A DNA stretch of 64,000 nt, from positions 1-64,000 of the forward strand of contig JALWFG010000015.1 in NCBI GenBank assembly GCA_027038965.1, written 5' to 3'. A program made the translations under genes and the position numbers. The notes below the pieces were generated by a model that made no database searches, was not told the DNA's origin, and saw only the letters and a program-made list of their open reading frames with translations. Positions 1-64,000 of the stretch are shown here, piece by piece. The first letter of the stretch is position 1, and each line of letters opens with the position of its first letter. This DNA is from Candidatus Desulfofervidaceae bacterium. GTDB taxonomy: Bacteria; Desulfobacterota; Desulfofervidia; Desulfofervidales; Desulfofervidaceae.

Positions 1-53
1 GCTTCAGCAAGAATTTGTATAATTTTATCTGGTGGATATTTTGTTGGTTTCAT
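1..53 (-). CDS. IS3-family transposase OrfA, N-terminal 17 residues (partial)
   Basis: The ATG is at 53-51 and is preceded by a strong AAGGAGG ribosome-binding site six to seven bases upstream. The visible peptide begins [18 protein letters not shown], which resembles the start of the helix-turn-helix in IS3 OrfA proteins (K-x5-6-QIIxILxEAE). OrfA binds the terminal repeats and is normally fused by frameshifting to the DDE catalytic OrfB. The rest lies beyond the window edge, so integrity cannot be judged. Confidence 0.65.
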
Positions 54-114
54 AATAATACCTCCTTTTTCAAAAATTTTACACAAAATTACCCTTTTTG
101 ACATTCCAAAAAAT

Positions 115-127
115 GGGGGGCAGGTCA
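115..127. repeat. IS3-like terminal inverted repeat (one copy)
   Basis: Reading inward on the minus strand from position 127 the sequence is TGACCTGCCCCCC, followed by an AT-rich stretch leading to the transposase start. It marks the junction between the element and the interrupted kinase. The partner repeat is not in the window. Confidence 0.6.
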
Positions 128-1026
128 CTCTGATTACAGCTATAATATGTTTGTTAACTGGCCTTTTTTTTTCATTTCTGAATACCCAGAGTATCAACAC
201 CCCAATTCGGCTTCTTCAAGAGGAAACCCGAAAGATAGCTAAAGGAGATTTTAACACTTGCTTAACTATTAACTCTCCGCCAGAGATTAAGGAGTTAAGC
301 GAAGCCTTTAAATATATGTGTGAACAACTTAAGGAATTAGAAAGGATGAAGATTGACTTTATAAGTCATACTTCACATGAACTCCGAACCCCGTTAACGG
401 CTATAAGAGAGGCCTCTCGGATGCTTCTTGAAGGAATTTTTCAAGATGACCCTCAGAGACAGCAGGAGCTCTTTGAGATTATTAATGAAGAATGTGAACG
501 GCTTATCAAATCAGTAAATAAGATTTTGGAGTTGTCTCGGATGGAGGCCGGAATGATGGATTATTTTTTAAAACCATCATTTATAGGCCCGCTTATTGAA
601 AAAGTGGTTTTTAAGTTGAATCCTGTGGCTCAAAAGAAAAACGTAATCATAAATTTGGAATTAGAACCTAACTTGCCTCAAGTGAATATGGATCAAGAAA
701 AGATTACAGAGGTTGTAGAAAATCTTCTAGATAATGCAATCAAATTTACACCTTCCGGGGGGAAGATTACTGTTTCTGCTTATAGGAATTCTGAAGGGGC
801 CGTTGAGATAGCCGTCTCGGATACAGGGTGCGGCATTGATCAGAAGGAAATGAATAAGGTCTTTGAAGAGTTTATGTCCATAGATAAGGGTAAAAGTGCT
901 TCTAGAGGAACTGGGTTAGGCCTTTCTATTGCCAAATATATTGTTGATGCCCATGGGGGGAAAATATGGGTAAAAAGCGAAGAGGGCAAAGGGAGTACAT
1001 TTTTCTTCTTATTGCCATTGGCGTGA
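128..1026 (+). pseudogene. GlrK/QseE-type sensor histidine kinase, 5' end removed by IS insertion
   Basis: From the element junction the frame encodes a transmembrane helix ([17 protein letters not shown]), a HAMP linker, the dimerisation H-box [15 protein letters not shown], the N-box [14 protein letters not shown] and the ATP-binding G boxes DTGCGID and [13 protein letters not shown]. The catalytic half is therefore intact. The first transmembrane helix and the periplasmic sensor domain of this family are absent, replaced by IS sequence in the same open frame. A TTG at 151 could start a truncated product. The downstream lipoprotein and sigma-54 regulator reproduce the glrK-qseG-glrR gene order. 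I infer that signal sensing is lost, although a deregulated membrane kinase fragment might still be made. Confidence 0.7.
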
Positions 1027-1496
1027 TATTTTGTTTGCAAAGTTGTGTAATATTAAATAAATTTAAACATAATGATTTCTTTGTTGAGCAACACAAGCTT
1101 ATTCAACAAAAAAAATTTGATTTTGCCTTGAAAAGGGCCCAAAAGTTAAAGCAAGAAAGGCCAGAGAAGGCGGACAAGGCCCTTTTTCAAATGGGCGTTA
1201 TTTATGCTCATCCTCAAAATCCTGGGAGGAATTACTATAAAGCCTTAAGGTGTTTTCAAATCCTTATAAACAAATATCCCCAGAGCCAATTTTTGTCTGA
1301 GGCCCAAATATGGGCTATTTTGATCAAGGATTTAATAGACAAAGAAAAAACAATAAGGGTACAGAAAGCAACAATAAAGGAGTTGAGAAGAAAGATAAAA
1401 AACAAAGAATTGGAAAAAGAGATGCTTCAAAAGCAATTGGAAAAAATTAAAGAAATAGACATTGGAATAGAGGAAAAAAGGAGAAAACTTAAATAG
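966..1496 (+). CDS. QseG-like TPR lipoprotein of the GlrK-GlrR system
   Basis: The 176-residue protein starts with a basic n-region, a hydrophobic stretch ([11 protein letters not shown]) and a lipobox ending LQSC near residue 27, so it is a predicted lipoprotein. The middle has TPR-like helices ([22 protein letters not shown]) and the C-terminal third is a charged coiled coil. The start overlaps the kinase gene by about 60 bases, which is long, but it is needed to supply the signal peptide. Placement between a GlrK-type kinase and a sigma-54 regulator matches QseG, an outer-membrane lipoprotein that modulates the kinase. Sequence similarity is weak, so the name rests on context. Confidence 0.6.
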
Positions 1497-1506
1497 GTAG
1501 AGGCCT

Positions 1507-2871
1507 ATGGATAAGATACTAATCGTAGATGATGATTTAAATATTTTAAAACTTCTTTGTATGCGTCTAGAAACCGAAGGATATATCGTAGATGCTACTC
1601 CAGAGTTCGAAGAAGCTTTAAAAAAGATAGAAAGAGAGGATTTTTCTTTGGCCTTGGTTGACTTAAAGTTGAAACAAAGAACCGGAATAGAATTAATGGA
1701 GGCAATTCATAATATAAATCCTGAAATGCCGATTATCATTCTTACTGCTTATGGAACTATCAAAAGCGCGGTAGAAGCCATGAAAAAAGGTGCTTACACA
1801 TATTTGACCAAACCTTTTGATTTTCAAGAATTGTCTCTTCAAATTAAAAATGCAATAGAAAAGGCAAAATTGAGCCGCGAAGTGAAAAGATTAAGGGAAA
1901 TAGTAAAGGGAAAATATGAGTTTACAAATATAGTTGGCAAAAGCGAGGCTATGAAAAGGCTTTTGGATTTGGTATCTCGAGCGGCCCAAATCGATTCCAA
2001 TGTGTATCTCCAAGGAGAAAGTGGGACAGGCAAGGGCCTCATTGCAAAGGCACTTCATCTGGCAAGTAAGCGTAAAGATGGTCCCTTTGTGGCAATCAAT
2101 TGTGCTGCCATTCCCGAGACCTTATTGGAAAGCGAACTCTTTGGTTTTGAAAAAGGGGCATTTACAGGGGCAATTTACAGTAAAAAAGGACTTTTTGTTC
2201 AAGCGAACAATGGGACGCTTTTTTTAGATGAAATATCCGAAATTCCTTTATCTATGCAAGCCAAACTACTCCAGGCCTTAGAAGAAAAGAAATTCTATCC
2301 TTTGGGTGGAGAATTGCCAGTTGAAGTCGATGTAAGAATAATTGCTGCTTCCAATAAAGATCTCAAAGAAGAAGTTAAGAAGGGCAATTTTAGAGATGAC
2401 CTATTTTATAGGATTCATGTTATTCCCATAAAAATACCTCCCTTACGGGAGAGAAAAGAGGATATTCCTCTTTTGGCAAATTTTTTTCTTAAAAAGAATT
2501 GTGATAAAATGAATAAAAATATCAAGGGTTTTTCTGCTAAGGCCCTAAAAAAGATGATGATGTATTCCTGGCCTGGCAATGTGAGAGAACTAGAAAATGC
2601 CGTTGAATGTGCTGTGGCCATATGCATTCAAGATGTCATCCCCGAGGACCTAATCCTTCCCACGCAAAGGATGGAAGAGGACATGCTAAAACCTTTAAAG
2701 GAAGCCAAAAGTGAATTTGAAAAAAACTATCTGATTCACTTATTGCAAGTTACCCAAGGCAATGTTAGCCAAGCGGCTAAGCTAGCACACAAATACAGAG
2801 CTGACTTTTATAAACTTCTTGAAAAATACCACATTGACCCCAAAAAATTCAGAAAGAACTTTACAGATTAG
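1507..2871 (+). CDS. Sigma-54-dependent response regulator, GlrR/NtrC type
   Basis: The protein has a receiver domain (DDD at 8-10, phospho-acceptor D52 in ALVDLKL, conserved LTAYG and TKPF). This is followed by an AAA+ module with Walker A GESGTGKG, the sigma-54 contact loop GAFTGA, Walker B LFLDEIS and the arginine-finger region. It ends in a Fis-type helix-turn-helix (TQGNVSQAAKLAHKYRADFYKLL). The length of 454 residues is normal. It lies 10 bases after the lipoprotein gene, so it forms one transcription unit with its kinase. It should activate sigma-54 promoters when phosphorylated. Because the partner kinase is interrupted, its phosphorylation state in this strain is uncertain. Confidence 0.9.
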   Translation: MDKILIVDDDLNILKLLCMRLETEGYIVDATPEFEEALKKIEREDFSLALVDLKLKQRTGIELMEAIHNINPEMPIIILTAYGTIKSAVEAMKKGAYTYLTKPFDFQELSLQIKNAIEKAKLSREVKRLREIVKGKYEFTNIVGKSEAMKRLLDLVSRAAQIDSNVYLQGESGTGKGLIAKALHLASKRKDGPFVAINCAAIPETLLESELFGFEKGAFTGAIYSKKGLFVQANNGTLFLDEISEIPLSMQAKLLQALEEKKFYPLGGELPVEVDVRIIAASNKDLKEEVKKGNFRDDLFYRIHVIPIKIPPLRERKEDIPLLANFFLKKNCDKMNKNIKGFSAKALKKMMMYSWPGNVRELENAVECAVAICIQDVIPEDLILPTQRMEEDMLKPLKEAKSEFEKNYLIHLLQVTQGNVSQAAKLAHKYRADFYKLLEKYHIDPKKFRKNFTD

Positions 2872-3517
2872 CTATTTCAATTGCAACTTGAGAGGATGCT
2901 TGAGGTATATTTTTAGAGATGTAACTGCAATTTGTGTTTTTCAACCGTTCTTTAAGATTCAAATACAATGCTACTGAAGGGTTGCCTTGTGCAGTTGGAT
3001 AGGGTTTTTCTTCTCCTATTTGTTGGAATCCCAAACACTTTTGATAAAAATCTTTATGCTTGGGATGAACGGCAATAAGTAAGTTTTCCATATCCTTCAA
3101 TAAGGCATAGGCAGCTACATATTGGCTTAAATACTGACACACGTTTTTAAACCGATACTTCCTATGAATGGCTAAACCACTAATTTCTGCAAGAGGAATA
3201 TTCCTTTGTCTAAGGGGAAGAATCTCCTTTTCGTAAATTTTCTCAATGGGCAACTTAGTGTGAATACCATCAATAATAGTAATTGTGCCTACTAATTCCC
3301 TTTTTTGTCCTTTGGTCTTGGCAATAAAGGTTTTTGTAGTTTGGAGATAATTATATTCAAAAACCCTTAACCCTAAAAGGTTGGGCTTTGTATAGCCTGC
3401 TTCTAAATAAACTTTATAGAGAAGACGATAGGCTTCTTCTAATTCTAAAGGTGTTTCTGCAATTTTTATTTCAAAACAATCAGGAAACTTTAAGGCAAAG
3501 AATTGAGAATATTTCAT
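2861..3517 (-). CDS. FeeM-like N-acyl amino acid synthase / GNAT acyltransferase
   Basis: This 218-residue protein has the LYKVYLEAGY and AEISGLAIHRKYR patterns found in the FeeM/LuxI-related GNAT group. These enzymes transfer acyl chains from acyl carrier protein to an amino group, as in N-acyl amino acid or acyl-homoserine-lactone synthesis. The last 30 residues look non-conserved. It is convergent with the sigma-54 regulator and the two 3' ends overlap by 11 bases. It stands alone, with no LuxR-type receptor beside it. The exact substrate cannot be told from the sequence. Confidence 0.55.
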   Translation of the reverse strand: MKYSQFFALKFPDCFEIKIAETPLELEEAYRLLYKVYLEAGYTKPNLLGLRVFEYNYLQTTKTFIAKTKGQKRELVGTITIIDGIHTKLPIEKIYEKEILPLRQRNIPLAEISGLAIHRKYRFKNVCQYLSQYVAAYALLKDMENLLIAVHPKHKDFYQKCLGFQQIGEEKPYPTAQGNPSVALYLNLKERLKNTNCSYISKNIPQASSQVAIEIANL

Positions 3518-3793
3518 ATTTGTTTTTAATCCTCTTTGGCGCGAACATTACCCTTTTTATTTGGAGAAATTTCTGTTTTAAAAAGGGGTGTACTGACTCC
3601 GTTTTTTAAGCAAAATATATACCAAAGAGAACATTAGTAAACTTCTTGGGTTGGCCAAAGGCATGTACAAATTTGGTGTAGGATATTGTAAACGGACACA
3701 TCAACTCTTTTGGGGATTATACCCTTTAAATCACAAAAATTGAGTGTATGAATTTGGCAACTTTGTTTTACAAATTGGGGTTTGATTAATCTT

Positions 3794-5707
3794 TCAATTT
3801 ATTTGAGTCTTTTTAGTAGATAGAATCCGATAATCTTTCCCTTGGACCTTTATGCGAAGGGTCAAAAAGTGGGTATCTAGGTAATCGAGAATAGGGACAG
3901 TATACTGTCGTGATAAACCCAGCAATTCTTTGGCCTCTTCTAGGCTTAGCCTTTCTTTAATCATTAAAAAGCCTTTTATTTTTTTCCAAGCCTTATTCAA
4001 CGATTTGCAATAGATAAGGCGTCTGCTATTAAGCACTACAATATAGCCATTTTCTATGAGAAACTCTAAGGCCCTTTCTAAACATTTTGGATTAGCGATA
4101 TTAAACTTCTTTTTAAGCAAAGCCATGGTAAATCCCTTAAGCCCTGCCTCTATAGCATAACTTTTTATTTGGTTTGAAAGTTCTTGTTCTTCTCTATTTA
4201 AACGGGGTGTAAAGTCTTTGAGATGATATCGGCCTTTGGTTAATGCAACTAGATTTTCTTTACAAAGTTCTTTTAAGGCATATTCTATTATCTTTAAGTT
4301 TAGGTCTTTAAATCTATGGCAAATTTCATCTTTGCCGACGCCCCACTTAAAATAAAATTTTTGATGAAATTCCTTTAAATAGGACAGAATTTGCCTTTTA
4401 ATCTGATTTAAATTGGAATGGGCGTAAAAGCTGCCTTCTATTTCTAGAATTTTTCCCTTTTGTTTAAGTTGATCAAGCAATTCTATAATCTTGTCGCTGC
4501 CGGTTTGTTTGAAAAGGTCATGCCTAGAGAGTAGCCCTTCATAATGATCTTGAATTAAGGAAAACACAAACCCTTCGTTTACGCCCTGACAAAATGCCTG
4601 ATAGCGAGAAAGCAAAAATTTCATTTTTTGGCGAAATTTTCTTCTGGTTACCTCTACTACTATACCGCCACCTATGGTATGGGCAGGGCTTAGGCTTCTT
4701 ATTACAAATCTGTCTCCAGGCAGGGCAGTTACAGGGCTGGTGCACCTAAATTGGACAAAGCCTGTTTCACCTGGCATAAGCCTTTCTTTATCTAGGAGAA
4801 CTACTTTGGCCGTTACTTCCATGGTTCCTAAAAACAGTTTTACAGTGGTATAATTATTGAAGACCCCCTCATGGGTGTATTGTAAAAGGGCATTTACAAA
4901 ACGGCTAGGTTCTAAAAGACCATTATCTGCCAGCACCATTCCTCTTTTTATTTCTTCTTTTAAACCACCAAGATTTATTCCTACTCGCCTGCCAGCGGTT
5001 ACTTCATCCACATCTTGGCGATGGACTTGAAGCCTTTTGACTTTTACCATCTGACAAAGGGGATAGAGTGTCTTTACCTGTCCTATTCTACACTTGCCAC
5101 TGAGTACAGTGCCTGTGATCACTAAACCCTGACCAGGCACATGAAGTACCCGGTCAATGGGCATTCGGAAAAAGGCATTGTTTCTACGACAAGGCATTTC
5201 TTCGACCATTTTTGATAAGGCCACTAATAATAAAGAAATACCTTCTTGAGTTTGGGCTGAAAAGGGAATAATAGGTGCTTGGGATAAAAAGCTGCCTTTT
5301 ACCAATTCTTTAACCTCTTCTTGGGCCAAAAGCTGTGTTTCCTCGTCTACCAAATCAATTTTAGAAAGTACTATCAAACCGTGTTGAATATTAAGAAGTT
5401 TAAGGATTTCTAAATGTTCTTTGGTTTGAGGCATAACCCCATCATTTGCCGCTACTACTAAAATGGCAGCATCCACACAAGTAGCGCCCCTAACCATATT
5501 TTTAATAAAATCTTCGTGCCCTGGAAGGTCTACAAACGCCAGTTGAACTTCAGAGGAAAGCTTAAAAGGTACTACCGAGGGCTCAATTGTCAATCCCCGT
5601 TCCTTTTCTTCCTTTAAGATATCAGGGTCGACCCCAGTAAGGGCCTTAACGAGGCTAGATTTGCCGTGATCCACATGTCCAGCAATGGCAATGGTAAATT
5701 CCAACAT
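3794..5707 (-). CDS. selB: Selenocysteine-specific elongation factor SelB
   Basis: The 637-residue protein matches the usual SelB length. The N-terminal GTPase has G1 GHVDHGKS at about 10-17, the switch region ERGLTIEPSV, G3 DLPGHE and a G4 of the form SKID. Elongation-factor beta-barrel domains II and III follow, and then a long C-terminal stretch of predicted winged-helix domains that bind the SECIS hairpin. SelB carries selenocysteinyl-tRNA to UGA codons on the ribosome. The gene starts 33 bases after the unusual tRNA at 5741-5833 and is co-directional with it and with the hydrogenase gene. selA, selD and a canonical selC are not in the window. Confidence 0.95.
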   Translation of the reverse strand: MLEFTIAIAGHVDHGKSSLVKALTGVDPDILKEEKERGLTIEPSVVPFKLSSEVQLAFVDLPGHEDFIKNMVRGATCVDAAILVVAANDGVMPQTKEHLEILKLLNIQHGLIVLSKIDLVDEETQLLAQEEVKELVKGSFLSQAPIIPFSAQTQEGISLLLVALSKMVEEMPCRRNNAFFRMPIDRVLHVPGQGLVITGTVLSGKCRIGQVKTLYPLCQMVKVKRLQVHRQDVDEVTAGRRVGINLGGLKEEIKRGMVLADNGLLEPSRFVNALLQYTHEGVFNNYTTVKLFLGTMEVTAKVVLLDKERLMPGETGFVQFRCTSPVTALPGDRFVIRSLSPAHTIGGGIVVEVTRRKFRQKMKFLLSRYQAFCQGVNEGFVFSLIQDHYEGLLSRHDLFKQTGSDKIIELLDQLKQKGKILEIEGSFYAHSNLNQIKRQILSYLKEFHQKFYFKWGVGKDEICHRFKDLNLKIIEYALKELCKENLVALTKGRYHLKDFTPRLNREEQELSNQIKSYAIEAGLKGFTMALLKKKFNIANPKCLERALEFLIENGYIVVLNSRRLIYCKSLNKAWKKIKGFLMIKERLSLEEAKELLGLSRQYTVPILDYLDTHFLTLRIKVQGKDYRILSTKKTQIN

Positions 5708-5740
5708 ATTTTGACATCCTTTGCTTTAAAATCGGATTTT

Positions 5741-5833
5741 TGGAGGGGGCAAGGGGAATTGAACCTCCTCCAGCCTTTTTAGGGCCGGCCAACGGGTTTG
5801 CAGCCCGCGGGGAGCACCAGCTCCATTGCCCCC
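5741..5833 (-). tRNA. Selenocysteine-tRNA-like cysteine tRNA, anticodon GCA, 8/4 acceptor branch
   Basis: Read on the minus strand from 5833, the 93-nt molecule folds as follows. The acceptor stem has 8 bp (GGGGGCAA with TTGCCCCC). The D arm is GAGC-TGGT-GCTC, with a 4-nt loop. The anticodon stem CGGG/CCCG closes a loop CTGCAAA, giving anticodon GCA. The variable arm has 6 bp (CCGGCC with GGCTGG) and a 7-nt loop. The T stem has 4 bp interrupted by one bulged A, with T loop TTCAATT. The discriminator is U and CCA is encoded. The long acceptor, minimal D loop and long variable arm are features of tRNA-Sec. GCA and U73 are the main identity elements for cysteinyl-tRNA synthetase. A plain tRNA-Cys would have a 7/5 branch and a short variable loop. 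The closest class I know of is the published deltaproteobacterial Cys tRNA with 8/4 structure that mimics tRNA-Sec. It is likely charged with cysteine. Confidence 0.85.
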
Positions 5834-5855
5834 ATAACATAAAAGTAGGAGGGGC

Positions 5856-5874
5856 GGAGGATGGCTAATCCTCC
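5856..5874 (-). other. GC-rich hairpin between hydrogenase gene and tRNA
   Basis: A 7-bp stem (GGAGGAT with ATCCTCC) closes a 5-nt loop, 45 bases after the hydrogenase stop codon and 23 bases before the tRNA. On the transcribed strand a CTTTTAT stretch follows about ten bases later, so a weak terminator is possible. A tRNA-processing or mRNA-stabilising stem is equally possible. It lies too far from the hydrogenase active-site codons to act as a bacterial SECIS element for them. Confidence 0.35.
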
Positions 5875-5918
5875 CTTTAAATGGCTGGCCGTCGGCAAAT
5901 TTCCCCCCGATGAATAAA

Positions 5919-7424
5919 CTAAATCTTGACCACCACACCTTTTTTATTGGTTTGGAGCAAATGTACTGCACAAGCAAGACATGGATCAAAGGACCTTACA
6001 ATGCGCACCACCTCAACAGGATTGTCAGGGTCAGGCACAGGGGCATTTAAAAGGGCCTGCTCTATTGGCCCCGGTTGTTCTTTGTCATCCCTTGGAGAGG
6101 CATTCCAGGTAGTAGGAACAACACACTGATAATTGGCAATTTTATGGTCTTTTATTACAATAAAGTGTCCCAAGGCCCCTCTAGCGGCCTCTGATAGACC
6201 CATTCCTTCTCCGGAGACAGGGACCTCAACCTTTTTATAATAAGGTGCATTATAATCTAACTCCTTTACCCATTTGGCCAATTGATTGGCTACTAACCAA
6301 GTTTCTTCGGCCCTGGCAATGTGACGACCCCAGGTAGAAAATGCCCTGTCTCCCAAATCTCTAAACCGGATTTCTTTATTTTCTGAAATACCCAAGAAAC
6401 GATTAGCATGCTTGCTTATTACAGGGTTGGTAACCCACATTCGAGCAAGGGGACCGACTTCATGGGGCACTCCATTATATCTTGGAGCCTTAATGTAAGT
6501 ATAGGCCCTAGGTTTATCAAGGTTTAATTCCGTTTTTCCCTCTAGAGGTTTTAACCCACTCGTTTTATCATCATACCAAGAATATTTAACAAATTCAGCA
6601 ATTTTATTAGGCTCAAAGGGCCTATCTTGGCCATTTGTATAGACCCCAGGTTTTAAAAGAAATTCAGTCCGGGCATCGTTTAAGGGAAAGACTCCATAAC
6701 TAATCACATTTTTACACCCAATTCCAGTTTTAAAACACTCTGGATAAACCTTTGCTAAGGCATAAACTGTAGGCAGATATTCAGTATCAATAAAGTTTTT
6801 AACTTCCTCTAAACGCCATAAGAAACCTGGTACAGCATCCTTTGTGAGAATTTGGGTATGTCCTCCAACGACTACTCCATGACAATGAGGTGCCCTTGAA
6901 GCCACCATAGCTACCATTTCTTGGGCTAGAGTTTTTATCTCTAGGGCCTTCAAATACCCCTTTACGGCCTTTTCATTGGTAAATTTATCAAGCTTATAAA
7001 CATTCTTCCCATCATATCTAGGAACAAAAGGTGGCACATTAGGCCCTTTTACATAATCAAGGGCGCTTAGGTGATAAAAATGGAGAATATGGTCATAGAG
7101 CCAATGGGCCCCTAAGGTAAGATTGCGCATAATTCTCCCATTGGTTGGCGGCGTAATTCCAAAGGCGTCTTCCAAACAAGTTGCCGAAGCCACCGCATGG
7201 TCAATGGGACAAACACCACAAATCCTTTGAGTAATCTGAGTAGCATCTCTGGGGTCCCTCCCCTTAAGGATGATTTCAATTCCTCTAAACATTGTCCCTG
7301 AACTCCAGGCATTAACTACACGCCCATGTTCTACCTCTACTTCTACCTTTAAGTGACCCTCAATTCGTGTGATAGGGTCAATTACCACCCTTCTGGGTGC
7401 CTTTTTAGGTCTGGCTCCAGCCAT
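5919..7424 (-). CDS. [NiFe] hydrogenase large subunit (group 1-like), orphan
   Basis: The catalytic subunit of an uptake-type hydrogenase, 501 residues. The N-terminal nickel ligands are in RICGVC (C69, C72) and the C-terminal ligands in DPCLACAVH (C482, C485, H488). Thirteen residues follow His488, the peptide normally removed by a maturation protease. Both C-terminal cysteines use TGT codons, including the position that is selenocysteine in [NiFeSe] enzymes. The start has a GGAGG site and a TTGACA-type promoter upstream. No small-subunit, membrane-anchor or protease gene lies beside it, which is unusual because the small subunit normally precedes it. The gene is followed by the selenocysteine-like tRNA and selB in the same direction. 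Confidence 0.93.
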   Translation of the reverse strand: MAGARPKKAPRRVVIDPITRIEGHLKVEVEVEHGRVVNAWSSGTMFRGIEIILKGRDPRDATQITQRICGVCPIDHAVASATCLEDAFGITPPTNGRIMRNLTLGAHWLYDHILHFYHLSALDYVKGPNVPPFVPRYDGKNVYKLDKFTNEKAVKGYLKALEIKTLAQEMVAMVASRAPHCHGVVVGGHTQILTKDAVPGFLWRLEEVKNFIDTEYLPTVYALAKVYPECFKTGIGCKNVISYGVFPLNDARTEFLLKPGVYTNGQDRPFEPNKIAEFVKYSWYDDKTSGLKPLEGKTELNLDKPRAYTYIKAPRYNGVPHEVGPLARMWVTNPVISKHANRFLGISENKEIRFRDLGDRAFSTWGRHIARAEETWLVANQLAKWVKELDYNAPYYKKVEVPVSGEGMGLSEAARGALGHFIVIKDHKIANYQCVVPTTWNASPRDDKEQPGPIEQALLNAPVPDPDNPVEVVRIVRSFDPCLACAVHLLQTNKKGVVVKI

Positions 7425-7456
7425 TCTAAAACCTCCTTCAGTTTTTATGTAATTTT

Positions 7457-7485
7457 TACATATATTATTTTATTTGATTTGTCAA
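7457..7485 (-). promoter_or_regulatory. Predicted sigma-70 promoter of the hydrogenase-tRNA-selB unit
   Basis: On the minus strand there is a perfect TTGACA (7485-7480), a 17-base AT-rich spacer and a weak -10 TATGTA (7462-7457). The hydrogenase start codon lies 33 bases downstream of the -10 box with a good ribosome-binding site. The -10 match is only partial, so another -10 within the AT-rich stretch is possible. Confidence 0.5.
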
Positions 7486-7575
7486 ATAAAAGATAATTAT
7501 AATAAATGTTTCTTAAAGAAATGATTAACAATTTTTGAGTTGCTTAGGGATAGGTTAATGGTTAATTTAAATTGA

Positions 7576-8004
7576 TTAAACTTTGTTTTTTTGGGCCCTT
7601 AGATAGCTGTCTAGAATTAGGGCAGCCGCTAATTTATCAATAATTTTCTTTCTCTTACGACGACTCAGATCAGCCTTTATTAATACATCTTCTGCCTCAA
7701 CTGTAGTTAGACTTTCGTCCCAAGTGACGATGGGTATGTTTAATTTATTCTGTATCTTTTGAACAAAATTCAAAACCCGGTCTGCGGCCTGGCCAATTTC
7801 TCCCTTTAAGGTGATAGGAATTCCTACCACAATCTTGATTACTCCTTGTTCCTCAACAATTTTTTTTATTGTTTCCACAACAAAGTCATCACTTTTTCTT
7901 TCAATTACTTGAAAAGGTTGGGCTGTCCATTGGAGTTCATCACTAATAGCGATTCCTATTCGCTTTGTTCCAAAATCTATGGCCAAAATCCTTCCTGATG
8001 TCAT
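7576..8004 (-). CDS. ruvX: YqgF/RuvX family putative Holliday junction resolvase
   Basis: An RNase H-fold protein of 142 residues, with the family signature ILAIDFGTKRIGIAISDE at the N terminus, the WDESLTT motif and the C-terminal KIIDKLAAALILDSYL. YqgF is implicated in 16S rRNA 3'-end maturation and/or junction resolution. The ATG at 8004 overlaps the stop of the upstream yihY-like gene as ATGA, which favours this start over an in-frame one 51 bases upstream. The two genes are probably translationally coupled. Confidence 0.88.
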   Translation of the reverse strand: MTSGRILAIDFGTKRIGIAISDELQWTAQPFQVIERKSDDFVVETIKKIVEEQGVIKIVVGIPITLKGEIGQAADRVLNFVQKIQNKLNIPIVTWDESLTTVEAEDVLIKADLSRRKRKKIIDKLAAALILDSYLRAQKNKV

Positions 8005-9182
8005 CTTTCCAAGAGGTCTCCTAGGGTTAATTCTCCCCATTCCTTTTTTAAACATGCCTGAAATTTTTGTGCCAGTTCTTCAAATTGAGCGGGTGTTTTG
8101 TTGTGTAACTTTGAAGAAAATCTTAAAGGACAGAAAACGATTTCCTTAATAGATAATCTTTCCAGAGGTGTGTTAGGCAAAAATTCTCCCTTTGGGGTTT
8201 CAGTGATAATCCCCTGTTTTTCAAACTCCTGAATCAAAAAATACAATTTGGGCAAAGGGATATCTAATTTTTGGGCCAATTCTCTGATTGTAAGCCGTTT
8301 TTTATCTTGATGAAAATTGGAGAGAAGGAGATAAAGGAGCAAGACTGGCCATAAGGGGTTAAAGTAATGCTCACTTTGCTCAGGTATATATGGATAATCT
8401 AAGATAAAGGTAATCTCAGCCCCAAAAAGAACAATATTCCACACCCAATACACCCAGACCAAAAATATGGGAATTACACTTAAAGCACCGTATATTTTTT
8501 CAAAATTCGCATAATAGTGGATATAATACCGAAATGCCCATTTCCCTAATTCAAAGAGAAGGCTTGCAAAAATACTACCTATCAAGGCAGCTTTGAAACT
8601 TACTTCTGTGTAGGGAAATAGGCGGTAAAGCAAGGCCATGGCAAGGATGTTTAGAATTACTGAGATTATGACTGGAGAGAATGAGAAATGTTGGATTTTG
8701 GCAATAAATCCCAGAGATGCCCCTAACAAAAGGGGGGACAAGGTCAACACAGTCCAAAAAGAGACAAATTTGTTAAGGAGAGGTCTCCTTTTTTTGACAT
8801 GCCAGATATGGTTGAAAATAGCTTCAATTACACTTAATACCATAAAGGCGATAAAGATTAAAATGATACTGCTAATAATGCTTAAAGCGGCTGTATTAGC
8901 AATGAATTTCTCTATGTTCTGTTCTATAATAGGAACTAAATTTGATTCTGGTAAAAAGTAGTTTAATAGAAACGAACGAATTTTGGCTGGGGAGAGTTTA
9001 AAGTGACCAATTAAGGAAAAGGAAATCGTAGCTAAGGGTACTAAAGAGAGAATGGTAGCGTATGTGAGCGTAGCAGCATAGGCGGGACAACTATCTTTCA
9101 GGAATTTGTTAAAGGCCAGTTTAAGAGAATGAAGCATTTGTGTTTTTAAAAGCCTTATTTTCCACATGAACCTATAGAACAA
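8001..9182 (-). CDS. YihY/BrkB-family integral membrane protein
   Basis: A 393-residue protein with the family hallmark of an N-terminal YAATLTYATILSLVPL segment followed by about six transmembrane helices, including FWTVLTLSPLLLGASLGF and a VIPIFLVWVYWVWNIVLFGAE helix. The C-terminal cytosolic extension, from about residue 280, resembles a winged-helix region (LTIRELAQKLDIPLPKLYFLIQEFEKQGII), as in some longer family members. These proteins were once mis-annotated as RNase BN and their physiological role is unresolved. It overlaps ruvX by 4 bases. Confidence 0.85.
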   Translation of the reverse strand: MFYRFMWKIRLLKTQMLHSLKLAFNKFLKDSCPAYAATLTYATILSLVPLATISFSLIGHFKLSPAKIRSFLLNYFLPESNLVPIIEQNIEKFIANTAALSIISSIILIFIAFMVLSVIEAIFNHIWHVKKRRPLLNKFVSFWTVLTLSPLLLGASLGFIAKIQHFSFSPVIISVILNILAMALLYRLFPYTEVSFKAALIGSIFASLLFELGKWAFRYYIHYYANFEKIYGALSVIPIFLVWVYWVWNIVLFGAEITFILDYPYIPEQSEHYFNPLWPVLLLYLLLSNFHQDKKRLTIRELAQKLDIPLPKLYFLIQEFEKQGIITETPKGEFLPNTPLERLSIKEIVFCPLRFSSKLHNKTPAQFEELAQKFQACLKKEWGELTLGDLLER

Positions 9183-9268
9183 CTAAAGATTTTTACCCTC
9201 AATGGATATTTGCCTCTATGAATGACGACTAGATTATAGATAGCAGTTTTTTTACTCCTTAATGACTT

Positions 9269-9985
9269 TTATGAAACCGACTGTAGCAATATTCCTGAGA
9301 GTTTTTTCTCTAATTTTTCCTTTGAAAGCTCCAGATATCTTTCGGCCTTTCTGGATAGAGGTAGGTCAGAATAGTGGTCTAATAAATATTTAAACCGTAA
9401 CAGAGCTGATTTATAGGCGCCGGTGCGATAATAGAAGTATCCTACATAAAACTCATGAGCAGCTAATTTTTCTCGGCATATTCTTATCTTGAGTAATGCC
9501 CTTTTGGCACAACGAGAGTTAGGGTATTCTTTAATGACCTTATTGAAAACTTCTAAAGCCCTTTGGGTCATGGTCTGATCGCGGTCAATCGTAGGGATTT
9601 GATGAAAGTAACACAGCCCAATTTGATAAAGGGCATAAGCAACGGCTTGATGTTTAGGATGAAGATTTATAAAGTCTTTGTAAGAGAGTATAGCATTATC
9701 AAAATCCCTTTTATAATAATAGGCATCAGCCAGCCTTAATTGAGCTATAATCGCTTCTGGCGCAAAGGGATAGGCATCTTTTATATATTGGAAGATTTGA
9801 ATAGCTTTATCAAATTGACCGTTTTGAAAGGCATCTTGACCTTCTTGGAGTAAATTACTAAGGGATTGCTCTTCAAAAGAAGGGGGGGAAGAAAATAAAC
9901 CGCATCCTTGCAAACTCAAACTAAGCCCCACCAAGAGCCACAAAATCAAGTATAAATGCAACTTAAATTTGCATCCACTTTGCAT
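9269..9985 (-). CDS. bamD: Outer membrane protein assembly factor BamD (YfiO)
   Basis: A 238-residue lipoprotein with a signal sequence ending in the lipobox LQGC near residue 28, followed by TPR repeats of the BamD type (FEEQSLSNLLQEGQDAFQNGQFDKAIQIFQYIKDAYPF, split across repeats). BamD is the essential lipoprotein partner of BamA in beta-barrel insertion, so the cell has an outer membrane. The start codon overlaps the trxA stop by one base (TAATG), indicating coupled translation with the upstream thioredoxin gene. Confidence 0.88.
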   Translation of the reverse strand: MQSGCKFKLHLYLILWLLVGLSLSLQGCGLFSSPPSFEEQSLSNLLQEGQDAFQNGQFDKAIQIFQYIKDAYPFAPEAIIAQLRLADAYYYKRDFDNAILSYKDFINLHPKHQAVAYALYQIGLCYFHQIPTIDRDQTMTQRALEVFNKVIKEYPNSRCAKRALLKIRICREKLAAHEFYVGYFYYRTGAYKSALLRFKYLLDHYSDLPLSRKAERYLELSKEKLEKKLSGILLQSVS

Positions 9986-10311
9986 TACGATCCCAAGGCC
10001 TTTTTGATTGCCTCTTCTATGATACTCTTAGGGACTGCCCCTGTGATTTGGTCATATACCTGACCATTTTTAAAGATAATCAGGGTAGGGATGGCTCGGA
10101 TGCCATATTTCCCCGGGGTGATGGGTGCTTCGTCAACATTAAGTTTGACTACCTTCAACTTTCCATCGTATTGGGTAGCGAGCTCCTCAACGATGGGTGC
10201 AATTGCCCGACATGGCCCGCACCAAGGAGCCCAAAAGTCTACTAATACCGGGATGGCAGATTTAAGAACTTCCTCTTCAAAATTAGCATCATTAACATGC
10301 AATAAGGCCAT
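9985..10311 (-). CDS. trxA: Thioredoxin
   Basis: A 108-residue classic thioredoxin with the redox-active WCGPC motif (C31 and C34), the buried aspartate in VDFWAPW and the cis-proline loop IRAIPTL. It reduces protein disulfides in the cytoplasm. It is the first gene of a short unit with bamD. No export signal is present. Confidence 0.95.
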   Translation of the reverse strand: MALLHVNDANFEEEVLKSAIPVLVDFWAPWCGPCRAIAPIVEELATQYDGKLKVVKLNVDEAPITPGKYGIRAIPTLIIFKNGQVYDQITGAVPKSIIEEAIKKALGS

Positions 10312-10427
10312 TTTGTGCCTCCACTTTGTTTTTGCCCTGATTTAACCACGGCAGATGCCCTTTGTCAACAATTTATCTAAATCATTCCTGTCTTTTCAAA
10401 CACACTCACTAGCAAACAACTTTAAAG

Positions 10428-11492
10428 CTACTGGATGTATATTTCCACTCTTCTATTTTGGGCCCTACCTTCTGGGGTCTGATTTGAAGCCTTGGGTTTA
10501 GATGCCCCATAGCCTATAACTTGAATTCTCTGAGGATCAATCTTATAGCGGTTAATAAGGTATTGCTTTACTGCCTCTGCCCTTTTGAGAGATAACTTGA
10601 GATTATAACATTTTGTTCCTATACTATCTGTATGTCCACAAATTAGGGCCCTTTTGGTAGGACATTGAGACAGATAATTGCCTATTTTGTCTAGAAAATT
10701 ATAAAATTTGGGATTAACTTCATACTTGGCTGAGTCAAAATAAATTATAAAGCTTTTAGAGGCTAAATTACACCTATCTGGTTTGATGGGAGCTGGTTTA
10801 AGAACGATCTTTTTAATGTCAAGCACTTTGAATACATAATCTTGAAGCCTTGAATTGCTTTCCAATTCGGAAGCCCTGATAAAATAACCACATTTTGCAG
10901 TTTTAACAATTTTTCTTAATGTTTCCTCGCCTTGACTGGAATTTCCTATCAGGATAGCAGAAATACAAACTTTGTTTCCATATTTCTGCTTTAAATTTTG
11001 GGTTACTTTTATGGCATCCCGAATGCCATTTTGAAGACCGTCGCTTAGGATGAGAAGGGCTATTTGCCCCCTTGCATTGTCAAAAAAACTTTGCATGTTT
11101 ATTAAGGCATTCCCCAAGGGTGTAGGACCAGCGCCCTTGGAGACCTGTGAGATGGCCTTGAGGTACTCCTGGCGATTAAAGCGAGATAATGGATATAAGA
11201 CTTGCAAACAATGTTTAATGGCTGAAGGTTCCCCTCCAAATAAGCATAAGGATGCCTTAAGTTTTTTTACCCCAGGCCTTGGAATGGCCTTGATAAAGGC
11301 TGACAGCATCCTTTTTTCAATTTCATTTTTCTTACCCAAACAGACGCTTTGATTCATCGAGCTGCTGATATCCATAAGCACTATTAAGGCATCCTTCTTA
11401 ACTTGCCAAATCTCTAGGGCATTAACCTTTAAGGGCTTGACAAAAATTAGAACCCCAAGCAAAATCCACCCTATGACAAAACTTTTCTTCAT
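10428..11492 (-). CDS. VWA-domain protein with C-terminal OmpA-like peptidoglycan-binding domain
   Basis: A 354-residue exported protein: signal peptide (residues 1-25), a von Willebrand A domain with the metal-binding MIDAS motif DISSS near residue 42, then an OmpA C-terminal domain from about 245 (FIIYFDSAKYEV, ICGHTDSIGTKCYN, LSLKRAEAVKQYL, VIGYGASKPKASN). The last module binds diaminopimelate-type peptidoglycan. It probably sits in the periplasm, attached to the wall. The fusion is known in Deltaproteobacteria but has no defined function that I can name. It is transcribed alone, divergently from dnaJ. Confidence 0.82.
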   Translation of the reverse strand: MKKSFVIGWILLGVLIFVKPLKVNALEIWQVKKDALIVLMDISSSMNQSVCLGKKNEIEKRMLSAFIKAIPRPGVKKLKASLCLFGGEPSAIKHCLQVLYPLSRFNRQEYLKAISQVSKGAGPTPLGNALINMQSFFDNARGQIALLILSDGLQNGIRDAIKVTQNLKQKYGNKVCISAILIGNSSQGEETLRKIVKTAKCGYFIRASELESNSRLQDYVFKVLDIKKIVLKPAPIKPDRCNLASKSFIIYFDSAKYEVNPKFYNFLDKIGNYLSQCPTKRALICGHTDSIGTKCYNLKLSLKRAEAVKQYLINRYKIDPQRIQVIGYGASKPKASNQTPEGRAQNRRVEIYIQ

Positions 11493-11666
11493 TTCCTTCC
11501 CCTATCTGAACAGATTTTTACTAACTATCCAGTATATTGACTAGTTAAAACGATGTCAAGATTTTGATAAGTGCCAAGGTTTGCTATTGTCTTTAAAAAA
11601 ATTATATTCTCCTCTCTAAATTTTGACTTTTAAATAGGTTGCAGTCTTTTAGAAAAGCACGCTTCC

Positions 11667-11695
11667 TTGACATAGAATTCTTAAGTGTTTATTTT
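11667..11695 (+). promoter_or_regulatory. Predicted sigma-70 promoter of the dnaJ-HAD unit
   Basis: TTGACA (11667-11672), a 17-base spacer and TATTTT (11690-11695). The expected transcription start lies downstream of an alternative in-frame start at 11685, so it supports translation from the ATG at 11715. Confidence 0.55.
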
Positions 11696-11714
11696 AAAGT
11701 TCAGGGGTAAAGAA

Positions 11715-12632
11715 ATGCACAAAGATTATTATAAAATCTTGGGCATTCCACGGAATGCTACTCAAGAGGAAATAAAAAAGGCCTATCGCCGTCTTGTATT
11801 AAAGTATCATCCCGACCGCAATAAAACTAAAGAGGCTGAAGAAAAGTTTAAAGAAATTAACGAGGCTTATGCCGTTTTAGGAGATCCTGAGAAAAGGCGA
11901 CAATACGATGCCATGGGAGCGGCTAGTTTCCATCAGCAATACTCTACTGAAGACATTTTTAGAAATTTCGATGTTGGAGACCTTTTTAAAGACCTTGGTT
12001 TTAGCACTGACGACCTTTTTTCCTTTCTCTTTGGACATAAAAGGGGAGTCTCAGGCCACTTTCGCTACCATACTGGGTCCTTTGGATATGAGCATCCCCG
12101 CAGTTCTCCAGTAAAGGGCCCTGATTTGATTTATGAAATGGCCATTTCGCTAGAAGAGGCCGCCAAAGGGGGAGAGAAGACCATTGCTTACGAAAGAAGT
12201 GGAAAGCAAGAAAAAATCGTAGTAAGAATTCCACCTGGGGTAAAAGATGGTCAGAAATTACGCCTAGCTGGCAAAGGCGAATTTGGACCCACAGGGTTAG
12301 CAGGGGATCTCTATATCAAAATTCGTTTAATGCCTCATCCCATTTTTAAACGGGAAGGTGATGATTTATATATAGACAAGACAATTACCTTTTCTCAAGC
12401 TGCTTTAGGAACAAAGGTCCATGTACCCACGCTTGAGGGCAAAACCCTTGAGGTAAAAATCCCTCCTGGAACTCAATCTCATACCAAGCTTCGCTTGCGA
12501 GGTCATGGAATGCCCCGTCTTAGAGCTGGCGGACGGGGAGATTTATTCGTGCGAGTTATCGTTCAAATCCCGCGCTATCTTACTGAAGAACAACGCCGCT
12601 TAATAGAAGAGTTGGCCAAGTTGGGATTATGA
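11715..12632 (+). CDS. cbpA: CbpA-type DnaJ co-chaperone
   Basis: A 305-residue J-domain protein. The J domain (residues 1-70) carries the HPD motif in KYHPDRNK. A Phe/Gly-containing linker follows, then two beta-sandwich client-binding domains ([37 protein letters not shown]). The four CxxCxGxG zinc-finger repeats of true DnaJ are missing, which makes it CbpA-like. It stimulates DnaK ATPase. The start is chosen at 11715, with an AGGGG site and a promoter just upstream. The next gene starts two bases after its stop. Confidence 0.88.
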
Positions 12633-12633
12633 G

Positions 12634-13341
12634 GTGAGGCTAATCTTATTTGACATTGATAATACCTTATTGAAGGGAACAAGGGCCCATCAATTGGCCT
12701 TCGTGCACGCCTTGGGAAGTGTGTTTGAGATTCCATTTACTTTAGAGGACATAAATGTTGGGAACAAACCCGGTACCACAGATCCCGAAATTATGATTTC
12801 GGCCTTAAAAAGAAAAGGTATCCCTGAAAAAGTCATTAAGGAGAAGTTGCCTTTATGTTTTGAAAAGACCGCCAAAGTCTTTCCTAAACTTTTAAGACAG
12901 GAAAATCTTGTTATCCTGCCCGGTGTCAAGTCCCTTTTGGTTGCTTTAAGAACAAACGGAGGTTTGTTGGGATTGGTGACAGGAAATTTGGAACCCATTG
13001 CTTGGACCAAAATGGAAACAGTAGGGCTAAAATCTTTTTTCTCTTTTGGGGCCTTTGGAAGTGATCATGCTGAAAGGAGTATTTTAGTATCTTTAGCAAT
13101 TGAGAGAGCAAAAAACCTGTGTAGAGGGGATGGTCGTTCTGATGATTTTTTCTTTAAAGGAATCTACTTGATAGGAGATACCATTAGGGATATCCTAGCT
13201 GGTAAAAGGGTCGGAGTAAAAACCATTGCCGTTGCCACTGGAAATGTTCCTAAAGAGGAACTTCAAGAGGCAGGGGCAGACCTTGTAGTGGAAACTCTGG
13301 CCGAAACAGAGAAACTCCTTAGCTGGATTAGTCAAGGTTAA
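12634..13341 (+). CDS. HAD-superfamily phosphatase (phosphoglycolate phosphatase-like)
   Basis: A 235-residue haloacid dehalogenase-fold hydrolase: motif I DIDNTLLKG, motif II VTGN, a conserved lysine region and motif III GDTIRDILAGKRVGVKTIAV. The helical cap between motifs I and II is of the phosphoglycolate phosphatase / beta-phosphoglucomutase type. The substrate is unknown. The start is a GTG one base after the dnaJ stop, so the pair is coupled. Confidence 0.8.
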   Translation: MRLILFDIDNTLLKGTRAHQLAFVHALGSVFEIPFTLEDINVGNKPGTTDPEIMISALKRKGIPEKVIKEKLPLCFEKTAKVFPKLLRQENLVILPGVKSLLVALRTNGGLLGLVTGNLEPIAWTKMETVGLKSFFSFGAFGSDHAERSILVSLAIERAKNLCRGDGRSDDFFFKGIYLIGDTIRDILAGKRVGVKTIAVATGNVPKEELQEAGADLVVETLAETEKLLSWISQG

Positions 13342-13411
13342 GCATCTTTTGCTTTGTTCTGTTTAAGCCCGAACTAGACATTGTTTTACTACCCCTTGCT
13401 TAAAAAATACT

Positions 13412-14053
13412 TTAAGGGAGCTTAATAACTTCTACCTTTGGCGGCGGTTTAAATTCAAAGAAGTCATTTCTGAAAGATTTATTATAAGTGAAGTTCTGAA
13501 AGTCTATCCTGTTTTGGTTTCCATAAAGGTCTTCAAATTCAAGTCCTTTAATTTGATAATCTTTCTTCTTAATCCATACCTTGATCCTTTTAGAGTTTAT
13601 TTGAGATTGCTTAGGGATAAGGGTCAAGACAAATTCGGTCTTTGTTTCTTTTAAGGAAGTGTTAAAAAATTTGGCCACGTTTTTGATATTTAAAAATAGG
13701 GCATAAAGAAGATGTTTATCAAAAAATTTGTTGATATTCCCAATCATAACTTGTTTTTGTCCTTCATCGTAAAACCATATCCTTTCTCCGTTGCTTATTA
13801 TGTGATATCTTTCAGGACTTGTGTAATCCCACCGCATCATTTTAGGGCGTTTTAGATAGACTATTCCTTCCATGCGTTTTTTTCTCTTCAATCCAGTAGT
13901 TAGTGTGGTTTTCTGGACAAAGTGGGCCTGCAAGGACTCAAACTGGGCATTTTTTTGTTGCATTTTGTCCAGAAGCATATTTACCGTTATTGCCCACGTG
14001 TTGACACCGTTTAAGAGGATTAATGTTATTACCCCAACAAATATCCGTTTCAT
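13412..14053 (-). CDS. lolA: Outer membrane lipoprotein carrier protein LolA
   Basis: A 213-residue periplasmic protein with a signal peptide (MKRIFVGVITLILLNGVNTWA). The family patterns QAHFVQ, GIVYLKRPKMMRWDYTSPE and IWFYDEGQKQVMIG are clear. LolA ferries lipoproteins from LolCDE to LolB across the periplasm, consistent with the several lipoproteins in this window. The ATG at 14053 overlaps the ftsK stop as ATGA and has an AAAGG site, so I prefer it to an in-frame start 15 bases upstream. Confidence 0.9.
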   Translation of the reverse strand: MKRIFVGVITLILLNGVNTWAITVNMLLDKMQQKNAQFESLQAHFVQKTTLTTGLKRKKRMEGIVYLKRPKMMRWDYTSPERYHIISNGERIWFYDEGQKQVMIGNINKFFDKHLLYALFLNIKNVAKFFNTSLKETKTEFVLTLIPKQSQINSKRIKVWIKKKDYQIKGLEFEDLYGNQNRIDFQNFTYNKSFRNDFFEFKPPPKVEVIKLP

Positions 14054-16095
14054 TTCCTTTCTCTCCAATCTTTCACCAAGACTTGTCTAGGTCTGATCCC
14101 ATCTGAAGGGCTTACAATTCCCTCCTCTTCCATGCGTTCAATCAATCTTGCTGCTCGGTTATATCCAATCCTAAGATGTCTTTGAACCATGGAAATAGAG
14201 GCTTTACCTGTTTTTATTACCAATTTTACGGCCTCTTTATATTTTTCGTCATCATAGTCCCCAATTTCAAATTCGTCTTTTTCCTCAGCTATCCTAAGGT
14301 CAGGGATGTATTCGGGTTTTCCTTGCTGTTTCCAAAAATTGACGATCGTTGTAATTTCCTTTTCAGAGACATAGGCCCCATGAAGTCTTTGAAGTTTGGC
14401 AGTTCCAGGGGGTAGAAACAACATGTCCCCTTGGCCTAGAAGCCTTTCAGCCCCCATTACATCTAAGATGGTTCTGGAATCTGTTTTCGATGAGACTTGA
14501 AAGCTGATTCTGGCAGGGAAATTGGCCTTTATTACCCCCGTAATAACATCTACTGATGGCCTTTGAGTAGCCAGGACAAGGTGCACGCCCGCTGCTCTGG
14601 CCATCTGTGCCAAGCGGACTAAAGAAGTTTGGACCTCTTTAGAGGCCACAATCATTAAATCTGCTAATTCGTCAATAACAATTACCAAATAGGGCAGGGG
14701 CAAATAACCTTCTTCTTGATGTTCATTTTCCCCTTGTCCCTTGGGGGACAGTTGCTTAATCTTGGCATTGTAATTTTCCAAATTCCTAGCCCCTATGTTG
14801 GCAAGGAGTTCATATCTTCTTTCCATTTCTTTAACGGCCCATTTAAGGGCTAAATTGGCTTCGTCCATATCCGTAATGACGGGGTAAATCAAATGAGGTA
14901 TATCATTGTAATAGGATAATTCAATTCTTTTGGGGTCAACCAGAAGCAACTTTAGTTCTTCAGGAGTACACTTGGTAAGAAGACCACAGATGAGGCTATT
15001 TAGACAAACGCTTTTTCCACTCCCTGTAGCCCCAGCGATCAATAGGTGTGGCATTTTAGTAAGGTCTGAAACAAAGGGCTTTCCAAAGATATCCTTGCCA
15101 AGGGCTAAGGGAAGTTTGGCTTGCTTAAAGGTGCTAACTTCAAGCACATCCCGTAGATAAACGATTTCTCTATCGGCATTGGGAACCTCTATGCCTACCA
15201 CAGCCTTACCTGGAATAGGGGCAACTACCCTAATGCTTCCAGCCTTAAGGTTTAAGGCCAAATCATCTGCCAATGAGGCAATCCGGCTAATTTTTACCCC
15301 TGGGGCCGGTTCAAATTCATACATAGTGACCACAGGGCCAGGGTTAATTTGTACTACCCTGCCATCTACTCCAAAGTCTTTTAGGGTTTCTTCTAAAAGA
15401 CGGGCTGTAGTTTGAAAGTATCCATTGTTTTGGCGCCTTTTTTTATCTCCTTCATGGGCAAAGATACCTAAAGGGGGCAATTTCCAGTTGCCACTCACTA
15501 CTGCCTTTTCCTCTTTTAAAGAGGACTCTCCTGTCTGCCTCTTTGTTTTTTTCTTCTTGGTTTGTTTTGTCTCCAAGGGAGAAGAAACAGAAAATGCATT
15601 TTTAAACCAGAGGGACAACCTTTTGTAACCCCTTGCTAAAAGGGATTCTTCTTTGGGCTTAGGAGAGAAGATGGAAAGATAAATAAAAACAAGCCCTAAT
15701 ATAACTAAGCTTATCTCCACAAGCCAACAAAAACTGGCCTTATATGGAGACAAAAATAGACTACCTATTTGGGTGTGTATCCAATGTCCCCATTTTCCTG
15801 ACCAAGTGGGAGAAACAAACCCTCCTATGGCACTAAACCCTGTAAAAAACAGAACAAATCCTAATAGGTTTAAAATTAGGTTTCTGACATTTCTTCGCCA
15901 GAGAAAAAAAGAGAAACTCATTGATCCCAAGGCTAGAACAAATGCCATTTCTCCCAATAGTGGAATAAAAAAGGACTGCCACAAGGAGTTTGACTCTCGG
16001 GAGAAGAAATCACTAGTAGCCAAGGTAAGAATAATAATGCCTAAAAAAAAGATAAAGACAGATAAACTTTTCCTCATGTAAGTAACAAATACCAT
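14050..16095 (-). CDS. ftsK: DNA translocase FtsK/SpoIIIE
   Basis: A 681-residue protein with about four N-terminal transmembrane helices (residues 8-150), a short basic linker, the alpha/beta translocase core with Walker A GATGSGKS and Walker B VIVIDELADLM, and a C-terminal gamma winged helix (SMVQRHLRIGYNRAARLIERMEEEGIVSPSDG, split). FtsK pumps DNA at the division septum and helps resolve chromosome dimers. The linker is much shorter than in E. coli, as in many Deltaproteobacteria. It is coupled to lolA downstream. Confidence 0.96.
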   Translation of the reverse strand: MVFVTYMRKSLSVFIFFLGIIILTLATSDFFSRESNSLWQSFFIPLLGEMAFVLALGSMSFSFFLWRRNVRNLILNLLGFVLFFTGFSAIGGFVSPTWSGKWGHWIHTQIGSLFLSPYKASFCWLVEISLVILGLVFIYLSIFSPKPKEESLLARGYKRLSLWFKNAFSVSSPLETKQTKKKKTKRQTGESSLKEEKAVVSGNWKLPPLGIFAHEGDKKRRQNNGYFQTTARLLEETLKDFGVDGRVVQINPGPVVTMYEFEPAPGVKISRIASLADDLALNLKAGSIRVVAPIPGKAVVGIEVPNADREIVYLRDVLEVSTFKQAKLPLALGKDIFGKPFVSDLTKMPHLLIAGATGSGKSVCLNSLICGLLTKCTPEELKLLLVDPKRIELSYYNDIPHLIYPVITDMDEANLALKWAVKEMERRYELLANIGARNLENYNAKIKQLSPKGQGENEHQEEGYLPLPYLVIVIDELADLMIVASKEVQTSLVRLAQMARAAGVHLVLATQRPSVDVITGVIKANFPARISFQVSSKTDSRTILDVMGAERLLGQGDMLFLPPGTAKLQRLHGAYVSEKEITTIVNFWKQQGKPEYIPDLRIAEEKDEFEIGDYDDEKYKEAVKLVIKTGKASISMVQRHLRIGYNRAARLIERMEEEGIVSPSDGIRPRQVLVKDWRERK

Positions 16096-16116
16096 GCAGT
16101 TTATGGCTTGTCAAAC

Positions 16117-18654
16117 TCAAATGGAAGGAAGATAAAAGGTAAAAGTGCTTCCCTTACCCTTTTCAGAAAAGACAGAAATCCAACCACCGTGTCTCTTAAT
16201 AACTGCATAACACAGAGAAAGCCCTAATCCTACCCTTTTGGATTTTGTTGTATAGAAAGGAATAAAGATTTTCTTTTGTTCTTCTAAAGAAATTCCCTCT
16301 CCTTCGTCCCTTATGGAAACCTTCACATAGCGTCCTTTTTTAAATTCTGAAATGCTGTCTTCGCCGATTTCAATATTTTCTGCTCTTATATATATGTTTC
16401 CTTTTTGTTCCATGGCCTCGGCTGCATTAAGAACCAATTGTTTGACTACCTGGGAAATTTGCTCCTTATCTCCTTTAATAGGCCATAAATTGGGTTTGAT
16501 ATCAAAATTCGGATTTATACTAGAATTGCTTAGGGTTTCAAGTACTACTTGGGACAAAATGGCATCAATTTTTATTTCTTTTTTAAAAGGAATATCCTCT
16601 TCAGTTAAAGTTAGAAGCCTTTGAGTTAATTCCCTAGACCTAATGAGGGCCTCTTCCGCCCTTTCTAAAAAGATAGATGACTTTTGAGGTATTTCTAGAG
16701 TGGCCTTGGCCAAAGAGATATTGCCAAAAACTCCCATCAACAAATTATTAAACTCGTGGGCAATTCCTCCAGCTACAATGCCTAGGGCCCCTAACTTCTG
16801 CATGTAAGACAGTTCCTCTTCCATTCTTTTTCTTTCACTAACATCCTTCATTACTAAGATAACCCCAGCAACTTCCCCTCTATCGTCTTTAAATGGAGAC
16901 ATGGAGATTTCAACCAAATATGGCCTTTCATTTTTATATTTAAACCTTATTTCCTTGCACATCCAAATGGGCTTTGGGTGTTCAATCACTTCCTTTAAAC
17001 AAGATTTGCAACTGGTTTCATCCTGTAATTCCATTATGTTGAAGAGAGGCATATCTATAAGTTCATCCTGTTTGGCCATTATCATTTTCTCGGCTTGAGC
17101 ATTGGCCATTATCACATGGAAGTTTCTGTCTACAATGAGCACAGCCTCGTTCAAGTTCCTCAAGATGGATTCTAGGAACATTCTTTCTGCCAAGAGTGAT
17201 TTTTGATAGGCTTCGATTTTCTGCTCAGCCTCTTTTCGGTCACTGATATCCCGACATACCGCTATCCCCAATCTCTGATGCCTCAAATCAAACATGCTAA
17301 CATTCAATTCAACCGGGATCATCCTTCCGTCCTTAGTCCTTATTTCTACTTCAAAGACATTTTGATCGGCCTTATCCAACATTTGTTTAATTTCTGTTTG
17401 AGAAAGTGAGGTAATATCAACTGGTGACATTTGCATGAGTTCTTCAGGAGTATAACCCAGTTTGGAACACACAGCCTTATTGACCTGAATGAACTTTAAA
17501 GACTCATTATGGGGAGGGAACTGGCAAACAAAAACCATATCCCGAATACTCTGGAACAGATTTTCAAACCACCTTCGGCTTTCTTCTAGGTTCATGACAC
17601 CCTTTTCTATTTGCTCTAGGGTATAATTGATTGAATTTGCCAACATCCCAATTTCATCCCTTTTTGAGCCGCAACAAACCCGTCGTCTCAGATCCTTAAA
17701 ACTGGTGATACTCCTTAATTCTGAGGCTATTGATAGGAGAGGTCTTAAAAAAATGCGTTCATGGAAGATGTAACCAATCCCTGCTGCTAGCAGGGTTATG
17801 CAGATAAAGATAATAATCACCTGCTTCATTAAGAAGATGAGGAGGTTGTGAATTGACCGTTTTTTTTCTATTTTGAAGATAAAGGCCGGTTGGTTGTTTA
17901 AATCGTATATCAATTTATATCCTGCTATAAGAGAGGAATTTACAGGGAGAATAAGAAGATTGTTGTGCTTAAGGAGATAAAAGACCTTTTTGATTTCAGG
18001 AGAAAATGAGAAGGAATTTAGGGGATAAACACTTATTTTCCCTTGTCCTAAGTAATTCAGGGTGTTTATGAGATTTTGATTTAACAACCTTCCCATAATC
18101 AAAATTCCCTTGGGGGGACCTTGCTGGTTGGTCCTAAGGATAGGACAGATAACCATAAAAAGAGGTCCGTATTGGGTTAAATAAAAGCCTTTAATGACCT
18201 TTCCTTTAAGAAGTTTAAAGATTGGTATCTCTGCGCCTAATTTAGTTTTGTTAAACTTCTTAAAGAAAAGGGAAGTATGATGCTGAAAATCCCAACCCTG
18301 CTTGTAGATAATTTGTCCTTGAGCGTTGGCTATAACGATGAGATTTAAATGGGCTTCTTCAAAGGCATCAGGGACAAGATTGCTTTTCTTATAACTTTCA
18401 TTTCTATTTTGGACGTATTCGTAGGTATCATCCCAAAAGGCCCAATCCTTGGCTGTATTTTCAAGGTGGTTAAGTTCATGCAAAAACAATTGGGAGACAC
18501 ACGTTAAACTCCTCTTCAAATCCAGTCTTTCCAAACGTTTAAAACAACTAGAAAGAGTAAAATGAAGCCAGCAATAAGCCAAGCTGGCAAATAAAAGTGC
18601 CATCAGAATTATAAAAAGAGCTGTTTTATGCCGAAGAGAAACCCTATTAAACAT
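16117..18654 (-). CDS. Membrane sensor histidine kinase: CHASE4-HAMP-PAS-PAS-HisKA-HATPase
   Basis: An 845-residue kinase. A first transmembrane helix is followed by a periplasmic domain of CHASE4 type (DWAFWDDTYEYVQN) and a second helix near 275-295. A HAMP linker (SKRDEIGMLANSINYTLEQIE) and two PAS domains come next, then the H-box GGIAHEFNNLLMGVF and the ATPase domain with DEGEGIS and GLGLSLCYAVIKRHGG. No receiver domain is attached and no response regulator is adjacent, so it is an orphan kinase. A GTG four codons upstream is an alternative start. The second PAS contains a CxxC (SCKSC) that could bind metal or be redox active, which is inference. Confidence 0.88.
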   Translation of the reverse strand: MFNRVSLRHKTALFIILMALLFASLAYCWLHFTLSSCFKRLERLDLKRSLTCVSQLFLHELNHLENTAKDWAFWDDTYEYVQNRNESYKKSNLVPDAFEEAHLNLIVIANAQGQIIYKQGWDFQHHTSLFFKKFNKTKLGAEIPIFKLLKGKVIKGFYLTQYGPLFMVICPILRTNQQGPPKGILIMGRLLNQNLINTLNYLGQGKISVYPLNSFSFSPEIKKVFYLLKHNNLLILPVNSSLIAGYKLIYDLNNQPAFIFKIEKKRSIHNLLIFLMKQVIIIFICITLLAAGIGYIFHERIFLRPLLSIASELRSITSFKDLRRRVCCGSKRDEIGMLANSINYTLEQIEKGVMNLEESRRWFENLFQSIRDMVFVCQFPPHNESLKFIQVNKAVCSKLGYTPEELMQMSPVDITSLSQTEIKQMLDKADQNVFEVEIRTKDGRMIPVELNVSMFDLRHQRLGIAVCRDISDRKEAEQKIEAYQKSLLAERMFLESILRNLNEAVLIVDRNFHVIMANAQAEKMIMAKQDELIDMPLFNIMELQDETSCKSCLKEVIEHPKPIWMCKEIRFKYKNERPYLVEISMSPFKDDRGEVAGVILVMKDVSERKRMEEELSYMQKLGALGIVAGGIAHEFNNLLMGVFGNISLAKATLEIPQKSSIFLERAEEALIRSRELTQRLLTLTEEDIPFKKEIKIDAILSQVVLETLSNSSINPNFDIKPNLWPIKGDKEQISQVVKQLVLNAAEAMEQKGNIYIRAENIEIGEDSISEFKKGRYVKVSIRDEGEGISLEEQKKIFIPFYTTKSKRVGLGLSLCYAVIKRHGGWISVFSEKGKGSTFTFYLPSI

Positions 18655-18799
18655 TTTTATATCCACGGTATAACTTTTTGGATACCATGTCCAAGGATTT
18701 ACGTCAACAATGGTTTTACCTCCGAAGTTCGTAAACTAGCAAAAAAACTTAAACTGTGATATTAAACCCAAATAGGCAAATAAATAAAGTGAGCCTTGG

Positions 18800-19579
18800 A
18801 TGAAATTAAGCGATAGAAAGTTTGTTTTGAATTCAACAGAGATGTCTTCCCGTTCCATATACGGCTGGCAACCTGTATGGGAAGCAGTTTCTTTACATCC
18901 TTCTAGGATAGATGCAGTTTATATTTCCGAAGACCTTTCTTCTACTAAAAAGGCAAAGATTATTTCTTTGTGCAAAAAAGCTGGTGTTGTTTTTAAGCAA
19001 AGGCCGCCTGTTTTTTTCCATCGTTTGGCTTCAAAGGAGGGACAAAAGATAGTCCATCAAGGAGTTATGGCAGTTTTAAAGAATTTTCATTATGTTCGTC
19101 TTGAAGATCTTTTAAAATCTAAACCCGACTTGATCCTTTTATTAGACCATCTTCAAGATCCTCAGAATGTAGGGAACATCATCCGTAGCGCTGCGGCCTT
19201 TGGGGTAAAGGGAATTATTATTCCTAAAGACAGGAGTGCCTCCATTTCCCCTACGGTTATTAAGGCCTCGGCAGGCATGGCCTTACGTTTACCTATCATT
19301 AGAGTAACTAATTTGGCGCAAACTATAAGCCAATTGAAAAAAGGGGGATTCTGGATTGTAGGTACCGTTTCTCAAGAAGCTCAACCTATATGGGAATTGC
19401 CTCCAGATCTACCTTTGGCCCTCATTATTGGGCATGAGCATAAGGGGATAAGTCGACTTCTAAGAGAGAAGTGCGATTTTTTGGTAAACATTCCCTTGAA
19501 GGAAGGTGTTGACTCCCTAAATGTTGCCAACGCCACGGCCATTTGCCTTTATGAAATCTGGCGTAAGAAATTGGATTAA
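18800..19579 (+). CDS. rlmB: 23S rRNA (guanosine-2'-O-)-methyltransferase, RlmB/TrmH family
   Basis: A 259-residue SpoU-family enzyme. The N-terminal substrate-binding domain has IYGWQPVWEAV. The knotted methyltransferase domain shows motif 1 DPQNVGNIIRSAAAFGV, motif 2 LIIGHEHKGIS and motif 3 DSLNVANATAICLYE. It methylates a ribose in 23S rRNA (or tRNA) using S-adenosylmethionine. The first 14 residues may be extra, since a second ATG at 18842 is closer to the usual family start. The gene is monocistronic and convergent with rimM. Confidence 0.88.
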   Translation: MKLSDRKFVLNSTEMSSRSIYGWQPVWEAVSLHPSRIDAVYISEDLSSTKKAKIISLCKKAGVVFKQRPPVFFHRLASKEGQKIVHQGVMAVLKNFHYVRLEDLLKSKPDLILLLDHLQDPQNVGNIIRSAAAFGVKGIIIPKDRSASISPTVIKASAGMALRLPIIRVTNLAQTISQLKKGGFWIVGTVSQEAQPIWELPPDLPLALIIGHEHKGISRLLREKCDFLVNIPLKEGVDSLNVANATAICLYEIWRKKLD

Positions 19580-19640
19580 GCTTGCATAAATTCATTGTTT
19601 GCTTTCTCTATGAACCACGCATCCCTCCATTTACGGGTTT

Positions 19641-20174
19641 TTATGAGGATTCTAATAATCCAGGAAGGGGAGTAATCCACAGGATTTTGTTTTCCCAATC
19701 AAATTTTTCTATAACTTCGTAGGTAGAAGGGATAAGATACTCCTTACGGGTCTTTTTATCATAGACTACAAAGATATCATTGCTCCCAGTATTAAAGACA
19801 TGTTTAATTCTACCAATAACCTTTTGTTCATTGGTTCTTACTTCGAACCCAATTATCTCATGCCAATAGTATTCCCCTTCTTCTCGATTCAAGGCAGGCA
19901 GGGTATCTTTTCGCCTATATACCAAAGCCCCTATCCATTTCTCTGCTTCGTTAATGCTAGAAATTTCTTTTAGCCCAACAATGAAAACATTTTTATGAGG
20001 CCTGACAGATGTAACCTTAAAAGACTGTAAAGGGCCGCCTTTGGCTTTTAAACAAAGCACATCTGCGGCCCTAAACGAATCTACCGACTCTGAATAAGGC
20101 AAGACTTTAATTTCGCCTTTTATACCGTGCGGCTTAACTACCTTTCCGATGAGGAGAAGATCTTTCTCCTTCAT
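19641..20174 (-). CDS. rimM: 16S rRNA processing protein RimM
   Basis: A 177-residue protein with the RimM N-terminal beta barrel (LLIGKVVKPHGIKGEIKVLPYSE) and the PRC-barrel domain (YYWHEIIGFEVRTNEQKVIGRIKHVFNTGSNDIFVV, in sections). It assists 30S head assembly. The start may be the ATG at 20174 or a GTG two codons upstream. It closes the ffh-rpsP-khpA-rimM operon. trmD and rplS, which normally come next, are absent and the convergent rlmB takes their place. Confidence 0.92.
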   Translation of the reverse strand: MKEKDLLLIGKVVKPHGIKGEIKVLPYSESVDSFRAADVLCLKAKGGPLQSFKVTSVRPHKNVFIVGLKEISSINEAEKWIGALVYRRKDTLPALNREEGEYYWHEIIGFEVRTNEQKVIGRIKHVFNTGSNDIFVVYDKKTRKEYLIPSTYEVIEKFDWENKILWITPLPGLLESS

Positions 20175-20183
20175 CGGCACTTC

Positions 20184-20417
20184 TTATTCAATGATTTCTA
20201 AGACGGCCCTTTTCTTTACCTTTGTTGAGGCTGCGCTCAAAATGGTCCGAATTGCCCTTGCCGTCCGTCCTTGTTTTCCAATAACCTTACCCAGATCCTC
20301 TTTGGCAACTTTCAGCTCAATAACCGAAGTCTGCTCACCCTCAATTTCCTTTACCTCAACGGCATCAGGATTATCCACCAGAGATTTAGCAATGTACTCT
20401 ACTAGTTCTTTCAGCAT
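20184..20417 (-). CDS. khpA: KH-domain RNA-binding protein KhpA
   Basis: A 77-residue single KH-domain protein with the RNA-binding GKQGR loop ([13 protein letters not shown]). It is the usual small RNA chaperone encoded between rpsP and rimM. It usually pairs with KhpB, which is not in this window. Confidence 0.92.
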
Positions 20418-20436
20418 TTCTTCACCTCCACTTTAA

Positions 20437-20679
20437 TTATAGAAGTCCTTGTGTTTTTAACAGCCCTTTCACCGTTCCTGTAAGCTGCGCTCCTTGACTT
20501 ACCCACCTTTGGAGCTTTTCTTGGTCTACTTTTACTTCAGGTGGGTCAGTAAGAGGATTATACGTCCCCACAATGTCTAAAAAGCGTCCGTCTCGCGGCG
20601 CCCTCGCATCTGCGGCCACAATCCGATAGAACGGCCTTTTTTTTGCTCCCATTCGCATTAATCTTATTCTCACCGCCAT
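20437..20679 (-). CDS. rpsP: 30S ribosomal protein bS16
   Basis: An 80-residue protein with the canonical start [19 protein letters not shown] and the [13 protein letters not shown] motif. It has an early-assembling ribosomal role. It lies between ffh and khpA with short spacers and a GGAGG-type ribosome-binding site. Confidence 0.97.
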
Positions 20680-20708
20680 TTGAGCCTCCCATCACCTCCT
20701 CAAAATTT

Positions 20709-22049
20709 CTAATGGAACAAACTTGCTAGATTTATTCTTTTACCTTTTTTTCCCATTTTTGTAAAGCGTTTAATCATCTTTTTCATTTGGGCGTATTCTT
20801 TTAATAATCTGTTGACTTCTTGGACAGTTGTTCCGCTTCCCTTGGCAATGCGCCGTCTACGACTACCATTAATAATCTCAGGTCGCAGACGCTCTTGCTT
20901 GGTCATAGAGTTGATAATGGCCTCTATGCGAACTAATTGCTTCTCGTCTACGTTCATATTTTTTAACTCTTTTAATTGTCCAAATCCAGGAATCATGCTT
21001 AGAATTTGCTCCAAAGAACCCATTTTGCGAATTCGTCTTAACTGCTCTCGAAAATCTTCTAAGGTGAACTCATTTTTACGAAGCTTCTTTTCAAGTTCCT
21101 TGGCCTTTTCTATGTCAATCGTTTCCTGGGCCTTCTCTATCAAAGACAGGACATCACCCATTCCCAAGATTCGGGAGGCAATTCGATCGGGGTGAAAGAC
21201 GTCTAAGGCATCTAGCTTTTCCCCAACGCCAATGAATTTTATGGGCTTTTGAGTGACCGCTTTGATAGATAAGGCTGCCCCTCCTCTGGCATCTCCTTCC
21301 ATCTTGGTGAGAATGATCCCAGTAATATCCAAGGCCTTGTTAAAATTTTTGGCCACATTTACTGCATCTTGCCCTGTCATGGCATCTGCTACAAGCAATA
21401 TTTCTTGAGGATAAACCCGAGCCTTTATCTGTTTTAATTCTTCCATCATTTTTTCGTCTATATGCAGGCGCCCGGCGGTATCTAAAATTACCGCATCATA
21501 TCCCTTTTGACGAGCTTCGTTTACAGCCTGAAAACAGATTTCTACTGGATTGTCCTCAGGAGAAGAGTGATAAACAGGGACCTTAATCTGTTCGCCTAAT
21601 TTTTGTAGTTGCTCAATAGCCGCTGGTCGGTAGACATCGGCCGGAACCAAAAAGGGATGTCGCCCCCGTTTAGACTTCAAAAACTTGGCCAGTTTAGCGC
21701 AGGTTGTAGTTTTTCCTGAGCCCTGCAATCCTACAAGCATCAAGACTGCAGGGACTTTCCCCTTTAGATTAAGTTCAGGGGTAGTGCCTCCCATCAAATT
21801 TACAAGTTCATCTCTAACAATCTTGATTACCTGTTGAGCTGGGGTGAGACTTTTTAAGACCTCCTGTCCTACAGCCTTTTCTTTAACCCGATTCAGAAAG
21901 TCTTTAACAACTTTGTAGTTTACATCGGCCTCTAAAAGAGCAAGCTTAACCTCTTTCAAGGCCTTATTAATATCATCTTCGGTAAGGTGCCCCTTTCCTT
22001 TAAGTTTTTTAAAGACAGATGCCAATTTATCGCTTAAGTTTTCAAACAT
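20709..22049 (-). CDS. ffh: Signal recognition particle protein Ffh (SRP54)
   Basis: A 446-residue SRP GTPase: N domain, G domain with P-loop [17 protein letters not shown] and [10 protein letters not shown], and a methionine-containing M domain from about residue 300 with the SRP-RNA-binding helix-turn-helix ([21 protein letters not shown], in parts). It targets nascent membrane and secreted proteins to the translocon. It is the first gene of the ribosomal-assembly operon. The SRP RNA gene was not seen nearby. Confidence 0.97.
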
Positions 22050-22394
22050 ACTTTCATCTCCTCAAGATTTCAGCCTATTTTACACAATTAGAGAAAAAAG
22101 GGCAATGGAAAACTTGCCTTTTTGAGAAAGGCAGTGTATTTTAGCTGCTTAAAAACAAATAGGCAACTGCTTTAATTGGTTGAGTAGGGAGCTATTTTAG
22201 TGAACATACGTAGTGTATAGATTTAAGTTACAAATTGGGAGTTTTTTTTTATTTTTTCATAAAACCCCACCAAGGGAAGAGAAACAGCGTGAGATGTCAA
22301 ACTCAAAATCGGATATTAAAGTTTATTTTGAAAAAAGTAGAGAAGATAAAGTCAAGAAGGGTTGAGAAAAGAGAAATAGACTAAGGAGGAGGGA
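22050..22394. other. Intergenic region between divergent ffh and dctP
   Basis: This 345-base AT-rich stretch separates the minus-strand ffh operon from the plus-strand TRAP operon and must carry both promoters. The ffh side has a GGAG site before its ATG. The dctP side ends in AAGGAGGAGGG just before the start. A T-rich run lies around 22242-22258. I could not identify an RNA gene, a clear inverted repeat or a convincing consensus promoter. Confidence 0.5.
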
Positions 22395-23402
22395 ATGAAG
22401 AGGTTTGTATGTTTGGCAATACTTTTGCTTTTTTTTCTAAGTGGAATTGTTCAAGTGAATGCAGGGCAGGTGATTGAACTGACTTATGCAAACTTTTTCC
22501 CGCCTACTCATGTTCAGTCCCAACTGGCTGAGAGCTGGATTAAGGAAATAGAAAAAAGAACTAAGGGAAGAGTCAAAATTCATTATTTTCCTGGAGGGGC
22601 CTTGTTAAAAGGGCCTCAAATTTATGATGGGGTGGAAAAGGGAATAGCCGACATTGGTATGTCTTGTTTTGCTTATACGCGAGGCAGGTTTCCTTCTATG
22701 GAGGCCTTGGACTTGCCTTTGGGATATCCTAGTGGGAAGACCGCTACGTTGGTGGCCAACGCCTTTTATAACAAATTTCATCCTAAAGAATTGAGTAAGG
22801 TGAAGGTATTATACCTACATGCTCACGGCCCCGGCCTTTTACATACCAAAAAGGCAGTCCACAAGCTAGAAGACTTAAAGGGTATGAAGATTAGATGTAC
22901 CGGGTTTAGTGCCAAATTGGTTGAGGCCCTAGGAGGGATACCTGTAGCTATGAGTCAAGGACAGGCCTATGAGGCCCTGCAAAGGGGAGTAGTAGACGGC
23001 ACTTTTACCCCCATGGAGACCTTGAAGGGCTGGCGTCAAGCCGAGGTTATTAAATATACGGTTGATTGCAAAGATGTGGGATATACTACAGCGATGTATG
23101 TTATTATGAATAAACAGAAGTGGGATTCATTGCCTGAGGACATAAAAAGGATTTTTACAGAAGTAAGTAAAGAATGGATTTTGGCCCATGGTGTGGCCTG
23201 GGATGTAAGCGATGAGGCCGGAAGAAAATTTACCCTGAGTCTTGGGAATAAGATTATTGAGCTTCCTAAGTCAGAAACCAAACGCTGGGTGACCCGAGCC
23301 CAGAGGGTGATTGACTCATATGTAAAAGAAGTTAAGGCCAAGGGATTGCCTGCAGAGGAATATATAAAAACCATCAAGCAACTAATTAAAGAAAAACAAT
23401 AA
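22395..23402 (+). CDS. dctP: TRAP transporter substrate-binding protein DctP
   Basis: A 335-residue periplasmic binding protein with a 23-residue signal peptide and the DctP family patterns ELTYANFFPPTHVQ, GGALLKGPQIYDGVEKGIADIGMS, KIRCTGFSAKLVEALGG and GVVDGTFTPMETLKGW. Such proteins bind carboxylates such as dicarboxylates or pyruvate-like acids and deliver them to a sodium-driven permease. The gene heads a compact dctP-dctQ-dctM operon with a strong ribosome-binding site. The ligand cannot be assigned. Confidence 0.93.
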   Translation: MKRFVCLAILLLFFLSGIVQVNAGQVIELTYANFFPPTHVQSQLAESWIKEIEKRTKGRVKIHYFPGGALLKGPQIYDGVEKGIADIGMSCFAYTRGRFPSMEALDLPLGYPSGKTATLVANAFYNKFHPKELSKVKVLYLHAHGPGLLHTKKAVHKLEDLKGMKIRCTGFSAKLVEALGGIPVAMSQGQAYEALQRGVVDGTFTPMETLKGWRQAEVIKYTVDCKDVGYTTAMYVIMNKQKWDSLPEDIKRIFTEVSKEWILAHGVAWDVSDEAGRKFTLSLGNKIIELPKSETKRWVTRAQRVIDSYVKEVKAKGLPAEEYIKTIKQLIKEKQ

Positions 23403-23410
23403 AGAGAAGC

Positions 23411-23890
23411 ATGGATTGGTTGGAACGGTTGATTAAAAATATAGGCCGTTTTCTTAATGTGATGGCCGGCATGGCCCTTGTGGCAATGACGGCCATCACT
23501 TGTATGGACGTAATGTTACGTGCCTTTGGACATCCCATTTTAGGGACCTATGAAATTGTTGGTCTGCTTGGAGCTCTTTTGAATTCTTTAGCCCTTCCTC
23601 AAACTACAAGACAAAGGGGACACGTGAGCGTAGAAGTGGTTGTGAGCCGCTTCCCCTCAAAAATAAGAAAATGGGTTTATGCATTGACCTATTTTTTAGG
23701 GATGTTCCTTTTTTCCTCTATTGCCTACGCAGGTTGGAAATATGGGAGCGAATTGAGGTTGGGGCATGAGGTATCTATGACCCTTCAAATTCCCATTTAT
23801 CCCTTTGTTTATGCCATTGCATTTTCAGCAGTAATGGTTTCCCTAGTTTTATTTAATGAACTACTCAATACTTTTAAGAATAGGTTTTAG
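23411..23890 (+). CDS. dctQ: TRAP transporter small permease DctQ
   Basis: A 159-residue protein with four predicted transmembrane helices and the DctQ signature (DVMLRAFGHPILGTYEIVGLLG; LPQTTRQRGHVSVEVV). It forms the small membrane subunit of the TRAP permease with DctM. It starts 8 bases after dctP and ends 3 bases before dctM. Confidence 0.92.
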   Translation: MDWLERLIKNIGRFLNVMAGMALVAMTAITCMDVMLRAFGHPILGTYEIVGLLGALLNSLALPQTTRQRGHVSVEVVVSRFPSKIRKWVYALTYFLGMFLFSSIAYAGWKYGSELRLGHEVSMTLQIPIYPFVYAIAFSAVMVSLVLFNELLNTFKNRF

Positions 23891-23893
23891 GTT

Positions 23894-25195
23894 ATGGACA
23901 CAACTTTCATTGGATGTTTGGGGATTGTGTTGTTAGTCATTTTTCTGTTTACTCGAATGCCAGTAGGTTTTGTTATGGCATTGCTAGGTTTCTTGGGTTT
24001 TAGCTATATTATATCCTTCAAGGCTGGGCTTGGCTTGATAATTAAGGATATTTATGAGACCTTTAGTTCCTATAATCTGACCGTAATCCCGCTTTTCATC
24101 TTAATGGGGCAGGTTGCTTTTCATGCCGGTATTAGTAGGCGCTTATATGATACAGCTTATACCTTCCTAGGGCATTTGCCTGGTGGACTGGCTATGGCTA
24201 CCATTGGGGCCTGCGCTGGATTTGCGGCCATTTGTGGCTCAACAAATGCGGCCGCAGCTACTATGGCTACTGTTGCCCTGCCGGAGATGCGGCGATACAA
24301 TTACGACATGAAACTGGCTACAGGCACGGTAGCGGCAGGGGGAAGTTTAGGTATCCTGATTCCCCCAAGTGTCATTTTTATCATTTACGGGATCTTAACA
24401 CAACAATCAATTGGAAAGCTGTTTATTGCTGGAATTGTTCCTGGCCTCATTTTGGCTACCCTTTTTATTTTGACCATTTGTATCTGGGTTAAATTAAATC
24501 CAGCCATGGCCCCTAAGGGAAGAAAAAAATCTTGGCATGAAAGAAGAAAGAGCCTCTATGGGGTAATAGAAACCCTTATTCTTTTTATTTTAGTTATGGG
24601 GGGACTTTTTGCTGGCTTTTTTACCCCTACAGAAGCAGGTGGGGTAGGAGCTGGGGGGTCTATTTTACTGGCGATACTGCGCCAGAGGTTAGGGTGGAAG
24701 GAATTCTGGCTGGCTGTATCTGAAAGCACTCGAATTTCTTGTATGGTGTTGGTGATAGTAGCTGGAGCAACTATTTTTGGACATTTTTTGGCCATCACCC
24801 GTTTGCCTTATACCTTGGCCAATTGGGTGGCCCACCTTTCCCTACCTCACGGCTTAATTATGAGCATGATTATTATCATCTATTTGGTTGGTGGATGTTT
24901 TATTGATGCCTTAGCCCTTATTCTCCTAACAATTCCCATATTTTACCCTATAGTTACTATGATGGGCTACAATCCTATATGGTTTGGGGTAATTATTGTC
25001 TTGGTTACTCAAATGGGGGTCATTACTCCACCAGTAGGTGTCAATGTTTATGTGGTAAATGGGATTGCCAAGGATGTTCCCTTGCAGGTTATTTTTAAGG
25101 GGACATTGCCCTTTCTTCTTTCTCTGGTCTTATCTGCCTTAATTCTTATCCCCTTTCCTCAAATTGCCCTTTGGTTACCTAATTTGATGCGTTAA
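23894..25195 (+). CDS. dctM: TRAP transporter large permease DctM
   Basis: A 433-residue protein with about 12 transmembrane helices. Family patterns include IPLFILMGQVAFHAGISRRLYD, a CGSTNAAAATMATVALPEM segment, GSLGILIPPSVIFIIYGI and TPPVGVNVYVVNGIA. It is the transport channel of the sodium-dependent TRAP system. The next gene, encoding an outer-membrane barrel protein, begins 72 bases downstream, so the operon probably ends here or continues into it. Confidence 0.94.
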   Translation: MDTTFIGCLGIVLLVIFLFTRMPVGFVMALLGFLGFSYIISFKAGLGLIIKDIYETFSSYNLTVIPLFILMGQVAFHAGISRRLYDTAYTFLGHLPGGLAMATIGACAGFAAICGSTNAAAATMATVALPEMRRYNYDMKLATGTVAAGGSLGILIPPSVIFIIYGILTQQSIGKLFIAGIVPGLILATLFILTICIWVKLNPAMAPKGRKKSWHERRKSLYGVIETLILFILVMGGLFAGFFTPTEAGGVGAGGSILLAILRQRLGWKEFWLAVSESTRISCMVLVIVAGATIFGHFLAITRLPYTLANWVAHLSLPHGLIMSMIIIIYLVGGCFIDALALILLTIPIFYPIVTMMGYNPIWFGVIIVLVTQMGVITPPVGVNVYVVNGIAKDVPLQVIFKGTLPFLLSLVLSALILIPFPQIALWLPNLMR

Positions 25196-25267
25196 TTTGC
25201 TTGACTTATTTATAAAATTTTGTTATCAGCTACTGAAATAAACTGGTAAGAGAAAGGGAGGGATTAG

Positions 25268-26566
25268 ATGAGATTAAAAGGCGTTGTGATTTTGTTTTTG
25301 ATCATGTTTTTAGGGTCTTCTGTCTCTGCGATAGAATTTCAGCCTATTGGTTTTGAGTCCCTTTCCATGGGAGGGGCAGGAGTGGCCTCTTCCAAGGGTT
25401 GTTTTGCTACCTATTATAACCCCGCTTTGTTGGCGGAACACAGACATGGAGCCCAATTTTCGCTTTCTGTCGGAGCAGGTTTGAGAGAGGTCAACCTGGC
25501 AGACCACATTGATAAACTGGCAGACATTGGGGTTGAAGACACAATTGATAGAATTGCCCAGCATGCCCCTAATGGAACTAATTCGTCTACTGACCGTCAG
25601 AATATTGCCACTATCAAAGAGGAACTAAGGGCACTTTCCGGTCAGAATGGACTTCAACTTATGCCTACGGCCTCCTTTGGGGCTCAAATTGGCAACTTTG
25701 GAATTGGGGTTTATGGATTGGGAGAAGGCACGGCCTATGCCGTGATTGACCCGAATCGGCTGGATTTGATAGTAAAAAGTGGGTCAAACTATTATGAATA
25801 TGATGAAACAACAGATAGTTATACCCCTTCGAATCAATCAGAGTATGAGAGCCGCTCTATCAAATATGCCCTGGATAATGGACTTACCTATTTGCAGCTT
25901 TCAGGACTGGCCTATTTAGAAATTCCCATTGCCTATGCCCATCGCTTTGAAACCCCTTATGGCAGTTTTGATTTGGGAGCTGCCCTGAAAGTTATGCCCG
26001 GTTGGACCTTTGACAAAAAAATCAAGATATACACAGACAGCGGGGATATTGACAACGACCTCAGAGATGCCAAGAAGCAAGATACATCTTGGGGCATTGA
26101 TTTAGGATTGCTTTATAGGCCCAGCTTGCCCGCCCTTAATAGGCTCAATATTGGGGTAGTTGGGAAAAACTTAAATACACCCAAGTTTGATACAGCCACA
26201 GGCAGTAAATATAAAATCAAGCCTCAAGTAAGGGCAGGTGTTGCCTATGAGCTCCCGATGTTGACATTGGCCTTTGACGCCGACTTGACAAAAAACGACA
26301 CCTTCATCCCCAACTATGATGTCCAGTTTATTGGTGGGGGTGCAAACTTTCATCCCTTTAGCTGGCTTAGTGTTCGGGCTGGAGTGATGACCAATATAGC
26401 TGAAAGTGATGAGGGGGCTATCTTTACCGGTGGGCTTGGCTTTGGCCTAAAGTGGTTTCAGTTGGACATAGCCGCTCAGGCATCTTCTAAAAGCGGTCAT
26501 TTTCAAGGACATTCATACCCGCGCTATACTAGAATTCAAGTTTCTCTGGTCTCAAAGTGGTTTTAA
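25268..26566 (+). CDS. TraF-like (PF13729-type) outer-membrane beta-barrel protein
   Basis: A 432-residue exported protein with a signal peptide (ends SVSA), then FQPIGFESLSMGGAGVASSKGCFATYYNPALLA. That start is shared by FadL/TodX-like barrels and the so-called conjugal transfer protein TraF family. Alternating hydrophobic beta-strand patterns fill the rest, and the protein ends in a terminal phenylalanine (SLVSKWF) as outer-membrane barrels do. The conjugation label is probably a misnomer, as no conjugation genes are near. It may be a porin serving the TRAP system upstream, which is inference from position. Confidence 0.7.
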   Translation: MRLKGVVILFLIMFLGSSVSAIEFQPIGFESLSMGGAGVASSKGCFATYYNPALLAEHRHGAQFSLSVGAGLREVNLADHIDKLADIGVEDTIDRIAQHAPNGTNSSTDRQNIATIKEELRALSGQNGLQLMPTASFGAQIGNFGIGVYGLGEGTAYAVIDPNRLDLIVKSGSNYYEYDETTDSYTPSNQSEYESRSIKYALDNGLTYLQLSGLAYLEIPIAYAHRFETPYGSFDLGAALKVMPGWTFDKKIKIYTDSGDIDNDLRDAKKQDTSWGIDLGLLYRPSLPALNRLNIGVVGKNLNTPKFDTATGSKYKIKPQVRAGVAYELPMLTLAFDADLTKNDTFIPNYDVQFIGGGANFHPFSWLSVRAGVMTNIAESDEGAIFTGGLGFGLKWFQLDIAAQASSKSGHFQGHSYPRYTRIQVSLVSKWF

Positions 26567-26617
26567 GATAGGGTAGGGCGTCTAATTGCCCTGCCTACAG
26601 TTGCCTTGGGCATATTG

Positions 26618-26645
26618 TTGCCCTTTGGCGATTTTGGGCTATAAT
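26618..26645 (+). promoter_or_regulatory. Predicted promoter of mqnB with leaderless start
   Basis: A perfect -10 TATAAT (26640-26645) lies 16 bases after a TTGCCC -35-like box (26618-26623). The mqnB ATG begins only 7 bases beyond the -10, which is where transcription should start, and there is no ribosome-binding site. The mRNA would be leaderless or nearly so. Confidence 0.55.
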
Positions 26646-26652
26646 ACCAATT

Positions 26653-27360
26653 ATGCTTGTCATTTTGGGTGCGGTAGAAAGAGAGCTTTTGCCACTTTTA
26701 GAGCACCTAAAACAACCCAAGCGGATTTCTTGGCAAAAAAGGGATTTTTTAAAGGGTTTTTTATTTGATAAGGAGACCGTTGTTGTTATCACTGGAGTAG
26801 GGTTGGTAAATGCCGCCTATAGCCTTACCCTTTTGTTGCCCTTCAGACCAATTGATTGGGTGTTGGTGACCGGTTGTGCTGGAGGGATTCCAAAAAGAGG
26901 TCTTGAGGTTGGTGGTGTGGCGGTAGCTACTGCCGAGATATTGGCAGAGGCAGGGGCTTATACAGAGTCCGGCTGGCTTTCCTTGAAACAAATTAATTTG
27001 CCATTGATTCAAAGGAAAAAAGGGGCGATATATCATACCTTTCCTGTTCCACCCAAGGCAAAAAGGCTATTTAAAGACTTACCTGAGGGGGTTAGGAGGG
27101 GCCCTTTTTTGACGGTGTCAGCCACTACAGGAAGTCAAGGAAGGCTTGAGGAATTGAGAAGGCGATTCCCTCGGGCCATTTGCGAAAACATGGAAGGAGC
27201 GGCCATTGCCCAGATTTGCACCCTTTGGCGCATTCCCTGGTTTGAATGTCGTGGTATAAGTAACATTATTGGAAATTATGATAAAAGCAAATGGCAAATA
27301 GACTTGGCCTCTTATAATGCCGCTCAGGTTATTTTAAGCCTTATTAAGGAGATACCTTAA
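26653..27360 (+). CDS. mqnB: Futalosine hydrolase MqnB
   Basis: A 235-residue nucleoside phosphorylase-fold protein with the GVGLVNAAYS, VTGCAGGIP, EILAEAGAY and ENMEGAAIAQICTLWRIP motifs of futalosine hydrolase, rather than MTA/SAH nucleosidase. It releases hypoxanthine from futalosine to give dehypoxanthine futalosine in the alternative menaquinone pathway. mqnD, for a later step, lies downstream in the same direction, which supports the assignment. The N terminus fits the ATG at 26653, directly after a TATAAT box. Confidence 0.88.
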   Translation: MLVILGAVERELLPLLEHLKQPKRISWQKRDFLKGFLFDKETVVVITGVGLVNAAYSLTLLLPFRPIDWVLVTGCAGGIPKRGLEVGGVAVATAEILAEAGAYTESGWLSLKQINLPLIQRKKGAIYHTFPVPPKAKRLFKDLPEGVRRGPFLTVSATTGSQGRLEELRRRFPRAICENMEGAAIAQICTLWRIPWFECRGISNIIGNYDKSKWQIDLASYNAAQVILSLIKEIP

Positions 27361-27365
27361 GTCAA

Positions 27366-27561
27366 CTACTCCTCCCTTACGGAAGGAGCTTGTAGCTAAT
27401 GCTAATAGGTAGCACCGCTACAATAGGCTGGTTGACAACAGCCCACTGGAACGGACATGCCAGTTCCAGTCCCAGCTTACGCTGGATAGTTGGTTTACAG
27501 TCCCCGAAACCGTTTCTCTCCTGTTGGAGAGTGCCTTTGGGACAAAAAGTAAGCTAACTTA
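27366..27561 (+). ncRNA. Highly structured intergenic RNA candidate between mqnB and mqnD
   Basis: About 200 bases with at least six perfect or near-perfect stems. 27366-27395 is CTAC with GTAG around CTCC/GGAG. 27409-27421 pairs GTAGC with GCTAC. 27426-27443 pairs GGCTG with CAGCC. 27445-27470 pairs ACTGGAAC with GTTCCAGT. 27472-27485 pairs CCAGC with GCTGG. 27500-27543 pairs GTCCC with GGGAC and encloses CTCTCC/GGAGAG. GTCAAC at 27361 can pair with the GTTGAC loop at 27431. The first stem strand GTAGC competes for two partners, so two folds are possible. No protein-coding frame explains it. It could be a cis-regulatory leader of mqnD, or an inserted mobile RNA of the HEARO/omega-RNA kind. 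The strand is inferred from the flanking genes. Confidence 0.5.
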
Positions 27562-27580
27562 TGTCTTAATACTTGTCAAG

Positions 27581-27629
27581 TGCGGTTTCCTCCCTTCTCT
27601 TACGGAAGGGGTCTCCGACCGCAAGGAGG
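27581..27629 (+). promoter_or_regulatory. Hairpin next to the mqnD ribosome-binding site, possible translational switch
   Basis: TGCGGT (27581-27586) pairs with ACCGCA (27618-27623) around a second stem, CCCTTC/GAAGGG (27592-27610). The ribosome-binding site AAGGAGG occupies 27623-27629. CCTCC at 27589-27593 is complementary to GGAGG, so an alternative fold would hide the site. A similar hairpin with the same TTACGGAAGG core lies at 27366-27395. Confidence 0.45.
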
Positions 27630-27635
27630 TTCAAG

Positions 27636-28457
27636 ATGAAATTGCGTCTTGGTTTTTCTTCTTGTCCAAATGACACCTTTATGTTTGCGGCCTTGGCCCA
27701 AAGGATGATAGATGTCCCCTTTGATTTGGAACTCATCATTGCCGATGTAGAAGAATTAAATGAGATGGTATTGGCCCAAAAGATTGATGTTTCCAAGATT
27801 TCCTGTCATTTATTGACTTATATTTATCAAGACTATTGTTTTTTGCCAGTAGGGGCAGCCCTAGGCAGGGGATGTGGTCCCCTCTTGGTTACAAGACCAG
27901 AATTTGGTCTTGATGATCTGTTCCAGATGCGTGTGGCTATGCCTGGCAAATACACAACGGCCTATGCCCTATTTAGACAATTTGCCCCTAACATGAACCA
28001 AAAACAGGTCATTTTTACCCGCTTTGACCATATTATGCCTATGATACAAAACGGAGAGGCTGATTTTGGAATCATTATTCATGAGGGACGTTTTGTGTAT
28101 CAAAGATTTGGGCTTAAGTGCGTCTGTGACTTGGGAGAATGGTGGGAACAAAAAACGGCTTTTCCTATTCCTTTGGGGGGTATTGTTGCTCAGAGGAGAC
28201 TTGGTGTTAAAAACATTTCCCTCTTTACGGATGCCTTGAAAAGAAGTATTCTCTTTGCCTATGCGAATAGAAGGCAGGTCATGCCTTTTGTGCAAAAATA
28301 TGCTTGCCATTTAGAGCAAGAAGTTATCCAAAGACACATTAAGCTTTATGTAAATGATTTTAGTCTGGATTTAGGAAGTGAAGGCAAGATGGCTATAGAA
28401 AGGCTTATAAATCATTCGTCCGAAGAGTGGATATGTGTAAGGGAGGAATATAAATGA
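27636..28457 (+). CDS. mqnD: 1,4-dihydroxy-6-naphthoate synthase MqnD
   Basis: A 273-residue periplasmic-binding-protein-fold enzyme with the MqnD start LGFSSCPNDTFMFAAL, the SKISCHLLTYI and RGCGPLLVTRP patterns, and IIHEGRFVYQ. It converts cyclic dehypoxanthine futalosine to 1,4-dihydroxy-6-naphthoate, a menaquinone precursor. The ATG at 27636 has a perfect AAGGAGG site. An in-frame upstream start would add 21 residues unlike the family. Its stop overlaps the next gene as ATGA. Confidence 0.93.
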   Translation: MKLRLGFSSCPNDTFMFAALAQRMIDVPFDLELIIADVEELNEMVLAQKIDVSKISCHLLTYIYQDYCFLPVGAALGRGCGPLLVTRPEFGLDDLFQMRVAMPGKYTTAYALFRQFAPNMNQKQVIFTRFDHIMPMIQNGEADFGIIIHEGRFVYQRFGLKCVCDLGEWWEQKTAFPIPLGGIVAQRRLGVKNISLFTDALKRSILFAYANRRQVMPFVQKYACHLEQEVIQRHIKLYVNDFSLDLGSEGKMAIERLINHSSEEWICVREEYK

Positions 28458-29362
28458 AAGCACTGGTTACTGGAGGAGCAGGCTTCATCGGCTCGAATTT
28501 GGCCCTTACTCTGCAGGAAAAGGGATGGGAAGTGGTAATTTTAGATGATTTTTCAAGCGGCGATTATCGCAACCTGTTAGGTTTTTATGGCGATGTAGTT
28601 GCAGAAAGTGTTTTGGACGTGGATTTAAATCGCTTTGCAGATTGCGATGCCATTTTTCACCAGGCCGCTATTACAGATACTACTGTTAGAGACCAAAAAC
28701 TCATGATGCAGGTCAACATGGAGGGTTTCAGGAGGTTTATTGACTTTGCTGTAAGACATCGCATTCCCTTTATCTACGCTTCTTCTGCCGGCACCTACGG
28801 AAATATTTCAGGCCCCCAAAGGGAAGACATGGCTGGAACTCCTGCCAACATCTATGGCTTTTCTAAATGGATTAATGACTGTGTGGCCAGACAGTATATG
28901 AAAATTTCGTCTTCTTTAATTGTGGGTTTACGCTATTTTAATGTCTTTGGTCCTAGGGAGCAATATAAGGGCAAAATGGCCTCTATGGTGTGGCAACTGG
29001 CCATACAAATGAAATCTGGACAAAGACCTCGCATTTTTAAGTGGGGAGAGCAAAAACGAGATCAGGTATATGTCAAAGATGTAGTGTATGCCAACCTTTT
29101 GGCTTTAAGGGCAAAACAAAGTTGCATTGTTAATGTTGGGAGTGGCAAGGCTACCACCTTTAACCGCATTGTTGAAGTGCTCAACCAAGTGCTTGGCACG
29201 AATTACGAGCCCGAATACATAGACAACCCTTATATAGGACACTATCAGGACTACACTCAGGCTGACCTAACTTTGGCCCAAAAGATGTTGGGATACAAGC
29301 CCCAATGGACATTTGAAGATGCGGTGGCCGATTATATGAAATCCGTAGGATTTATAAAATAA
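28454..29362 (+). CDS. NAD-dependent sugar epimerase, HldD (ADP-heptose 6-epimerase)-like
   Basis: A 302-residue short-chain dehydrogenase/epimerase with the Rossmann motif TGGAGFIGSNLA, the SSAGTYG segment, an active-site YGFSK and the HldD-like FGPREQYKGKMASMV and RDQVYVKDV patterns. HldD interconverts ADP-heptose epimers for the lipopolysaccharide inner core, fitting a diderm cell. It overlaps mqnD by 4 bases although its pathway differs. A related nucleotide-sugar epimerase activity cannot be excluded. Confidence 0.75.
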   Translation: MKALVTGGAGFIGSNLALTLQEKGWEVVILDDFSSGDYRNLLGFYGDVVAESVLDVDLNRFADCDAIFHQAAITDTTVRDQKLMMQVNMEGFRRFIDFAVRHRIPFIYASSAGTYGNISGPQREDMAGTPANIYGFSKWINDCVARQYMKISSSLIVGLRYFNVFGPREQYKGKMASMVWQLAIQMKSGQRPRIFKWGEQKRDQVYVKDVVYANLLALRAKQSCIVNVGSGKATTFNRIVEVLNQVLGTNYEPEYIDNPYIGHYQDYTQADLTLAQKMLGYKPQWTFEDAVADYMKSVGFIK

Positions 29363-29411
29363 CCCCAATAACGAGATGAAAATTGCGTTAGGATAAGAAC
29401 CTCATATTGGA

Positions 29412-30335
29412 CTAAGGCCGTAAAATTATTTGGGCTACTTCGATATCTTTTTGAATTTGTTTTTTTAATCCTTCTATATTATTGAACCTTTTTTCATCCC
29501 TAAGCCGTTTTACAAAATTAATCCGAATGGTTTCACCATAAATGTTTTGGTTGAAACCAATAATGTGGGTTTCTACGGATAAGGCATTGTTCCCAAAGGT
29601 AGGATTAAAACCGATATTAGCTACACCTGGATATGTTTTATCTTGATAAATTACTTCTACGGCATATACCCCATTTTTAGGAAAGACCTCGTTTACCAAC
29701 TTTAAATTGGCCGTGGGGATTCCTAAAAGAGGTCCTCCTCTGTTTTTGCCTTTGATGACGGTGCCTGTAACCTGATAATAACGACTTAAAAGCTCTTTTA
29801 CCCTTTCCATTTCCCCATCTGTGATAAGTTCTCTTACTTTAGTGCTACTAACGATTGTTCCATTAATTACCACAGGCCCAACAACATGTACCTTATATCC
29901 TAACTCTTTACCCCATTTTTTAAGAGAATCGATATTGCCTTCGCGTTTTTTCCCAAAGGCAAAATCATAGCCCACAACCATTTCTTTCATTCCTATTTTT
30001 TTAAGCAATATTTCAGAAATGAATTCTTCGGCCTCAATCTGAGCAAATTCCTTGGTGAAAGGCGGACAAATGGCAACATCAATTCCTTGTTGGGCAATCA
30101 GCTCCATCTTTCTAGGGAAGGGGGTAATTAAGGGGAGATGTTTTCCTTTTAAAACCTTGACAGGATGAGGCTCAAAGGTGAAGACCACAGCGGTTCCACC
30201 TGTAGCCTGAGAACGTTCTATGACCTTTTTCATAAGGGCCTGATGACCTAAATGCACTCCATCAAAATTGCCTACAGTAACCACTGCCTTTGGGAAAGGG
30301 GCAGTAATTTCGTCCAGAGACCTAATAATTTTCAT
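29412..30335 (-). CDS. ribF: Bifunctional riboflavin kinase / FAD synthetase RibF
   Basis: A 307-residue protein. The N-terminal nucleotidyltransferase domain (VVTVGNFDGVHLGHQALM; VFTFEPHP; STKVRELI) is followed by the C-terminal flavokinase domain (GTVIKGKNRGGPLLGIPTANL; NIGFNPTF; VKRLRDEKRF). It makes FMN and FAD from riboflavin. The length is typical. It is transcribed alone on the minus strand, divergent from tRNA-Leu. Confidence 0.95.
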   Translation of the reverse strand: MKIIRSLDEITAPFPKAVVTVGNFDGVHLGHQALMKKVIERSQATGGTAVVFTFEPHPVKVLKGKHLPLITPFPRKMELIAQQGIDVAICPPFTKEFAQIEAEEFISEILLKKIGMKEMVVGYDFAFGKKREGNIDSLKKWGKELGYKVHVVGPVVINGTIVSSTKVRELITDGEMERVKELLSRYYQVTGTVIKGKNRGGPLLGIPTANLKLVNEVFPKNGVYAVEVIYQDKTYPGVANIGFNPTFGNNALSVETHIIGFNQNIYGETIRINFVKRLRDEKRFNNIEGLKKQIQKDIEVAQIILRP

Positions 30336-30353
30336 AGTGCTCTCCCGCCTTGC

Positions 30354-30380
30354 TTGACAAAAGTGAAAATTCTTTATAGA
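30354..30380 (+). promoter_or_regulatory. Predicted promoter for tRNA-Leu
   Basis: A perfect TTGACA (30354-30359) and TATAGA (30375-30380) with a 15-base spacer, or TAGAAA at 17 bases. It lies about 55 bases upstream of the tRNA on the same strand, in the gap between ribF and the tRNA. Confidence 0.45.
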
Positions 30381-30400
30381 AAATTTGTGGGAAAAAGCAA

Positions 30401-30431
30401 GCCCCGTTAAATAGGTTCCATTTAACGGGGC
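30401..30431. other. 12-bp perfect inverted repeat upstream of tRNA-Leu
   Basis: GCCCCGTTAAAT (30401-30412) and ATTTAACGGGGC (30420-30431) form a perfect stem with a 7-base loop, ending four bases before the tRNA. On the minus strand it is followed by TTGCTTTTT, which would suit a terminator for transcripts coming from the pil operon. On the plus strand there is no T run, so there it would be a leader stem of the tRNA precursor. Confidence 0.55.
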
Positions 30432-30435
30432 AAGT

Positions 30436-30524
30436 GCCGAAGTGGCGGAATTGGCAGACGCGCCAGATTCAGGATCTGGTGGGGGCTAATCCCCGTAGGG
30501 GTTCAAATCCCCTCTTCGGCACCA
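30436..30524 (+). tRNA. tRNA-Leu (anticodon CAG)
   Basis: An 89-nt class II tRNA: acceptor GCCGAAG with CTTCGGC, D loop with GG, anticodon stem CCAGA/TCTGG closing loop TTCAGGA (anticodon CAG, reads CUG), a long variable arm GGGGGCTAATCCCC, T loop TTCAAAT, discriminator A and an encoded CCA. All are standard leucine features. It is flanked by a strong inverted repeat on its 5' side. Confidence 0.97.
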
Positions 30525-30622
30525 TGTTTGTTTAAACCAAATGTCTTTTGGTGACTTCAGATTGTTTTCAAGCAGGTTCAAGTGTTAAGCCTGGCTGGCA
30601 ATGCTCACCTGATAAGCCTGAA

Positions 30623-31483
30623 TTACAAACTTTCATCTTCAAGTTGATATCCTTTATAAGGCAAGGGACGGCCATTGATATATATGGTATGGTTTTCTAT
30701 GCCCAGTTGGCCATCTGCAGCTAGTTCTAAGGCCTTAACAAAGGCCGGTCCGTCACATTCCCACTTCATCCTTTCTTGGATTTCGTCGGCCATCTTTCTC
30801 AAGGGGCGATAGTTACGCATTTTTAAGAGCCTTTTTATCCTATCTTGGTCAAAAGATATTCTTTTAGACATGACTACAATGGGGCCTTCATCAAATAAGG
30901 CCGTAGCTAAATGCAAGGTGGATTGGGCAAAGGGCTCCCCAGAAATCATGCCGTCGTAAACTGCATCTTCCCCCTTATATTTCCGTTCAAGTTGGTTGCC
31001 TTGCTTCAACTTTTCTACCTCTTCAGGCATCAAATCCCCTACGTCAAGCCTTTCTACCTTTGGCCCAGTAAGCACATCTAACCGAAAAGGATGAATATTG
31101 AAAATACGATTTTTATAGGCCGATAAAAGGGGCTCGGTTACAATTAACATAAAACCAGAAAGACCGATAATATCAGGTTTAAAAGGTTCAATCTTTTTTA
31201 AAACTTCTTCAAAATAAAAGGGTCGCTCCTTTAGACTCCTGGGATTTATGTTTCTCTCTTCGCAAAATTTGCGAAAGTCAAAGACATCTACTGGTATCCC
31301 CACCTCTTGACAGAACTTAATTCCGCCAGCTTGGGGCTTGTCGGTCAGGGCAAAAACAATTTGGTATTTTTGGCCATGAAGTTTACTCTTGTAGGTAGCC
31401 TTAAGACTGCTAGCCCCTCCAGAAAAGAAAAAAACAACTTTCATTAGATCGTTTTGAGAATTAGGATGGTATATCAATTGCAT
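30623..31483 (-). CDS. PurN-like formyltransferase-fold protein at the end of the pil operon
   Basis: A 286-residue protein with the glycinamide ribonucleotide formyltransferase fold: FFFSGGASSLKA, SGFMLIVTEPLL, the NIHP catalytic Asn-His pair, and HLATALFDEGPIVV with the family's acidic residue before GPI. Compared with PurN (about 200 residues) it has an insertion near residues 150-185 and a C-terminal extension, so the substrate may differ. The ATG at 31483 has an AGGTAGGA site, 10 bases after pilQ. It may be an alternative formyltransferase, and I cannot assign the acceptor. Confidence 0.65.
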   Translation of the reverse strand: MQLIYHPNSQNDLMKVVFFFSGGASSLKATYKSKLHGQKYQIVFALTDKPQAGGIKFCQEVGIPVDVFDFRKFCEERNINPRSLKERPFYFEEVLKKIEPFKPDIIGLSGFMLIVTEPLLSAYKNRIFNIHPFRLDVLTGPKVERLDVGDLMPEEVEKLKQGNQLERKYKGEDAVYDGMISGEPFAQSTLHLATALFDEGPIVVMSKRISFDQDRIKRLLKMRNYRPLRKMADEIQERMKWECDGPAFVKALELAADGQLGIENHTIYINGRPLPYKGYQLEDESL

Positions 31484-31493
31484 TTTTCCTACC

Positions 31494-33338
31494 TCATTTA
31501 TATAGATCTTCTGTAGTTAAAACCTTGGGAGTGATAAATATCAAAAGTTCTCTTTTTTGAGTTTGTCTAGTTTTACTCTGAAATAACCATCCTACAAGCG
31601 GAAGATGTGATAGGAAAGGTACCCTTTGTTTGCCTCTATGCACCTGCTCTGAAAGGATCCCGCCTATGACTACAGTTTCGTCATTGTCAACCAAGAGGGT
31701 AGTGGTAATTTCCTTTTTTTCGATTGGAATGGAATCCATCCCTGCCTGAATCTCTCCTGGGCTATCCTTTTTGATATGCATCTCCAAACGTATTTTTTTA
31801 TCAGGAGTAATGTGAGGAGTAACAGTAAGTTTCAATGTTGCTTCTCTAAATTCTGTTTTTGTCCCATTTTGAGACGTGGTTCGATAAGGGATTTCTACTC
31901 CTTGAGATATAGTGGCTTCTTGATTATCCATAGTAATCACCTTGGGAACTGAAATGATTTTGCCTTCTCCTTCGCTTTCCATGGCTTGAAGTTTGGCATC
32001 CAAAATAAGAGTGGTTGCCCTGCCTAAATGACCTAAGTTAAATCCAATACCACCATACGTTCCGCCAGGAGGCAAATTAACGATAAGAGGGAGGTCTCCA
32101 GACCAAGAAGTTCCAGTGAAGGCATTTTCATAAGAAAGGTTATCTCCTGTTCCCGCTGCCCCAGTAAATCCCAAAATGTTAGATTGGGAAAGGACATGGT
32201 TATAATCCCCTCCCCATTGCACCCCAAGTTCTTTGGAATAATTCGTGTTTACCTCTACAATCCTAGCTTCAATCATTACTTGTCTAGGGGCAATATCTAA
32301 GCTTCGAATCAACTTTTTGGCCTTATTAATCCTATCTTTAACGTCAGTCATGATTATTCGGTTAGTGGCCTCATCGTAGGTAATTTTCCCACGGCTACTT
32401 TTTAGGTCCTGAAGTTGTTTGATGAGGTCAGAGGCATTTACATAGTTGACTTGAATTTCCTCAGTAACCAAAGGTTCGGCTTCTTTCTTTCTTTCAAGTG
32501 CCTGTTGAGTTTGAATTATAAGCTCTTGCTCTTTTTGCAAATCTTTAATAGGCAAAATTCGCAAAACATTCCCTCTTTTTACTGCTCCCAGGTTGTAAGT
32601 CTGTAAAATGAGATCTAAAACTTGGTCCCAAGGGACCTTATCAAGTTTTAGAGTTACTTTGCCCTTTACTTTTTCGCTTACAATAATATTGAAATTACTT
32701 ACTTCTGCCAAAATCCTGAACACATTTTTAATGTCTGCTTCTTGGAAGTCTAAAGAAATAGGAGCCCCTTTAAAGACCTGAATTGTACCAGGGAGAATGA
32801 TAGTTGTTTCTTGAATTTGCCTTCCTATAAAGGGAGAAGCCTTAACAAGGGAAGAAGTTTTAGATAATGATTTTGAATGAAGCAAAGTTTTAGGAATGAG
32901 TTTTGTTTTAGAGCCCTTCTTCTCTATTCGTGAGGAGGTGAATATTAGGTATAAATGATTTTGAGTAGCAACTACCTTAAAGGGAATTCTATGTTTCAGT
33001 TTGATTTGGATATTTGTTTTATTTTTTGAATAATAGGGGACAATTCCTTCTATCCCACAGGGAAAGTATTTTGTATTCAATTCACGACAAAGATATGGAG
33101 GAGTATAGGTATTTTTGAGAGTCAATATCATCGTTAGATATTTTTTATAAAAAACTTCATACTGAGCCTCTTTATCCGTCGTTACAATAAGGCGACACTT
33201 TTGCGGAGATACCCTTTCAAAGTCAATGGCCTTTACTAAAACCCTTCCTGGGACTGACTTTGGATTAGTAATGGCCTTTGCTTTACCTTCACTTAACAAC
33301 AAGCATAGGGTTAATATAAATAAAAGAAGTTTTTTCAT
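31494..33338 (-). CDS. pilQ: Type IV pilus secretin PilQ
   Basis: A 614-residue outer-membrane secretin: signal peptide, AMIN-like N-terminal domain, STN-type domain (ISLDFQEADIKNVFRILAEVSNFNIIVSEKVKG, in parts), an NolW-like domain (VNYVNASDLIKQLQ) and the secretin barrel (ARIVEVNTNYSKELGVQWGG; VPFLSHLPLVGWLF). It forms the gated pore through which the pilus emerges. It is the last structural gene of pilMNOPQ and overlaps pilP by 4 bases. Confidence 0.94.
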   Translation of the reverse strand: MKKLLLFILTLCLLLSEGKAKAITNPKSVPGRVLVKAIDFERVSPQKCRLIVTTDKEAQYEVFYKKYLTMILTLKNTYTPPYLCRELNTKYFPCGIEGIVPYYSKNKTNIQIKLKHRIPFKVVATQNHLYLIFTSSRIEKKGSKTKLIPKTLLHSKSLSKTSSLVKASPFIGRQIQETTIILPGTIQVFKGAPISLDFQEADIKNVFRILAEVSNFNIIVSEKVKGKVTLKLDKVPWDQVLDLILQTYNLGAVKRGNVLRILPIKDLQKEQELIIQTQQALERKKEAEPLVTEEIQVNYVNASDLIKQLQDLKSSRGKITYDEATNRIIMTDVKDRINKAKKLIRSLDIAPRQVMIEARIVEVNTNYSKELGVQWGGDYNHVLSQSNILGFTGAAGTGDNLSYENAFTGTSWSGDLPLIVNLPPGGTYGGIGFNLGHLGRATTLILDAKLQAMESEGEGKIISVPKVITMDNQEATISQGVEIPYRTTSQNGTKTEFREATLKLTVTPHITPDKKIRLEMHIKKDSPGEIQAGMDSIPIEKKEITTTLLVDNDETVVIGGILSEQVHRGKQRVPFLSHLPLVGWLFQSKTRQTQKRELLIFITPKVLTTEDLYK

Positions 33339-33769
33339 GGCAAAACCGCCTCCTCTTTTTTAGGCAAAGCAATTTCTACTATTTTTGTCTTTTTATTCCC
33401 AAAAATATCCACATATCGTTCTTCTACAACTATTCTATCCTTTTTAATGGTCTTAACCCAACCGGAAAGACCAAGGGGATCTCCTACCTTAATGATGTAA
33501 CCTCTACCTGTAGAATCTTCAATTAACGCCAAAGGGCTCCTCTTTTGTCTCCAGATAATTCCTTTAAGACTTATTTCAGAAATTTTAAGTTTTTGAGTTG
33601 GTAACAACTTTTCACCCTTAACGATTTCTGTAGCCTTTTCAGTTTTGATAAATGGCCTAAAGGGATCAATGTCTTGATTTGTTTTCAATCCCTCAGACCA
33701 AATTAGAGAAGACGGGAGGATAAGACTCAAAACTAAACCTGCTATATTGAAAAAAAGTTTAGCTTTCAT
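33335..33769 (-). CDS. pilP: Type IV pilus lipoprotein/alignment protein PilP
   Basis: A 144-residue PilP-type protein with an N-terminal hydrophobic segment and the conserved beta-domain (LKISEISLKGIIWRQKRSPLALIED, in parts; GYIIKVGDPLG). No lipobox cysteine is visible, so it is probably anchored by its N-terminal helix. It links PilNO to the PilQ secretin. It overlaps both neighbours by 4 bases. Confidence 0.85.
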   Translation of the reverse strand: MKAKLFFNIAGLVLSLILPSSLIWSEGLKTNQDIDPFRPFIKTEKATEIVKGEKLLPTQKLKISEISLKGIIWRQKRSPLALIEDSTGRGYIIKVGDPLGLSGWVKTIKKDRIVVEERYVDIFGNKKTKIVEIALPKKEEAVLP

Positions 33770-34362
33770 CTTCTTTTCTTCTTTTTAATTTTAGCAGTTT
33801 GGGGTACAAATCTGTATGTAACTAACTGAAGATCCACATTTAAAACTACATTTTCCCCTACAGATTTTGCTTTTTTCATAGAAATTTGCCTTACATTAAT
33901 AATTCGGGTTGTATTGGATATTCCCTGCAAGAATTTTTTAATTTGAAGAAACTGTCCTTTTAACTTCAACATTATGGGCAACTCAGCATAAAAATCTTTT
34001 ATGTTTTCTTTCTGCGGTTCAAATAAAACAAAATCTAAGTGGCAATCAGAACCTAAATTCGAAATATCGGCTAGAAGGTTGGGGATCTCTTTTCCTCTAG
34101 GCAATAGATAGCTCATTTCTATATATTTTTTATGTGTTTTTTCAATCTCTTCTTTTAATTTCTTTAATTTTTTACTTTCTAATTTAAGTTTACTCAATCT
34201 TTCCTGAGTTTGTTTTAATCTTGCTTTACATTGAGCAATTTCTTTCTGGGCAGGTAAATAATAGGAATATGCAAATAAGGAAATTCCTACTAAAGGAAAA
34301 AGAATGTATAAAACAAGCCTTTGCTTAAAGGGAATACTGTCTAATTTTTCTAAAATTTTCAT
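33766..34362 (-). CDS. pilO: Type IV pilus inner-membrane platform protein PilO
   Basis: A 198-residue protein with a short cytoplasmic tail, one transmembrane helix (LVLYILFPLVGISLFAYSYYL), a long coiled coil (residues 40-95) and a ferredoxin-like periplasmic domain. It forms heterodimers with PilN in the alignment complex. The coding order and overlaps with pilP and pilN support the call more than sequence identity does. Confidence 0.85.
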   Translation of the reverse strand: MKILEKLDSIPFKQRLVLYILFPLVGISLFAYSYYLPAQKEIAQCKARLKQTQERLSKLKLESKKLKKLKEEIEKTHKKYIEMSYLLPRGKEIPNLLADISNLGSDCHLDFVLFEPQKENIKDFYAELPIMLKLKGQFLQIKKFLQGISNTTRIINVRQISMKKAKSVGENVVLNVDLQLVTYRFVPQTAKIKKKKRR

Positions 34363-34363
34363 G

Positions 34364-34936
34364 TTATTTTTCTAAATTGTTTGCTTTGTTTTTATTCAAA
34401 GCAATTGATCCTTTAAGTTCAAAACCAGTTAATTCATAGGTTTGGACCTTCCTTTTTTCTGTCTTAATTAAATCCACTCTTTTAAACAAAGCCGTTTTTT
34501 TTAACCTTTTCATAAATTCGGCAATAGATTCATTGCTCAATGCAATACCCTTAATGTCCAAATTATTCCCTTTTATTGTCAATTCCTCAAACCACATTTT
34601 GCCCGTTAAGAAATTAGAAGTTAGGGCATTCAAAATGAGCAATGGCCGCTTTCTGTCTCTTTTAAGGTTAGAAATTACTTTAATCTTTTGCTGAATAACC
34701 TTTTTTTGTTTTTTATATTCAGCAATTTTTTTCTCCACGTCTTTATATTTGTTGATTTCTAAATTCAATACGTTCAATTTTGCCTTCAATCTTTTTTGCT
34801 GGGTGTTAACGCTCATAGAAAGATATAAGATGAGAAGGCCCATTAACATATAAGAGAGCAGAACAATGGATACCTCTTGTTTTATTCCAGCATATGTTTC
34901 GATTTCTCCCTTAGGTAAAAGATTAACTCTTATCAT
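34364..34936 (-). CDS. pilN: Type IV pilus inner-membrane platform protein PilN
   Basis: A 190-residue bitopic protein that begins with the conserved PilM-binding motif IRVNLLPKGE, followed by a transmembrane helix, a coiled coil and a periplasmic domain. PilN anchors PilM at the membrane. It overlaps the pilM stop by 4 bases. Confidence 0.88.
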   Translation of the reverse strand: MIRVNLLPKGEIETYAGIKQEVSIVLLSYMLMGLLILYLSMSVNTQQKRLKAKLNVLNLEINKYKDVEKKIAEYKKQKKVIQQKIKVISNLKRDRKRPLLILNALTSNFLTGKMWFEELTIKGNNLDIKGIALSNESIAEFMKRLKKTALFKRVDLIKTEKRKVQTYELTGFELKGSIALNKNKANNLEK

Positions 34937-36048
34937 ATTGCCTCTGCCCTTGATCTCAAACCCAAACCCAAAGCGATAGGTAACTGAGGACCCAAATAAT
35001 GTAAATATTTGGGATCAAAACGATTTTGGTCATAATTTATTTTTCGTTCTACACTAAACACATGAACATCCTTTCCTATGTACTTTTTTAAAGCCTTAGC
35101 AATTCCTTTAATTCGACTTGATCCTCCCATAAGATAAATTTCCTTTATCTTCTCTTCGGTCGTAGTTTCAAAATAGTCCACTGCCGTTTTAATTTCTTGA
35201 AACCACTTATTGATTATGCTAAACAACGCCCTTTTTAACATGTTTTCGTCCTTTTTGTTCTTCACACCTTCTATTTTTATTCTTTCTGCTTCAGAAAAAC
35301 TAATTCCAAACTCTTTCTGAATGGCCTTAGTAAAATCAATACCTCCTGTGGGGACTTCTCTAGTGAAAATGGGAATTCCCTTTATCAAACCTACCATATT
35401 GATCTTGCTTGCTCCCAGATCTATTATCATCACCGGATATTCAATAGCTTCATAGCAACTTTCAAAGGCATTGGCGATAACAAAGTTTTCCACATCTATG
35501 ATTACAGGTTTTAAATTTGTCTCTTTCAATATGTTGATATATTCTTCAATAATTTCTTTTTTGGCAGCGGCAATGACAGCTTCTACCTTGCCGTTTTTCT
35601 CACTTAATAAATCGTAACCGAAATGAACATCTTCAAGATTATAAGGGATATATCTCTCTGCCTCATTTACGATGATGGTTTGGATTTCATCTTTTTCTGA
35701 TGCCTTAAATTCTATTCTTTTGCTTACTACATGTTTTGCTGGAAGACAAATGGCAACTTCTTTTTGTTCAAGTCCCAACTCATCTACCAAAATGCTTAAC
35801 CCAGAAACAAGATGCTCTTTTTTATCTGTGGCCATCAATGCCTCTTCTGGCAGATTGTAGATTCCAACTGTATTTAAATCCCATTTTTTACTCCCAAAAT
35901 ATAAGGCCTTTATGGCATAAGAACCCAAGTCTATTCCAACAACAGGTTTATCCCAAATTCCTCTGAAAAAACTTTTTAAAGAAACAGGTCTTAATAACCC
36001 TCGAATTTTAAGAAATAATCCCATAGATTTCCTTTCTAAATCACCCAA
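34933..36048 (-). CDS. pilM: Type IV pilus actin-like ATPase PilM
   Basis: A 371-residue FtsA/actin-fold protein with the phosphate-1 motif VVGIDLGSYAIKAL, the phosphate-2 IDLGASKINM and the adenosine motif LMGGSSRIKGIA. It binds PilN in the cytoplasm. It heads the pilMNOPQ operon, whose promoter should lie between it and the divergent gene at 36228. Confidence 0.92.
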   Translation of the reverse strand: MGDLERKSMGLFLKIRGLLRPVSLKSFFRGIWDKPVVGIDLGSYAIKALYFGSKKWDLNTVGIYNLPEEALMATDKKEHLVSGLSILVDELGLEQKEVAICLPAKHVVSKRIEFKASEKDEIQTIIVNEAERYIPYNLEDVHFGYDLLSEKNGKVEAVIAAAKKEIIEEYINILKETNLKPVIIDVENFVIANAFESCYEAIEYPVMIIDLGASKINMVGLIKGIPIFTREVPTGGIDFTKAIQKEFGISFSEAERIKIEGVKNKKDENMLKRALFSIINKWFQEIKTAVDYFETTTEEKIKEIYLMGGSSRIKGIAKALKKYIGKDVHVFSVERKINYDQNRFDPKYLHYLGPQLPIALGLGLRSRAEAI

Positions 36049-36171
36049 TTACTTTGTGTTTATTATATAAAGTCTAAAAAGTCAAGCATAAAGTGTAAAA
36101 TTGCGGCTGTGGATGTAGAAATATTCTAAGCTGGACCAAGACTAAATTAGAAAAACTTCAAAAACATTTTC

Positions 36172-36200
36172 TTGACACCTCCCTTAAGCTTTGATAAAAC
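36172..36200 (+). promoter_or_regulatory. Predicted promoter of the HEAT-repeat gene
   Basis: TTGACA (36172-36177), a 17-base spacer and TAAAAC (36195-36200). The following gene has an AAGGAGG site shortly downstream. Confidence 0.5.
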
Positions 36201-36227
36201 ACGCAAAACTTGTAAGGAGGTTCCCTT

Positions 36228-37298
36228 TTGCCTTTAATTCCTAAAATATTTCCACCTACATGTCCTTTTTGCAATGCCCTTATTGATCGCCCCCAGGAGT
36301 TTCCTGATTTTGAATATCCAATAGGAATATGCCAAAATTGCGGTGCGATATATGTTTATGATGCTAGTGGTTACCATCTAGGGGCTGCTTTTGTAGAAGG
36401 GCTCCTTTTTGCATGTAATGGAGATGAAGATCTAGCTTGGAATTTGTTGCCAGAAGATGATTATGTAGATACCATTATTGATGATTATGATGGCGTTAGC
36501 CACAAGATTGTTTCTGGAGGAGGATATCAAGGGAGAAAGATAAAGGGTAAGCTAGTTTTTATCCGTCTTCATGACGATATTCAAGAGGTGACATCTGACG
36601 GGGTTAAAAAGAGGGCAGAAGCAGTTTTTTGTCTTCCTAAGAAAAAGGTTTCTCGTTCCGCCCGTTTCTCAAAAAGACTTGTAGAAGACTTAGTTAAAGC
36701 AGGTAATTTAAACGAGATTCTTTCCCTGGCCCAAGAAGATACTAGGGTTATACCGGCCTTGCAGCGATTGCTTTATAGTGTAGATGAACGCCTTCGTTGG
36801 CAAGCTATTTATACTTTAGGAAAGGTTTGTGTCTTATATTTAAAAAAGAGGCCTGATATAGTTACCAAGATCTTGAATAACCTTCTCTATGCTCGCTCTG
36901 ATTCGGCGGCCTCAAGTTGGGGGGCCTTAGGAGCAGCGGCTGAAATCATTAGCCAAAACCCTGCCTTTTTGAAAAAATTTATTCCCCAGTTTGTTTCCTT
37001 CTTTCTTGACGAAAGTGCTAGAGCAGAAGTGCTTTGGGGAATTGGCCGCATTGCTCAAGTTGACAAAAATGCCGTAAAAAAGGCTATACCTGCATTATAT
37101 AAGCTGGTTACAGATCCTAACCCTAATATTAAGGGCCATGCCGCTTGGTGTTTAGGTATCTTTAAAGAGAAACCTGCCAAGCCTTTATTGGAAGACCTTC
37201 TAAATGATGAGACAAAAATTCGTATCTTTATTGGTGATAAACTAAGAGAAATTACAATTGCCCAGTTGGCAAAAGAGGCCATAGAAAACCTTGAATAA
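36228..37298 (+). CDS. DVU0298-like protein: zinc ribbon plus HEAT repeats
   Basis: A 356-residue protein. The N terminus has a four-cysteine zinc ribbon (CPFCNALI and CQNCGAIYV). An acidic central region follows, then HEAT-like helical repeats from about 170 (DERLRWQAIYTLGKV; ARAEVLWGIGRIAQ; PNIKGHAAWCLGIFKEKPA). I recognise it as the DVU0298 family of sulfate-reducing and related bacteria, which has no known function. The start is a TTG with a perfect AAGGAGG site. The next gene overlaps its 3' end by 8 bases, so they form an operon. Confidence 0.65.
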   Translation: MPLIPKIFPPTCPFCNALIDRPQEFPDFEYPIGICQNCGAIYVYDASGYHLGAAFVEGLLFACNGDEDLAWNLLPEDDYVDTIIDDYDGVSHKIVSGGGYQGRKIKGKLVFIRLHDDIQEVTSDGVKKRAEAVFCLPKKKVSRSARFSKRLVEDLVKAGNLNEILSLAQEDTRVIPALQRLLYSVDERLRWQAIYTLGKVCVLYLKKRPDIVTKILNNLLYARSDSAASSWGALGAAAEIISQNPAFLKKFIPQFVSFFLDESARAEVLWGIGRIAQVDKNAVKKAIPALYKLVTDPNPNIKGHAAWCLGIFKEKPAKPLLEDLLNDETKIRIFIGDKLREITIAQLAKEAIENLE

Positions 37299-38403
37299 AA
37301 TAAAGTGGCAATACTACATAGCTGCTCCTAGAGAAGATATATCACCTTCCCCAGAAGAGCTTTGTCTTCCTCTTGAAGGAGATTTGGCCCAGACTTCCTA
37401 TCGCCAATATTTTGAGACAATTAAGGCCTTTGTATCTCAAGAAGATTATCATCTTTTATATAAAGCCATTTGTCAACAATATGGGATAACCAATCACCAA
37501 ATAAGTCAGGTGATTCTTAGGGCCGAAAAACACGGGGCCTTTTATCACCCCGCTAGTATAGAATGTGTTAGTAATAGAGGACAATTTAAATTTGGCGTTA
37601 ATGTGGCCACCCATCCAGAGGGAAAAAAATGGCTTAAAAGGGAATCCATCTTAATTCAGCATTTGAATAAGAAATTTAAATGGGGTTATCTTCCCAAAGT
37701 TTATCATGCCGATTCTAAAAACGGGATGTTTCTTGTGCTTTGTGAGTGGTTTGAAGGTTATCACGAATTTCATCTTAGCAAGGACAAGACGGGAAAAGAG
37801 CAGATTATTTTATGGGATTTTCAAAACGGATACCGCTATTTAAACCCAAATGAAGCCTACCAGCTTTTTAAACAGATCACCTTTGTCCTTATCCTTTACT
37901 ATGACTTGGTTACATACGACCAAATTTATCCCTGGCATCACGCTGCAGGGGATTTTATTGTCAAAACTCAAGGAGCAGGGGCAGAAGTGAAGCTTACTAC
38001 TGTCAGGGGTTATACCCCAATCATAGGATTTCTGGAACAAGAAGACGTTAATCCTATTTTCGCCCTGCTTTTTTTCTTCTTAAACTTAACATTGAGGATG
38101 CGTCAAGATCGTCTTGATGGAACAAAACAAGTTGCCTTGGTGGGAAAATTTTGCCTTAAACCTACTTTAGAAGGTTTTTTAGAAGGCTTGAAGCAAAGAG
38201 AAGGTGAGCTGATAAAAACTTGTGGATTATGCTTAACTGAGTTTGTTAGACTCTTGAAGTCATTCCAAAAAGAGGAACTTTATCTTATCTCTAAGAGACT
38301 ATTGCCCCTCTATAAAGGCAAAGAGGGCTTTTCGCTCTTAAGCAAGGACTTTGAGAACCATGTTGATTCCCTTTATAAGGCTATTCAATCCTACCCTGAA
38401 TGA
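37291..38403 (+). CDS. Uncharacterised protein, possibly kinase-like fold
   Basis: A 370-residue soluble protein. A middle segment (FLVLCEWFEGYHEFHL followed by YDLVTYDQIYPWHHAAGDFIVK) resembles the hinge and catalytic-loop layout of aminoglycoside-phosphotransferase or protein-kinase-like folds, but the diagnostic HxD and DFG residues are not clear. It starts with TTG, overlapping the HEAT gene, and ends overlapping the convergent YkgJ-like gene by 23 bases. I do not recognise the family. The tight linkage to the DVU0298-like gene suggests a shared role. Confidence 0.6.
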   Translation: MNKIKWQYYIAAPREDISPSPEELCLPLEGDLAQTSYRQYFETIKAFVSQEDYHLLYKAICQQYGITNHQISQVILRAEKHGAFYHPASIECVSNRGQFKFGVNVATHPEGKKWLKRESILIQHLNKKFKWGYLPKVYHADSKNGMFLVLCEWFEGYHEFHLSKDKTGKEQIILWDFQNGYRYLNPNEAYQLFKQITFVLILYYDLVTYDQIYPWHHAAGDFIVKTQGAGAEVKLTTVRGYTPIIGFLEQEDVNPIFALLFFFLNLTLRMRQDRLDGTKQVALVGKFCLKPTLEGFLEGLKQREGELIKTCGLCLTEFVRLLKSFQKEELYLISKRLLPLYKGKEGFSLLSKDFENHVDSLYKAIQSYPE

Positions 38404-39013
38404 TATCTTCTAATGGCATTCGCAAGGCCCGACTCAAAGGAATTAATAACAAAGAACGTTCTGGATGGGGCGACTTAGCCATCACTAGCATTTCTTCCGA
38501 GAGCCTTTGCAAATTCTCGTAAATTTTATCAAGTTTAACTACTGGATAAGTTACACCTTTTTTAAAGCCTGAAAGCCCACATACGTGGGCCTCTTTGTTG
38601 ACTTCAAACGGAACTCCATAAATGCGGCAAATGATAGGCCTCTTTTGATATAAATCGCATTCCTCTCTATTATTTAAAAATGGACATCTTACCCGTTGTT
38701 TACCCAAACCAAATACCTTCATCTTGGGATTATCATCAAAGGCATGTAACCGATCCCTCGCTGCCAAGAGCTGAGTTTCTGTTTTTTCTATCCTTCTAAA
38801 GATTTCCTTTTTTTGTTTAGTATCCAAGCGATTGAAATAATAGTTGATATAAGCGGCCTCTATTAAAAAAACTCCAAAAGGGGCATAACAACAATCACAA
38901 CAGTGGACATGACATTTTACACATTCAGGATAATCATGGGCAATCTTTTTGAAAAGAATGTCAGCCTTCTGGGCCCAACTTTCATATTCTCCAAACAAGT
39001 CTAGCAAGTTCAT
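38381..39013 (-). CDS. YkgJ-family cysteine-cluster protein
   Basis: A 210-residue protein with an N-terminal cysteine-rich segment (CVKCHVHCCDCCYAPFG) and a second set of cysteines (RCPFLNNREECDLYQKRPIICRIYGVP), the layout of the YkgJ zinc/iron-chelating family. Its function is unknown; metal binding is expected. It lies 2 bases after the TPR gene on the same strand and overlaps the gene at 37291 tail to tail. Confidence 0.78.
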   Translation of the reverse strand: MNLLDLFGEYESWAQKADILFKKIAHDYPECVKCHVHCCDCCYAPFGVFLIEAAYINYYFNRLDTKQKKEIFRRIEKTETQLLAARDRLHAFDDNPKMKVFGLGKQRVRCPFLNNREECDLYQKRPIICRIYGVPFEVNKEAHVCGLSGFKKGVTYPVVKLDKIYENLQRLSEEMLVMAKSPHPERSLLLIPLSRALRMPLEDIIQGRIE

Positions 39014-39015
39014 TT

Positions 39016-39663
39016 TTAACCCTTCTTTCTATAAGGTTCCAATTCTTTCAAAAAATCAGGATGGACCTGAAATCCAAGTTCTATTGCCTTATCACAATGG
39101 GCTAGGGCCTTATCATACTCCCCTTTCAAATAATAGGCATAGGCAATGTTGTTATGAGCCAAACCAAAATTAGGGGCAATTTCTAAGGCCTTTTTATTGA
39201 TTGCAATAGATTTTTCTATATCTCCTCTTTGCAAATAGGCATTGGCCAGATTTACATAGGCCTGCACAATTCTAGGGTTTAACTCAATGGCCTTTTCTAA
39301 GGCCTCAATAGCCTCATCTGATTTACCTAATTGGAGATAGGCAAATCCCATGTTGGCATAACCCCTGGCATAACGAGGTTCAATTTCCACGGCCCGCTTA
39401 TTAGCCAAAACTACCTTTTCCATATCTCCCTTTTTAAAATAAATATAGCCAATATTTACAAAGGCCTCAAACATCCTCTGGCCAGTTTCTACAGACTCTT
39501 CAAAGGCGTCTAGGGCCTCATCCAGCTTCCCTTGTTGCAACAAGGCTACTCCTAAATTGTAATGAGCTGTGGCACATCCCTCTTCTTGAGCCAAAATTTT
39601 CCTTTGTTCATAGATAAAACGTTCTATATCCTTTGGTTCCCACCGAGTTTCATATTTACTCAC
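39016..39663 (-). CDS. TPR-repeat protein
   Basis: A 215-residue soluble protein made almost entirely of 34-residue tetratricopeptide repeats (ATAHYNLGVALLQQGKLDEALDAFEE; AFVNIGYIYFKKGDMEKVV; and others), five or more in number. It is likely a protein-protein scaffold. The GTG at 39663 is chosen because AAGGAG lies at the right distance upstream. An in-frame ATG 42 bases earlier lacks such a site. It is coupled with the YkgJ-like gene downstream. Confidence 0.85.
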   Translation of the reverse strand: MSKYETRWEPKDIERFIYEQRKILAQEEGCATAHYNLGVALLQQGKLDEALDAFEESVETGQRMFEAFVNIGYIYFKKGDMEKVVLANKRAVEIEPRYARGYANMGFAYLQLGKSDEAIEALEKAIELNPRIVQAYVNLANAYLQRGDIEKSIAINKKALEIAPNFGLAHNNIAYAYYLKGEYDKALAHCDKAIELGFQVHPDFLKELEPYRKKG

Positions 39664-39835
39664 ATTTCGCTCCTTCCTTCTGACTAAATTTATTTTGATG
39701 ACCATATTTATACCTTACTCGTAAAGAAAATGCAATAATGTCCCTAGAGGCTTTGATGTTTTTTAAGAATAAACCAAAAGATTTTGGAAGACCATAGCAG
39801 TTGCTTTTTTTCTGCAAAAGAGATATATAAAGAAT

Positions 39836-40654
39836 ATGAAACTTCAGGTTTTGATAAACAATTGTGTTCATCGGCCTGGTCTAAAGGCTGAGCATGGCCT
39901 GTCTTTGTGGGTGGAACACGGAGGCAAATCATTTCTTTTTGATACAGGTTCTTCAGGTTTGGTGGTGGATAATGCTCACACCCTTGATGTGCCTTTGCCC
40001 CAAGCCGAAGCCATTATTTTAAGCCATGGGCATTATGACCATACAGGCGGGTTGCGTCGGGTATTGGAAGATATCGGCCGGCCTATCCGTGTCTTAGCCC
40101 ATCCCGATATTTGGCGAAAAAGGGCCTATAAGGACGAAAGGGGTATTAGGGATATTGGCATTCCTTTTAGCGAAAGGCAACTTGAACGGGCTCAATTTTC
40201 ATACAATTCTAATCCAAGGGAGATTGACACTAACATCTGGATTAGCGGAGCCATCCCTAGGGAGACAGAATTCGAACAAATTGAACCTGAATTGATTTGT
40301 TTGAAAGGCGACACGTGGGTTCAAGACGATATTTGGGATGACCAAGCCATGGTGATTAATGTGCCCCAAGGAGTAGTTATTATTACGGGTTGTGCTCATA
40401 GTGGCATTATAAACGTAATTAGGTATGGGTTGCAAATTGCCCAAAATAGAAGGCTCTATGCAGTTATTGGAGGCTTTCATCTCTGGCATGCTTCCCAAAA
40501 GAGATTAGAACAAACAATAGAGGCCTTAAGGAACTTAGAGCCTGCCTATATTATCACTGGACATTGTACTGGTCTAGAAGCAGCTTGTGTCTTAAAATCC
40601 TTTTTTAAAGAAAAATGCATCTTTTTGGATGTAGGTTTAGAAATAAATCTTTAA
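39836..40654 (+). CDS. Metallo-beta-lactamase-fold hydrolase (MJ0301/RFA-P-synthase-like)
   Basis: A 272-residue MBL-fold protein with the metal motif SHGHYDHTGG, downstream histidines in TGCAHSG and GGFHLWHAS, and the C-terminal YIITGHCTG. The order fits the family annotated as 7,8-dihydropterin-methyl-ribofuranosylaminobenzene phosphate synthase-like. The physiological reaction in bacteria is unknown. A shorter relative is encoded nearby at 41096-41728. Confidence 0.78.
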   Translation: MKLQVLINNCVHRPGLKAEHGLSLWVEHGGKSFLFDTGSSGLVVDNAHTLDVPLPQAEAIILSHGHYDHTGGLRRVLEDIGRPIRVLAHPDIWRKRAYKDERGIRDIGIPFSERQLERAQFSYNSNPREIDTNIWISGAIPRETEFEQIEPELICLKGDTWVQDDIWDDQAMVINVPQGVVIITGCAHSGIINVIRYGLQIAQNRRLYAVIGGFHLWHASQKRLEQTIEALRNLEPAYIITGHCTGLEAACVLKSFFKEKCIFLDVGLEINL

Positions 40655-40661
40655 ATGTTGG

Positions 40662-41099
40662 CTAATCTTCAGATATGATGGAATATAAATAAGGAGAAAA
40701 GGCATCTCCTACCTCTTTTAAGAGTTGGTCTCTCTGAGGATGGTAAAATAGATGACTTTCACATTGACAATCGCTTACTCCAAATCCTAATGTACAGGGA
40801 AGGCGCATTAGAAGATTTTGGGCTACTTGGCATTCAATCTTGTCCGCGGTAATTGAGAAAACCACATCCTTTACCCTTGCTTTGGCTAACAAATAATCTA
40901 CATGCCAATACTTGTTTTTCTTTTTGTTTAAATGTTGTCTAAGTCGGATTCGAAGCCCTGCCTGAGCAGAACCTACATAGGCATAATATCCTGGTCTAAA
41001 AAGAAAACCGCCTAATTTGCCTACAGGCACAAAAATTTGTGAGTCAACTTCAATTATAAGGGCATAAACGCCCTTTTGTGAAGGGATACGTTCTCTCAT
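40662..41099 (-). CDS. GIY-YIG-type nuclease-like protein (DUF123)
   Basis: A 145-residue protein with the GYYAYVGSA segment corresponding to the GIY-YIG core, followed by RLRQHL and KYWHVDYLL, as in DUF123 proteins. The catalytic function is unproven. Its start overlaps the stop of the upstream MBL gene as ATGA, so the two are co-translated. It is convergent with the larger MBL gene, 7 bases away. Confidence 0.75.
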   Translation of the reverse strand: MRERIPSQKGVYALIIEVDSQIFVPVGKLGGFLFRPGYYAYVGSAQAGLRIRLRQHLNKKKNKYWHVDYLLAKARVKDVVFSITADKIECQVAQNLLMRLPCTLGFGVSDCQCESHLFYHPQRDQLLKEVGDAFSPYLYSIISED

Positions 41100-41728
41100 A
41101 TTTCTATAACCTTGCCTGCCCCACCTTCAACATAAGCTTGAGGGAAATCGGCCTTAATTTCACTTTTGAACTGGGTACAATGGGTAGGGCAAATGAGTTT
41201 TAGCTTACTTAAACAATCAAATTTTCTAAAACCGTGCAATCCACCTATTAGGGCATAAGGTTTTCCAAACTGGTTAGCAGTTTCAAGTATGACGTCTACT
41301 CCTGGATGCGAACAACCTACGATGATGACAAGCCCCTTTTCAGTTTCTACCACAAGCGATTGTTCTATTCCCCCAAGGGGGCCAGTAGAAAAAATATGGG
41401 GATGGATTTGAAGTGGTTGTTCTACCCAAATTACCCTTTGGGCCCTAGAGGGCTCTACACAAGAGGGAGGGAGATAAACAGGCACAGAATGACATTCCAA
41501 AAGGTCTGTCAATCCTCCAAAGTGATCCCAATGATGATGTGAAATAAATACTTCATCAATACTTTCAGGGCGTATTTTCAGCCTTTCCATGTTAAAAAAT
41601 AGAATCTCGCTTAAGGCTCCAGTATCAAACAGAATTTTTTTATCATAGGCCTCTACCAAGCATGAGAAGCCCCAATCAGACTGAAATCCTGGCAAGGCCG
41701 TATTATCGTAGATAATAGTTATCTTCAT
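41096..41728 (-). CDS. Metallo-beta-lactamase-fold hydrolase, short form
   Basis: A 210-residue MBL protein of the same broad group as the one at 39836: WGFSCLVEAYDKKILFDTG, SHHHWDHFGG, VGCSHPGVDVI, IGGLHGF and the C-terminal CPTHCT. The HxHxDH motif is complete. It is shorter in the mid-region than its neighbour. It is coupled by ATGA to the GIY-YIG gene. Confidence 0.78.
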   Translation of the reverse strand: MKITIIYDNTALPGFQSDWGFSCLVEAYDKKILFDTGALSEILFFNMERLKIRPESIDEVFISHHHWDHFGGLTDLLECHSVPVYLPPSCVEPSRAQRVIWVEQPLQIHPHIFSTGPLGGIEQSLVVETEKGLVIIVGCSHPGVDVILETANQFGKPYALIGGLHGFRKFDCLSKLKLICPTHCTQFKSEIKADFPQAYVEGGAGKVIEI

Positions 41729-41893
41729 TGTTTTCTCCTACTATGAATTATTTTCTTACCAACCTCAATATAACTACTTTTTTTCTTTTTTGACAATAGG
41801 CCAAATGGCCAGTAGAAACATATTACTTCTTGCTTAAATGATGACTACATTGGGCCATCTTACTTTAAGATGGGATATGTAACCAATAGTTCA

Positions 41894-42778
41894 CTATTTT
41901 ACTACTTCCTTAAGGAAATTGTTAAAATCCCTTTTTAATTTAGGATGCTTGAGACCATAGACCACATTGGCCTTTAAATATCCCAATTTATCTCCAGCAT
42001 CGTATCTCTTTCCCTCAAATAAATAGGCATAAACTCCATTCATCTGGGCAAAGCGATTTAAGGCATCTGTAAGTTGGAGTTCTCCACCCTTGCCCAAAGG
42101 AATATGTTCTAAGATATCAAATATTTCAGGGGTGAGAATATAACGCCCAATAACTCCAAGATCCGAAGGGGCCTCTTCGGGGTCTGGCTTTTCTATGAAA
42201 CCTTTGGCCTTGAAGAGGTTGTCTCTAACAGGTTCTGGGATGACTACTCCATAACGATATATTTCTTCTGTGGGGACCTTTTCAACAGCCACTACAGGTT
42301 CTTTTATGTCTTGGTATATTTGAATTAATTGGCCAATACATGGTATCTGACTATCTACTAAATCATCAGGTAAAAGCACCGCAAAGGGTTCGTTAAAGAT
42401 CAAAGGTTTGGCACACAAGATAGCATGTCCTAATCCCAAGGGTTTTTTTTGCCTTACTGAAATAATGTTCATCATTTGCACTATTTTGCGAACAACTGTA
42501 AGGTTTTCTCGTTTTCCTTTTTGTTCTAAAATTGTTTCTAGTTCAAAGTCGGTATCAAAGTGATTTTCAATGGCCTCTTTTCCCTGTCGAGTAACCAAGA
42601 TGATTTCTTCGATACCACAAGCCAAACATTCCTCTACAATGTATTGGATAAGAGGCTTATCTACTACTGGGAGCATTTCTTTAGGTACTGACTTGGATGC
42701 AGGTAAAATTCGAGTTCCCAAACCTGCTACAGGGATTACGGCCTTTTTAACCTTGGCAGCCAAATGTTTAGTAGGCAT
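41894..42778 (-). CDS. galU: UTP-glucose-1-phosphate uridylyltransferase GalU
   Basis: A 294-residue nucleotidyltransferase with VIPVAGLGTRILPASKSVPKEMLPV, the VDKPLIQYIVEE segment, LLPDDLVDS and GFIEKPDPEEAPS. It makes UDP-glucose for surface polysaccharides. It is transcribed alone and has a GGAG-type ribosome-binding site. Confidence 0.95.
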   Translation of the reverse strand: MPTKHLAAKVKKAVIPVAGLGTRILPASKSVPKEMLPVVDKPLIQYIVEECLACGIEEIILVTRQGKEAIENHFDTDFELETILEQKGKRENLTVVRKIVQMMNIISVRQKKPLGLGHAILCAKPLIFNEPFAVLLPDDLVDSQIPCIGQLIQIYQDIKEPVVAVEKVPTEEIYRYGVVIPEPVRDNLFKAKGFIEKPDPEEAPSDLGVIGRYILTPEIFDILEHIPLGKGGELQLTDALNRFAQMNGVYAYLFEGKRYDAGDKLGYLKANVVYGLKHPKLKRDFNNFLKEVVK

Positions 42779-42849
42779 TTTTTTCTCCTTGTCAAAGAGT
42801 TTACTAAAAAATTAGGCATTAGGAGGGTGTCTGTCAAGTTTATAAAAGA

Positions 42850-44370
42850 TTAACGAATGGCCCATGAAGGAAATTTAACTAAGTTTATGCCTAGAACTAA
42901 TTGCCCCCAGATAAAGATGGCACTGACAATTAAAATTACCCCCAAGATGTTTAAAATAATACCGGCTTTGGCCATGTTATAAACCTTTAGACGTTGTGTG
43001 CCAAAGATGATGGCATTCGGGGGAGTGGCTACAGGGAGCATGAAGGCACAAGATGCCGAAAGGGTAGCTGGAATCATCAACAACAAAGGGTTGGTTTTAA
43101 TGGCTATGCTCACCGAGGCCAAAATGGGTAGAATCATTTGGGTAGTAGCGGTGTTGGAAGTTAGCTCTGTGAGGAAGGTTATCATAGTGCAAATGGCTGT
43201 AACAATAAAGATGATGTTTAAGTGGGAAAGAGCGGTTAATTGTTTGCCGATCCAGACTGAGAGCCCTGAGGCCTTAAAGCCGGCAGCAAGGGCAAAACCG
43301 CCTCCAAAAAGGAGCACGATTCCCCAAGGTAGGGTAGTGGCTGTTTCCCAATCCATAATCATCTGTTTAGGCCTTGTGGAAGGAATAAAAAATAAGGGAA
43401 TGCTAAAGGCAATGGCAATGGTACCGTCATCAATGAAGTTAGGCTTGGGGAAAATGCAAGACCAGCCCTTGATATGCCATCCTCCAATATTAATGTCCTT
43501 TCGAAACAACCAAAGGAGACATACAATGAAAAAATCCAGCAAAACTATCCATTCTTCCATCCCCATTTTGCCAAGTTTTTGGTATTCTTCTTTAAACACC
43601 CGGACGTCTGCCTTAAAACCGAGGTTTTGGGAGAACATATAACAAATTACTACCCAAGTGAGGAACAGAAAAATCAAGGACACAGGGAGGGCAAAAAACA
43701 TCCAGTTTGCAAAGGATATTTCTGGGGCATGGGGAAAGGAGATGGAGAAAATTTTGGCGAACGCCAGATTAGGTGGAGTTCCAATAAGGGTAGCCATTCC
43801 TCCAATAGAGGCTGCATAGGCAATGCTTAAAAGCATACCACTTGCAAATGAAGCTACCTTTAAGGGAGAAAATGTTTCTTCAAGCTTTAAGATAATAGCC
43901 ATAGCAATAGGCACCATGATCATGGTAGTAGCGGTGTTGGAAATCCACATAGAAAGAAAGGCCGTAGCTCCCATAAATCCCAAGATAATTCTTTTAGGAC
44001 TTATCCCTAAGGCAAGGATGATTTTGAGGGCAATTCGCTTATGGAGTTGCCATCTTTGCATGGCCAGGGCCAAAATAAAACCACCGATAAACAGAAAAAT
44101 GATGTTATTGAAATAATAAGAAGCTACCACCTTGCCTTTCATAATGCCCAATAGAGGGAAAAGGGCTACAGGCAAAAGGGCAGTTACCGCCAAGGGAATT
44201 GCTTCAGTAAGCCACCATAAAGCCATTAAAAAGGCTACTGCTGCCGTGCGGGTGACTTCAGGATGTCCTGGCTCTAAATTAAAAAAGACTCCAATAATGA
44301 GACTTAAAAGGGGACCTAAAAAGAGGGCTAAGATTCTAATGGTGTTAAACTTGTTTTCCTGTGAATACAT
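42850..44370 (-). CDS. DASS/SLC13-family sodium:anion symporter
   Basis: A 506-residue membrane protein with 11-13 helices and the duplicated SNT motifs of the divalent anion/sodium symporter family (SMWISNTATTMIMVPIA and ELTSNTATTQMILPILA). Substrates in this family include dicarboxylates, sulfate and phosphate; none can be chosen here. It is transcribed alone on the minus strand. Confidence 0.9.
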   Translation of the reverse strand: MYSQENKFNTIRILALFLGPLLSLIIGVFFNLEPGHPEVTRTAAVAFLMALWWLTEAIPLAVTALLPVALFPLLGIMKGKVVASYYFNNIIFLFIGGFILALAMQRWQLHKRIALKIILALGISPKRIILGFMGATAFLSMWISNTATTMIMVPIAMAIILKLEETFSPLKVASFASGMLLSIAYAASIGGMATLIGTPPNLAFAKIFSISFPHAPEISFANWMFFALPVSLIFLFLTWVVICYMFSQNLGFKADVRVFKEEYQKLGKMGMEEWIVLLDFFIVCLLWLFRKDINIGGWHIKGWSCIFPKPNFIDDGTIAIAFSIPLFFIPSTRPKQMIMDWETATTLPWGIVLLFGGGFALAAGFKASGLSVWIGKQLTALSHLNIIFIVTAICTMITFLTELTSNTATTQMILPILASVSIAIKTNPLLLMIPATLSASCAFMLPVATPPNAIIFGTQRLKVYNMAKAGIILNILGVILIVSAIFIWGQLVLGINLVKFPSWAIR

Positions 44371-44591
44371 TCGTATGCCCCCTAATGTCTTTTATAATCA
44401 CGAAAAATAGACTATGAGAATAGAAAATAAAAGTCAAGCATTTTATGGACTAAAGATACTAAGAGACAAATGAAAGGTCGTAATTAAGTATGGAAGTGGT
44501 TAAATAGGTTAGAAAATGAGACAATAAAAAGGCAAAGGCAATAATTGGATTGAAAAGAGGCTGAAGCAGGGCAATATTTTAAGCACTTTCC

Positions 44592-44620
44592 TTGACGCCC
44601 TTGGGGGTTTAGTTTACATA
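44592..44620 (+). promoter_or_regulatory. Predicted promoter of nfeD with near-leaderless start
   Basis: TTGACG (44592-44597), a 17-base spacer and TACATA (44615-44620). The start codon follows 7 bases after the -10, so the transcript should begin at or just before the ATG and carry no ribosome-binding site. Confidence 0.45.
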
Positions 44621-44627
44621 GTAGGGT

Positions 44628-45923
44628 ATGAAACGGCTTATTTGGAGCCTTTTAATTTTTTGCCTGTTTAACACCTCTTTAGCCCTAGCCAATGAAGTGT
44701 GTGTTGTAAAGGTGGAAGAGGTGATTTCTCCGGCTGTGTTGGACCTCATAGAAACATCTATCCAACGAGCCCAAGAGAAAAGGGCCGAATGTCTTGTCAT
44801 AGAACTTGATACCCCTGGAGGGTTAGCCAACTCCATGCAAAAGATTGTTAAGTTGATTTTGAATAGCCCTGTGCCTGTAGTGGTTTATGTAGCCCCTAGT
44901 GGAGCAAAGGCCGCCTCCGCAGGGGCCATTATTACCTTGGCTGCTCATATTGCGGCCATGGCCCCAGGGACGAATATTGGGGCAGCCCATCCAGTAAATT
45001 TAGGGGGTAAAAAGATTCCTAAAGAAATGGCGAAGAAGATTGTAAATGATATGGTGGCCTATGTGAGGAGCATTGCAGATAAACGACATCGCAATCCAAA
45101 GGTAGCTGCTTTGATGGTACGTAAGAGTATTTCCCTGACCGCCAAAGAGGCCCTTAAAAGGCATGTGATTGACCTCATGGCAGACAATCTTAGTGATTTG
45201 CTCAGTAAAATTGATGGGAAAAAGGTGAATCTTCCATTGGGGGCAAAGGTCCTTCATACCCAAAAGGCCCAAGTTGTTTTTTTGAAAGGTGGGCTTCGGT
45301 ATGATATCCTTCGCATTTTAAGCAATCCCAATATTGCCTATCTTTTGATGATGATTGGATTGGCAGGACTTTATTTTGAAATCTCGCATCCCGGTGTGAT
45401 TTTACCTGGGGTGGTGGGGGCCATTTGCTTAGTTTTGGCCTTTTTTGCCTTTCAAACCCTTCCAGTGAATTATGCAGGGGTGCTTTTGATTATCCTGGGC
45501 ATCATCTTTTTCATTTTGGAATTGAAGGTAACCAGTTATGGTTTATTGACAATAGCAGCCTTGTTTTGTTACATTTTAGGTTCTATTATGCTTTTCCACC
45601 GGGCACCTGGATATTTGCATTTGTCTTTCACTACCTTAGTGCCTACCCTCATTTTTATTTCATTGTTCTTTGTCGGAGTTTTAAGCCTAGTGGTAAGGGC
45701 TCAGAAGAGCAGGGTGAGAATGGGTGCTGAAGCCTTTATTGGAGAACAAGCCCAGGCCTTGACGGATATTGAGCCAGGAAGGGTAGGCAAGGTCTTTGTT
45801 CATGGAGAGATTTGGGATGCTGAAAGTAAAGAAAGGATTAAAAAGGGAGATTCGGTTCAGATTGTATCTGTTAAGGGCCTTAGGTTAAAGGTTAAGTTGG
45901 GTGGGCAGCCCAAGGGGGTGTGA
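44628..45923 (+). CDS. nfeD: NfeD-family membrane serine protease (ClpP-class)
   Basis: A 431-residue long-form NfeD: signal peptide, a ClpP-like protease domain (TPGGLANSMQKIV; nucleophile Ser97 in KAASAGAIIT; a lysine at about 136-137 as likely base), four or five transmembrane helices (residues 220-350) and a C-terminal OB-fold (GRVGKVFVHGEIWDAES). Such proteases usually act with a stomatin/slipin partner encoded next door. None is present here; the lysine operon follows instead. Confidence 0.9.
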   Translation: MKRLIWSLLIFCLFNTSLALANEVCVVKVEEVISPAVLDLIETSIQRAQEKRAECLVIELDTPGGLANSMQKIVKLILNSPVPVVVYVAPSGAKAASAGAIITLAAHIAAMAPGTNIGAAHPVNLGGKKIPKEMAKKIVNDMVAYVRSIADKRHRNPKVAALMVRKSISLTAKEALKRHVIDLMADNLSDLLSKIDGKKVNLPLGAKVLHTQKAQVVFLKGGLRYDILRILSNPNIAYLLMMIGLAGLYFEISHPGVILPGVVGAICLVLAFFAFQTLPVNYAGVLLIILGIIFFILELKVTSYGLLTIAALFCYILGSIMLFHRAPGYLHLSFTTLVPTLIFISLFFVGVLSLVVRAQKSRVRMGAEAFIGEQAQALTDIEPGRVGKVFVHGEIWDAESKERIKKGDSVQIVSVKGLRLKVKLGGQPKGV

Positions 45924-46052
45924 TAGTGGAGCTTGGGAGCCATATTTTGCTTAAGGCTTAAGAACTTAGGACTTTAGGATACAGCTATAATGCAATTATT
46001 AAGAGAGATATAAGGATAAAATCGAAATTGAGCAGGCCCAAGGAGGAAGAAA

Positions 46053-47309
46053 ATGCATCATTTTCAATATCGCGACCAAGTGCTATTCGCAGAAGACGTT
46101 CCATTAGAAAAAATTGGCCAAGAAGTGGGCACGCCTTGCTATGTCTATAGTTATGCTACTTTAACACACCACTTTAAGGTGTTTGATGGGGCATTTGCCG
46201 AAGTGCCTCACCTTACCTGTTATTCAGTCAAGGCATGTAGCAACATTGCTATCGTCCGATTGTTTGCCCGCATGGGAGGAGGGACAGACATTGTTTCTGG
46301 AGGAGAACTCTTTCGGGCCCTCAAGGCCGGGGTCCCCGCCAACAAAATCGTTTTTTCGGGCGTTGGAAAAACAGAAAAAGAAATTGCTATGGCCCTTGAG
46401 GCAGGTATTTTGATGTTTAATGTAGAGTCAGAGCAAGAACTCCTTACCATTGCAGAAGTAGCCAAGCAAAAGGGCAAAACCGCCCCGATTTCTTTGAGGG
46501 TAAATCCTGACGTAGACCCTAAAACCCATCCCTATATCTCTACAGGGCTTAAGAAAAACAAGTTTGGGATTGACATCCAACTGGCCAAGTCGCTTTATCT
46601 CAAGGCCAAGGAAATCCCCTATGTGAGGGTTGTTGGGATTGATTGTCATATTGGTTCTCAGCTAACTACTTTGTCTCCATTCCTTGATGCCCTTGAGCGA
46701 ATAAAACAGCTTTATAAAGAGCTTGAAAAAGAGGGCCTTGGACCTCAATATCTTGACCTGGGAGGAGGACTGGGTATTCCTTATCATGGGGAAGAGCCAC
46801 CTCATCCTAAAGAATATGCTCAGGCCATAATTAAGGCTGCCAAAGACTTAAATTGCACCTTAATCTTTGAACCTGGAAGGGTGATTGTAGGCAATGCGGG
46901 TATTCTATTGACAAAGGTGCTCTATTTAAAGCAGAATAGAGAGAAAAACTTTGTAATTGTAGATGCAGCAATGAACGATTTGGCCAGGCCTAGCTTATAT
47001 GGTGCATATCACGAAATTTTGCCAGTCAAAAACGAAGATAAAGAGATGCTAGTGGCGGATATTGTTGGGCCTATTTGTGAATCAGGAGACTTTTTAGCCA
47101 AAGATAGAAAGATAAAACAGGTTAACAAAGGCGACTTGCTAGCGGTGATGAGTGCTGGGGCCTATGGGTTCAGCATGAGTTCTAATTACAACTCTCGCCC
47201 TCGAGCGGCTGAGGTGTTAGTAAAGGGAAGTGAATATTTCATTATCCGAGAGAGAGAACGCTATGAGGACTTAATTCGTCTGGAAAAAATTCCTGCCTGG
47301 TTGGAGTAA
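46053..47309 (+). CDS. lysA: Diaminopimelate decarboxylase
   Basis: A 418-residue fold-type III PLP enzyme with YSVKACSN (PLP lysine), HIGSQ, GGGLGIPY, EPGRVIVGNAG and PICESGD (catalytic cysteine). It converts meso-diaminopimelate to lysine. It heads a plus-strand cluster lysA-dapF-dapA-dapB-dapL and has an AAGGAGG site. A TATAAT box lies at 45986-45991 but without a good -35. Confidence 0.96.
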   Translation: MHHFQYRDQVLFAEDVPLEKIGQEVGTPCYVYSYATLTHHFKVFDGAFAEVPHLTCYSVKACSNIAIVRLFARMGGGTDIVSGGELFRALKAGVPANKIVFSGVGKTEKEIAMALEAGILMFNVESEQELLTIAEVAKQKGKTAPISLRVNPDVDPKTHPYISTGLKKNKFGIDIQLAKSLYLKAKEIPYVRVVGIDCHIGSQLTTLSPFLDALERIKQLYKELEKEGLGPQYLDLGGGLGIPYHGEEPPHPKEYAQAIIKAAKDLNCTLIFEPGRVIVGNAGILLTKVLYLKQNREKNFVIVDAAMNDLARPSLYGAYHEILPVKNEDKEMLVADIVGPICESGDFLAKDRKIKQVNKGDLLAVMSAGAYGFSMSSNYNSRPRAAEVLVKGSEYFIIRERERYEDLIRLEKIPAWLE

Positions 47310-47314
47310 TAAAA

Positions 47315-48130
47315 ATGGAGCCTATTTATTTCTATAAAATGAGCGGTAGTGGCAACGATTTCATATTGATAGATGGTCGGACTTTGTCTATAAAGGAACT
47401 TAACCTAAGCGATTTGGCCAAGCGGCTCTGTCATCGCACCTTTGGCATTGGAGCCGATGGACTTATTGTTCTAGACAAGGCCGAAGAGGCTGATTTTAGA
47501 TGGTACTTTTTTAATGCCGATGGAAGCGAGGCCGAAATGTGTGGTAATGGGGGGCGATGTGCCGCTAGATTGGCAAATTTGATTGGGCTGGCCCCTCAAA
47601 GGATGTCATTTTTGACCAAGGCTGGTATTATCCATGCAGAGGTGGATGGGAGTCGAGTCAAATTGGAATTGACCCCGCCATTTGGTTTAAAATTGGGTAT
47701 ACGCCTTTCTTTGAATGACCGAGAGGAGAGAGTTCATTTTGTTAACACAGGTGTGCCCCATACCGTATTTGTAGTGGAGGACCTTGAAGGAATTGCCATA
47801 AAGGAAACAGGTAAAAGGGTGCGGTTTCATGAATATTTTAGGCCCGCAGGGACAAATGTGAATTTTATCAAGATTGTTGGTCCCAATGAAATCCATATTC
47901 GGACCTATGAAAGAGGAGTGGAGGACGAAACCTTGGCTTGTGGAACAGGCTCTGTGGCTAGCGCTATTATTGCCTATAAATTAAACCGAGTAACACCTCC
48001 AGTTAAGGTCAAAACAAAAAGCGGAGAAATCTTGGAAGTCTTTTTTGACGAAGATTTGAACCAGGTCTTTTTAAAAGGAGATACAAGGCTTATTTGTAAA
48101 GGGGAAGTTTTGGAAGAGGTATTTAAATAA
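47315..48130 (+). CDS. dapF: Diaminopimelate epimerase
   Basis: A 271-residue enzyme with the first active-site cysteine in [10 protein letters not shown] and the second in [10 protein letters not shown], and the start [15 protein letters not shown]. It converts LL- to meso-diaminopimelate. It starts 5 bases after lysA. Confidence 0.96.
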
Positions 48131-48152
48131 TTTAATTTTTTTAAGGAGGCCA

Positions 48153-49028
48153 ATGATGTTTAAAGGAGCCATTACTGCCCTAGTAACACCCTTTAAAAAT
48201 GGCAAGATAGACAAAGAGGCATATCGCAATCTCATTGAATGGCAGATAGAGCAGGGAATTGATGGCGTGGTTCCCGTGGGCACGACCGGGGAATCAGCTA
48301 CCCTTTCTCATGAGGAACATAGAGAGGTGGTAAAAATTTGTGTAGAAACCGTCAAAGGGCGGGTGCCTGTAATTGCAGGAGCAGGATCTAATTCCACTCA
48401 AGAGGCATTGGGATTAGTAGAGTTTGCTAAAGAAGTAGGGGCCGATGCGGCCTTACTGGTTACCCCTTATTATAACAAACCCACTCAAGAAGGCCTTTAT
48501 CAGCATTATAAATATATTGCTGAGAAGACAGGGTTTCCGATTGTGCTCTATAATGTTCCTGGACGCACTAGTGTTAACCTTTTACCCCAGACTGTGGCCC
48601 GGCTGGCAGAGATTGAAAACATTGTGGCCATCAAGGAGGCTACGGGTTCTCTTAAACAAATAAGTGAGGTTATTGAGCTATGTGGAGATAAGATTACAGT
48701 GCTTTCAGGAGACGATTTTACGGCCTTTCCAACCCTGGCCGTAGGAGGGATGGGGGTAATTTCTGTGGTCAGCAATATTGTTCCTCAAGATGTGGCTGGG
48801 ATGTGTAGGGCCTACTTTGAGGGGAATATAAAAGCGGCCAAAGAATTGCATTATAAGCTATTTCCTTTGGCCAAAGCAATGTTTTTGGAAACCAATCCTA
48901 TTCCTGTAAAGACGGCCTTAAGCCTGATGGGTAAGATTAATCTTGAACTACGTCTTCCGCTCTGTAAGATGTCGGATCCCAATTTGGCCAAATTACAGGA
49001 AGCCTTAAAGAATTATGGATTAATTTAA
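48153..49028 (+). CDS. dapA: 4-hydroxy-tetrahydrodipicolinate synthase
   Basis: A 291-residue TIM-barrel aldolase with [37 protein letters not shown] and the Schiff-base lysine in VAIKEATG. It condenses pyruvate with aspartate semialdehyde. An AAGGAGG site precedes two adjacent ATG codons (48153 and 48156). Confidence 0.96.
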
Positions 49029-49040
49029 AGGAGAGTAAGT

Positions 49041-49847
49041 ATGGTTAATGTCATTGTAGCAGGTGTGAGTGGACGTATGGGTTCCACGATTGCCAGATTG
49101 GTACAAGAAGATCAAGACCTGTCTTTAGCAGGGGGATTTGAACGAGCCGACCATCCTAATGTTGGTAAAGATGTAGGGGAAGTGATAGGGGTGGGGCCTT
49201 TAGGGATAAAGGTGGCCAAGGGCCTTGAAGAGGTTATTTCTCAGGCAGATGTAATTATTGACTTCACCTTTCATACTGCCTCTGTCAGTCATTTAAAAAT
49301 TGCCCAGAAATACGCTAAGCCCATTGTGATTGGAACTACAGGCTTTACAGATGAAGAGATGGCTGAAATAGAGGCTATGGCCAGCCAAGTAAAGTGTGTC
49401 TTAAGCCCGAATATGAGCGTTGGAGTAAATTTGCTTTTTAAGCTTGTGCCTGAAGTGGCCAAGATTTTAGGCGAAGATTATGACATTGAAATCTTGGAAA
49501 TGCATCATCGTTTCAAAAAGGATGCCCCAAGTGGTACCGCCATGCGTTTGGCCCAACTGGTAGCCCAGGCTACGGAAAGAGACTTGGGAAAAGTCTGTGT
49601 CTATGGACGTCAGGGTGTTATTGGAGAGAGAAAAAAGGAAGAAATTGCTGTTTTGGCCCTTAGAGGGGGTGATGTGGTAGGGGATCATACTGTTTATTTT
49701 GCTGGGCTTGGAGAGCGGATAGAAATTACACATCGAGCCTCTTCTAGAGAAACCTTTGCCAGGGGGGCATTACGGGCCGCTAAATGGATTGTCAAGCAAG
49801 AAAAACATGGTATTTATGATATGCTTGATGTGCTAGGGATTAAATAA
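49041..49847 (+). CDS. dapB: 4-hydroxy-tetrahydrodipicolinate reductase
   Basis: A 268-residue NAD(P)H enzyme with the Rossmann motif VAGVSGRMGS, the DFTFH segment, the catalytic EMHHRFKKDAPSGTA and the C-terminal HRASSRETFARGALRAA. It makes tetrahydrodipicolinate. It starts 12 bases after dapA. Confidence 0.96.
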   Translation: MVNVIVAGVSGRMGSTIARLVQEDQDLSLAGGFERADHPNVGKDVGEVIGVGPLGIKVAKGLEEVISQADVIIDFTFHTASVSHLKIAQKYAKPIVIGTTGFTDEEMAEIEAMASQVKCVLSPNMSVGVNLLFKLVPEVAKILGEDYDIEILEMHHRFKKDAPSGTAMRLAQLVAQATERDLGKVCVYGRQGVIGERKKEEIAVLALRGGDVVGDHTVYFAGLGERIEITHRASSRETFARGALRAAKWIVKQEKHGIYDMLDVLGIK

Positions 49848-49962
49848 AGAAGCTCCTTGAGTGCAAGGTGCTCACGTATTTATTGGGCAATTTTTGCAGA
49901 AGGTTTGTAAATGTAAAAGCCAAGTTTTACCAAACAATGATTATTAGCTACAGGGGGTGAAG

Positions 49963-51129
49963 ATGGATTTTGTGTATGCCGATAGACTGCAGCAGCTTCC
50001 ACCTTATCTTTTTGCTGAGATTGACCGGGCCAAGGCAGAGGCCCTTCAAAAGGGAATGGATGTGATTGACCTTGGTGTAGGTGACCCTGACATTCCTACT
50101 CCAGCTCCTATTGTGGAGGCCTTAAAAAAGGCGGCTGAAAAACCTGTTAATTATCGTTATCCTAGCTATGCAGGGATGCTTTCCTTTCGGCAAGCAGCCG
50201 CAGAATGGTATCAAAAGAGATTTGATGTAGAACTGAATCCCCAAACAGAGGTCTTGACCCTGATTGGCTCTAAAGAAGGCATTGCCCATTTGCCTCTTGC
50301 CTTTATCAATCCTGGAGATATAGCCCTTGTACCTACCCCGGCCTATCCAGTTTATCACATTGGCACCTTATTTGCTGGAGGGAAAAGCTATTTCATGCCC
50401 CTTTTGGAAGAGAATAACTTTTTGCCTGACTTGGATAAAATCCCTTCAGATATAGCCCAAAGGGCCAAGATTATGTTTTTGAACTATCCCAATAATCCTA
50501 CTGCAGCCGTGGCCGAAGCAGAGTTTTTTGAAAAGGCAATATTTTTTGCCAAAAAAAATGAAATTATGATTTGCCATGATGCCGCCTATACCGAACTGTA
50601 TTATGACAATTATAAACCTATTAGTTTTCTAAATCTTCCGGGTGCCAAAGAGGTAGGAATTGAAATTCATTCTCTTTCTAAAACTTACAATATGACGGGA
50701 TGGCGCATTGGTTTTGCCGTGGGCAATCCTTCGGTGATTGCTGGATTGGGAAAGGTTAAAAGCAATATAGATTCAGGCGTATTTCAAGCCGTCCAGGAGG
50801 CAGGCATCATAGCTTTGAGAAGTGATGAGGCCCTGGTAGAGGCCAACCGCAAGATTTACCAGGAGAGAAGGGATGTTATGGTTAAGGGCCTTAGGGAAAT
50901 TGGATTTGATCTCAATCCCCCCAAGGCGACCTTTTATCTTTGGGTAAAGGTTCCTCAAGGATATGATTCTGCCAGTTTTTGTACTCGTTTGTTGAAAGAA
51001 GCTGGCATTGTAGTCACTCCAGGGAGTGGTTTTGGCGAGCCAGGAGAGGGATATTTTAGAATTGCCTTGACAGTAGATAAGGCCCGCTTAGAAGAAGCGG
51101 TAGAAAGAATGAAAAATATTGCTTTATAA
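49963..51129 (+). CDS. dapL: LL-diaminopimelate aminotransferase
   Basis: A 388-residue fold-type I aminotransferase that starts FVYADRLQQLPPYLFAEIDRAKAEA, typical of DapL. It has VIDLGVGDPDIPTP, FLNYPNNPTAA and the PLP lysine in SLSKTYNMTGWRIG. It converts tetrahydrodipicolinate directly to LL-diaminopimelate, bypassing the succinylase route. dapC, dapD and dapE are correspondingly absent from the cluster. The ATG at 49963 has an AGGGGG site; a GTG two codons upstream is less likely. Confidence 0.93.
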   Translation: MDFVYADRLQQLPPYLFAEIDRAKAEALQKGMDVIDLGVGDPDIPTPAPIVEALKKAAEKPVNYRYPSYAGMLSFRQAAAEWYQKRFDVELNPQTEVLTLIGSKEGIAHLPLAFINPGDIALVPTPAYPVYHIGTLFAGGKSYFMPLLEENNFLPDLDKIPSDIAQRAKIMFLNYPNNPTAAVAEAEFFEKAIFFAKKNEIMICHDAAYTELYYDNYKPISFLNLPGAKEVGIEIHSLSKTYNMTGWRIGFAVGNPSVIAGLGKVKSNIDSGVFQAVQEAGIIALRSDEALVEANRKIYQERRDVMVKGLREIGFDLNPPKATFYLWVKVPQGYDSASFCTRLLKEAGIVVTPGSGFGEPGEGYFRIALTVDKARLEEAVERMKNIAL

Positions 51130-51135
51130 ACAAAG

Positions 51136-51621
51136 ATGCATAAGGCATTTATCAGTATAGGTTCAAATTTGGGAGATAAAAAAGGATACTGCCAACGAGC
51201 CCTTGAGTGGCTTGGTCTTTTACCTAATACAGTTGTGAAAAGAATTTCTTCCTATTATTTGACTGAGCCTGTAGAGGAAAGAGGACAACCGTGGTTTATC
51301 AACCTGGTGGCCATGTTAGAAACTAAACTTGACTGTCAAAGCCTGTTTGAATGGCTGAAAAGGGGAGAAAGGGTCTTGGGTCGTTTTTCTACTTGGCCTA
51401 AAGGTCCTCGAATTATTGATATGGATTTGCTGTTATATGATGATTGTGTGTTAAACACCCGCAGGTTGGTTGTCCCTCATCCTCAGTTGCACAAGAGGAG
51501 TTTTGTTTTGGTGCCTCTGGCCGAAGTGGCTAAGAGGCAAAGGCATCCTTTGTTTAACAAAACCATTGGGTGTTTACTTGAAGAACTAAAATTTAAAGAA
51601 TGGGTTATTAAGATTAAATGA
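51136..51621 (+). CDS. folK: 2-amino-4-hydroxy-6-hydroxymethyldihydropteridine pyrophosphokinase
   Basis: A 161-residue HPPK with FISIGSNLGDK, SSYYLTEPVEERGQPWFINLV, the GPRIIDMDLLLYDD magnesium-binding signature and VVPHPQLHKRSFVLVPL. It acts in folate synthesis. It starts 6 bases after dapL and overlaps the next gene by 4 bases. Confidence 0.95.
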   Translation: MHKAFISIGSNLGDKKGYCQRALEWLGLLPNTVVKRISSYYLTEPVEERGQPWFINLVAMLETKLDCQSLFEWLKRGERVLGRFSTWPKGPRIIDMDLLLYDDCVLNTRRLVVPHPQLHKRSFVLVPLAEVAKRQRHPLFNKTIGCLLEELKFKEWVIKIK

Positions 51622-51869
51622 TTCGCTTATTGCTTTATGCGATTATTATTTGGGGAGTTTATCAAGTTGTAAAGGGATACTTAAAATCCAAGGAAAAAAA
51701 ACAGGCCCGAAATCCGTGGCAGATAGAAGATGAGCTGGTTCAAGACCCTATGTGTGGAGTTTATATTCCCAAAAGCAAGGCTATCAAAACAAAAATAAAA
51801 GGGAAATATTACTACTTTTGTTCCAAAGACTGCAAAAAGGAATACATCAAAAAACTAAAAGGGAGGTAG
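51618..51869 (+). CDS. Small membrane-anchored YHS-domain protein
   Basis: An 83-residue protein. An N-terminal transmembrane helix ([19 protein letters not shown]) is followed by a basic linker and a YHS/TRASH-like metal-binding domain ([30 protein letters not shown]) with three cysteines. These small proteins are common next to unrelated genes and may handle copper or other metals, which is inference. It overlaps folK by 4 bases and precedes the transaldolase gene by 2 bases. Confidence 0.82.
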
Positions 51870-51871
51870 CA

Positions 51872-52525
51872 ATGAAGTTCTTTGTGGACACGGCTAATGT
51901 GGATGAAATCAAACAGGCCAAGGAAATGGGTATGGCAGATGGTGTTACTACTAATCCATCTTTAGTGGCCAAGGAAAATAAGCCTTTTAGACCTTTAATT
52001 GAAGAAATTTGCAGTATTGTGGAGGGGCCAGTAAGTGTAGAGGTAGTCAGTCAAGATGCAGAGGGGATGATAAAGGAGGCCAGGGAGTTGGTCAAAATTG
52101 CGGATAATGTGGCTATTAAAATCCCGATGACAGTAGAAGGGATGAAGGCTACTAAGGTTCTTTCAGATGAGGGCATTCAGGTCAACGTTACTCTGGTATT
52201 TTCTCCCTTGCAGGCCCTTTTGGCTGCCAAGGCCGGAGCGGCCTTTGTAAGCCCCTTTGTGGGCAGATTAGACGATATTGGCCATAATGGCATGCAATTA
52301 GTAGATGAGATTATTAAAATCTATGATAATTATAGCTTTGCAACGGAAATCATTGTGGCTAGTGTAAGACATCCCCTTCATGTCTTGAAGGCAGCCCTCT
52401 TGGGAGCGGATATTGCCACAATTCCTTTTAAAGTAATCAAACAGCTGGCTAAACATCCGTTAACAGACATTGGGTTAAAAAGATTTTTAGATGATTGGCA
52501 AAGGGTGGCAGACAAAATTTTATAG
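51872..52525 (+). CDS. Transaldolase / fructose-6-phosphate aldolase-like (TalC/Fsa family)
   Basis: A 217-residue small transaldolase: start [26 protein letters not shown], the Schiff-base Lys83 in AIKIPMT, and [11 protein letters not shown]. It transfers dihydroxyacetone units in sugar-phosphate metabolism. The ATG at 51872 has a GGGAGG site. A longer in-frame start would run through the YHS gene and is rejected. Confidence 0.92.
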
Positions 52526-53063
52526 CTTAACTTTAAGCCTCCTGCTGATTTTGAGCCTGGCTGACAGGGTAGGGGCGAATATCTATATCTACAGGGATAA
52601 AGAGGGTATTCTCCATTTTACAAATTTGCCCAGGCATCCAGGCTACAGGCTTTACTTAAAAACCAGGCCGGACAGGGCTCCAAAAGGGGTTAATGATTGG
52701 GTTATTAAAGAAATTGCCCTTAAACATGGTTTGCCCCCTGCCCTTATAAAGGCCATAATTAAAGTAGAATCAGACTTTGACCCCAAGGCGGTATCCCCGG
52801 CAGGGGCCTTGGGGCTTATGCAGCTAAAGCCGATTACAGCCCAGGAGGTAGGCATACAGAATCCCTTTTCACCTGTGGAAAACATTGAAGGCGGAGTGAA
52901 GTATCTTAAAAAAATGCTTTATCAATTTGGAAGTCTCGAAAAGGCCTTAGGGGCATATTACCTAGGGCCTGATAGGATCAATGATAACATAAATCGCCCG
53001 GATGTAAAGAAATATATAGAAAAAGTGTTATATTATTATCAAATTTATAAAAACCAATTTTGA
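52491..53063 (+). CDS. Lytic transglycosylase (SLT fold) with DUF4124-like N terminus
   Basis: A 190-residue exported protein: signal peptide, a short DUF4124-like strand region ([17 protein letters not shown]), then a soluble-lytic-transglycosylase domain with the catalytic glutamate in [24 protein letters not shown] and a GAYYLGP segment. It cleaves peptidoglycan glycan strands. The start overlaps the transaldolase gene by 35 bases, needed to include the signal peptide. Confidence 0.87.
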
Positions 53064-53065
53064 CG

Positions 53066-53617
53066 ATGGCAAAGGATATATATACCCTGGCAAATCACAT
53101 TACCTTCCTTCGCTTAGCGGCGATTCCGTTATTGGTTATTCTACTTTTATTTCCTCAAAAAGTTCCTTCTTTTCTGGCCGCCTTGGTCTTTCTCTTGGCC
53201 TCTTTAACAGACCTTTTAGATGGTTTTTTGGCAAGAAGGAAGAAACAAGTAACCACCTTAGGCAAGCTTTTGGACCCTCTAGCCGACAAACTTCTCGTAA
53301 GCGCTGCCTTAATTATGCTTATTCCTCTGGGTAGGGTCCCAGCCTGGATGGTGTTTTTGATTATTGGTAGGGAAATAGCCATTACTGGATTAAGGGGTAT
53401 TCTTTTGCGACAGGGGATAGTATTAAGTGCCAGTAAATGGGGGAAATGGAAGTTTACCCTTCAAACAATTGCCCTCACTTGCCTTATACTTCATTATCCA
53501 TTTTTAGGCCTCAACTGCCATCTTATTGGAATGATTGCCTTATGGTCTGCCCTTATTCTTACCCTATGGTCTGGATACCGCTATTTTACTCAGTTCTTTT
53601 CTTATTTACAGAAATAG
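53066..53617 (+). CDS. pgsA: CDP-diacylglycerol-glycerol-3-phosphate 3-phosphatidyltransferase
   Basis: A 183-residue membrane enzyme with four to five helices and the CDP-alcohol phosphatidyltransferase motif LTDLLDGFLARRKKQVTTLGKLLDPLADK (the D-x2-DG-x2-AR-x8-G-x3-D-x3-D pattern). It commits CDP-diacylglycerol to phosphatidylglycerol. The ATG at 53066 is preferred over a TTG two codons upstream. Confidence 0.93.
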   Translation: MAKDIYTLANHITFLRLAAIPLLVILLLFPQKVPSFLAALVFLLASLTDLLDGFLARRKKQVTTLGKLLDPLADKLLVSAALIMLIPLGRVPAWMVFLIIGREIAITGLRGILLRQGIVLSASKWGKWKFTLQTIALTCLILHYPFLGLNCHLIGMIALWSALILTLWSGYRYFTQFFSYLQK

Positions 53618-53682
53618 ACAAATAGTATTAAGCAAATGGAGCCCCATTTCATGCTTGGCATTTCTGAGTTATATTTTAACTA

Positions 53683-54367
53683 TCATTTTAACATTCCTTC
53701 TTGAGCAAAGCTAAAAAAGGTATTATGGCCCAAAATAACATGATCAATTACAGGGATATCCATAATCTCTCCAACTTCAAACAACTGTTTAGAAATTTTC
53801 TTATCTTCTTCGCTTGGGCGACAATTACCACTAGGATGATTATGAATAAGGATGATGGCCCTGGCATTGTTAATAATGGCTGGCCTAAATACCTCCCGAG
53901 GATGAACTAAACTGGCCGTTAAAATACCTTCAGAAACAGTTACTTCTTTGATAAGCTGATTATGGCTATTTAAAAGCAGGATTTTAAATACCTCTTTTTT
54001 AAGGTGCCTCATTAAAGGCAGATAAAATGGCTGCTACATCTTCAGGAGACTTAAATTGCTTGTGGGAGCATCCTTTTGCCTGTAACCTTCGGCCTAATTC
54101 AAAGGAGGCTGCCAAGATAACGGCCTTTGCCTTGCCCATACCCTTTATCTGAAAAAATTCTTCAGGGCTACAACTTGCTAGCTCATCTAAACTTTCAAAT
54201 TTTATTAACAATTCCCTTGCCAAATCTACGGCTGTTTTTTCTTTTGTGCCCTTTCCTATAAGAATGGCTAGCAGTTCTACATTGCTTAAATTTTGAGGCC
54301 CAAGCTTAAGCAGTCTTTCCCGAGGTCTTTCCTCTTCAGGCCAGCAAGGAATCTTATAATGCTTCAT
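53683..54367 (-). pseudogene. radC: RadC/JAB-domain DNA repair-like protein, split by a frameshift
   Basis: The N-terminal half (54367 down to about 54010) encodes the UPF0758 domain (PREMLLKLGPQNLSNVELLAILIG-type, here beginning PRERLLKLG) and helix-hairpin-helix IKGMGKAKA. The C-terminal half (to 53683), in another frame, encodes the JAB metal site HNHPSGNCRPSEED. They overlap around 53999-54012, and removing one A from TTTAATGAGG would join them into one normal RadC of about 225 residues. The metal-binding residues are intact. It may be a real mutation, an assembly error or programmed frameshifting. The start overlaps the EamA gene stop as ATGA. Confidence 0.75.
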
Positions 54368-55227
54368 TTCATCCCCCAGAAATAAATGATAATTGCCCCT
54401 AAACACATACATGTAGCTGCAAAGAAACGAAGGCAAAACCTTTCTTCTTTAAAAATCAGTCCCCCATAAATTACCCCTAAAAGCGGACTTAAACGCTTCA
54501 CACTAATCATATATACCGCCTTCGTTTTGGTAATGGCAAGCACATGGAAAATGATCATTAAGGCTGTGAGCCCCCCAACGATTACCCCTATAAAAAAGTT
54601 TTTCTTACTGTACAAAACCGGGTGTTTAATGTATGAGGGAATAAAAAACAGTGCTAGCCCCAAATAATAAAAACAGCCAAAAAAAATGGGATTTGAATAA
54701 AGAATCGCCCTTTTGCCTAAGGCAGAGGTAATGGCATAGATGAAAGCTACCATAAGCATCAAAAACGAGCCCCTCTGCCGCCAGAATTCGTTTAAAAATG
54801 ACCTAAACTGAAACCATCTGGAAGGTAAATAGAGGAGGTAGGTTCCTAAAACCACTAAAATAATGCCTATTATCCCCCATAAGTTTGGTTTTTCATTTAA
54901 GATAAACCAGCCAGTGAAGATAAGAAATACTGGGGTAAAAGAAAGGAGGGGAAGGCAGAGCGATAAGGGAGACTCTTTTAAAGCCTTCATGTAAAGCACT
55001 AAGGCCAAAAGCTCCAAGGGGTAGAGCAAACCGAGCGTTAACCAAAAAGGCGATTTAAGGGGTGGCCAAGGGATAAAAAACAAAAGAGGAAAAAGAAAAA
55101 GTGCCCCATAACCGATTCTTATGGCCCCCATTTGCCAAGCAGAAAGGTTTGCCAAGAACTTTTTGGTCAAGGCATCGGCACTAGCCAGACAAAAGGCCGA
55201 TAGAAGGGCAAGCCAGAACCAAGACAC
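54364..55227 (-). CDS. EamA/DMT-family transporter
   Basis: A 287-residue protein with ten predicted transmembrane helices in two repeats (helices such as LVLYMKALKESPLSLCLPLLSFTPVFLI), as in the drug/metabolite transporter superfamily. The substrate is unknown. It is coupled to radC by a 4-base overlap. No close partner hints at its role. Confidence 0.85.
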   Translation of the reverse strand: MSWFWLALLSAFCLASADALTKKFLANLSAWQMGAIRIGYGALFLFPLLFFIPWPPLKSPFWLTLGLLYPLELLALVLYMKALKESPLSLCLPLLSFTPVFLIFTGWFILNEKPNLWGIIGIILVVLGTYLLYLPSRWFQFRSFLNEFWRQRGSFLMLMVAFIYAITSALGKRAILYSNPIFFGCFYYLGLALFFIPSYIKHPVLYSKKNFFIGVIVGGLTALMIIFHVLAITKTKAVYMISVKRLSPLLGVIYGGLIFKEERFCLRFFAATCMCLGAIIIYFWGMK

Positions 55228-55527
55228 TTAAATTACCATAAAAGGCCCGTTTTTAATTTACAAACTTCATTGTTAACATAAATGAGCTCTTTTATCAATT
55301 AATAAAACTACTTCTTAAACCATTTTTTGGTTCTGCATGGAAAACCCCTAGCTTTGAAATTTTTGTCTTAATTGTGTTAATCAGGGGTTATAGGGTTAAA
55401 AAATGCCATTTGTTCCTACTTTTTCTTTACCCATAAGTTTTTATTTTTGGGAGTTAACATATTAGCTTAAGCAGAACATTTTATTTATAGCTTGCTTTTA
55501 TATTTAAAAAAAGTTAACTTTTACTTT
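55228..55527. other. AT-rich divergent intergenic region between the EamA gene and pit
   Basis: 300 bases, very AT-rich, with divergent promoters expected. Three GTTA-containing words (GTTAAT, GTTATA, GTTAAA) lie between about 55376 and 55401, and more GTTAAC words lie near the pit start. They hint at an OmpR/PhoB-type site, which would suit phosphate control, but spacing is irregular. No RNA gene or coding frame was seen. Confidence 0.4.
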
Positions 55528-56538
55528 ATGAGCGTTTGGATTGGGGTCATTATCCTCGCTTTTGTTTTTACCTTCATTGTGGGGTTTCATGACGGATGCA
55601 ATGTGATCGGGAGTGCCATTTGCTCTCGTTCTCTTTCCCCATCCTGCTCTCTACTTTTGGCAAGCATCTCAGAATTTTTGGGCCCCATTTTTTTAGGTAC
55701 GGCCGTGGCAGTAACTATAGGTAAACAGATTATAGACCCTGGAATTCTTACCCCTTCCCAGAAGAGTATTTGCACGGTCCTTATTTTTACTGCTTTATTA
55801 AGTGCTACTTCTTGGAACATTATTACGTGGTGGATAGGTATTCCTTCAAGTTCTTCTCACGCCCTTATTGGCGGGCTTGTGGGGGCAGGTATTGGGGCTT
55901 ACGGTGTTAAGGTTGTTAATTGGCATATTTTCCTAATCAAGGTAATTGGGGCAATGTTTGTAACCCCAATTTTTGCCTTTTTGTTAAGTTTTCTTATTAT
56001 GAAATTAACCATCCTTTTTTTAAGTGGGGCCCCATCTCGTTTAAACATTGTATTTAAAAGACTGCATTTTTTAAGTGTTATGTGTTTGGGTGCCAGTCAT
56101 GGAACAAACGATGCTCAAAAGTGTATGGGATTAGTGACTTTAATCTTAGTCATAAATGGAAAAATAACTTCGTTTCATGTTCCTTTATGGCTTGTTTTAG
56201 CTAGTGCTGGGAGTTTGGCCTTAGGGGTTTCCATGGGAGGTTGGAGAATTATAAAGACAATTGGGAAAATCACCTGTAAGCTTTCTCCAGTGCATTCCTT
56301 CAATGCCCAAATGGCAGCAAGCATTATTGTAATCATCTCTTCTCTCTTGGGTGGTGCTGTAAGTACAACCCAAGTCACCAATTCTTCGCTTGTGGGTGTT
56401 GGAGTGGCCTGGCGTTTTAGTAGTGTAAGATGGAATGTTGCTCGGGATATTGTCAATGCATGGTTAGTTACTATTCCGTTTACCATTTTACTTTCTGCCG
56501 TTATAATGTATGGCATAAAAATTATCTTTTTTGGGTAG
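55528..56538 (+). CDS. pit: PiT-family inorganic phosphate transporter
   Basis: A 336-residue membrane protein with about ten helices and the duplicated PiT signature: FTFIVGFHDGCNVIGSAI in the first half and CLGASHGTNDAQKCMGLV in the second. It also has GIPSSSSHALIGGLVGAG. It imports phosphate using an ion gradient. The ATG at 55528 is chosen; an upstream TTG would add 12 residues. A DUF47 gene follows 6 bases later, the usual pairing. Confidence 0.9.
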   Translation: MSVWIGVIILAFVFTFIVGFHDGCNVIGSAICSRSLSPSCSLLLASISEFLGPIFLGTAVAVTIGKQIIDPGILTPSQKSICTVLIFTALLSATSWNIITWWIGIPSSSSHALIGGLVGAGIGAYGVKVVNWHIFLIKVIGAMFVTPIFAFLLSFLIMKLTILFLSGAPSRLNIVFKRLHFLSVMCLGASHGTNDAQKCMGLVTLILVINGKITSFHVPLWLVLASAGSLALGVSMGGWRIIKTIGKITCKLSPVHSFNAQMAASIIVIISSLLGGAVSTTQVTNSSLVGVGVAWRFSSVRWNVARDIVNAWLVTIPFTILLSAVIMYGIKIIFFG

Positions 56539-56544
56539 ACGATA

Positions 56545-57168
56545 ATGGGACTTTTTGACTTTGTTGAGGTCAAAAGAAAGGACTTTTTTGGGACGCTTGT
56601 CAGGCAAGCAGAGATTACTTTAGAAGGAATTCGGGTTCTTAAACAATATATGGTAGAAAATTCTGTTTCTGAACAGGAAATAATGGAGGAGATAACCAAC
56701 TTAGAAAACAAAGCCGATGAAATTAGAAGAATTTTGATAGATGACTTAAAACAAACCTTTATTACCCCCTTTGATAGGGAAGATATCTATGAGGTTTCTA
56801 GGGCTATTGACGATATTATAGACCATGCCTATGCTGCTATTATGGAAATGGAGGCCTATAGACTTATGCCCAACAGTTATCTTCAGTTTATGATTACTAC
56901 CATATTCAATGGGGTTAAAAAATTGCGAGATGCGGTGCTTCATTTAGAGAGGCATCCCAATATTACTACCGAACACTGCATTCGGGCCAAAATTTTTATT
57001 AAACAAATGGATAATGTATATTGTGAAGCCATAAACGACCTTGTGGAAAGAAACAACCTTGCGTATATGTTTAAAATGAGAGAAATTTACAGACGTCTTT
57101 TCCAATTGGGCGAAAGTGTTACCAAGGCGGCTAACATCCTTACAGACGTAGTGCTCAAGATGATATAA
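56545..57168 (+). CDS. DUF47/PhoU-like regulator of the PiT transporter
   Basis: A 207-residue all-helical protein with ITNLENKADEIRRILIDDL and FITPFDREDIYEVSRAIDDIIDHAYAA, the conserved DUF47 motifs (E-x3-D metal-binding patterns of the PhoU fold). It is encoded 6 bases after pit and is thought to modulate its activity. Confidence 0.9.
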   Translation: MGLFDFVEVKRKDFFGTLVRQAEITLEGIRVLKQYMVENSVSEQEIMEEITNLENKADEIRRILIDDLKQTFITPFDREDIYEVSRAIDDIIDHAYAAIMEMEAYRLMPNSYLQFMITTIFNGVKKLRDAVLHLERHPNITTEHCIRAKIFIKQMDNVYCEAINDLVERNNLAYMFKMREIYRRLFQLGESVTKAANILTDVVLKMI

Positions 57169-57359
57169 TTTCTCTAAAAATGTCTTAGTGATTAAGCGCT
57201 AGTAATATTTAGCTTTTATTCAGGTAATTGAGGTTTACTTCTGTTACATTAGTTAAATGGTTAAGTGAATCAGGCAGGTGAAAAAAAACTAAAAGGTGTG
57301 ATTATTTGTTTTGGCATGATACGGTTTAAAGCAGAACATTTTGAATGGCTTATGTTTAC

Positions 57360-57388
57360 TTGACAAGGATTATTTCTTATATTATAAA
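57360..57388 (+). promoter_or_regulatory. Strong predicted promoter of rplM-rpsI
   Basis: A perfect TTGACA (57360-57365), a 17-base spacer and TATAAA (57383-57388). The rplM ATG follows 26 bases later with GGAGGGAGGG as ribosome-binding site. This is the closest match to the consensus in the window. Confidence 0.8.
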
Positions 57389-57414
57389 TCCCTGCGTTGT
57401 TTGGAGGGAGGGAT

Positions 57415-57843
57415 ATGCGGACTTTTATGCTCAGAAAGGAAGACGTAAAAAGAAATTGGTATGTGGTTGATGCCGCAGGAAAAACTTTGGGAAGGCTAGC
57501 AACCGAGGTGGCCAAAAGGTTAATGGGGAAACATAAGCCGGTATATACCCCCCACGTGGATACAGGGGATTATATTGTGGTTGTTAATGCCGAGAAGATA
57601 AGACTTACAGGGAAAAAGTGGGAAAACAAGTGTTATTATCGGCATACTGGTTATATGGGGGGGTTAAAAGTCTTTACGGCCAAAAAACTTTGGGAACGCA
57701 AACCTGAGTCTCTTATTCAGTTGGCCGTAAAAAGAATGCTTCCTAAAAACAGATTGGGACGAAAAATGTTTAAAAAATTGAAGGTTTACGCAGGACCTAG
57801 CCATCCTCATCAGGCACAGCAACCAGCAAAATTAGAGATATAG
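57415..57843 (+). CDS. rplM: 50S ribosomal protein uL13
   Basis: A 142-residue protein with [23 protein letters not shown], a [16 protein letters not shown] segment and [19 protein letters not shown]. The start at the ATG after GGAGGGAGGG is clear. It is followed by rpsI in the conserved pair. Confidence 0.98.
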
Positions 57844-57853
57844 GGTGAAGACA

Positions 57854-58249
57854 ATGGCCGAAGAAAGATTCTATGCAACAGGAAAAAGAAAGAGTTCGGT
57901 AGCTAGGGTGTGGCTTGTTCCCGGAGGTTCTGGTAGCATTGTAGTGAATGGAAAGCCTTATGATGAATATTTTGAAAGAGAAACGGCCTTGATGATTATT
58001 CGCCAACCCTTAGAACTTACCCAAATGTTAAGCAAGTTTGATGTGATAGCTACGGTAAGGGGTGGTGGTAAAAGCGGTCAAGCTGAGGCCATTCGCCATG
58101 GAATTGCCAGGGCACTGGTGGAATATAACTCTGAGCTGAGACCTGTCTTAAAAAAGGCTGGCTTTTTGACTAGGGATGCCAGAGTAAAAGAGAGGAAGAA
58201 ATACGGCTTGGCCGGAGCCAGAAGGGCCTTCCAGTTTTCTAAGCGTTAA
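57854..58249 (+). CDS. rpsI: 30S ribosomal protein uS9
   Basis: A 131-residue protein with [36 protein letters not shown] and the C-terminal [17 protein letters not shown], whose tail contacts P-site tRNA. It starts 10 bases after rplM. Confidence 0.98.
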
Positions 58250-59299
58250 TTGGGTGTAAAATTGGTAAGAGTTGGTATTATTGGAGCAACAGGCTATACA
58301 GGGCTTGAGTTGCTTCGTATTCTTTTATGCCATCCTCAGGTCGAGATTGGTTTAGTTACTTCCCGCCAATTTGCCGGAAAGAAGTTGGCGGACCTATTTC
58401 CCTTTTTTGCTAAAAAGATAGACCTTGAGCTTGAGGTTTTTAATTTTAAAACCGCTGTTTCTAAAGCCGATATTTTTTTTGCGGCTTTACCCCATCAAGT
58501 ATCAATGGAAATTGTGCCCTTACTTCTTGACAAAGGCAAACGAGTTATTGACCTAAGTGCGGATTTTAGATTGCGGGATAGCCTTACCTATGAAAGCTGG
58601 TATGGTCCTCACAAGGCAAAGGAGTATTTAAAAGAGGCCGTTTATGGATTGCCAGAACTTTATGCGGATCAAATTCGACAAGCCCGCCTTGTAGCCAACC
58701 CGGGTTGCTATCCTACAACAATAATCCTTGCCTTAGCCCCTCTTTTAAGGGCTGGCCTAATAGAGCCTCAAGGTATCATTATAGACGCCAAATCAGGCAC
58801 AAGCGGGGCTGGAAGGGGACCAAAATTAACTACGCTATTTTGCGAAGTCAACGAAGATATGAAGGCGTATAAGGTAGCTGAGCATCGGCATATTCCTGAA
58901 ATAGAACAAGAGTTAAGCCGTCTAGCCAATTCAGAAATAAAGGTTACCTTTGTTCCTCATCTAATTCCTATTTCAAGGGGGATGTTTACCACTATTTATG
59001 CCAAGCCCACTAAGGACATTTCCTCTCAAGAGGCATATCAAGTTCTAAAGGCATTTTATCAAAACAGGGTCTTTATTCAGGTATTGCCTCCTCCTCAAAT
59101 TCCCCAAACGATTTATGTCAGGGGGACCAATGAATGCCATATAGGGGTGAAGATTGATTCTCGGACTGGTAGAATCATTTTGATGAGTGCCATTGATAAT
59201 CTTGCCAAAGGGGCATCGGCTCAGGCCGTTCAAAACATGAATCTTATGCTTGGTCTTCCTGAGGAGACAGGCCTTAAGGCCCTGCCTGTATATCCTTAA
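58250..59299 (+). CDS. argC: N-acetyl-gamma-glutamyl-phosphate reductase
   Basis: A 349-residue enzyme with VGIIGATGYTGLELLRIL, the DLSADFRL segment, the catalytic cysteine in VANPGCYPTT, and KSGTSGAGRGP. It acts in arginine biosynthesis. The start is TTG (58250, or 58262 after a GGGTG), directly after the rpsI stop, so it is probably read through from the ribosomal operon. Confidence 0.94.
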   Translation: MGVKLVRVGIIGATGYTGLELLRILLCHPQVEIGLVTSRQFAGKKLADLFPFFAKKIDLELEVFNFKTAVSKADIFFAALPHQVSMEIVPLLLDKGKRVIDLSADFRLRDSLTYESWYGPHKAKEYLKEAVYGLPELYADQIRQARLVANPGCYPTTIILALAPLLRAGLIEPQGIIIDAKSGTSGAGRGPKLTTLFCEVNEDMKAYKVAEHRHIPEIEQELSRLANSEIKVTFVPHLIPISRGMFTTIYAKPTKDISSQEAYQVLKAFYQNRVFIQVLPPPQIPQTIYVRGTNECHIGVKIDSRTGRIILMSAIDNLAKGASAQAVQNMNLMLGLPEETGLKALPVYP

Positions 59300-59302
59300 A
59301 CA

Positions 59303-60115
59303 ATGGTTAGTTTGTTTTCCTTTATGAATCTGAAGTTGCCTTTTCCAGATAGATATACTGTGCTCAATTCTGATAGCAAAAGACGCAATATCCGCTGTAT
59401 TTTGCAATATAAAGGGACGGCCTATAAGGGTTGGCAGGTGCAACCAGATGTCCTTACAATTCAAGGTGTGGTAGAGAAATGCCTTTATAAAATGACCAGG
59501 GAAAAAATAAGAGTGATTTCTAGCGGACGCACCGATGCCGGTGTTCATGCCTTAATGCAGGTGATCAACTTTTTTACCTCTGTGGAAATCCCTTCTTATG
59601 GTTTTTTAAGAGGATTAAATGCCCTTCTGCCCGAGGATATAAAGGTGATTTATGTAGATGAAGTAACCCATAGCTTTCACGCTAGATATTGTGCTAAAAG
59701 CAAGGTTTATACCTATGTTCTTTTTAATTCCAAGCTTCCTTCTCCTTTTTGGCATGAATATAGCCTGCGTGTTTTTCCAGAATTAGATCTTAAGGCCATG
59801 AAAATGGCCGTTTCATTTCTAGAAGGAGAGCACGACTTTTCTTCCTTTATGGGGGCGGGAAGCAGTGTTAAAACAAGGACTAGACATATCTACAGAATTG
59901 AAATTTTCACTGACGGTCCATTTGTATTTATAGAAATAGAGGCAAATGGATTCTTAAAACACATGGTCCGAAATATTGTAGGCACCTTGGTAGAAATAGG
60001 ACACCATAAACGAAGACCTGAGGAGATGAATAGAATCCTTATGGCTTGTGACCGTTCTCTGGCTGGCCCTACAGCTCCAGCCCAAGGGCTGTTTCTAAAG
60101 GAAGTCAAGTATTAA
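59303..60115 (+). CDS. truA: tRNA pseudouridine synthase TruA
   Basis: A 270-residue enzyme with LQYKGTAYKGWQVQP, the catalytic aspartate in SSGRTDAGVHAL, AKSKVYTYVLFN and FLKHMVRNIVGTLVEIG. It modifies U38-40 of tRNA anticodon arms. About 28 residues precede the conserved core, so a downstream start is possible. It starts 3 bases after argC. Confidence 0.93.
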   Translation: MVSLFSFMNLKLPFPDRYTVLNSDSKRRNIRCILQYKGTAYKGWQVQPDVLTIQGVVEKCLYKMTREKIRVISSGRTDAGVHALMQVINFFTSVEIPSYGFLRGLNALLPEDIKVIYVDEVTHSFHARYCAKSKVYTYVLFNSKLPSPFWHEYSLRVFPELDLKAMKMAVSFLEGEHDFSSFMGAGSSVKTRTRHIYRIEIFTDGPFVFIEIEANGFLKHMVRNIVGTLVEIGHHKRRPEEMNRILMACDRSLAGPTAPAQGLFLKEVKY

Positions 60116-60413
60116 TTCCAAACACTTGGGGAAATTGTTGTCGCTTTGTGCTTGTATCCTGTAGCCTTGGGTAGGAAGATAAACTTTTTTCAGATGTCAA
60201 ATTTGGGTTAGATCCCTTTCAATTTTTTCTATGAGGTGAGTCCCCAGCTAAGTTTGAGTAACTTGAATTTTTTTGATATAATACTGATCTGAAAAAATGC
60301 TTGCCGCTTTTAGCGGCTTCGTCCAAAATTATGTTAAAAGCTTGCTTAACTGACGGTGTCTACATTTTAGAAACAACTTGATTTATTATAATACAAGTGG
60401 CATTATTTGTATT
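60116..60413 (+). promoter_or_regulatory. Intergenic region with predicted promoter of the two-component operon
   Basis: A consensus -10 TATAAT lies at 60387-60392 without a good -35. The start codon is about 15 bases after the expected transcript start and no ribosome-binding site is visible. A 5-bp GC hairpin (GCCGC with GCGGC, 60303-60317) and several T-runs occupy the middle. No gene was seen. The composition changes from AT-rich to GC-richer just downstream. Confidence 0.45.
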
Positions 60414-61124
60414 ATGAGCACGGACAAAAATGATAACAAAATAAAAATCTTAGTTATTGAAGATGATCCTGTAATTACTGAATTTTTGTGTACCGGCTTA
60501 AGGTATGAAGGTTATGAAGTAACGCCAAGGACTACTGGTAAGGCAGGGCTTGATGCTTTGCAGCAGGCCACATTTGACCTAATAATACTGGATGTCATGC
60601 TCCCAGACATTGATGGTTTTGAAGTCTGCCAGCACATCCGCAACCATGCATCAAATATCCCCATCCTCATGCTCACGGTTAAAAAGGCAATCTCCGATCG
60701 GGTGAGAGGCCTGGACAGTGGGGCCGACGATTACATGACAAAACCTTTCAGTTTCGACGAGCTCTTGGCCCGCATCCGGGCACTGCTACGCCGCAGCGGC
60801 AGGATCCACGAGAGCAAGAGATTGCAGGCCGGTGCCATCGTACTTGACCTGCAAACCCGGGAAGTTACCAAGGACGGTAAAAAAATTAATCTTACGCCAA
60901 CGGAATTTGGCCTGCTAGAACTTTTCATGCGCCATCCGCACCGCGTTTTTACTAGAGAAACACTTCTGAACCGGGTATTAGGCTACGATTATGATGGGGG
61001 CACCAACATTATAGATGTTCATATAAGCCACCTCCGCAGCAAGCTTGGCGACCGACCACCGCGCCTGATCCGAACCATCTATGCCGTGGGCTATGCTTTT
61101 TACCCTGAGGAGACAAGCACATGA
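60414..61124 (+). CDS. OmpR/PhoB-family response regulator
   Basis: A 236-residue regulator: receiver (ILVIEDDPVITEFL; phospho-acceptor in LIILDVMLPDIDGFEV; TKPFSFDELLARI) and a winged-helix DNA-binding domain (LTPTEFGLLELFMRHPHRVFTRETLLNRV; IDVHISHLRSKLGDRPPRLIRTIYAVGYAF). The start at 60414 matches the family; an in-frame ATG 36 bases upstream would precede the likely transcript start. It overlaps its kinase gene as ATGA. The four phased repeats upstream of the gene at 62677 are its likely target. Confidence 0.93.
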   Translation: MSTDKNDNKIKILVIEDDPVITEFLCTGLRYEGYEVTPRTTGKAGLDALQQATFDLIILDVMLPDIDGFEVCQHIRNHASNIPILMLTVKKAISDRVRGLDSGADDYMTKPFSFDELLARIRALLRRSGRIHESKRLQAGAIVLDLQTREVTKDGKKINLTPTEFGLLELFMRHPHRVFTRETLLNRVLGYDYDGGTNIIDVHISHLRSKLGDRPPRLIRTIYAVGYAFYPEETST

Positions 61125-62560
61125 GGGCTTGGGACAAGCTTTCTCTGCGGGCACGGCTTGGCCTGCTCTACACTGTTCTGCTAGTTTTTTCTGTTGTTTT
61201 GGTGGGATGCTATTCTTACTGGAATATCTGGCAGTTGTTTATCAGCAACAAGAGCAGTCAGTTACGCGCCCGGGCAAAGCCCATCATAGAGCACTGGCTT
61301 ATTGATAATGATCTAGCCAACTCAGATAATCCCCACTTGAAGCTTAATCCTCAAAAAGCCTTTATTTTGGCTCGCGATCTGACATCACGTGATACTGTGG
61401 CGATTGTTTTGAATCAAAAAGGAGATATAATTGCCAATGGCAAGCGCCTTCCTGAAGAACCGGAGGCTCCTACCCCTGACAAGCACTACTTGCGCAGGGC
61501 ACTAGCCGGGGAAAATGAAGTTACCTACCGCAGCCAGGTAAACGGCAAACCTGTGCTCGTCCTGCTTATACCTCTTCGGCCACAGCCGGCAAGTCCACGG
61601 ATCTTCGGGGTAATCCAAATGAGCACCTTGCTCACAGATATAAGAGAGATTCTCTTCCATCACGGGGCCATGTTAGTTTCCTTGGTGGCTATTATCTTGA
61701 TTTTGGGAATTGGTACAGGCTTCTGGCTGATCGGAGCAAGCCTGAAGGATCTGCAGGTCCTTCTGGTAAGCTGTGACCAAATTAGCAAAGGGAACCTTTC
61801 CCAGAGGGTGTCCGTTAAGAATCACCGGGATGAGATCAGCCGATTGGCCGTTTCATTCAACCGAATGATCGAGAAACTTGAGGCTACATTTGCATCCCAA
61901 CAGCGCTTTGTGGCCAATGCCGCTCATGAACTGATGACACCTCTTACGGGGCTGCGTGGTTCACTAGAAGTGCTGCTGCGTGGCGCCCAAGACGATCCTT
62001 CAGCAATGGCTCGACTTTCAAAGGGCATGTACAGAGAAGTAAATAGACTGATTAGGCTCTGTGAACAACTTCTAGGACTATCTCAACTGGAAAGTTCTTC
62101 CAATGTGAACAAGCAGCCTATTGTCTTGTCTGAATTCTTCAACGAATTTAAAGCCGATGCCCAGGTGCTCGCAGGCGGGCGTTCCTTGACTATTCAGCAA
62201 GGACCATGTGTAAAGGTATCCGCAGATCCCGATCTGCTGAAACAGATCCTGCTTAATCTTTTATCCAATGCCCTACGCTATTCTCCCTCTGAGACGCCCG
62301 TGGTCATTGGCTGGAAGCTTGTTGTAGGAGAGGTGGAAATCTGGGTTTCAGATCAGGGTCAGGGCATGGATGCAGAGACACTCTCGCACGCCTTTGAACC
62401 ATTTTATCAAGGAAAAAACACAGTAGTATCAGGTGACAAGGGCATAGGATTGGGGTTGTCGCTGGCAAAGTCCATGGTTGAGGCCCAGGGAGGCATGATT
62501 CGGATTGAAAGTGAACCCGGCAAGGGAACAACAGTTTCTTTTACACTTCCTCTGAAATAA
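61121..62560 (+). CDS. Sensor histidine kinase, partner of the OmpR-type regulator
   Basis: A 479-residue kinase: transmembrane helix (residues 12-35), a periplasmic domain of about 145 residues, a second helix (LVSLVAIILILGIGTGFWLIG), HAMP (LLVSCDQISKGNLSQRV), H-box FVANAAHELMTPLTGLRGS, N-box LLNLLSNALRYSPS and G boxes DQGQGMD and GIGLGLSLAKSMV. The H-box has HELMTP instead of HELRTP, a minor variation. The ligand is unknown. Codon and base composition are GC-richer than in genes before 60 kb. Confidence 0.92.
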   Translation: MRAWDKLSLRARLGLLYTVLLVFSVVLVGCYSYWNIWQLFISNKSSQLRARAKPIIEHWLIDNDLANSDNPHLKLNPQKAFILARDLTSRDTVAIVLNQKGDIIANGKRLPEEPEAPTPDKHYLRRALAGENEVTYRSQVNGKPVLVLLIPLRPQPASPRIFGVIQMSTLLTDIREILFHHGAMLVSLVAIILILGIGTGFWLIGASLKDLQVLLVSCDQISKGNLSQRVSVKNHRDEISRLAVSFNRMIEKLEATFASQQRFVANAAHELMTPLTGLRGSLEVLLRGAQDDPSAMARLSKGMYREVNRLIRLCEQLLGLSQLESSSNVNKQPIVLSEFFNEFKADAQVLAGGRSLTIQQGPCVKVSADPDLLKQILLNLLSNALRYSPSETPVVIGWKLVVGEVEIWVSDQGQGMDAETLSHAFEPFYQGKNTVVSGDKGIGLGLSLAKSMVEAQGGMIRIESEPGKGTTVSFTLPLK

Positions 62561-62591
62561 TCTGCACTGCCAAAACAGCCTGCCTCAAGAA

Positions 62592-62654
62592 TCTTAATCT
62601 TTTCTTAATCTTTCCTTTGAGACTTCTTAATCTTTCTTAACTATCCTTTATACT
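62592..62654 (+). promoter_or_regulatory. Phased TCTTAATCTT repeats and promoter, probable regulator binding site
   Basis: Exact copies of TCTTAATCTT start at 62592, 62603 and 62625, and a degenerate one (TCTTAACTAT) at 62635. The spacing is 11, 22 and 10 bases, one helical turn apart as for PhoB/OmpR-family direct repeats. The last copy sits where a -35 box would be, 4 bases upstream of -10 TATACT (62649-62654). The adjacent OmpR-type regulator probably binds here to activate the lipoprotein operon. Confidence 0.7.
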
Positions 62655-62676
62655 AAAAATAATGAAGGAGGTGCTT

Positions 62677-62973
62677 ATGCAAAGACATTTCTGTAAGGTG
62701 GGCGAAGGGTTTCTAGTATTGATAATTGTTCTGCTTGCTACCGGTTGTGCTCCAGGTCCCCCACCACCCATCCCGCCCGGCCTATTTAGCGCAGGCATTG
62801 GCTGGATAGTGGTCGGTCTGCTTATATGGGGTGCTATTTTGCTATGGAAAAATCCCAATTCTACGAAGCCGAATAAAACAGATCAACTGACTGAGACCCT
62901 AAATGCCATCAATGAGCGTCTCACTGCCCTTGAAGAAAAAATGAATCAGCTAGAAAAAAACAAAGAACAATAA
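62677..62973 (+). CDS. Small lipoprotein with transmembrane helix and coiled-coil tail
   Basis: A 98-residue protein: signal peptide with lipobox LLATGC (cysteine near residue 24), a proline-rich spacer (APGPPPPIPPG), a transmembrane helix (IGWIVVGLLIWGAILLW) and a charged coiled-coil tail (LTETLNAINERLTALEEKMNQLEKN). The ATG at 62677 follows AAGGAGG. It is probably controlled by the upstream two-component system. I do not recognise a family. Confidence 0.75.
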   Translation: MQRHFCKVGEGFLVLIIVLLATGCAPGPPPPIPPGLFSAGIGWIVVGLLIWGAILLWKNPNSTKPNKTDQLTETLNAINERLTALEEKMNQLEKNKEQ

Positions 62974-62986
62974 TAAGGAGGATGTC

Positions 62987-63655
62987 ATGAAAAAGGTTTT
63001 TCTTGTTTTTACCGTTATAACCCTTTCAATGCTTTTCTGTTTGGTGCCTTATTCCATGGCAGAGCAAAGCACTGTTCCACCACTGCTGGTACAGCAGCCT
63101 GTGGCTCAGCCCCTTCCTCCAGGAGTTTCGCCAGTAGGACCACCAGCACCAGGGACTCCACCAGGACCGCCAGTTCCCCCGCCTCCTCCTGGTCCAGGTA
63201 TTGGTCAAACTATTCCTGTACAAACATTGCTGAACAACCTATCCACTGCTGTTACCACAGTTCAGAAGATTGGTAGCCAGCTTACACCTGGAAAGGTGTG
63301 GACAACGCAGGGACCCACCGGAGAGATTGAAATAAAGGCAGGGATACTGTATCAGGGAAGTGTTGTGGCCGTTTTACATTTTAGCCCACTGGATGGCAGT
63401 GTGCTTCCCCTTGGCATACACCCTCGCATCTACCAAAACACCTGTCAAATCCAAGCAGTTAAGGCCCGATTAACGACTATCATACATGAATTGAAGATTT
63501 TACCTGCGGCCGAATTCAGGGAGCCAGAAGTCAGCTGGGCCTTTCCTATTGCACTTGGCAGCACGATCGTTGCCCATTTGAAAGTCTATTACGATGGCAT
63601 TCACATTGTTCCAGATTATCCGGCAAATCAGGAAATGAGATACTATGGTCAATAA
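62987..63655 (+). CDS. Secreted protein with proline-rich segment, unknown function
   Basis: A 222-residue protein: signal peptide (residues 1-25, ending SMA), then a proline/glycine-rich low-complexity stretch (roughly residues 38-75, PPGP-type repeats) and a compact C-terminal domain (residues 80-222) with no motif I recognise. It starts 14 bases after the lipoprotein with a GGAGG site and overlaps the next gene by 11 bases, so it belongs to the same regulated operon. It may be an envelope protein, which is inference. Confidence 0.7.
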   Translation: MKKVFLVFTVITLSMLFCLVPYSMAEQSTVPPLLVQQPVAQPLPPGVSPVGPPAPGTPPGPPVPPPPPGPGIGQTIPVQTLLNNLSTAVTTVQKIGSQLTPGKVWTTQGPTGEIEIKAGILYQGSVVAVLHFSPLDGSVLPLGIHPRIYQNTCQIQAVKARLTTIIHELKILPAAEFREPEVSWAFPIALGSTIVAHLKVYYDGIHIVPDYPANQEMRYYGQ

Positions 63656-64000
63656 CATCCAGTCTACCCTAAAGGGAAACCTTTTAACGGTTGTGCTGCT
63701 GGTAGCGGCATTGGGGCTGGCGTATGTCCTTCGTCAGCCCCTTTGCCTGTTTCCAGCTATGGTGGATCGGAAAACAATTTCCACCTTAAGCGGACTGTTA
63801 TTAATCACTACCGGGATTAAGGAAAGCGGCCTGTTTTATTTTTTTGCCTACCGGATTGCCCGGAAGATTGACAACGAACGCCTATTAGCGATGTTTCTTA
63901 TTTTCTTTGCCACCATACTCTCCATGTTCGTGACAAATAATATTGCCTTGTTCATCGTCGTCCCATTAACATTAACCCTGCAACAAATTGTTGAAAGCGA
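63645..64000 (+). CDS. ArsB/IT-superfamily-like permease, N-terminal part (runs off window)
   Basis: An open frame from the ATG at 63645 continues to the window edge, giving 118 residues. It contains hydrophobic helices (NLLTVVLLVAALGLAYVL; TISTLSGLLLITTGI) and the segment FVTNNIALFIVVPLTL, which resembles the TNN motif of ArsB/NhaD/citrate-type ion transporters. It overlaps the proline-rich gene by 11 bases. The ion transported cannot be deduced from this fragment. Confidence 0.7.
   Translation, partial: MVNNIQSTLKGNLLTVVLLVAALGLAYVLRQPLCLFPAMVDRKTISTLSGLLLITTGIKESGLFYFFAYRIARKIDNERLLAMFLIFFATILSMFVTNNIALFIVVPLTLTLQQIVES

Follow-up and report, generated by a model that had tools for sequence, protein, structure and literature searches.

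The selC* tRNA-Cys genes form a described class, in which U73 and a GCA or UCA anticodon are combined with an 8/4 branch and a bulged A (Mukai and colleagues, 2017; reviewed in PMC7609411). According to the review, the carriers include Thermodesulfobacteria and deltaproteobacteria, a second selB has been reported downstream of selC* in Syntrophobacterales and Desulfobacterales, and an 8-bp acceptor stem disfavours EF-Tu (PMC7609411). CysRS* and selC* insert Cys at Sec UGA codons, and a role in selenium scarcity has been proposed (PMC9437257). Switching between Sec and Cys isoforms is described in PMC11097638 for Methanococcus maripaludis, where Cys versions serve as alternatives under selenium depletion.

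The locus analysed here is located on contig 15 of a 2.19 Mb genome, listed as 100% complete, from an anaerobic bacterium related to Candidatus Desulfofervidaceae. The whole stretch of DNA that was analysed, 64,000 nucleotides long, is referred to as the window. The features at issue, in the order in which they are encoded, are the following.

5919..7424, minus strand: stand-alone large subunit of a NiFeSe-family hydrogenase (HysA-like) in a Cys form, with no adjoining small-subunit gene
5834..5918, minus strand: gap of 85 nt between hydrogenase and tRNA, with no promoter- or terminator-like site on this strand
5741..5833, minus strand: selC* tRNA-Cys, tRNA-Sec-like with an 8/4 branch and an encoded CCA, from sequence, ARAGORN, Rfam and covariation
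3794..5707, minus strand: selB*, a second SelB of 637 aa (TIGR00475, 325.5 bits) with wing_2 and wing_3 domains

With the selC*/SelB* pairs of Mukai and colleagues this locus shares the 8/4 branch, the bulged A, the long variable arm, an anticodon of the GCA or UCA kind, U73 and the downstream selB, but no cysS* is seen beside the tRNA and a Cys-form hydrogenase large subunit precedes it; the host also differs from the Syntrophobacterales and Desulfobacterales in which selB* was reported. The 8-bp acceptor, the long variable arm, the SelB domain layout and the Arg, Asp and Thr residues of WH4 are common to canonical tRNA-Sec and SelB, whereas Cys marks replace UCA and G73, and SelB* is 36% identical to the canonical SelB of its own genome. 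As in Methanococcus maripaludis, Cys versions of selenoenzymes would be kept as alternatives for times of selenium depletion; here, however, the Cys isoform shares its locus with a tRNA and an elongation factor. A non-canonical clostridial tRNA-Cys with anticodon GCA, named tRNA-ReC, is said to have been found by Vargas-Rodriguez in 2018 to recode UGA with SelB in an E. coli host. The likeness would lie in a Cys-charged, tRNA-Sec-like tRNA that works with SelB and has GCA forms; the clostridial tRNA was reportedly assayed in E. coli, whereas the window tRNA is described here from its sequence.

The tRNA gene and its host genome

The gene at 5741-5833 (minus strand) is called as tRNA-Cys (gca) by ARAGORN, and the covariance search with a tRNA-Sec model that the preliminary description had suggested gave a match: tRNA-Sec (RF01852) was the top Rfam family for this gene, at 59.9 bits (cut-off 47; E 1.2e-9 for the whole window). 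Read 5' to 3' on the minus strand, the acceptor stem pairs GGGGGCAA with UUGCCCCC over 8 bp. The D stem (GGAGC/GCUCC) closes a loop of 4 nt, UGGU, and the anticodon stem (GCGGG/CCCGU) closes the loop CUGCAAA, giving the anticodon GCA. The variable arm (CCGGCC/GGCUGG) consists of 6 bp, one of them G-U, with a loop of 7 nt, and the T stem (GG(A)GG/CCCC) of 4 bp with one bulged A. The discriminator is U73, CCA is encoded in the gene, and 33 bases separate the end of the tRNA (5741) from the selB start codon (5707). The preliminary description had listed the 8-bp acceptor, the 4-nt D loop, the 6-bp variable arm and the 4-bp T stem with its bulge as a tRNA-Sec body, together with the Cys marks GCA and U73, the encoded CCA and the distance to selB, and every one of these details is correct.

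The cloverleaf is conserved among nine related sequences, in which 98% of the cells pair. Double-sided changes support 10 of the 28 pairs, including 5 of the 6 that form the variable arm, and because none of 500 shuffles reached as high a covariation, the fold is not due to chance. The tRNA is 97% and 95% identical to its relatives.

An ordinary tRNA-Cys has a 7/5 branch and a short variable region, and a canonical tRNA-Sec has UCA, G73 and an 8/5 branch; the window tRNA, with its 8/4 branch, 6-bp variable arm, GCA and U73, is neither. The sequence marks of the selC* class are all found, namely the 8/4 branch, the T-stem bulged A, the long variable arm and GCA with U73, and likewise a coexisting canonical tRNA-Sec and SelB and a second selB downstream. 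Since its features match those published, the window tRNA is, as judged from its sequence, a member of the selC* class and of a kind already known; the preliminary description had placed it in a published class of deltaproteobacterial 8/4 Cys tRNAs, an assignment borne out by the features given in PMC7609411. The identities of 5741-5833 as a selC* tRNA-Cys and of its neighbour as SelB* can be taken as nearly certain.

Covariance searches and examined sequence stretches of the same genome revealed both an ordinary tRNA-Cys with GCA and an ordinary tRNA-Sec with UCA, the two genes that the preliminary description had proposed to look for. The genome encodes one SelA, with the canonical SelB at the same locus (contig 18), and two full-length SelB proteins, the contig 18 and window copies, which are the pair with 36% mutual identity. 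Three genes carry an in-frame TGA for Sec, two for hydrogenases and one for FlpD. Because ordinary tRNA-Cys, tRNA-Sec, SelA and canonical SelB are all present, selC* is a Cys-type tRNA additional to the ordinary one, in an organism that uses Sec; that it might be the sole, merely deviant tRNA-Cys, as the preliminary description had considered, is excluded. One of the Sec hydrogenases is a second large subunit with the motif DPULSCATH and an in-frame TGA, located on contig 5 (locus L079, 7996-9438, minus strand).

SelB* and the genes beside selC*

A covariance model built from nine members was used to search 395 genomes of the phylum, and 40 selC* loci were counted after six ordinary tRNA-Sec matches had been removed; these low-scoring matches (in G040, G103, G130, G180, G326 and G344) carry UCA and G73. 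The 40 loci comprise 28 with GCA and U73, 10 with UCA and U73 and 2 with UCA and A73; in 27 of them the tRNA is followed on its 3' side by a SelB gene of the same orientation. All carriers that are at least 90% complete have a separate tRNA-Sec match over threshold, and in all but one of them SelB was matched at the threshold applied. Among 390 phylum genomes, selC* occurs in 26 of the 27 with at least two SelBs and in 13 of the 363 others (Fisher 8.6e-30, a p-value that is inflated and overstates independence because the sampled genomes are related). G158 is the only surveyed genome with two SelBs in which no selC* was found at the threshold used.

The window SelB* belongs to the SelB family (TIGR00475, 325.5 against a cut-off of 242.25; PF09106 and PF09107 above cut-off) and has the layout of an EF-Tu-like GTPase followed by SelB winged helices, of which domains 2 and 3 are recognized by Pfam. 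In a tree of SelB proteins, the canonical SelBs of the carrier genomes form one clade, from which the selC*-linked SelBs are cleanly separated. The WH4 residues R608, D619, T624, R626 and R631 are retained in 88-100% of SelB* proteins. At positions S607, K609 and F618, which hardly vary in canonical SelB, most SelB* proteins have G, T and L. SelB* would thus still bind an mRNA hairpin, because the Arg, Asp and Thr residues are kept, and the three altered positions may point to a changed preference. In part of the SelB* tree the GCA and UCA forms of the tRNA are intermixed, which suggests, from the sequences, that both share one function. No target mRNA dependent on SelB* was identified in this analysis. 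Downstream of selB* lies a gene for a FeeM-like N-acyl amino acid synthase (window 2861-3517, minus strand).

The hydrogenase gene at 5919-7424 (NF033181, 683.7 against a cut-off of 600) immediately precedes the tRNA on its 5' side and has the same orientation. It has a Cys codon, TGT, in the motif DPCLACAVH, where the other copy in the genome has TGA in DPUIACSVH. This Sec form of HysA, on contig 8, is 62% identical to the window copy and adjoins a small-subunit gene; upstream of the window copy lies RuvX, and no small-subunit gene adjoins it. A search for a promoter between hydrogenase and tRNA found none, and a gap without promoter- or terminator-like sites is consistent with co-transcription, though not proof of it. 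Folding of the sequence surrounding the hydrogenase TGT in the window gave no evident SECIS-like hairpin when compared with shuffles (z -1.0). A structured leader upstream of the tRNA was considered and rejected, its fold being ordinary (z -0.07). Genome G004 also has a Sec and a Cys form of the hydrogenase, the latter 83% identical to that of the window and located on a contig other than that of its selC* genes; the hydrogenase is adjacent to selC* in neither G001, which belongs to the same genus as the window genome, nor G004.

In other genomes the recurrent neighbour of selC* is FlpD (MvhD). Among the listed FlpD copies shorter than 500 aa in carrier genomes, UGA-free genes make up 13 of the 13 within 9 kb of selC* and 53 of the 115 others (Fisher 1e-4, for copies that are not independent). 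In Sec FlpD, U occupies one or the other of two sites, CCxYU and GUHxGECHY; the selC*-adjacent copies examined have Cys at both, and the copy at L132 is truncated ahead of the first site. By sequence, selC* thus has as neighbours Cys versions of enzymes whose Sec-containing counterparts are encoded in the same genomes, a genomic link of which no earlier description was found as far as the literature search reached. YedE, YedF, SelD or DUF3343, which have been linked to selenium metabolism (PMC5322559), adjoin selC* in several loci. A conserved ORF of about 184-230 aa with no Pfam match is found between FlpD and selB* (L125, 8802-9356, minus strand; also L114, L120 and L122). A split HdrA in G010 was examined as a possible UGA (Sec) site and rejected, as it is due to a frame shift and contains no UGA.

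Possible roles of the locus

The reading preferred here, with a probability of roughly 0.55, is that of a selenium-shortage module in which SelB* would insert Cys from the selC* tRNA. CysRS would charge the tRNA with Cys through GCA and U73, which are known identity elements, and the tRNA-Sec-like body, with its 8-bp acceptor and long variable arm, would direct the charged tRNA to the second SelB, a dedicated one whose gene begins 33 nt downstream; such delivery is suggested by position, by co-inheritance and by the retained SelB domains. SelB* might then place Cys at SECIS-marked UGA codons, as has also been proposed in print, so that selenoprotein synthesis could continue with Cys during a shortage of selenium. 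The locus would be induced under these conditions, and the spare Cys-form large subunit could replace Sec HysA and use its small subunit. Taken together, hydrogenase, tRNA and selB* look like one selenium-shortage locus. This reading is favoured by the Cys marks on a tRNA-Sec body, the dedicated second SelB, the presence of canonical Sec machinery and the neighbouring Cys isoforms, and the delivery by SelB and insertion of Cys under selenium shortage put forward in the preliminary description fit the same genomic picture. Its weakest step is the reading of UGA, which would be near-cognate because GCA is cognate to UGC and UGU; moreover, the Cys isoforms next to selC* are encoded with normal UGU/UGC codons, for which SelB* is not required. 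The failure to find a target mRNA of SelB* or a hairpin around the hydrogenase TGT, the position of the hydrogenase away from selC* in G001 and G004, and carriers that lack a second SelB, such as f19 genomes with an 8/5 form, also count against it. A fuller version is less likely than not. In it, selC*, SelB* and the linked Cys isoform (HysA here, FlpD elsewhere) would exchange key selenoenzymes for Cys versions while reading Cys at whatever Sec UGA codons are left, by means of a SelB* that has a hairpin specificity of its own.

The mismatch between GCA and UGA would disappear if SelB* and the GCA tRNA read particular UGC/UGU codons singled out by a SECIS-like hairpin, so that Cys would be delivered to chosen mRNAs by a dedicated route with no recoding of UGA. 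The predominance of GCA with U73 (28 of 40 loci) agrees with this, and the WH4 changes S607G, K609T and F618L could mean a different hairpin. However, UGY is already read by the ordinary tRNA-Cys, 10 of the 40 loci have UCA with U73, both anticodons occur among related SelB* proteins, and the hairpin is not evident around the hydrogenase TGT, all of which makes such a route unlikely. The position of the tRNA, which precedes selB* by 33 nt without an intervening promoter-like site, could instead point to a mainly regulatory tRNA that titrates a SelB, or whose excision from the selB* leader sets the level of SelB*; for overlapping selC-selB genes, control of selB expression by tRNA processing has been proposed (PMC8124441). 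Yet most loci conserve the Cys marks, for which a decoy would have no need, a separate SelB* accompanies the tRNA, and G001 has a promoter-like site directly before the tRNA, though one is expected by chance. A chiefly regulatory role is accordingly quite improbable, and the decoy titrating SelB that the preliminary description had offered found no specific support, the co-occurring separate SelB* arguing against a pure decoy for the canonical protein.

Two further explanations concern the charging of the tRNA and whether it works with SelB at all. The long variable arm, the tRNA-Sec-like body and the Rfam score would suit a second tRNA-Sec that receives Ser, which SelA then converts, as would the two related loci with UCA and A73 that have lost U73; but the window tRNA and 28 of the 40 loci carry the Cys marks U73 and GCA, and the genome already has a normal tRNA-Sec, so that this origin of its amino acid is very unlikely. 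That the gene has no SelB role, being a further ordinary tRNA-Cys or a relic, has the ARAGORN call in its favour and is hardly to be expected, given the strong covariation, the 95-97% identity in relatives, the tight co-occurrence with a second SelB and the 8-bp acceptor, which disfavours EF-Tu (PMC7609411). If the preferred selenium-shortage module works as proposed, the Sec codon would switch between Sec and Cys with the selenium supply, and would constitute a conditional genetic code.

Carriers outside the phylum and variant tRNAs

A DNA pattern scan of named genomes gave 37 matches, most of them with SelB downstream. The carriers include the culturable Desulfacinum infernum DSM 9756 and D. 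hydrothermale DSM 13146, which, together with linked Cys isoforms that are named enzymes, provide material for asking what selC* is for. Others belong to the Actinomycetota (a Slackia heliotrinireducens MAG, Subteraquimicrobium, Geothermocultor and others), a phylum that is not in the review's list of selC* carriers (PMC7609411). A selC*-like tRNA lies beside SelB in the actinobacterial loci L214, L195, L200 and L216, and the actinobacterial SelBs fall outside the canonical clade of the tree, branching near it. The present analysis thus adds to the described class the association of selC* with pairs of SelBs, the WH4 pattern of SelB*, the Cys-isoform neighbours and the actinobacterial carriers.

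Several loci depart from the common form of the tRNA. Three of them (L068, L130 and L136, in genus g22 of family f19) have an 8/5 form in which the position of the bulged A is paired, and no second SelB is found in these genomes. The selC*-like tRNAs of L129 (10002-10090, G351) and L131 (9994-10082, G275) combine UCA with A73, U73 being lost, and a SelB adjoins each; G275 has three SelBs. Two selC*-like tRNAs occur in G004 (L062, 7632-7721, and L063, 4146-4235), both with C rather than U at position 33. At L070 (10032-10125, G002), an 8/5 tRNA with GCA and U73 is followed within a few bases by a DUF3343 gene; split YedE genes belong to the same cluster, and there is no SelB nearby. At L069 (9949-10042, G025), a tRNA-Cys with GCA and a long variable arm, apparently 7/5, is located near YedE-like and TusA-like genes.
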